IMG/VR virus record: IMGVR_UViG_3300025889_001106
Coordinates: 1 to 21,500 of that record
Source: a virus
Reading direction: 5' to 3' (one strand)
Length of the DNA stretch: 21,500 nt
The notes below the pieces were generated by a model. The model was given only the letters and a program-made list of their open reading frames with translations. It was not told where the DNA came from and made no database searches. A program made the translations under genes and the position numbers. Positions 1-21,500 of this stretch are shown here, in pieces (position 1 is the stretch's first letter; every line of letters begins with the position of its first letter).

Positions 1-2
1 TA

Positions 3-536
3 GCAACATCAAGCAACTCAGCTTCAGATGATGGCGGTACAATTTTAATTACTGGACTTAATGCTTCATTCAATCAAATTTCAGAAACAATAACAATTGG
101 TGGTTCAGCATCTACAAATAGTTTTATAAGAGTTTTTTCTGCTCGTATGCTAACAGCAACAACAGGAGATGCAAATGTTGGAAACATAACCATAACAGTA
201 GATTCAAAAACTGTAGCTTACATAGCAGTTGGCTATGGTTCTAATTTAAGTGCTATTTATACTGTTCCAGCAAACAAAAGAGCATGGATTATATCTGCAT
301 CTATTGGAATGAGTAAGCAAAAAGAATTAGAATCTAAAATTATGGCTAAAGGTATCAATAATGGAAATGTATGGAACGCAGTAGGTTATCAATCATCATT
401 TAGTGTTCCAGTTTATAGGAAATTTGAAATACCTATTTTGATAGATCAAAAACATGATATAGAAATTCGTGCTAAAGCAGATGCCACTTGTGCAGTATCA
501 GCTTCATTTAGTTTATACTTAGAGGATTATCATTAA
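3..536 (+). CDS. Virion structural protein, 5'-truncated by the window edge
   Basis: The reading frame is open from the first bases of the window, so the gene begins outside it. The 177 visible residues run to a TAA at 534-536. The ATG at 147 is probably internal, because the upstream in-frame translation continues smoothly as Ser/Thr/Gly/Asn-rich beta-type sequence. The protein has no membrane segment. It resembles beta-rich virion proteins of marine phages that carry repeated ITI/TGLNA-type strands near their start. Its place just before the holin fits the end of a late tail or virion-protein block. The TAA overlaps the holin ATG by one base. I recognise the style rather than a specific family, so its exact role (fibre, decoration or receptor-binding accessory) is unknown. 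Confidence 0.6.
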   Translation, partial: ATSSNSASDDGGTILITGLNASFNQISETITIGGSASTNSFIRVFSARMLTATTGDANVGNITITVDSKTVAYIAVGYGSNLSAIYTVPANKRAWIISASIGMSKQKELESKIMAKGINNGNVWNAVGYQSSFSVPVYRKFEIPILIDQKHDIEIRAKADATCAVSASFSLYLEDYH

Positions 537-913
537 TGTGGTTTAATCTTTTAGGAATGGCATTTAAAACTGGTGCTGATATTTATAAAAATAGAACAGA
601 ATCAAGAAGACTAGAATCAGAAGCACAAAGATTGCATTATGAGCGTATGGCTCGTGGCGAAGTAGAGTATCAATCAAAAATTATAGACGCAAATAATAAT
701 GGGTGGAAAGATGAATTCGTATTAATCTTAGTTTCTGCACCGGTCATGTTATTAATTTGGTCGGTATTTTCAGATGACGCAGAAATAAAAAATAAGCTAG
801 ATACTTTTTTTAATTATTTCAATACTATGCCTCTATGGTATCAGGCCTTGTTTATAGGAGTAGTGAGTGCAATTTATGGACTTAAAGGTGCTGACATCTT
901 CAAAAGAAAATAA
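536..913 (+). CDS. Holin, 3TM/GTA-holin type
   Basis: This 125-residue protein has a charged N-terminal half (about residues 15-55, rich in Arg/Glu, probably helical). A WKDEFVLI motif follows at about 57-64, then a hydrophobic helix at about 60-78 and a second at about 98-115, with a basic C-terminus. A basic helical region followed by W-K-D-E-F and membrane helices is the usual arrangement of the 3TM holin family found in gene transfer agents and many alphaproteobacterial phages. Such holins permeabilise the inner membrane at lysis. The gene is coupled to the preceding virion gene by TAATG. No endolysin is seen next to it in this window. The family call is by pattern; membrane topology is inferred. 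Confidence 0.72.
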   Translation: MWFNLLGMAFKTGADIYKNRTESRRLESEAQRLHYERMARGEVEYQSKIIDANNNGWKDEFVLILVSAPVMLLIWSVFSDDAEIKNKLDTFFNYFNTMPLWYQALFIGVVSAIYGLKGADIFKRK

Positions 914-1139
914 TTACATAAGAGTTACTGTTGTTATTTCTTATTTAATTTTAAAAGAAAATGAACACGATCATAGCGTAGTTTTAATTGATGATTGTTA
1001 TCCTGAAATGATTAATACTCATAATTTAATAAACAATTTAAGGTCTAATGATAATTATAAAATAACAGCATTAGAGTACAATTATGAAAGTATCCCATTT
1101 CATGACACACACCCTTACTTAGCTAATACAGTTCATTAA
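867..1139 (+). CDS. Small conserved-looking phage protein of unknown function
   Basis: This encodes up to 90 residues. The GTG at 867 has an AGGAG six bases upstream (856-860); an in-frame ATG at 876 is the alternative start. Both lie inside the holin gene, which ends at 913. The sequence after 913 has no in-frame start, so the overlap must be used if the gene is real. The translation is balanced and protein-like, with an acidic LIDDCYPE stretch and a His-rich C-terminus. Its stop shares TTAA with the stop of the convergent nuclease gene at 1136. I do not recognise the family. The clean SD and the exact convergent junction argue that it is genuine. Confidence 0.6.
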   Translation: MQFMDLKVLTSSKENNYIRVTVVISYLILKENEHDHSVVLIDDCYPEMINTHNLINNLRSNDNYKITALEYNYESIPFHDTHPYLANTVH

Positions 1140-1609
1140 ATAGGCAAGATATAATACTTATTACCTTCATGATATTGACTTGTTTTAGATTGTGGCAACA
1201 TATCTAATATTTGATTAATTGTTTTAAAAACTAATTTATCTCTAAAACAAAATACAATCCAATATTCTGTATATTTAGTATCGCACATAACCATTTCCCA
1301 AGCACAATATTTTTTAAGGTCTTTATGTTTTAATTTATTAGATGCTTTGATTTCAGCGTAGAGCTGTTTTTCTTTATTGTAGCAAAAATAGTCCGGTTGG
1401 GCTATCATAAGTCCTAACTTAGTCCAATGAGGTATAGGACTTTCAAATAAATTTTCATTTGAATTAAGAAGTAACTTTTTATAATTGTAACCTTTTTCTA
1501 TGCAGTAATCTTCAAACCTTTTTTCTGCAAATTTAGGATCGTAATTTTTAACTCGTTCCATATATGATTCTTTATTTAATTTTCCCTGGTCAAATATCTT
1601 TTTTTCCAT
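1136..1609 (-). CDS. PD-(D/E)XK-type nuclease (resolvase/VRR-NUC-like)
   Basis: The 157-residue protein contains the restriction-nuclease-fold signature. P72-D73 lies in a QPDYF strand and E86-I87-K88 in LYAEIKAS, 12 residues later, followed by a Lys-rich helix and DLKKYCAWE (about 97-105). This fits a small single-domain PD-(D/E)XK nuclease of the kind used by phages to resolve branched DNA, or a VRR-NUC-like enzyme. It is the last gene of the leftward early operon. Its ATG overlaps the preceding coiled-coil gene by 20 bases and has no good SD, so translation is probably coupled. Substrate is unknown; a recombination or replication role is inferred from context and fold. Confidence 0.6.
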   Translation of the reverse strand: MEKKIFDQGKLNKESYMERVKNYDPKFAEKRFEDYCIEKGYNYKKLLLNSNENLFESPIPHWTKLGLMIAQPDYFCYNKEKQLYAEIKASNKLKHKDLKKYCAWEMVMCDTKYTEYWIVFCFRDKLVFKTINQILDMLPQSKTSQYHEGNKYYILPI

Positions 1610-1784
1610 TTAATTTAATTCTAAGCGCATTGACAGCATTCTGCAAAAATTGTTTTTGTTTGGTAAGCATATCAACTTCTTCCAATAGGGATTGTATTGT
1701 TTCTTTTTGTTCATCAATAATTCTCTCAAGATCGCAACTGCCTCTATCATCTATCTTCCTAAATCTCTTTGCGTTGTTATCCAT
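1590..1784 (-). CDS. Small coiled-coil protein, unknown function
   Basis: This encodes 64 residues. After a basic N-terminus, residues about 18-60 form one predicted long helix with heptad-like Leu/Ile spacing (LERIIDEQ, IQSLLEEV, LTKQKQFLQ). This suggests a dimerising coiled coil. The gene overlaps its upstream neighbour (ending at 1751) by 34 bases and its downstream nuclease by 20 bases, typical of this packed operon and the main support for it being real. No catalytic motif is visible. It could be a DNA-binding accessory or an adaptor for the adjacent nuclease, but nothing in the sequence proves this. Confidence 0.55.
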   Translation of the reverse strand: MDNNAKRFRKIDDRGSCDLERIIDEQKETIQSLLEEVDMLTKQKQFLQNAVNALRIKLNGKKDI

Positions 1785-2095
1785 GTTATCAAATACTTCA
1801 AATATGACTGTAGATTTGCGTACTTTGATTTAGATTTACTATGTTTCTTTTCCGCTTCTACTAATCCGTTAATATGTTTTAAGTACCTCTCATCTGCAAT
1901 CGCATAACACTTTGCTTCAGATAAGCTACAATTATATTTTTTCTTATATTCAAGAGTGAGTTGAGATTCTAGTATTTTTTTATGTTCTTCTAAAAGCCGT
2001 TCATAATAAGCATCTTCCGACTGTGCTTCTGATGCTTCATCTAATTCTTGTTTGATTTGATCTGCTGTCTTTAATTCAAAGTCAAAACTACTCAT
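1751..2095 (-). CDS. Helical early protein, unknown function
   Basis: This encodes 114 residues. The sequence is mostly charged and helix-favouring: an acidic N-terminal third (KQELDEASEAQSEDAYYE) and a Lys-rich C-terminal part with a KHSKSKSKY stretch. The start is well supported by GAAGGGAAGG just upstream of the ATG. A region at about 60-80 (LSEAKCYAIADERYL) could pack as a small helical domain. No motif is recognised. It lies between a 55-residue gene and a coiled-coil gene in the leftward early operon, so a role in DNA metabolism or host takeover is possible but unproven. Confidence 0.6.
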   Translation of the reverse strand: MSSFDFELKTADQIKQELDEASEAQSEDAYYERLLEEHKKILESQLTLEYKKKYNCSLSEAKCYAIADERYLKHINGLVEAEKKHSKSKSKYANLQSYLKYLITWITTQRDLGR

Positions 2096-2131
2096 ATGCC
2101 TTCCCTTCTTTTTTGTTATATTTTTTTTAGA

Positions 2132-2299
2132 TTAACTCTCTATGTAAATAGGGTAAGCTAATCTAGATTCTTTGATTCGTTTCTTCACTTCTTTAATCTC
2201 CTCATCTATCTTTAGACAAGCTAGACTATAGTATGAATCCTTACAGAATTGATTGCTCCATTTATTCTGCAACGATTGAAGTTGAAACAAATCGTTCAT
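2132..2299 (-). CDS. Small helical early protein (55 residues)
   Basis: This short gene lies where the leftward operon would otherwise have a gap. The ATG is at 2299-2297 and the TAA at 2134-2132, giving 55 codons. The translation starts MNDLFQLQSLQ, continues through a Cys/Tyr-containing middle and ends in a charged helix (IDEEIKEVKKRIKESR) followed by AYPIYIES. The gene begins 38 bases inside its upstream neighbour in another frame, matching the overlap habit of the operon. The SD is weak (GAAG upstream). The well-formed amphipathic helix and exact tiling support it as real. Function is unknown. Confidence 0.55.
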   Translation of the reverse strand: MNDLFQLQSLQNKWSNQFCKDSYYSLACLKIDEEIKEVKKRIKESRLAYPIYIES

Positions 2300-2465
2300 C
2301 GTTGTCTTCATTTTTTTTTATCAACGCCTTTCTAAACTTGACAGAAGAAATAGTAACTTTGTCAAATTTGTCCGGATTGTTATGTTTCATAGCGTCTTCA
2401 ATATCCTTATAAATAACTTCTACGTCAAACGTACCTTCATAAGTGTATATTTTCCTAATCGCCAT
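2262..2465 (-). CDS. Small early protein, unknown function (67 residues)
   Basis: I place the start at the ATG at 2465, giving 67 residues beginning MAIRKIYTY. The frame stays open to an ATG at 2576, but that extension is Phe/Leu/Cys-rich and unlike a natural N-terminus. It has no SD and is encoded by a long inverted repeat. The core protein has a beta-like start (YTYEGTFDVEVIY) and a Lys-rich middle. No SD is obvious at 2465 either. A weak promoter-like pair (TTGCGA, 17 bases, TATAAA on the minus strand) sits immediately upstream, so a leaderless or internally initiated transcript is conceivable. The family is not recognised. Confidence 0.55.
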   Translation of the reverse strand: MAIRKIYTYEGTFDVEVIYKDIEDAMKHNNPDKFDKVTISSVKFRKALIKKNEDNDERFVSTSIVAE

Positions 2466-2504
2466 AAACTTTTTATATATGAAAAATCTAATATTCGCAA
2501 GGTA

Positions 2505-2565
2505 CACTAGGGCAAAAGTTACAACAAAAGAGGGAATTTTGTTACAAAGGAACAATGCCCTAGTG
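2505..2565. repeat. Long nested inverted repeat in an intergenic gap of the early operon
   Basis: Two perfect 10-base arms, CACTAGGGCA (2505-2514) and TGCCCTAGTG (2556-2565), enclose a second 7-base stem, AACAAAA (2523-2529) with TTTTGTT (2537-2543), around a 7-base loop. The element nearly fills the 110-base space between the putative ssDNA-binding gene and the 67-residue gene, in an operon where other neighbours overlap. No T-run follows on either strand, so it is not a simple intrinsic terminator. It may be an RNA structure, processing site or protein-binding dyad. Confidence 0.6.
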
Positions 2566-2575
2566 CGAGAAACCA

Positions 2576-3127
2576 TTATTTTAAAAAGTTAATTTTGTAA
2601 ATATCTTTTAACATCAGAATCATCTTATTAAGATTATCTTTTGTAGGTTCTAAGAACTTACCCTCAATACTACTTTTTATAATTGCCGTGCAAAATATTT
2701 GCTGTTCTTTAAGCAACTGTGGATTTGTTAATTCCTTTTCAAGTTTATTAGGATTAAAACTTGTAGGACTATTATCTTCCACTATATTTGCGTGATGATC
2801 CGGTTCATAATTAGACAAGTCATCATCAATTGGAATATCATCTGCATTTCCACTTTGATTAAAACTTTGAATTAACAAATTACCCGATTCTTGATCCTTC
2901 ATCACATAATGATAAGCAACATCTTTGCCTTGTGGTTGCCATGTATTAAAGGTAATTGACACTTTTTCGCCTTCTTTGACAAAAGTCGGACAAAACTTGC
3001 CCTTAATAATATACAACTCATTTTCTATTTTTATTTTATGAGTTACTTTATCATCGTTTAGTTTATTATTATTTTTATCAACATAATTGTGATAAACTTT
3101 ATCTATTACGCCTACTATTCTACCCAT
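2576..3127 (-). CDS. Putative ssDNA-binding / recombination accessory protein
   Basis: This encodes 183 residues. The first 80 or so alternate short beta strands (IVGVIDKVYHNYV, HKIKIENELYIIKG, KVSITFNTW), compatible with a small OB-type barrel. A linker rich in Asn/Ser/Asp follows, containing DDIPIDDD at about 96-103, which resembles the acidic tail of SSB proteins. The last 55 residues form a helical domain. The gene directly follows the exonuclease gene, sharing one base at 3127, and has a strong SD (GAAAGGAAGG). Exonuclease plus ssDNA-binding or annealing protein is a common phage recombination pair. No signature motif confirms it, so SSB-like is an inference from layout and composition; an unrelated early protein remains possible. 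Confidence 0.4.
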   Translation of the reverse strand: MGRIVGVIDKVYHNYVDKNNNKLNDDKVTHKIKIENELYIIKGKFCPTFVKEGEKVSITFNTWQPQGKDVAYHYVMKDQESGNLLIQSFNQSGNADDIPIDDDLSNYEPDHHANIVEDNSPTSFNPNKLEKELTNPQLLKEQQIFCTAIIKSSIEGKFLEPTKDNLNKMILMLKDIYKINFLK

Positions 3128-3861
3128 TAGACCTTCCTTTCAGTTAATTGATATAGTTTCAAACACGCAAGAAAACAATCTCGCATTGAGGAGTCTATAT
3201 CGTACTCACACAATTTCATTTTACCTTTTTTAGGAAAATTAGCGATTACACCTTTTTTAATTTGTATCCCTAATTCTTCTTCAATCGCCATGGCATAACC
3301 GGCCACTTGTAATAAATATCCATGATAGATACCGGAAGATGTTTTCCAGTCATACATAATATAATTACCATCTTCATCTTTAAACAAAGCATCTGCTGTG
3401 CCGGTATAATTATATTTCATGGAAAATACTTTACGTTCCAGGGATACCATCGTTAAGTTTTTACAAGTTGCTTCATACCAATCCACAAATTGATTAAAGG
3501 CATTTAATTCTTCTTTAACATCTGTTTTAGGTTTGATTCCATATTCAATATAATTTTCTATATATTCATGGACTAGTGTTCCTATATCACCAGCTTTATC
3601 CCTAGTTTGGTTGGGTGCTTTTTGAATACTTTTGGCAATATCTTCTAATTGCTCTAAAGAATATTCTTCATTTGGCATAACTAATTCTAAGAATTTAAGT
3701 TTGCACATTTTTGCCGCCCAATTAGCCATAGCTGATTTGTTACCAATAATTCCAACTATTGATGTCATGTTAGCTACTTGTTTATTATCGCAATAGTATT
3801 TGTGTTCGCCTGGATCAAATTGTAACTGAATTTGACCATCGTACAGTTGATATGTCTTCAT
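3127..3861 (-). CDS. PD-(D/E)XK exonuclease (phage RecB/Cas4-like)
   Basis: The 244-residue protein has the motifs of the phage exonuclease branch of the PD-(D/E)XK superfamily: H99 in GTLVHEYIE, E142 in LERKV, G154-TAD157, the catalytic pair D171-W-K173 in MYDWKTS, and Q185 in LLQVAGYA. The order H, E, D, DxK, QxxxY is that of RecB-like and Cas4-like nucleases. It probably resects DNA ends in recombination or replication, with the neighbouring 183-residue protein as a candidate partner. The start has an AGAGAGG SD. The gene begins 47 bases inside the XRE regulator gene, so the two are likely coupled. Strand preference and cofactor are not visible from sequence. Confidence 0.82.
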   Translation of the reverse strand: MKTYQLYDGQIQLQFDPGEHKYYCDNKQVANMTSIVGIIGNKSAMANWAAKMCKLKFLELVMPNEEYSLEQLEDIAKSIQKAPNQTRDKAGDIGTLVHEYIENYIEYGIKPKTDVKEELNAFNQFVDWYEATCKNLTMVSLERKVFSMKYNYTGTADALFKDEDGNYIMYDWKTSSGIYHGYLLQVAGYAMAIEEELGIQIKKGVIANFPKKGKMKLCEYDIDSSMRDCFLACLKLYQLTERKV

Positions 3862-4141
3862 GTTTGTACCTCTCTTTTGTTATTGTTAAGTCTTGTGAAA
3901 AATAATCTATAGGTTTTTTTAAGATTAAGGACAAACGCCATAAATTATAAAAAGGAATAGCATTCGTACCTTTTTCATATTTTTGTATTTGTTGAAATGT
4001 TACACCTATAGCATTTGACAATTCTGTTTGAGTTAATCCATATTTTCTTAATGGATCACTATGAACAAAATTTATTCTTGCGTGCTTTAATCTTTTACCG
4101 ATTAAAACTTTAGCTTCTGTTGGAGTTGTATATTGTTTCAT
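3815..4141 (-). CDS. XRE/Cro-family HTH transcriptional regulator
   Basis: This 108-residue protein carries a classical Cro/CI-type helix-turn-helix at about 35-75: LTQTELSNAIGVTFQQIQ, then KYEKGTNAIPFYNLWRLS. An extra basic N-terminus precedes it, and a short C-terminal tail replaces the LexA-like cleavage domain, so self-cleavage is not expected. The SD (AAGGAT) is good. It lies in the middle of the leftward early operon rather than at the divergent control region. A plausible role is timing control, perhaps by binding the ACTGT/ACAGT dyads at 5889-5963; that link is an inference. Presence of this gene alone does not show lysogeny, since no integrase is seen. Confidence 0.8.
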   Translation of the reverse strand: MKQYTTPTEAKVLIGKRLKHARINFVHSDPLRKYGLTQTELSNAIGVTFQQIQKYEKGTNAIPFYNLWRLSLILKKPIDYFSQDLTITKERYKHEDISTVRWSNSVTI

Positions 4142-4144
4142 ATT

Positions 4145-4333
4145 TTATCCTTTATATTTATCTAGCCATTCAAGTAATTCTTTACCTTTGGTTTCATCTC
4201 GCCAAGTAAAACTTGTATTACAATCTTGGCATTGTCTAATACCGGCATCATTTACGTAAATCCATTTACTGTTACAATAAATGCAATTTATATTATCAGC
4301 ACAATGTGCTTTATCTATTTTTGTTGAGTACAC
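4145..4333 (-). CDS. Zinc-ribbon small protein
   Basis: This 62-residue protein has two CxxC knuckles, C17-x2-C20 and C35-x2-C38, separated by 14 residues, forming a zinc ribbon with aromatic residues (W24, Y26) between them. The start is a GTG preceded by GGGAGAGG. It overlaps the end of the upstream lipoprotein gene by 23 bases. Zinc ribbons of this size in phages usually contact nucleic acid or RNA polymerase. No further domain is present, so a regulatory or accessory role is only a guess. Confidence 0.65.
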   Translation of the reverse strand: MYSTKIDKAHCADNINCIYCNSKWIYVNDAGIRQCQDCNTSFTWRDETKGKELLEWLDKYKG

Positions 4334-4622
4334 TATGACCTCTCCCTTCTAAGCAGTTAATAGTTATTAGTTGATATTGATCAGTTGCTTTAGGCGATAG
4401 CCATAACAGCTTAGGCCTAATTAACCAATTGTAACCTTTTTTAGTAGATTCAATTAAAAGATTAGTATGTTTTTTGGCTTGATATTCACAATGTTGAATA
4501 TCGTTTGTTATTTCTACAGCTTTGCTTTCATGAAAAGTACCACTTCTACCGGAAGTATCTATGATAGGTTTGTAAGCACAAGCGTTAAGAATTATCGCAA
4601 TTAGTATTATCGCTTTTTTCAT
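4311..4622 (-). CDS. Predicted lipoprotein expressed from the early operon
   Basis: This 103-residue protein starts with MKK, a short hydrophobic core (residues 4-12) and a lipobox L12-N13-A14-C15, a type II signal peptide; Asn at -2 is unusual. The mature part is about 88 residues with two further Cys (in QHCEYQ and INCLEG). It is soluble-looking, with a SGRSGTFHESKA stretch near its start. A good AGAGGG SD precedes the ATG. In Gram-negative hosts it would be lipid-anchored in the periplasm or outer membrane. It is transcribed with early genes and away from the holin, so it is not an obvious Rz1 spanin. Superinfection exclusion, as with early phage lipoproteins such as T5 Llp, is one possibility and is inferred. 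Confidence 0.65.
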   Translation of the reverse strand: MKKAIILIAIILNACAYKPIIDTSGRSGTFHESKAVEITNDIQHCEYQAKKHTNLLIESTKKGYNWLIRPKLLWLSPKATDQYQLITINCLEGRGHSVLNKNR

Positions 4623-4782
4623 TTTTCCCTCTTTGTTTTAGTTTATTCAATCTATGATATAAATCAATTTCATGTTTTGGTATCATAGGTTTTTTGTGTG
4701 CATACTCATGTTGAATTAAATCATTTTGAATAGTTTTAAACACATAATTTAGTTCTTCTTTTGATAATCGCAACACAAACAT
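4585..4782 (-). CDS. Small early protein, unknown function (65 residues)
   Basis: This encodes 65 residues, largely one or two helices (LSKEELNYVFKTIQNDLIQ, then IDLYHRLNKLKQRG), with a polar Asn/Lys/Asp tail. The pattern resembles short phage proteins that bind a host partner or DNA. The SD is weak (GGATAT upstream of an A-run). Coding is supported by overlaps of 38 bases with the lipoprotein gene and 34 bases with the preceding gene. No motif is recognised. Confidence 0.5.
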   Translation of the reverse strand: MFVLRLSKEELNYVFKTIQNDLIQHEYAHKKPMIPKHEIDLYHRLNKLKQRGKNEKSDNTNCDNS

Positions 4783-4955
4783 TTTTTTATATATCCATTA
4801 TAATCATTGACTATAATGTCCCTCGCTATTTTAATTGTTGGTGCAAACCTAAATGATTGCAACCTACTAGTGTCAATTATCATATTTAAAAATTCAGATA
4901 ATTCTTTTTTATCCATTTTTGTAATTTTCTGCCTATCTACATCTAGTACCCACAT
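4749..4955 (-). CDS. Small early protein, unknown function (68 residues)
   Basis: This encodes 68 residues and begins MWVLDVDRQKI, with a very good AGGGAGG SD. A helical acidic/basic middle (MDKKELSEFLNMIID) is followed by a C-terminal tail with K-C-L-C-C-D. The three clustered Cys could bind metal or be redox active, but are too few for a standard finger. The stop-start junction with the next upstream gene shares one base at 4955. The family is unknown. Confidence 0.55.
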   Translation of the reverse strand: MWVLDVDRQKITKMDKKELSEFLNMIIDTSRLQSFRFAPTIKIARDIIVNDYNGYIKKCLCCDYQKKN

Positions 4956-5284
4956 TAGTTCCTCCCTATTTTTGAGTAAGTTGATTCTATTTTTTTATAT
5001 ATTTCTTTACAAAATTGTTGCCACTTATCAGTTTCAATATGTTCACAAAGTTCACTAAGTTGTTTTCTCACACTTTCCTCAGCCTCTTTTTCTGCCTCTA
5101 AAGAAAATAGTTTATCTTGCATTTTAGAAAACGCTCTAATGAAATGAATCAAATGCATATCAAGTATTTTAAAACTCGTTTTATGCGTTTCTGACCAATA
5201 AGTTAGTCCTTCATCTAACATATCGCTAGGCACTGCTCGTTCCTCAATCAACGATTGTATTTTTAGTAGTTTTTTTATTTGCAT
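4955..5284 (-). CDS. Early protein, unknown function (109 residues)
   Basis: This encodes 109 residues, mostly helical. There is an N-terminal helix (QIKKLLKIQSLIEERA), a central Trp/His-containing part (LTYWSETHKTSFKILDMHLIHF) and a charged helical stretch from about 50 to 100 with many Glu/Lys. A strong GGGAGG SD lies in front of the ATG. The upstream 28-residue membrane-peptide gene ends one base before this start. The aromatic and charged pattern does not match a family I know; a DNA-replication accessory or host-interaction role are both possible. Confidence 0.55.
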   Translation of the reverse strand: MQIKKLLKIQSLIEERAVPSDMLDEGLTYWSETHKTSFKILDMHLIHFIRAFSKMQDKLFSLEAEKEAEESVRKQLSELCEHIETDKWQQFCKEIYKKIESTYSKIGRN

Positions 5285-5285
5285 A

Positions 5286-5372
5286 TTATTCCTCCCATTT
5301 AAAAATTATTGCTAATATACTATACAAAGTAAGTATTATTATTATTCCAGCACAAAAGACAAATGTTCCCAT
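5286..5372 (-). CDS. Small single-pass membrane peptide (28 residues)
   Basis: The ATG at 5372-5370 and the TAA at 5288-5286 define 28 residues, nearly all a membrane helix: MGTFVFCAG, then IIII-LTLYSILAIIF, ending KWEE. A GCGGAGGAA SD precedes it. The gene fits exactly between the 118-residue gene (ending at 5374) and the 109-residue gene (starting at 5284), with one-base gaps. Exact tiling plus a good SD make it likely to be translated. It could be an inner-membrane modulator of the host, for example blocking superinfection or a membrane enzyme; the role is unproven. Confidence 0.55.
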   Translation of the reverse strand: MGTFVFCAGIIIILTLYSILAIIFKWEE

Positions 5373-5373
5373 A

Positions 5374-5730
5374 TTAATATTCCTCCGCTTTCATTATGGT
5401 TAAAACTCTCGTAGTGATTTCTGCATTACTTGGGTCTTCCGAGCCATGTTTCATGCTGTTGTCATAATAATCAATTTTCCAAAAAAATTTTATATTATTT
5501 ACATGAAATGAACCCATGTCATGCTCTTGAAAGGGATCGTTATTTTCATTGAAATCATAATCAATTTCAAAATCCCTAACTTGTTTTAGAACAGCTTGTC
5601 TAAACGGCAAAGCGTAAACTCCGCTTGTTAAAATAATTCTATTGTTGCCGTCAGTTTGATTGATATTTCCATCGCCGATGGATTTTCTTAAAGCATCATT
5701 AAGCGATGCTATTGTTTTGTTGTCGTTCAT
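5374..5730 (-). CDS. Early protein, unknown function (118 residues)
   Basis: This encodes 118 residues with an AGAGGG SD. After a short helix (IASLNDALRKSIG) comes a beta-rich domain (NRIILTSGVYAL, DFEIDYDFNEN, MGSFHVNNIKFFWKIDYYD, ITTRVLTIMKAEEY). The middle is acidic and aromatic. This length and pattern match a family of small phage early proteins of unknown function (DUF3768-like in spirit: TSGVYALP, D-F-x-x-x-N-D-P-F-x-E-H-D-x-G, F-W-K-I-D-Y-Y-D). The DUF3768 resemblance is from memory and would need a profile search. Its start lies 32 bases inside the first gene of the operon. Confidence 0.62.
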   Translation of the reverse strand: MNDNKTIASLNDALRKSIGDGNINQTDGNNRIILTSGVYALPFRQAVLKQVRDFEIDYDFNENNDPFQEHDMGSFHVNNIKFFWKIDYYDNSMKHGSEDPSNAEITTRVLTIMKAEEY

Positions 5731-5875
5731 GTTTTCCCTCTAGTTTGTTTTTTATTTTTAGTAATTTGGTAGGATAGTCTATCGTAGAATTAGTAAAAGT
5801 TTTTTTTGGATAATGTATTAATTGTTTTTCAATTAAATCAATTAACATATCTTTTTCAACTTTTGTTAGTACCAT
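5699..5875 (-). CDS. First gene of the leftward early operon (58 residues, unknown)
   Basis: The ATG is at 5875-5873, with GTAGGGAG just upstream, and the TAA is at 5701-5699. The 58 residues begin MVLTKVEKDMLIDLIEKQL, a clear amphipathic helix, followed by a Tyr/Pro/Thr-rich middle and a basic helix (LLKIKNKLEGKHERQQ). The basic charge suggests nucleic-acid contact. The gene directly borders the divergent operator region, so it is the first product of the leftward transcript. It overlaps the following gene by 32 bases. The family is not recognised; the SD and position give reasonable support. Confidence 0.6.
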   Translation of the reverse strand: MVLTKVEKDMLIDLIEKQLIHYPKKTFTNSTIDYPTKLLKIKNKLEGKHERQQNNSIA

Positions 5876-5888
5876 AACTCCCTACTAT

Positions 5889-5963
5889 TACTGTTACTAG
5901 TAACTGTTTACTGTTTAATTAATAAATATTTAATCTAAACTGTTTACAGTTACAGTAACAGTA
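5889..5963. promoter_or_regulatory. Divergent control region: clustered ACTGT/ACAGT dyads (putative operators)
   Basis: Two complex arms form a 75-base imperfect inverted repeat around an AT-only centre. The outer 10 bases, TACTGTTACT (5889-5898) and AGTAACAGTA (5954-5963), are perfect. An inner 8-base match (GTAACTGT with ACAGTTAC) is offset by one base. Each arm repeats WACTGT or its complement ACAGTW in near-tandem (for example ACTGT-TT-ACAGT, and three successive ACAGTW in the right arm). Multiple dyads between divergent early operons are the expected form of repressor operators. The XRE regulator is a candidate ligand. The AT-rich centre could also serve as an origin. Confidence 0.6.
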
Positions 5964-5981
5964 TTGGGTGATTTGTAAAAA

Positions 5982-6011
5982 TAGACAACAAAAAAAATGC
6001 AAAATTATATA
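5982..6011 (+). promoter_or_regulatory. Candidate rightward sigma70-type promoter
   Basis: TAGACA (5982-5987) matches the -35 consensus in five of six positions. TATATA (6006-6011) lies 18 bases downstream (TTATAT with 17), in an A/T-only context. It sits right of the dyad cluster and would give a transcript starting near 6018, with a leader of about 95 bases before the ATG at 6113 that contains the hairpin at 6057-6086. The assignment is by consensus only. Confidence 0.4.
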
Positions 6012-6056
6012 AAAAAAATATGTTTAAATACAACAACTTACCTATATAAAAAAACA

Positions 6057-6086
6057 GTGGGTAAGTTTGCCTTCCAACTTACCCAC
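6057..6086 (-). terminator. Perfect 11-bp hairpin; intrinsic-terminator form on the minus strand
   Basis: GTGGGTAAGTT (6057-6067) and AACTTACCCAC (6076-6086) are exact reverse complements around an 8-base loop. On the minus strand the stem is followed by TG and then seven T, the form of an intrinsic terminator, which would stop leftward (antisense) transcription entering the early operon. On the plus strand it lies in the leader of the rightward operon. A second copy of the arm core, AACTTACC (6035-6042), upstream could pair alternatively with 6060-6067. Confidence 0.6.
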
Positions 6087-6112
6087 GTTACTAACTTATT
6101 AAGGAATATATT

Positions 6113-6265
6113 ATGCCTCTAAAACGTGGATATTCAAAAAAAACAATTAGCAAAAATATAAAAACTGAGATAAAAAGTGGTAAACCAAAAAAACAAGCTG
6201 TAGCAATTGCATTATCTGTTGCTAGAAAAGCGAGGGCAAAACGATCAAAAAGAAAAAAAAGATAA
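6113..6265 (+). CDS. Small basic DUF6496-like phage protein
   Basis: This encodes 50 residues and begins [15 protein letters not shown]. The pattern S-K-K-x-I-S-x-N-I, then G-K-P-x-K-Q-A-V-A-I-A-L, is the hallmark of a widespread small basic phage protein family of unknown function (DUF6496-like, recalled rather than searched). The C-terminus is almost all Arg/Lys, suggesting nucleic-acid binding. AAGGA lies seven bases before the ATG. It is the first gene of the rightward operon. Its end, an eight-A run followed by GATAA, is also where an HNH frame without a normal start begins, so part of the product might be a frameshifted fusion. Confidence 0.7.
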
Positions 6266-6270
6266 CTTCA

Positions 6271-6606
6271 ATTAAGCATCAAAAGTTTGTAGCAAGTCAT
6301 CCGTGCATTATTTGTTCTAGTCCTATGGTTCAATGTTGTCATATCCGTAGTATTCCTAATTATGGAAACATAGGAATGTCAGTTAGAAATGATATGTTTT
6401 GTTTACCAATGTGCATTTTTCATCATCAACAACAACATGAAATTGGTGAGTTTTTTTTCTATAAAAAGTATGGTAAGAATCCTATACTGATTGCTGAACA
6501 CTTTGCTAAATTAAGTCCGTGCAAAAAAATTCAGAATGAGGTGGAAGGATTTTATGACGAACATAGAAACTATTTTAAATACGACGAAGATTATACTTTG
6601 CAATAA
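6271..6606 (+). CDS. HNH-type zinc-binding nuclease with no canonical start codon
   Basis: The frame encodes HPCIIC, then CCHIRSIP, GMSVRND, LPMCIFHHQQQH and EIGEFFFYKKYG, the order of the phage HNH/Ref or DUF968-like zinc nucleases (CxxC, H-x-R, LPxCxxHHxxxH, IGExxF). The first ATG (6325) lies after the conserved CIIC, so it would lose two zinc ligands. Upstream, back to the in-frame stop at 6223, there is no ATG, GTG or TTG. The start used here, ATT 6271, is provisional. Alternatives are ATA 6262 (overlapping the previous stop), ATC 6244, or a -1 frameshift on the A-run at 6253-6260, which would fuse it to the small basic protein. A homopolymer sequence error is also possible. Likely function: cutting or processing DNA in recombination or packaging. 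Confidence 0.62.
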   Translation: MKHQKFVASHPCIICSSPMVQCCHIRSIPNYGNIGMSVRNDMFCLPMCIFHHQQQHEIGEFFFYKKYGKNPILIAEHFAKLSPCKKIQNEVEGFYDEHRNYFKYDEDYTLQ

Positions 6607-6817
6607 AAAATTATACGACAAATTAGATTTCTTTAAAGTACCGCATAAAAAAATATCTTACAAAATAATTAAAGACATAACAAAATTATCTTATGAAGAA
6701 ATAGGAAAGCATTTTAATAAAAGCTGGTTTGCTATTTATCAATCATGCAAAAATGTTAATGATTCGTACGCAGATTTTTACGATAAGATTCTTAAGGAAG
6801 TTAAAAAGCGTATTTAA
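6554..6817 (+). CDS. DnaA-domain-IV-like small DNA-binding protein
   Basis: This encodes 87 residues, starting at the ATG at 6554 because AAGGA lies just upstream; an ATG at 6536 has no SD. The second half reads KLSYEEIGKHFNKSWFAIYQSCKNV, matching the layout of the DnaA C-terminal helix-turn-helix (LSLPEIGxxFGxRxHxTVxHAxxKI). The ATPase domain is absent. It probably binds DNA, perhaps at the AT-rich control region, to steer replication or transcription. It begins within the HNH gene (52-base overlap) and its TAA shares a base with the next ATG. The similarity is by eye. Confidence 0.55.
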   Translation: MTNIETILNTTKIILCNKKLYDKLDFFKVPHKKISYKIIKDITKLSYEEIGKHFNKSWFAIYQSCKNVNDSYADFYDKILKEVKKRI

Positions 6818-6960
6818 TGCTAAAAAATATATCAAAGCCGAAATTAAAAAAACTACAAGACGCAATACAAACAAAGCAAACCGAAGTAGAGATAATGCAG
6901 AAAAAACTAAGTAAAGATAGATTTTCTGAGTATTTAAGAAAAAAATTGTTGGAATCATAG
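6817..6960 (+). CDS. Small helical Lys-rich protein (47 residues)
   Basis: The ATG at 6817 overlaps the preceding TAA (TAATG), and the frame runs to the TAG at 6958-6960. The 47 residues (MLKNISKPKLKKLQDAIQ at the start, SEYLRKKLLES at the end) form a continuous charged helix with about one third Lys/Glu. Coupling to the upstream gene is the main support, as it has no SD of its own. A longer frame across the same bases (6729-6914) lacks an SD and overlaps both neighbours, so I prefer this one. Function is unknown. Confidence 0.5.
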   Translation: MLKNISKPKLKKLQDAIQTKQTEVEIMQKKLSKDRFSEYLRKKLLES

Positions 6961-7001
6961 ACAAATCAGTATAACTATAACGAATACAAAATCAAACAAG
7001 T

Positions 7002-7045
7002 AATAGGCGAGATTTCTTTTTATTAGTTTTTTTTTCTCGCCTATT
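7002..7045. repeat. Intergenic 11-bp inverted repeat with a T-rich loop
   Basis: AATAGGCGAGA (7002-7012) and TCTCGCCTATT (7035-7045) are exact reverse complements separated by 22 bases that are almost all T on the plus strand. No T-run follows the stem on the plus strand, so it is not a typical intrinsic terminator. It sits in the 102-base gap between the 47-residue gene and the 39-residue gene, the longest gap in this part of the operon. Confidence 0.6.
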
Positions 7046-7062
7046 ATTTAACAGATAATATT

Positions 7063-7182
7063 ATGGGTTTAACAACAAGCACTAGTTTAAGCGAATTATA
7101 TACAAAAAGATTTGCAAAAGGCCGATATAAAAATATGGGCAAAGGTAAATCTTACACAAAGAAAAAACGTAAAAAAAAATAA
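7063..7182 (+). CDS. Small basic protein (39 residues)
   Basis: The ATG at 7063 and the TAA at 7180-7182 define 39 residues. It starts MGLTTSTSLSELYTKRFAKG and ends in a run of Lys/Arg. The next gene starts immediately after its stop, and a hairpin lies directly upstream. Basic tails of this type bind nucleic acid nonspecifically. It has no strong SD, so confidence rests on tiling and on the resemblance to the other short basic proteins of this operon. Confidence 0.45.
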   Translation: MGLTTSTSLSELYTKRFAKGRYKNMGKGKSYTKKKRKKK

Positions 7183-7509
7183 ATGCCTCAACCACCACGA
7201 CAAATTGTTCTTGGTCATAGGAAAATAAAAATACATAGGTGGACTGCGCAAACTGCGACAAGACATAACGCCTATGGAGAGTTTGAATCTTCTAAAGATA
7301 AAATATCAATTAATAGAACATTAAAACCAAAAGTAATGGCTAATACTTTATTGCATGAAATAATGCATCTTATTGCTGACCATTATCACTGGGAAATACC
7401 ACTTAAAGATGAAGAACGGATATGCGAAACTACAGGAAATGCTTTAAGTGATCTTTTTTCGCAAAACCCTAAACTACTTGATTTTTTATATAATTCATTT
7501 ATTGAATAG
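7183..7509 (+). CDS. Phage zinc metallopeptidase (HExxH)
   Basis: The 108-residue protein contains the zincin signature H58-E59-I-M-H62 in LLHEIMHLIADH. A downstream acidic helix (DEERICETTGN, about 76-86) offers a third zinc ligand, E78 or E82. The N-terminal part forms beta strands (QIVLGHRKIKIHRW, KISINRTLKP), as in the small SprT/ImmA-like metallopeptidases common in phages. The likely role is cleavage of a host or phage protein; the target is unknown. The gene abuts the 39-residue gene (0 bases) and is followed two bases later by the ParB-like gene. Confidence 0.7.
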   Translation: MPQPPRQIVLGHRKIKIHRWTAQTATRHNAYGEFESSKDKISINRTLKPKVMANTLLHEIMHLIADHYHWEIPLKDEERICETTGNALSDLFSQNPKLLDFLYNSFIE

Positions 7510-7511
7510 AC

Positions 7512-8135
7512 ATGAAGGTAGAAATAATTGAAATTGGTAAATTAGTACCATACGAAAACAATCCTAGAAAAAATCTAAACGTAGATAAAGTTGCAAAGTC
7601 TATTCAGGAATTTGGTTTTCAACAACCAATAGTAACTGACAAGGATATGAAAATTTTAGTCGGTCACACAAGATATTTTGCAAGTAAAAAATTAAACCTA
7701 GATAAGGTCCCAGTAGTGATAGCTGACCTGGATTCAAGCAAAGCAAAAGCATATCGTATAGCTGACAATAGAGTTGCACAAGATAGTTCATGGGATTTAC
7801 CTAAATTAAATTTAGAAATAGCTTCTTTAAAAGAAGATAATTTTAATATTGATATTTTGGGTTTTGAAGATTTGGAATTAGACAAATTTGCCGGTAGAGC
7901 AGATCCAGTTTTTGAAGCATCTAATGAAGTTGTAGAAAATATAAATTATCAAGAATTAGATGCACCAATTTCAGGCGTTAGAATGATACAATTATTTTTA
8001 GATCAACAAACAGAACCAAAATTTAAACAAATGGTTGATTTTTTTAAGAAGGAATATAATACAGAAAATTTAACCGACACAGTATATTCAATAGTAGAAA
8101 ATGCATATAATAAACGTCAAACCAATTCTAACTGA
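7512..8135 (+). CDS. ParB/sulfiredoxin-fold DNA-binding or nuclease protein
   Basis: This encodes 207 residues. The first 90 follow the ParB N-terminal domain: IEIGKLVPYENNPRKN (6-21), VAKSIQEFGFQQPIV (27-41), VGHTRYFASKKL (50-61, the GHxR box) and YRIADNR (81-87). The phage members of this fold are often found beside DNA methyltransferases or base-modification genes and may act as nucleases, nucleotide-binding enzymes or DNA guides. No methyltransferase domain is fused here. The C-terminal 75 residues include GVRMIQLFLDQQTEPKF and a helical region ending at the stop. The TET/JBP gene starts 35 bases inside this one, so the two are likely coupled. Its role in the cassette is inferred. Confidence 0.78.
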   Translation: MKVEIIEIGKLVPYENNPRKNLNVDKVAKSIQEFGFQQPIVTDKDMKILVGHTRYFASKKLNLDKVPVVIADLDSSKAKAYRIADNRVAQDSSWDLPKLNLEIASLKEDNFNIDILGFEDLELDKFAGRADPVFEASNEVVENINYQELDAPISGVRMIQLFLDQQTEPKFKQMVDFFKKEYNTENLTDTVYSIVENAYNKRQTNSN

Positions 8136-9012
8136 CGAAGAAATTAAAAATTTAGAGGGAAAATATTTAGATGATTCTCACATTAAACATTTAATAAATA
8201 AAGATACAATTGTTTACAATGAGAATGGTGAGCCCATTTTAGTCCTAATAAAAAACTGCGTACCAAGTAATATTGCTAAAGATGCATATTATTCTTTAAG
8301 GAAAGCCGCATCTAAAACAAATAATAGAGGAGTTGCCGCCGGTGAATTGCCAAAAGATTTAAAAGTTGGAGATAAATGGGAGGGTTTTACTGTTGGTAAA
8401 ATCGCAAATGGAAGAGCATATCGTTTAAAAAAAGATGGAACAATTTCTAATAGCCCAGTAGCTAAAGCAGTTGAATCAGGAATTATAGGTTATGCAGATA
8501 GATATCCTAGAATACCTTATTGCCGAACCACTGCATTCACTGAAAAAAATTTTGATGAATACAAAAAATCAGTTCCATACATTCAATTAATTTCTAAACT
8601 TTTTCAAAAGTATTTACCGGAGCGTTACAATAATCAATTAGCTAAATACAATGAAACTCACGAAGATTTTAAAATAAAAAATACAGTATTTACCACAGTA
8701 ACCGTAAATAGAAATTTTAGAACTGCCGCACACTATGATGCCGGTGATTTGCCTGAAGGTTTTGGTAATTTAGGAGTTTTATCTACAGGAAAATACAAAG
8801 GTGGATATACTGTTATTCCCAGGTATGGTGTAGCAGTAGATGTGCAAAATTGTGATCTAGCTTTGTTTGATGTACATGAATTACACGGTAATACCGAATT
8901 AATATCTAGCGAACCATTTGAAAGAATATCAGTTGTTGCTTATTTTAGAAAAAAAATGGTAAATTGCGGTAGTGCAAAAGAGGAATTAGAATTAGCTAAA
9001 AGTAAATTATAA
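8101..9012 (+). CDS. TET/JBP-family 2-oxoglutarate/Fe(II) DNA dioxygenase
   Basis: This encodes 303 residues. The catalytic half reads TTVTVNRNFRTAAHYDAGD (about 198-216) with H211-x-D213 as iron ligands, then FGNLGVL, GGYTVIP, YGVAV, LALFDVHELHGN with H259 or H262 as the distal iron ligand, and ERISVVAYF with R275 to hold 2-oxoglutarate. These are the hallmarks of the TET/JBP oxygenases, which hydroxylate the 5-methyl of pyrimidines in DNA. The H259-R275 spacing of 16 equals that recalled for kinetoplastid JBP1. The N-terminal 190 residues are a separate region with no recognised motif. No cytosine-5 methyltransferase is visible in the window, which favours thymine (giving 5-hydroxymethyluracil) over 5-methylcytosine, but one may lie outside. 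Its TAA shares one base with the next ATG. Confidence 0.83.
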   Translation: MHIINVKPILTDEEIKNLEGKYLDDSHIKHLINKDTIVYNENGEPILVLIKNCVPSNIAKDAYYSLRKAASKTNNRGVAAGELPKDLKVGDKWEGFTVGKIANGRAYRLKKDGTISNSPVAKAVESGIIGYADRYPRIPYCRTTAFTEKNFDEYKKSVPYIQLISKLFQKYLPERYNNQLAKYNETHEDFKIKNTVFTTVTVNRNFRTAAHYDAGDLPEGFGNLGVLSTGKYKGGYTVIPRYGVAVDVQNCDLALFDVHELHGNTELISSEPFERISVVAYFRKKMVNCGSAKEELELAKSKL

Positions 9013-9656
9013 TGTGCGGTGTTGTCGGTGCATATTCAAAAAACGGAGTTAAAATTAATAAATTTAAAGAATTATTGAAACAAGCTAGGATTAGAGGTTT
9101 GCACGCCTGTGGTATTGCTTATATTAATAACAATAAATTAGTAAGTAAAATTATCACAAATTCAATAGATGAATTAGAATTAAATAATATTAATACAAAT
9201 TATATAATAGGACATACTAGATATAGCACATCAAATTTAAAATTTAATCAACCAATTTATGATAAAAATTTAGCAATAGTTCACAATGGTGTGATAAGTC
9301 AAATCAATCCAAAAGAATGGAAAAATATATATAAATATAATTTTACAACAGAGAATGATAGTGAAATACTTTTAAGGGATATACAAAATAATAAACACCC
9401 ATTAAATAGAAAAGGATCTATCGCAAGCATCGTTTTAGCAATCAATAAAAATATAGAATTTTATTTTTTTAGAAATGAAACTAGACCATTATACTATAGT
9501 TTTGATGAAGATTTATATATTGCTAGTACCAAAGATATTTTGGAAAGATCAAATATTAAAAATATTATTAAAACAAAAAGTTGTATTGAATATAAATTAG
9601 TAAACGAAAAAATACAAACCAACACAATAAGAAAATGCGAAGGAGATTTACAATGA
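9012..9656 (+). CDS. Stand-alone class II glutamine amidotransferase domain
   Basis: This encodes 214 residues and starts Met-Cys-Gly, with C2 as the N-terminal nucleophile after Met removal, which fixes the start codon. Further Ntn-hydrolase motifs are R28-G29-x2-ACGIA (like RGPDDSG), I66-G67-H68-T69-R70-Y71-S72, H91-N92-G93 and ENDSE (114-118). It matches the glutaminase domain of GlmS, PurF and asparagine synthetase, but no synthase domain is attached. Free-standing domains of this type supply ammonia to a partner enzyme. Here the coupled amidoligase is the obvious partner. The ATGA overlap and the amidoligase SD inside its last codons tie the two genes. Base composition around 9301-9360 is very AT-rich. 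Confidence 0.85.
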   Translation: MCGVVGAYSKNGVKINKFKELLKQARIRGLHACGIAYINNNKLVSKIITNSIDELELNNINTNYIIGHTRYSTSNLKFNQPIYDKNLAIVHNGVISQINPKEWKNIYKYNFTTENDSEILLRDIQNNKHPLNRKGSIASIVLAINKNIEFYFFRNETRPLYYSFDEDLYIASTKDILERSNIKNIIKTKSCIEYKLVNEKIQTNTIRKCEGDLQ

Positions 9657-10522
9657 TTGATTTATCTAAATGTACTTGGGGTTATGAAATTGAATGGGGT
9701 GATATAAATAGAAATATTAAAATTCCTGAAGAATTAGGTTCATGGGAATATGCTGAAACAGATATTATAAATATAAATGAACCATATAAATATATAGCTT
9801 GCGATCCTTTAGGTTTAGAACCAAAATTTGGTGGCGAGATAAATACTAAACCAACTAAAAGTTGGAATCAACAAATAACAAATATTTTTAAATTACATGA
9901 TATTTTTTTAAAAGAGGGAAACAAACCTACGGCGGGTTGTGTAAATCATGGTCATTTACATGTTCATATCCCAGGACTTAAAGATAATATTGAATGTTTA
10001 AAAAAATTAATAAAATATATTAAACAATATCAAAAATTAATTGTAGATGTTTGTTATCAATATTACGATTATCCCAATATAAAAAAACACAAAGGAAAAA
10101 TGTATTTGAAATATGATGGCGGCAGATTAATGCCTGATTATATGTGTGATAATATTATTAATCTAGCAACTGATTTTGATAGCTTTATAAAACTACATTG
10201 TGCAGGAAAAGATGGTATTTCAATGGGCAGACCATTTAGGTATGCAATTAATACTTATTGTTTAAAACATACTAATACTATTGAATTTAGATGTTTTAGA
10301 TCAACTATTAAAAAAGAAGAAATTATTGATCAATTTAAATTTGTAGAAAAATTTTTAGAATGTGCATTTTTTACTAATCAACCAATACATGAAATATTCC
10401 AAGCAAATGATTATAAATTTCCTAAATTTTATTTTGACGAAAAAGAATTTAGTGGTTGGATTAAAACTAAATATCCTAAAGAACGAGGAACAAAAAAAAG
10501 ACAATTTTATGAAGCTAATTAA
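9653..10522 (+). CDS. Glutamine-synthetase-fold amidoligase
   Basis: The start is the ATG at 9653, with AGGAG at 9641-9645; this gives 289 residues. Motifs follow the phage/bacterial amidoligase (COOH-NH2 ligase) family: G10-Y-E12-I-E14-W, an F-G-G-E62-I-N segment, GCVNHGHLHVHI with H101, H103 and H105, and TIEFRCFRST with E211 and R213. The family makes amide bonds between carboxylates and amines using ATP, through an acyl phosphate; the E/H positions bind Mg-ATP. Paired with the upstream glutaminase it could form an amide on an amino acid or base-linked acid. The predicted product is unknown, and the substrate could be free or DNA-bound. It overlaps its neighbours by 4 and 14 bases. Confidence 0.8.
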   Translation: MIDLSKCTWGYEIEWGDINRNIKIPEELGSWEYAETDIININEPYKYIACDPLGLEPKFGGEINTKPTKSWNQQITNIFKLHDIFLKEGNKPTAGCVNHGHLHVHIPGLKDNIECLKKLIKYIKQYQKLIVDVCYQYYDYPNIKKHKGKMYLKYDGGRLMPDYMCDNIINLATDFDSFIKLHCAGKDGISMGRPFRYAINTYCLKHTNTIEFRCFRSTIKKEEIIDQFKFVEKFLECAFFTNQPIHEIFQANDYKFPKFYFDEKEFSGWIKTKYPKERGTKKRQFYEAN

Positions 10523-11015
10523 ATGTTCAGAAATTTTATTTAAACAACATGTAACAGATAATAAAGCAGATAAATTTGCAAAAACATTTATAGCAAAAGC
10601 TAATTTACAATCACAATGGGATAATTGTTATGGCCTATTTGAAAATGATCTACTAGGTGCTATGATTGTTACTTTTAGCAAAAGAGAACCAAAAACAGCT
10701 AATTTACAATTACTTCACACATTTGCAAAACATAGAGGAAAAAAAATTGGTTCATATCTTATGAATTATTCTTTACATCTTTCAATTCAAAACAAATGTA
10801 AATATTACAGAGTTTCAGCAGAACCTGAAGCAATTAATTTTTATAAAAAAATAGGATTGCGTATGCTTGGTGAACAAAAATCAAAATGTCAATTAAGTAT
10901 GTTTAAAATTGTAGATGAAAATTTTTTTAATGGTAATTATGATTTAAACGATAGTCATATTAAAAAAGCCATTTATAAAAAAGGTAAGGGCGGTTGCGTT
11001 AAAATTTTTAAATAA
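10509..11015 (+). CDS. GNAT-family acetyltransferase
   Basis: I start it at the ATG at 10509, giving 168 residues; longer forms run inside the amidoligase gene. The acetyl-CoA loop is HRGKKIGSYL (75-84, R/Q-x-x-G-x-G/A type), followed by an alpha helix and the conserved C-terminal strand AINFYKKIGLRML (108-120), which is motif B. An N-terminal helix region and a beta-rich segment (GAMIVTF) complete the fold. It probably acylates an amine on the modification product, the amidoligase substrate or a small molecule. A Lys/Gly-rich tail (KKGKGGCVKIFK) may bind DNA. The TAA overlaps the next ATG by one base. Confidence 0.78.
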   Translation: MKLIKCSEILFKQHVTDNKADKFAKTFIAKANLQSQWDNCYGLFENDLLGAMIVTFSKREPKTANLQLLHTFAKHRGKKIGSYLMNYSLHLSIQNKCKYYRVSAEPEAINFYKKIGLRMLGEQKSKCQLSMFKIVDENFFNGNYDLNDSHIKKAIYKKGKGGCVKIFK

Positions 11016-11977
11016 TGGACTTTAGAAAAGCAGAAAATAGGAGAGAGGGTTTTATTCAATGGTATGCTTGGTCCTTACAAAACAAAGATTGTGATCCAGC
11101 TATTTGGTTATTGAATTATTTGTTTAATAGATTTGAACACAATATAGAGCAAAAATATTGGATAGCTTGGTTATACGGCACAACTTATTATTTACCCACA
11201 GCTTGGATTATATGGAATGAATTTCCTGACTTTGAATTAGTTGATATTGAGAGATTAACTGAATGGAATAATGTTAATTATAAAAGATTACGTTATCAAA
11301 CAGATACTAAATATAATAAAGGTTTTTTACCACAACAATTTGTTAGCTATAAACATTGGGTGTTGCACAATAACAACAACGGCACACAAAAACATAGATT
11401 TGACGAACTAACAAAACATAATGCTTTTCTCAATGTATGGAACTCAATAACTAAAAACCTATACAAATTCGGTAGATATTCTACATGGTTTTATATGCAA
11501 ACTCTACATGAATGTGTTGGAGTTAATTTATTCCCGGATAACCTTAAATTAGATGATTATAGCGGTAGCCGTTCACATAGAAATGGTCTTTTGTTTGCTT
11601 TAGGTATGGACAATTACATTGATAAAAAATTATCTAAACAAATAACACAAGGCCTGGAGTATGAAGCCAAGCAAATACAGTTAGAGGTCAAAGAGAGATT
11701 TAAAGTATCTACTAATCCATATACCATGGAAACTTGTTTATGTTCTTTTAAAAAAATATTCAGAAGATCAAAGGGCAGATACTTAGGTTATTACTTAGAT
11801 AGACAAGCAGAAGAAATTAAAAAAGTAGAACAAGACAATTGGAACGGTATAGATTGGCAAGTATTTTGGGACGGCAGAAATGAAACATTACACCCTGTAC
11901 TTGCAAACAGTTATGAAATACAACCAATATTATATAATCAATTCCTAGACACAGGCAACTTTATGAGGGCAATATGA
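11015..11977 (+). CDS. Helical enzyme of the hydroxymethyl-pyrimidine hypermodification type (putative)
   Basis: This encodes 320 residues, mainly alpha-helical and rich in Trp/Tyr. Conserved-looking blocks are YWIAWLYGTTY (48-58), KFGRYSTWFYMQTLHE (151-166), SGSRSHRNGL (183-192), METCLCSFKK (238-247) and RYLGYYLDRQ (255-264). These patterns and the pairing with a P-loop kinase point to the all-helical proteins first described as alpha-glutamyl/putrescinyl-thymine pyrophosphorylases, now linked to 5-hydroxymethyl-dU DNA kinase or amino-acid:DNA transferase activity. Which of these it is cannot be decided from sequence alone, and the family call is by eye. It is coupled to the kinase by an ATGA overlap. 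Likely substrates are base-linked or nucleotide-linked pyrophosphates. Confidence 0.55.
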   Translation: MDFRKAENRREGFIQWYAWSLQNKDCDPAIWLLNYLFNRFEHNIEQKYWIAWLYGTTYYLPTAWIIWNEFPDFELVDIERLTEWNNVNYKRLRYQTDTKYNKGFLPQQFVSYKHWVLHNNNNGTQKHRFDELTKHNAFLNVWNSITKNLYKFGRYSTWFYMQTLHECVGVNLFPDNLKLDDYSGSRSHRNGLLFALGMDNYIDKKLSKQITQGLEYEAKQIQLEVKERFKVSTNPYTMETCLCSFKKIFRRSKGRYLGYYLDRQAEEIKKVEQDNWNGIDWQVFWDGRNETLHPVLANSYEIQPILYNQFLDTGNFMRAI

Positions 11978-12489
11978 AATGTGTAGCTATAGGCGGTGAA
12001 CCGGCGACAGGCAAAACAACTTTAATGCAGATAATCTATTCTAAACTTACATGGGTAGATTTTAAAATGGGACTTTTGCGAGGACACTACAACAAAGAAA
12101 AAAACCTAGCTTTACTTGGAATATATAACATAGAAGGAACCTTTGTAGGAACAGATAAGCTATCTATGGCAGTGAATAATCATTTTATTTTATTTGCTAA
12201 GGAACAAACAAAGAACATATTATTTGAAGGCGATAGATTATTTACATTGAATAATATTAATTATTTAAAAGATAAATACGATACAGATGTGTATATTTTG
12301 CAACAATCAAAAGAAATATTGCACCAAAGACATCTAAACAGAAATGACAATCAATCAGAACAATTCCTAAAGGGTAGAAAAACAAAGATAAATAATATAA
12401 TGAATAATGTAGCAGATATAAAATTTGCACAATTATTTAATATTAATGATAGCGAAAAATTAGCAAATCATATATTAAATAGTTTTTAA
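11974..12489 (+). CDS. P-loop kinase, candidate hydroxymethylpyrimidine-DNA kinase
   Basis: This encodes 171 residues. Walker A is G7-GEPATGK14-TT. NILFEGDRLF (about 81-90) has an acidic residue in the Walker B/DxD-like place. EGTFVGTDKLSMAV (48-61) is a conserved-looking segment, and the HQRHLNRNDNQSEQ region plus KGRKTK looks like an Arg/Lys-rich lid. The size fits a nucleotide or small-molecule kinase. In phages with hypermodified thymine, a P-loop kinase phosphorylates 5-hydroxymethyl-dU in DNA to give a leaving group for amine addition. That role is inferred from the TET/JBP gene and the coupled helical gene. ADP/ATP use is expected; the substrate is unproven. Confidence 0.65.
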   Translation: MKCVAIGGEPATGKTTLMQIIYSKLTWVDFKMGLLRGHYNKEKNLALLGIYNIEGTFVGTDKLSMAVNNHFILFAKEQTKNILFEGDRLFTLNNINYLKDKYDTDVYILQQSKEILHQRHLNRNDNQSEQFLKGRKTKINNIMNNVADIKFAQLFNINDSEKLANHILNSF

Positions 12490-12515
12490 CACCTTACGCA
12501 AGGGAAAATGTGGTA

Positions 12516-12851
12516 ATGAAAAAAGTCGGAAGACCAAGAATAGAACTAGATAGAGAGCAAATATTTCAATTAGCTAGATTACATTGTACAATCAAAGAGA
12601 TAGCTGACTTCTTTAAGGTAGATAGAGATACAATAGCAGATAATTATTCCGCAGAAATTAAGAAAGGTAGAGCGGACGGAAGAATAAGATTACGTAAGAA
12701 ACAATTTGACTTAGCTATGCAAGGAAATGTTACGATGTGTATATGGCTTGGTAAGCAAATATTAGAACAAAATGAAAACAATTTAGACGAAGATAATCTA
12801 CCACAACCTTTGATAATACAAGAAGATGACAACAAAACTTTTATTGTGTAA
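12516..12851 (+). CDS. Small-terminase-like HTH protein
   Basis: The start is the ATG at 12516 (111 residues), with AGGGA ten bases upstream; a GTG at 12510 is an alternative. Residues about 24-45 form a helix-turn-helix (CTIKEIADFFKVDRDTIADNY), preceded by a basic GRPR segment. A second basic helical part (KKGRADGRIRLRKKQFDLA) leads into AMQGNVTMCIWLGKQIL, a common C-terminal pattern of small terminase subunits in short marine-phage genomes. It would recognise the phage DNA for packaging. It is separated from the large terminase by five genes, which is unusual but seen in such phages. A transcriptional regulator is the alternative. Confidence 0.6.
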   Translation: MKKVGRPRIELDREQIFQLARLHCTIKEIADFFKVDRDTIADNYSAEIKKGRADGRIRLRKKQFDLAMQGNVTMCIWLGKQILEQNENNLDEDNLPQPLIIQEDDNKTFIV

Positions 12852-12860
12852 TAAATACTA

Positions 12861-13133
12861 ATGGCAAAATACAAAGGCAGAACAGTTAAATTAAACAAGC
12901 CAATGAAAGGCGATGTTAAGAAATTCAAAGTGTTTGTTAAAAATAAGAAAACCGGCAGAGTACAAAAGGTAAACTTTGGTAGCAAAACAATGTCTATTAA
13001 GAAACATATACCAGCTAGGAAACGATCATTTATGGCAAGATTTAGACCTATACTTGCAAATGTTAAAGGTCAGAAGAATTTATCCCCAGCTTATTGGGCA
13101 GTTAAATCTTGGCGTAAAGGTTTCAAAGCATGA
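12861..13133 (+). CDS. DUF5872-like small basic protein
   Basis: This encodes 90 residues. KKFKVFVKNKKTGRVQKVNFGSKTMSIKKHIPARKRSFMARF and YWAVKSW match the layout of a small phage protein family (DUF5872-like: K-F-x-V-Y-V-K-N, VNFG, M-x-I-K, RKSFRARH, YWSCKMW), as recalled from memory. The central Cys and His of most members are missing here (FRPILANVKG), so any zinc site is lost. The protein is very basic and likely binds DNA or a virion component. No SD is clear. It overlaps the next gene by an ATGA. Confidence 0.6.
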   Translation: MAKYKGRTVKLNKPMKGDVKKFKVFVKNKKTGRVQKVNFGSKTMSIKKHIPARKRSFMARFRPILANVKGQKNLSPAYWAVKSWRKGFKA

Positions 13134-13369
13134 TTAAGTTTTTTTTATTTATGCATATAATGATAGCTGATCCAAACGCAAATATTCCCAAGGTCTATGA
13201 CTTTTGGTTTGAAGATCATGAACTAAGATATTTTGCGACAGAAAAGGATTGCAAAAAAAAGGGTAATGAAATATTACAATGGGCAAGGCAATCAATGGAA
13301 GACAAAAATCTAAAAGTCATAGATACCTGGTTTGAATGTGTCGCTATTAACAAAGGTCAAAAGATATAG
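13130..13369 (+). CDS. Small protein with hydrophobic N-terminus, unknown function
   Basis: This encodes 79 residues. The first 15 (MIKFFLFMHIMIADP) are hydrophobic enough for a signal anchor or signal peptide. The rest is acidic/aromatic (VYDFWFEDHELRYFATEKDC) with a second Cys near the end in WFECVAI; the two Cys could form a disulfide if exported. It starts within the preceding gene (ATGA) and ends with a TAG that overlaps the next GTG start. The family is not recognised. An envelope role is only a guess. Confidence 0.5.
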   Translation: MIKFFLFMHIMIADPNANIPKVYDFWFEDHELRYFATEKDCKKKGNEILQWARQSMEDKNLKVIDTWFECVAINKGQKI

Positions 13370-13857
13370 TGTACACTCCCAACATTAACTTATACGATCT
13401 ATATTTAAAACAAGCTAAGTTATTACATCAAAACCCAAGCAAGTGGAGAGGCACAACACTAACTCATTACATAGAAGATATTAATGCACTAATCAAAGAT
13501 AAGCATTTAAAAACTATTTTAGATTATGGGTGCGGTAAAGCAAAGTTCCACCCCAAAGAATGGAATGCTGATAAATATGATCCAGCAGTACCGGAGTATT
13601 CAGAAAAACCTACAGGAAGATACGATCTAGTTATTTGTACTGATGTATTAGAACATATACCACAAAATCATTTAGACGAAGTTATTGAAGATATATTTAA
13701 CTATTCAGATCAATGGGTATTTATTTCTGTATGTTGTCGTAAAGCAAAAGAAATATTACCAAATGGCTATAACGCTCATGCAACTATTGAATCAACAAAA
13801 TGGTGGAAGGATAAATTTTCCAAATATACTGATTATACTCTAAAATTCTCACAATGA
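13369..13857 (+). CDS. Class I SAM-dependent methyltransferase
   Basis: This encodes 162 residues; GTG start at 13369. Motif I is ILDYGCGKAKF (about 50-60). The post-I acidic strand is represented by WNADKYDP, and the motif IV region is YDLVICTDVLEHIP (about 85-98), giving a Rossmann-type methyltransferase of the small-molecule/Methyltransf_11-23 style. It lacks the N/D-PP-Y motif of N6-adenine or N4-cytosine DNA methyltransferases and the PC motif of cytosine-5 enzymes. A sugar, lipid, protein or modified-base adduct is therefore a more likely substrate. It is coupled by an ATGA to the glycosyltransferase-like gene, suggesting the two work on the same product. Confidence 0.75.
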   Translation: MYTPNINLYDLYLKQAKLLHQNPSKWRGTTLTHYIEDINALIKDKHLKTILDYGCGKAKFHPKEWNADKYDPAVPEYSEKPTGRYDLVICTDVLEHIPQNHLDEVIEDIFNYSDQWVFISVCCRKAKEILPNGYNAHATIESTKWWKDKFSKYTDYTLKFSQ

Positions 13858-14405
13858 TTTTTCAACCAGTTGAGTACATGAACAATAAAAAACTTTTATT
13901 GATAGGTAACGCTGTTGTTACAAAAGAGCCTGACTATACAAAATTTGATTGTATTATTAGAATGAATTTAGGAGTTCAAACAAGTCCTATTGATGTATGG
14001 ATAGATAATCTAGTTAATCAAGCACATGATAGTTTAGGACATATTCCTGACATAAAAAACATAATTAGACTAAACGCTGAAAAAGATGGCAAAAGATTAG
14101 AACGAATGCCTAAGCAATTAAAACCTTATACCTGGTTATGGAATACAGAAGAATTTAGTATCATGTGTAAAGAGTTAAATTACTTTAGACCAACAACAGG
14201 ATTAATTTCTATTTATTGGATACTAAATAATATTAAATTCAAATCATTTACGATTACCGGCTATGATTTTTTTCAAACACCTAATCGTTATACTAATGAA
14301 ATACACAGCACGTCCAAAACTTATGTTTATCCTAGCCACGATATAATGAAAGATAGATACTGGATATTAAAGTGGTGGAATGAGGGTAAATATGAAATTA
14401 TCTAA
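13854..14405 (+). CDS. GT29 (sialyltransferase-like) glycosyltransferase
   Basis: This encodes 183 residues from the ATG at 13854; an internal ATG at 13878 (residue 9) is the alternative. The pattern follows family GT29: LLLIGNA (15-20, large sialylmotif-like), FDCIIRMN (31-38), RPTTG (112-116, small-motif-like), TITGYDFF (133-140) and a His in YPSHDIMKD (about 163). In the last segment the HxxxxE motif appears as HxxxxD. The enzyme would transfer a sugar from a CMP- or other nucleotide-sugar. Likely targets are a modified DNA base or a virion glycan, since it lies between the hypermodification cassette and the terminase. This is inferred from position. Confidence 0.6.
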   Translation: MIFQPVEYMNNKKLLLIGNAVVTKEPDYTKFDCIIRMNLGVQTSPIDVWIDNLVNQAHDSLGHIPDIKNIIRLNAEKDGKRLERMPKQLKPYTWLWNTEEFSIMCKELNYFRPTTGLISIYWILNNIKFKSFTITGYDFFQTPNRYTNEIHSTSKTYVYPSHDIMKDRYWILKWWNEGKYEII

Positions 14406-15621
14406 ACCACAAAAAGAAGTCTTTGATGACACCTCAAGATTTAGAGTGTTAATCACAGGAAGAAGATTCGGCAAAACCTATTTATGTATGCTTGAGTTAT
14501 TAAAGTTTGCAAGTCGTAATCCCAACGGCAAAATATTTTATGTTAGTCCTACTTACAGAATGTCAAAAGAAATCATGTGGAAAGCATTAAAAAAAATAAC
14601 GCAAGATTTGAATTGGACGAAATACACTAATGAAAGTGAATTAACATTAATTGTAAGAAACAATTGTCAGATAAGTTTAAAGGGAGCAGATAAAAGTCCT
14701 GATAATCTACGAGGTGTTGGATTAAACTTTTTATGTTTAGATGAGTTTGCTGATATTCCACAAGAGGCCTGGACAGAAGTATTAAGACCAACTGTATCTG
14801 ACAAGTATGCCAATGGTCATGTATTGTTTACCGGTACTCCTAGAGGTTTTGGTAATTGGTCATATGAGATGTTTCAAAAGGGTAAACAAAACGATAAGGA
14901 ATGGAAATCTTGGAAATTTACTACACTTGAAGGTGGTCAAGTAGAGAAATACGAAATTGAACAAGCTAAAAAAGATTTAGATTCCAGGTCATTTAGGCAA
15001 GAGTATATGGCTTCATTTGAAACCTATGCTGGTGTTGTTTATTATAACTTTGACAGGCAAAAAAATGTTCAACCAGTTAAATATGATCCTGATTCTATTA
15101 TTCATGTGGGGCTAGACTTTAACATAAATCCGATGAGTGCTTGTTTGTGTCATATTAAAAATGACGTTGTTAGCTTCTTTGATGAAATTGTTATTTATTC
15201 TAGCAATACCGAAGAATTTATACAGGAATTAATAAGTAGATATCCTAAAAATAGAATTATTGTGTATCCTGATCCAGCCGCAAGGCAACGCAAAACTAGT
15301 GCCGGTGGAAAAACAGATTTAACTATCTTGCAAAATGCCGGATTAGCTGTTAAATGTAAAGCAACTCATGCTCTCATAAGAGATAGGATTAATTCTGTGA
15401 ATAGTAGATTGTGTAACAACAATGACAAAAGATTTATTTTTATTGATCCGTCTTGTAAAAACCTTATTAATAGTTTAATGAAACAAACATACAAAGAAGG
15501 TACAAACCAACCGGAGAAAACAGGGTACGATCACATGACAGATGCTATGGGTTATTTAATAGAATACTTATTCCCTATCTCTAGTAATTTACCACCGAAA
15601 CAACCAATGAGATTTAGTTAA
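14392..15621 (+). CDS. terL: Terminase large subunit
   Basis: The ATG at 14392 has GAGGG five bases upstream and is preferred over an ATG at 14380. It gives 409 residues. The ATPase domain has Walker A ITGRRFGKT (21-29), Walker B NFLCLDEF (112-119) and the coupling motif TGTP (147-150). The nuclease domain has LDFNINP (241-247, catalytic D242), D265 in SFFDEI, and HMTDAMGY (381-388, D384). It packages DNA into proheads, hydrolysing ATP at the portal. It overlaps the end of the glycosyltransferase gene by 14 bases, and its stop shares one base with the portal ATG. Confidence 0.93.
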   Translation: MKLSKPQKEVFDDTSRFRVLITGRRFGKTYLCMLELLKFASRNPNGKIFYVSPTYRMSKEIMWKALKKITQDLNWTKYTNESELTLIVRNNCQISLKGADKSPDNLRGVGLNFLCLDEFADIPQEAWTEVLRPTVSDKYANGHVLFTGTPRGFGNWSYEMFQKGKQNDKEWKSWKFTTLEGGQVEKYEIEQAKKDLDSRSFRQEYMASFETYAGVVYYNFDRQKNVQPVKYDPDSIIHVGLDFNINPMSACLCHIKNDVVSFFDEIVIYSSNTEEFIQELISRYPKNRIIVYPDPAARQRKTSAGGKTDLTILQNAGLAVKCKATHALIRDRINSVNSRLCNNNDKRFIFIDPSCKNLINSLMKQTYKEGTNQPEKTGYDHMTDAMGYLIEYLFPISSNLPPKQPMRFS

Positions 15622-17018
15622 TGGCTTATTCAAGACAAGAAATTTTAAGACAACATGAACACTATTCTGCTTACGCAAACAGATGGCAATATTATATTAG
15701 ATCTTTTTTAGGCGGTGAAGAATATAAAGAAGGAAGATACTTACAGGAATACAATTTAGAATTAGAAAATGAATTTGAAAAAAGAATATCATTCACACCA
15801 TTAGACAATCATTGTAGAAATGTTGTTCACATTTACTCATCATTTTTATTTAGAGTACCACCAGTTAGAGAATTAGGAAGTTTAGAACAAGATCAAACTG
15901 TTCCAATGTTTTTAGATGACGCTGATTTAGAAGGCCGTTCATACGAAGCATTATTAAGAGAATTACAAACCTACGCTTCTGTTTATGGACATTGTTGGAT
16001 TATATTGGACAAACCTAATTCTAATGCAAGAACAAGAGCAGAAGAATTACAACAAGAAATTAGACCATACGTAAATATCTACACTCCTGAAAATGTAGTT
16101 GATTGGAATTACTCCAGGGCAGTATCAGGAAAATATTATTTAGATTATTTAAAAGTTAGAGAGTTTACTTCATCTGAAAAAGAAATTTATAGAATATGGA
16201 AATTAGATACTATTGATACAGTTGAATTAAAAAAAGTAGGAGCAAAAGAACCAACAGTAATTGATAGTGTACCTAACCCTATTAATTCTATTCCGGCAGT
16301 TATTTTATTCAATCAAAGATCGCCAATGAGAGCAATTGGTATTTCTGATTTAACCGACATAGCTGATTTGCAAAGAGCAATTTATAATGAGTTGTCCGAG
16401 ATTGAACAATTAATCAGATTATCTAACCACCCTAGCTTAGTTAAGACTAGAGATGTTGATGCTTCTGCTGGTGCTGGTGCGATTATAGAGATGCCTGATA
16501 ATGTTGACCCTGCGCTGAAACCATACATCTTGCAACCTTCAGGACAAAATTTGGATAGTGTATTAAAAACTATTCAAACTAAGATTGACGCAATCAACAG
16601 ACTATCTCATGTCGGTGCAGTAAGAAGCACTAGTGAGAGGGTTGTGAGTGGAGTAGCATTACGAACTGAATTCCAGTTACTCAATGCTAGATTATCTGAG
16701 AAAGCAAATTTAATGCAATTAGCTGAAGAACAAATTTGGCGATTATACGCATTATGGCAAGACAAAGTATTTGATGGCAAAATTATGTATCCGGAAAGTT
16801 TTGATCTTAGAGATTGGGCTACTGATTTAGAAGTTTTACAACAAGCTAAAGCATCTAATATTAAATCAGATACATTCATAAAAGAATTAGATAAACAAAT
16901 TGCAAGAACAGTTATTGAAGATGATGAAACATTATCTCAAATTGACGAAGAAATAGATCAATCAACTACAAGACTTGGAGAATTCCCTCAAACACCGATA
17001 GAGACTCCAACAGTTTAA
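15621..17018 (+). CDS. Portal protein
   Basis: This 465-residue protein directly follows the large terminase and precedes the minor head protein. The N-terminal part includes SRQEILRQHEHYSAYANRW, FTPLDNHCRNVVHIYSSFLF and a clip-like region. The middle has ADLQRAIYNELSEIEQLIRLS and SGVALRTEFQLLNARLSEKA, the stem/wing helices typical of phage portals that include the SxRVVSGVAL segment. The C-terminus is acidic. It forms the dodecameric DNA channel of the capsid vertex and docks the terminase. Gene order and these segments make the call strong, although no short signature is diagnostic. Confidence 0.85.
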   Translation: MAYSRQEILRQHEHYSAYANRWQYYIRSFLGGEEYKEGRYLQEYNLELENEFEKRISFTPLDNHCRNVVHIYSSFLFRVPPVRELGSLEQDQTVPMFLDDADLEGRSYEALLRELQTYASVYGHCWIILDKPNSNARTRAEELQQEIRPYVNIYTPENVVDWNYSRAVSGKYYLDYLKVREFTSSEKEIYRIWKLDTIDTVELKKVGAKEPTVIDSVPNPINSIPAVILFNQRSPMRAIGISDLTDIADLQRAIYNELSEIEQLIRLSNHPSLVKTRDVDASAGAGAIIEMPDNVDPALKPYILQPSGQNLDSVLKTIQTKIDAINRLSHVGAVRSTSERVVSGVALRTEFQLLNARLSEKANLMQLAEEQIWRLYALWQDKVFDGKIMYPESFDLRDWATDLEVLQQAKASNIKSDTFIKELDKQIARTVIEDDETLSQIDEEIDQSTTRLGEFPQTPIETPTV

Positions 17019-17019
17019 T

Positions 17020-17979
17020 ATGGCCGAAGACTTACTGGAGAAGTTAGGAGAGTATAGACAAAACAAAATAACAGATTTGTCTGATACGCAAGTTGAACGA
17101 TTACAAAAATCATTACAAGAATTAGAAAACTTAGTTATCAAAGAAGCTAGTAAAATTGATCCAACAAGAGGTAGTTTAAAATTAAGAACTACTGTTGCTT
17201 TACAAATACGTCCTAAACTTAAACAATACATTGAACAAACATATTTAGTTGCCGTTCAAACTAACATAGCTGAATATGATAAAGCGGCAAGTTGGTTAAC
17301 AGCAACATTTAAAGAATATCCTATACCTAATGAGTTTAAACAAATTACTGAATTAGATTTAACAACAATCCAACAATTAAAACGTGGTGCATACTTACCC
17401 TTTGAAGACTTAGGTAGTGAATTTGTTAATGAATTATCTCAAGAGGTTTATAACAGTACATTAACCGGTAAACCAACTGAACAAATGATTGCAGATTTAA
17501 GAGGTAAGATTAATGGAGTATATCAATCTACTGACAATGAAGAAGCACAAGAGTTAGTAGATTTTATTGCTAATAATCCTGACAAAACAGAACAAATTAA
17601 AACAGCAACAGAACGATTACAAACTATTTATGGTAGAGATAGATTAGGTAATAACTTTAGAAGATATGCTACACAATTAGTGCAAGATTCTTTAATGGGT
17701 TTTGATGGTCAATTTGCAAAGTATAGATCAGACGAATTAGGATTAACTCATTACAAATATACAGGAACTACAGTAAGGGATAGTAGAGATTTTTGTAGAA
17801 GAAATGTAAATAAAGTTTTATCCGAAGAAGAAATTAGAGATATTTGGACATCGCAAACTTGGCAAGGTAAAGCACAAGGCGATCCATTTGTTGTTAGAGG
17901 TGGTTATAATTGCCGTCATCACTGGCAACCAACAAATCCTGATTGGCTAGATTCCGAAGGGAATTACAATCTTGATTGA
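17020..17979 (+). CDS. Minor head / head morphogenesis protein (Mu gpF / SPP1 gp7 type)
   Basis: This encodes 319 residues. A long helical N-terminal region (to about 215) is followed by the head-morphogenesis domain: YKYTGTTVRDSRDFCRR (about 248-264), GDPFVVRGGYNCRHHW (288-303) and WQPTNPDW. The C-x(n)-RGGYNCRHHW block is the hallmark of Mu gpF-like minor head proteins. In SPP1, gp7 binds the portal and helps DNA entry into the host. The gene lies one base after the portal stop and before the scaffold, the expected order. No SD is obvious at the ATG; coupling to the portal gene is probable. Confidence 0.85.
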   Translation: MAEDLLEKLGEYRQNKITDLSDTQVERLQKSLQELENLVIKEASKIDPTRGSLKLRTTVALQIRPKLKQYIEQTYLVAVQTNIAEYDKAASWLTATFKEYPIPNEFKQITELDLTTIQQLKRGAYLPFEDLGSEFVNELSQEVYNSTLTGKPTEQMIADLRGKINGVYQSTDNEEAQELVDFIANNPDKTEQIKTATERLQTIYGRDRLGNNFRRYATQLVQDSLMGFDGQFAKYRSDELGLTHYKYTGTTVRDSRDFCRRNVNKVLSEEEIRDIWTSQTWQGKAQGDPFVVRGGYNCRHHWQPTNPDWLDSEGNYNLD

Positions 17980-18009
17980 CAAATAAGGCAATAAAACATA
18001 GGAGTAAAC

Positions 18010-18735
18010 ATGGACGAGAAAAATAACTCGGTAGAGCAAACACAAGCTACTGAAAATAATGTGGACAACCAAGATGTTTCTAAGGAAGCAAGTGCGGTTT
18101 CTAAATCTTTTACTGAAAAAGAAGTAGAGGATATTGTTAAAAGACGTTTAGAGAGAGAGCGAAAAACTATCTCAAAAAAACTAGACGGAATTGACATTGA
18201 AGAAGCCAAACAACTCCTGGAAGAAAAGAAACAAAAGGAACAAGAACTTGCTTTACAACGAGGTGAGTTTGAAAAAGTAATGAAAGATACTGTATCTAAA
18301 AAAGATCAGGAAATTTCTAAGTTGGTTTCAGAATTACAAAAGATCAGAATTGACGAACAATTAGTTAATACTGCATCTGTAATGAAAGCAATTAATCCTA
18401 ATGAAGTTAAATCTTTATTAAGAGATAAGCTGAAATTAAATGATTCTGGAAGTGTTGAGGTCGTTTCTGATAACGGAACACCGAGATACAATGAAAAAGG
18501 CGATCCAATGACTGTTCAAGATTTGGTAGCTGAGTATCTAAATAACAATCCTCATCATTTGAGTGCTACACCTAAAGGTAGTGGTAGTCAGAGTGGGATT
18601 GGTGGCGATACACCAAAGGCCATGAAATTATCAGATTTGGATATGAGTAATCCGGAGCATAGAAAAGTTTATGCAGAATTACGAAAACAAAGAGATCAAG
18701 GTGGAATATTAAAACCAAACTTAACAATTGGCTAA
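18010..18735 (+). CDS. Capsid scaffolding protein
   Basis: The ATG is preceded by TAGGAG; 241 residues. An N-terminal Gln/Asn/Ser-rich segment leads into a coiled coil from about 38 to 120 (VEDIVKRRLERERKTISKKLD to SELQKIRI), then a Gly/Ser linker and a C-terminal basic/charged segment (LDMSNPEHRKVYAELRKQR). A long coiled coil, no Cys and a position directly before the major capsid gene are typical of siphovirus scaffolds that shape the prohead and are then lost. No protease motif is visible, so it is a separate scaffold rather than a protease-scaffold fusion. Confidence 0.8.
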   Translation: MDEKNNSVEQTQATENNVDNQDVSKEASAVSKSFTEKEVEDIVKRRLERERKTISKKLDGIDIEEAKQLLEEKKQKEQELALQRGEFEKVMKDTVSKKDQEISKLVSELQKIRIDEQLVNTASVMKAINPNEVKSLLRDKLKLNDSGSVEVVSDNGTPRYNEKGDPMTVQDLVAEYLNNNPHHLSATPKGSGSQSGIGGDTPKAMKLSDLDMSNPEHRKVYAELRKQRDQGGILKPNLTIG

Positions 18736-18751
18736 CAAAAGGAGATAAACA

Positions 18752-19597
18752 ATGGCTAATGAAACAACCAGTTCCACTCTATCGGAACTATATACTGAGA
18801 TCATTCAAGAAGCGATTTTCACGTTTCAAGAAACTTCAGTAATGAGACCACTAGTAACAACTTACAATATTAGTGGACAAGGAAAACAAATAGCTGTTCC
18901 AGTATATCCAGCAATTTCTGCATCTGCAGTAGCTGAAGGAACAGATCTATCAAACACTGCTGTTAATCCAACTGAAGTGACTATTACTGCATCTGAAATT
19001 GGAGTGATGACGTCATTAACAGACCTTGGACGGGACAGTGCGGCAAGAAACGTAACTGCTGACATCGGAAAATTATTCGGTGATGCTTTGGCTGACAAAG
19101 TAGATACTGATGTTGCAGGATTGTTTAGTTCATTTTCAACCGACATTGGTGCGGCTTCAACTGAACTAACACCTGAATTAATTTTCAAAGCAGTTGCTAC
19201 TCTAAGAGCAAACAATGTACCGGGACCATACTACGGTGTGTTCCACCCTAAAGCGGCATTCAACTTGAAAAAAGTTTTAACAAATGCTGGTTACACAACT
19301 TCTTCTTCTTCTATTTCTGATTTAGGAAATGAAGCATTGAGAAGTGGGTTCATTGCTAACGTAGCTGGAGTTAATATTTTTGAAAACTCTAACATAACAA
19401 TTGACCAATATGATGATTCAATCGGTGCGGTATTCCACCCGATTTCATTAGGTCTTGCTATGAAAGCTGACTTCAAAATTGAAACTCAAAGAGATGCTTC
19501 TTTAAGAGCGACAGAAATAGTTGCAACTATGACTAAAGGTCAAGGTGTAGTTAAATCTGATTACGGAGTTGCTATCACTACTGATGCGGCTTTATAA
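18752..19597 (+). CDS. Major capsid protein
   Basis: This encodes 281 residues; AGGAGATAAACA lies in front of the ATG. The sequence is beta-rich with many Ala/Thr/Ser/Gly. Segments typical of HK97-fold coat proteins of this marine-phage group are visible: a helical N-arm (LSELYTEIIQEAIFTFQE), GQGKQIAVPVYPAISASAV, ASEIGVMTSLTDLGRD and GLAMKADFKIETQRDASLRATEIVAT near the C-terminus. Codon choice and GC look higher than in the early region, consistent with high expression. It follows the scaffold by 16 bases and is followed by a strong hairpin. The HK97 fold is inferred from context and pattern. Confidence 0.88.
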   Translation: MANETTSSTLSELYTEIIQEAIFTFQETSVMRPLVTTYNISGQGKQIAVPVYPAISASAVAEGTDLSNTAVNPTEVTITASEIGVMTSLTDLGRDSAARNVTADIGKLFGDALADKVDTDVAGLFSSFSTDIGAASTELTPELIFKAVATLRANNVPGPYYGVFHPKAAFNLKKVLTNAGYTTSSSSISDLGNEALRSGFIANVAGVNIFENSNITIDQYDDSIGAVFHPISLGLAMKADFKIETQRDASLRATEIVATMTKGQGVVKSDYGVAITTDAAL

Positions 19598-19610
19598 TTA
19601 AGCTAGTAAT

Positions 19611-19634
19611 AGTGGGGCTTGCAAAAGCCCCACT
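19611..19634 (+). terminator. Hairpin after the major capsid gene (terminator or mRNA-stabilising)
   Basis: AGTGGGGCTT (19611-19620) and AAGCCCCACT (19625-19634) pair perfectly around a GCAA tetraloop. The stem is GC-rich in a very AT-rich genome. The bases after it (GTTCATTT) hold only a short T-run, so termination may be partial. Reduced read-through, or stabilisation of abundant coat-protein mRNA, are both sensible roles. It lies 13 bases after the capsid stop and ends 19 bases before the next ATG. Confidence 0.75.
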
Positions 19635-19653
19635 GTTCATTTAAAAGGATATT

Positions 19654-20118
19654 ATGGCTAATTTTTCAACTGATTCTGATTTAACATTTTATCAACCTGA
19701 TATATTAAATTTTGGTATAGCAAACTTTACCTCTCCAAACGATTACCACGCACAAGCTAGAGAAGACATTGAACGAGATTTAAGAATTAAATGGTTTCCA
19801 GTTTATCAAAGAAACATTGAAGAAGATATTTCTGTTTTAGAAACAATTGAAATGGACGGCACTAAACTAACTGACGCACAATGGAAAAGATGTTCAGTTT
19901 ATAAAGTAATAGCCGATTATGTTTGTCCTTTACTTACAAAATTTAATAGTGCAGATAACTTAGATAGATTCCAGGTTATGATGAATCATTATAGAACATT
20001 ATACGAAAAAGAATTTACTGATGTTTTAAGAGATGGTGTTGAATATGATGATGATAATTCAGGCACAATAACAAGTTCAGAAAAAGAAGCATATCATAGA
20101 TTACGATTGGTTAGATGA
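19654..20118 (+). CDS. Head-tail connector/adaptor protein with an EF-hand-like loop
   Basis: This encodes 154 residues; AAAAGGATATT precedes the ATG. Helices dominate (about 32-48, 73-90 and 100-122), as in the gp6/gp15-like adaptors that sit under the portal. Near the C-terminus, residues 132-143 read DDDNSGTITSSE, with Asp, Asp, Ser, Gly, Ile and Glu at the 1, 3, 5, 6, 8 and 12 positions of an EF-hand calcium loop. The gene follows the capsid gene and precedes tail-completion genes, as connectors do. It overlaps the next gene by 4 bases. The adaptor call is from order; the loop is read directly. Confidence 0.65.
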   Translation: MANFSTDSDLTFYQPDILNFGIANFTSPNDYHAQAREDIERDLRIKWFPVYQRNIEEDISVLETIEMDGTKLTDAQWKRCSVYKVIADYVCPLLTKFNSADNLDRFQVMMNHYRTLYEKEFTDVLRDGVEYDDDNSGTITSSEKEAYHRLRLVR

Positions 20119-20558
20119 AGATAACTCCTAAGGTTGATGATAAAAGACTTCAAAGAAAATTAAATCAACAACTCAGAGAACAACCTAGACAAATTCAAAA
20201 AGTATTAGGAAGAACTGCTGAATTTCTTATGGGTTTAATTAAACAAAGAACTCAAAGAGGTAAGAACGCAGATGGTATAGCTTTTGCACCATACAAACCT
20301 GAATACAAAGCATTTAGACGTGAAAAAGGAAGACAAGTTAATTTTCCTGACCTAAACTTCTCAGGCCAAATGTTATCTAACATGACACAAAAGAATAGTC
20401 CTACACAAGCTATCATATTCTTTGCTAATAAATTTCAAGCTATAAAAGCAGTGGGTAATCAAAAGAAAAGAAAATTCTTTGCTATTGGCGATAGAGAAAC
20501 GACTACTCTAATAAACTTCTTTGCAAAAGAATTTAAAAAAGTTAATAAACTGATATGA
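20115..20558 (+). CDS. Tail completion / virion morphogenesis protein
   Basis: This encodes 147 residues, ATGA-coupled to the connector. The N-terminal basic helical part (KRLQRKLNQQLREQPRQIQKVLG) is followed by MGLIKQRTQRGKNADGIAFAPYKPEY (about 39-64) and FSGQMLSNM. This order matches the phage virion-morphogenesis/tail-completion proteins (gpG-like, HK97 gp10-like), which contain R-T-x-x-G-x-x-A-D-G-x-x-F-x-P-Y and SGxML motifs. It probably seals the head-tail interface. The C-terminal part is Phe/Lys-rich. Confidence is moderate to good by motif and position. Confidence 0.75.
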   Translation: MKITPKVDDKRLQRKLNQQLREQPRQIQKVLGRTAEFLMGLIKQRTQRGKNADGIAFAPYKPEYKAFRREKGRQVNFPDLNFSGQMLSNMTQKNSPTQAIIFFANKFQAIKAVGNQKKRKFFAIGDRETTTLINFFAKEFKKVNKLI

Positions 20559-20992
20559 GTAAAAGAGAGAATATAGCCAACAATATTATAACTGTACTAG
20601 ATGCAGTAACTTCACCTATTGAATTAAAAAAGATTACTAGAGAACCTTTTTCTGTAGATGAATTATCTGAACAACAATACCCAGCAATCTTTGTTCAATC
20701 AGGTAATGAATTAAGAACTGATGAAACAATGACATCTACTACTGTAACAAGACAAGCAAGTGCTGATTTTATTATTGTAGGATTTGTAAAAGGCGGAACA
20801 AATATTGATACTAAACGTAATGAACTTATCTCTACCATTGAAACTGCACTAGAATCTGATAGAAGCAGAGGTGGGTACGCAAAGAGAACTGAAATTGTAG
20901 AAGTTTCTACAGATGAAGGTACTTTGTTTCCTATAGGTGGTATCAGGGTTGTTGTACGAGTTATGTATCAATATACTGCTGGAACACCATAA
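20555..20992 (+). CDS. Tail terminator-like minor tail protein
   Basis: This encodes 145 residues, overlapping the previous gene by 4 bases. The fold pattern is alpha-beta: an N-terminal helix (REFENIANN-like MSKRENIANNIITVLDAV), a strand (YPAIFVQSG), then RQASADFIIVGFVKG (about 67-81), helix KRNELISTIETALESD, and a final strand IRVVVRVMYQYTAGTP. That layout fits the tail-terminator (gpU/gp17-like) proteins that stop tail-tube growth and join the tail to the head. Position between the completion protein and the tail-tube gene supports this. The assignment is by order and shape, not by a diagnostic motif. Confidence 0.62.
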   Translation: MSKRENIANNIITVLDAVTSPIELKKITREPFSVDELSEQQYPAIFVQSGNELRTDETMTSTTVTRQASADFIIVGFVKGGTNIDTKRNELISTIETALESDRSRGGYAKRTEIVEVSTDEGTLFPIGGIRVVVRVMYQYTAGTP

Positions 20993-21013
20993 ACAACTAA
21001 CAAGGAGAACAAA

Positions 21014-21400
21014 ATGGCAACTCACACAGGTAGTGAAGGAACGATCAAGATTGGCTCAGATACTTTGGGCGAATTAAGATCATTCTCACTAGAATCAACT
21101 GCTGAAACTATTGAAGATACTTCAATGGGTGATGCAAATAGAACATACAAAGTAGGGCTTAAAGCATTTACTGGTACTGCTTCTATTTTTTTTGACGAAA
21201 CTGACACAGCACAAGGAAACTTAGATGCTGGTGCAGAAATAACTTTGAACGTATATCCTGAAGGTGCTTCAAGTGGTGATACTTACTACGCAGGTAGTGC
21301 AATCGTTACAGGAAGAACAATCAATTCATCTTTTGATGGAATGGTTGAAATGGAAATTTCGTTTCAAGGTAACGGTGCATTAACTGAAAGCACAGTTTAA
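21014..21400 (+). CDS. Major tail (tube) protein
   Basis: This 128-residue protein is almost all beta-strand, with Gly/Thr/Ser-rich turns: GSEGTIKIGSDTLGELRSFSL, VGLKAFTGTASIFFDETD, ITLNVYPEGASSGDTYY and MVEMEISFQGNGALTES. AAGGAGAACAAA lies before the ATG. The FTGTASIxFDE and ISFQGNG segments are typical of siphovirus tail-tube proteins (lambda gpV/TP901 families). It polymerises into the tail tube around the tape measure. The gene follows the tail-terminator-like gene and precedes a chaperone-like gene, the usual order. Confidence 0.8.
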   Translation: MATHTGSEGTIKIGSDTLGELRSFSLESTAETIEDTSMGDANRTYKVGLKAFTGTASIFFDETDTAQGNLDAGAEITLNVYPEGASSGDTYYAGSAIVTGRTINSSFDGMVEMEISFQGNGALTESTV

Positions 21401-21421
21401 TTTATAAGGAGAAGGTAGAAC

Positions 21422-21500
21422 ATGAGTGTAATAGATAGAGTTAAAGAACATTTTGAATCACAAGGGGTTAAAACAATTAATGTTGCCGAGTGGGGCGAGG
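21422..21500 (+). CDS. Tail assembly chaperone-like protein, 3'-truncated by the window edge
   Basis: TAAGGAGAAGGT precedes the ATG at 21422; 26 codons are visible (MSVIDRVKEHFESQG, then TINVAEWGE). A short helix followed by T-I-x-V-x-E-W-G is the usual start of phage tail assembly chaperones, which hold the tape-measure protein and are often made with a programmed frameshift. The frameshift site would lie outside this window. Immediate position after the tail tube supports the call. Confidence 0.55.
   Translation, partial: MSVIDRVKEHFESQGVKTINVAEWGE

Follow-up and report, generated by a model that had tools for sequence, protein, structure and literature searches.

A viral TET/JBP gene cassette with an exchangeable side-chain module is predicted to hypermodify thymine in phage DNA

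We analyzed a window of 21,500 nucleotides (IMG/VR record IMGVR_UViG_3300025889_001106), itself a fragment of the genome of an aquatic phage, in which seven genes lie consecutively on the + strand at positions 7512 to 12489. With good confidence, we consider a post-replicative pathway of thymine hypermodification to be the best explanation of this cassette. All seven reading frames were present in the ORF listing of the window, and consecutive genes overlap by exactly 35, 1, 4, 14, 1 and 4 bases, in gene order, taking 9653 as the start of the amidoligase gene, which is preceded by AAGGAGA, and 10509 as that of the GNAT gene. The first-pass annotation had reported this arrangement, assigned the seven proteins to families and proposed a single pathway that hypermodifies a DNA pyrimidine. 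The arrangement was found as described, and every family call was upheld, by profiles and by the AlphaFold fold for the amidoligase and phrog_800 plus a family profile for the kinase. A single pathway is still the best reading, with the base now narrowed to most likely thymine.

The first gene (7512..8135, +) encodes a ParB-fold protein (ParB_N; PF02195, 1.7e-10). Among the PHROGs, it matched phrog_620 (1e-45) and the ParB-like N terminus of the DNA methyltransferases in phrog_498 (3e-37). PADLOC detected no defense system in the window; its sole match was to the ParB-like N terminus of a methyltransferase model (Type II MTase, 2e-31). In Pelagibacter phage HTVC112P, a ParB gene likewise lies directly upstream of TET. 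ParB adjoining TET was confined to pelagiphage-like loci; most of the others had either no such gene or a distinct one with weak resemblance to ParB. The protein is probably a DNA-binding or targeting accessory that helps recruit the enzymes to DNA. The second gene (8101..9012, +) encodes a TET/JBP 2OG-Fe(II) dioxygenase (PF12851, Tet_JBP, 1.1e-27). The iron ligands of the HxD...H motif (H211, D213 and H262) and the 2OG-binding arginine (R275) were invariant among 36 relatives, and the HxD and distal H/R motifs aligned to those of TET2. We predict that this enzyme hydroxylates the 5-methyl group of thymine in DNA.

To address which base is modified, we searched 30 phage records (25 to 168 kb) that combine TET with the amino acid:DNA transferase ADDT. 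TET was present in all 30. Neither a C5-cytosine methylase (PF00145) nor a thymidylate-synthase-type (TS-type) hydroxymethylase (PF00303) exceeded the cut-off in any of them; many of the records may be fragments, and the absence of the methylase is less certain in the short ones. PF00145 was also absent from six further records, four of which are complete isolates. Among 16 isolates carrying ADDT, 13 phages with established or predicted 5-hmdU (including M6, PhiW-14, Kuttervirus Det7 and PaMx11) had a TS-type enzyme without TET. The other three had TET, and in these the TS-type hydroxymethylase was absent or, in Caulobacter phage Cr30, represented only by a 373-bit match that looks like an ordinary thymidylate synthase. 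Cr30 and Mycobacterium phage Zemanar each encode a P-loop kinase in addition to TET and ADDT. On this gene distribution, TET probably replaces the dUMP hydroxymethylase, and 5-hmdU would be made inside DNA. Gene content strongly indicates that the modified base is most likely thymine, not cytosine. Counting against this reading, the phage TET enzymes characterized so far reportedly act on 5-methylcytosine (Burke 2021, as cited in PMC11404850 and PMC12730594). A route in which TET oxidizes 5-methylcytosine from a host or unrecognized methyltransferase, and the kinase and ADDT decorate 5hmC, would accord with the published activity of phage TETs on 5mC (Burke 2021). We consider this route improbable, given the absence of PF00145 from all of these records, the company that ADDT keeps elsewhere (TS-type enzymes and a 5-hmdU kinase) and the use of 5-phosphomethyl-dU by the solved enzyme that matches ADDT. 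Cytosine was rejected as the best reading, as no C5 methylase was found.

The "helical protein" of the first-pass annotation proved to be ADDT, an all-helical transferase (11015..11977, +; PF18724, 7.1e-20). Its profile retrieved nothing useful from the PDB sequences, and the fold comparison alone was informative. The AlphaFold model (pLDDT 95.6) matches the fold of PUGT (8z2n/8z2m), with a Foldseek probability of 1.00 and a Z score of 17.6 over 256 residues; the next unrelated chain scored 10.1. PUGT 8z2n is a solved 5-phosphomethyl-dU glycinyltransferase that, according to its PDB title, loads glycine. The two proteins belong to the same family and fold but are only about 13% identical, and because of this low identity the donor used by ADDT could differ from that of PUGT. 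The last gene (11974..12489, +) encodes a P-loop kinase, predicted to act on 5-hmdU in DNA. Its match in Pfam was weak (AAA_18, 1.6e-3), the Pfam HMUDK models did not match it, and phrog_800 matched at 7e-11. The conserved core contains a Walker A motif (GEPATGKTT) and FEGDR, and the family profile matched the gp4 kinase of Zemanar (PF18751, 1.9e-19) and gp49 of PaMx11 (3e-7).

Three genes separate TET from ADDT. The first (9012..9656, +) encodes a stand-alone class II glutaminase (GAT; GATase_6, 4.4e-10), which matched the PurF and GlmS glutaminase domains in the PDB (1e-9 to 1e-7). The catalytic cysteine following the methionine (C2), the glutamine-binding residues R70 and D116 and the oxyanion residues N92-G93 were all invariant, and GAT is predicted to be the source of NH3. 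The second (9653..10522, +) encodes a GS-fold carboxylate-amine ligase (AMID). By profile, this protein was weak (Amidoligase_2, E value of 0.057) and retrieved nothing useful from the PDB sequences, so that here too only the fold comparison was informative. Its AlphaFold model (pLDDT 93.6) has the glutamine synthetase/glutamate-cysteine ligase fold (Foldseek, VIA), and nearly all structural matches were to GS, glutamate-cysteine ligase, YbdK and PafA (Z of about 9 to 10). Residues E18, E20, E68, H107, H109, R202, E217 and R219 (numbered from 9635) were invariant. A scan of bacterial genomes for AMID returned a single short contig, which belongs to an Actinomycetota MAG and is probably viral. 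The third gene (10509..11015, +) encodes a GNAT acyltransferase (Acetyltransf_10, 1.3e-8) of a type that accompanied AMID in 42 of 42 non-redundant loci.

Of 80 non-redundant viral loci compared, most carried the cassette genes with little change in order, the recurrence that the first-pass annotation had proposed to look for in other phages, and this puts the gene set well beyond chance expectation. TET, GAT, ADDT and the kinase were near-constant across the 80 cassettes. AMID plus GNAT alternated with a second type of GNAT, and the pairing of GNAT type with AMID was near-strict (42:0 versus 2:25). At least seven module switches were supported on the ADDT tree. GAT was retained in about one-third of the cassettes without an amidoligase, which makes an obligatory partnership with this enzyme unlikely. 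As judged from these loci, AMID and GNAT form a swappable, putative side-chain module, and GAT is near-constant. The cassette was widespread in viruses of fresh and marine water; it was absent in complete form from the isolate records, which run to tens of thousands, and GAT was not found in isolates carrying a divergent ADDT.

A near-identical sister phage shows a natural swap of the side-chain module. The sister phages L002 and L018 carry GAT' and one 203-aa GNAT instead of GAT, AMID and GNAT, and DNA alignment with them places the swapped module at 9012..11000 (+). From about 7122 to 9000, window and sister were mostly 91 to 100% identical, apart from an internal dip. DNA identity was 59 to 78% in GAT, positions 9557 to 11000 did not align, and 11001 to 15614 was 98 to 99.7% identical. 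Between the window and L002, GAT was exchanged together with AMID and GNAT, yet the two ADDTs are still 99% identical; this counts against GAT and ADDT being tight partners. In other cassette pairs, GAT showed no trend toward either ADDT or the side-chain module; the idea that it always moves with this module was rejected, as it reflects one recent swap and no general trend.

According to our model, TET/JBP would hydroxylate thymine in phage DNA to 5-hydroxymethyl-dU, as gene distribution suggests, and so take over the role of the dUMP hydroxymethylase in M6-, ViI- and PaMx11-type phages. The P-loop kinase would phosphorylate the hydroxymethyl group, to judge by its relatives, and ADDT, a homolog of PUGT with a matching fold, would catalyze displacement of the phosphate by a nitrogen nucleophile. 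The order of the GAT and AMID/GNAT steps and the final side chain are inferred. The glutaminase would release NH3 from glutamine. Because GAT persists where cassettes have no amidoligase, this NH3 seems somewhat more likely to feed the ADDT step, giving 5-aminomethyl-dU, than to feed only the amidoligase. The GS-fold ligase may then couple a carboxylate, such as that of an amino acid, to the amine at the expense of ATP, and GNAT would acylate the product; where a cassette has the alternative module, the second GNAT type would work directly on the aminomethyl base. The modification should shield the phage genome from host nucleases. We put forward tentatively the full sequence in which glutaminase NH3 reaches the DNA transferase, 5-aminomethyl-dU forms directly from phosphorylated 5-hmdU and the ATP-driven ligase joins the base to an amino acid or other acid, turning the TET product into an amide- or peptide-decorated thymine whose end group is set by a module exchanged among phages. 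Within the same thymine pathway, it is a serious possibility that ADDT, like PUGT, attaches an amino acid such as glycine or glutamate, that AMID and GAT amidate its carboxylate as glutamine synthetase and a glutaminase would, and that GNAT caps the amine. The glycine loaded by PUGT, an AMID fold equally close to GS, an ammonia user, and the joint exchange of GAT with AMID/GNAT in the window/L002 swap all fit this scheme, which would however leave GAT partnerless in the one-third or so of amidoligase-free cassettes that retain it.

Clusters of GAT, amidoligase and ATP-grasp genes in LUZ24-like phages have been proposed to make a peptide or amino acid or attach it to proteins or metabolites. 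GAT, amidoligase and GNAT of the window could act likewise and merely adjoin TET; LUZ24 has GAT, a COOH-NH2 ligase, an amidoligase, RimK and gamma-glutamyl cyclotransferase, with TET and ADDT not nearby. This explanation is highly improbable, as the module is flanked by TET and ADDT, with reading frames that overlap, an arrangement seen again in most of the 80 loci, and as neither RimK ATP-grasp nor gamma-glutamyl cyclotransferase, both present in LUZ24, is encoded among the cassette ORFs.

If the thymine pathway is correct, phages would have a thymine-specific TET/JBP pathway parallel to that of trypanosome base J, and the first modification step would take place on finished DNA instead of in the nucleotide pool. 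The cassette looks like a common form of viral DNA disguise; it is common in water viruses yet without isolates, which suggests that a common viral DNA chemistry is uncultured. The swappable module would provide natural experiments tying genes to side chains, its exchange offers a test of which host defenses drive side-chain turnover, and the cassette may supply new enzymes for labeling DNA at T.

A closely related known chemistry is that of M6, ViI and PhiW-14, which proceeds through 5hmdU, a DNA kinase and an alkylamine transferase (PMC6449724). M6, Salmonella ViI-type phages and PhiW-14 follow the same 5-hmdU, DNA kinase and amino-group transferase logic as predicted for the window, and ADDT is present in M6, Kuttervirus Det7 and PhiW-14; M6, ViI-type phages and PhiW-14 have a TS-type enzyme without TET, whereas the window has TET. 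PaMx11 (PUGT gp46, FAD enzyme gp47, GNAT gp48, kinase gp49 and TS-type gp51) has in common with the window the ADDT family PF18724 and its fold, a P-loop kinase, a GNAT and, we predict, a 5-phosphomethyl-dU intermediate. Unlike PaMx11, the window has TET for the TS-type enzyme, with oxidation predicted after replication, and GAT and AMID occupy the place of the FAD enzyme. Coopervirus mycobacteriophages, for which PMC12730594 already assigns Cooper gp2 to TET/JBP, include Zemanar, where ParB-like gp1, TET gp2, ADDT gp3 and P-loop kinase gp4 are consecutive, in the same order as in the window. In contrast to the window, Zemanar has no GAT family match genome-wide, its block is without AMID or GNAT, and its ADDT is divergent. 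Phage systems for TET-dependent cytosine hypermodification reportedly use a C5 methylase. In these systems (Burke 2021), Tet_JBP makes the hydroxymethyl handle, as in the window, but decoration is by a glycosyltransferase rather than by kinase and ADDT. Nonlabens phage P12024L carries TET and a TET-associated glycosyltransferase; glycosyltransferase-linked TET loci, sought in phages for the C5-methylase comparison, numbered only three. Because a TS-type dUMP hydroxymethylase occurred in 0 of 30 TET-ADDT records versus 13 of 13 TET-less ADDT isolates, we file the window, on its predicted gene content, as a variant of 5-hmdU thymidine hypermodification and not as a member.

We found all seven open reading frames at the positions within 7512-12489 where the first-pass annotation had placed them, and the gene overlaps it gave match with starts of 9653 for the amidoligase gene (AMID) and 10509 for the GNAT gene. 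Pfam profiles agreed with its families for ParB (ParB_N), the TET/JBP dioxygenase (TET; Tet_JBP), the class II glutaminase (GAT; GATase_6) and GNAT, and gave its 320-aa "helical protein" an identity: PF18724, an amino acid:DNA transferase (ADDT). The P-loop kinase was likewise borne out by its family profile, which matches Zemanar gp4 (PF18751) and PaMx11 gp49. As for the proposed GS-fold amidoligase, the Pfam profile gave only a hint, and the predicted structure upheld the fold. The best Foldseek rows for the AlphaFold model, built with 35 relatives (pLDDT 93.6), were glutamine synthetases, glutamate-cysteine ligase, YbdK and PafA (VIA Z ~10 across some 180-230 residues). Acidic, histidine and arginine residues are invariant among AMID relatives, as are the active-site residues of TET (H211, D213, H262 and R275), GAT (C2, R70, N92-G93 and D116) and the kinase (Walker A). 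The 21.5-kb IMG/VR record (GC 30.8%) is probably a fragment. Between cassette and terminase lie genes for a small class I methyltransferase (13369-13857) and a 183-aa protein (13854-14405), present among the fetched loci only in the window and L018, a sister phage.

The ADDT model (pLDDT 95.6) matched PUGT, the solved 5-phosphomethyl-2'-deoxyuridine glycinyltransferase of phage PaMx11, with a Foldseek probability of 1.00 (Z 17.6; 256/289 residues aligned); the structures that followed, a queuine salvage enzyme and DNA glycosylases, had Z of at most 10. PUGT also belongs to PF18724 (1.6e-27).

TET requires a 5-methylpyrimidine substrate. In 30 TET-ADDT records (25-168 kb, ~2 Mb in total), we detected no C5-cytosine methylase and, over the cut-off, no enzyme of the thymidylate synthase family, which takes in dUMP and dCMP hydroxymethylases; the same tool detected TET in all 30. 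Among ADDT isolates, TET and the thymidylate-synthase-type (TS-type) enzyme show a complementary distribution: 13 isolates, including PaMx11, M6, PhiW-14 and Det7, have the TS-type enzyme and no TET, while the reverse holds for Zemanar and Fortunato. In Cr30, TET is accompanied by a thymidylate synthase scoring 373 bits, compared with 42-87 bits for the TS-type enzymes in the group of 13. The simplest reading is that TET oxidises thymine in DNA, so supplying 5-hmdU. The substrate of PUGT is 5-phosphomethyl-dU, and in the known route 5hmdU passes to a DNA kinase and then to an amino-group transferase (PMC6449724). The thymine assignment is independent of whether GAT serves ADDT or AMID.

We gathered 242 loci by TET, ADDT or AMID, most through three IMG/VR scans, and clustered their ORFs. 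Conditional on that choice, TET (199 loci), GAT (184), ADDT (184), the kinase (177) and a GNAT-type gene (176) make up a core that is nearly universal, and AMID occurs in 120. Three layouts dominate the 80 non-redundant cassettes (ADDT <90% identity). Layout A is TET-GAT-GNAT'-ADDT-kinase, GNAT' being a second GNAT type. Layout B, that of the window, is TET-GAT-AMID-GNAT-ADDT-kinase, often with a 437-aa weakly ParB-like gene before ADDT. In layout C (L024:12066-14539, L036, L052, L077), AMID is divergent, a low-molecular-weight phosphatase (PF01451) replaces GNAT, and there is often an extra gene of ~370 aa, glycosyltransferase-like by eye. The 437-aa gene (F9; L198:3865-5175 and relatives), which matches ParB_N weakly and separates GNAT from ADDT in many loci of layout B, is perhaps the counterpart of the ParB gene that precedes TET in pelagiphage-like loci. 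The two types of GNAT are distantly related (~30% identity), and their pairing with AMID is almost strict (42:0 versus 2:25 in non-redundant loci; Fisher p 8e-17, shared ancestry not corrected for). Together with this pairing, the 10-11 A/B switches on the ADDT tree, at least 7 of them forced by well-supported branches, indicate that the layout was exchanged repeatedly and that GNAT type follows the amidoligase.

At the DNA level, the sister phages L002 and L018 are mostly 91-100% identical to the window upstream through TET (one dip near 8300-8500), fall to 59-78% in GAT, are unaligned at 9557-11000, and reach 98-99.7% over 11001-15614. In their unaligned stretch a single 203-aa GNAT' gene (Acetyltransf_1, 7e-4) replaces AMID and GNAT, and the swap junctions lie near the TET/GAT and GNAT/ADDT borders.

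In the mechanism we propose, TET would convert T to 5-hmdU, the kinase would phosphorylate it, and a nitrogen nucleophile would displace the phosphate at ADDT. Were that nucleophile GAT-derived NH3, 5-aminomethyl-dU would form directly, to be capped by GNAT' in layout A, or extended by AMID before GNAT acts in layout B. In PaMx11, ADDT is accompanied by an FAD enzyme and a GNAT, and the products are reportedly N-glycyl-thymidine, then 5-aminomethyl-dU and the acetyl form of the latter. We tentatively favour NH3 because GAT stands where PaMx11 has the FAD enzyme, is retained in cassettes without AMID, and was not found when four isolates and two short contigs with a divergent ADDT or none were searched. 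GAT could instead serve AMID: in the one recent swap it was exchanged together with the module, as expected of an AMID partner, although its persistence in cassettes lacking AMID argues against this.

Several public labels conflict with these families. The window TET matches phrog_6059, labelled queuine tRNA-ribosyltransferase, which is a TET/JBP family; gp2 of Mycobacterium phage Zemanar (L085:785-1756) matches Tet_JBP, and from such profile matches the label looks wrong. The "terminase small subunit" proteins of Zemanar (PF18751, 3e-71) and PaMx11 (AAA_33/HMUDK-like) are P-loop kinases adjoining ADDT and probably act as 5-hmdU DNA kinases; in Rhodoferax phage P26218, too, a protein so labelled adjoins ADDT. 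The loci concerned are L085:2875-3462, L249:19218-19784 and L260:4783-5361. SNF2 DNA repair annotations are carried by the TET/JBP proteins of Cr30 (L084:7410-8738), DLP_6 (L263:5443-6789), S-CBWM1 (L264:3729-5165) and HTVC112P (DnaJ/SNF2; L082:7599-8507).

By TET, the isolate closest to the window is Pelagibacter phage HTVC112P (TET 64%, large terminase 53%). Of the cassette genes it has ParB-TET only, followed by an FkbM methyltransferase, without ADDT (L082:6973-9195); this set possibly yields a 5-hydroxymethyl pyrimidine that is O-methylated, a different decoration starting from the same TET. The cassette occurs in 0 isolates of the phage collection, and AMID has one distant match among isolate phages, in phage Simon (26%), with no other cassette genes near by. 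Judged from its genes, the cassette would probably be a new form of thymidine hypermodification. Computational surveys (Iyer 2013, cited in PMC6449724) reportedly predicted pathways beginning from TET/JBP products, and TET-ADDT-kinase blocks are present in mycobacteriophages.
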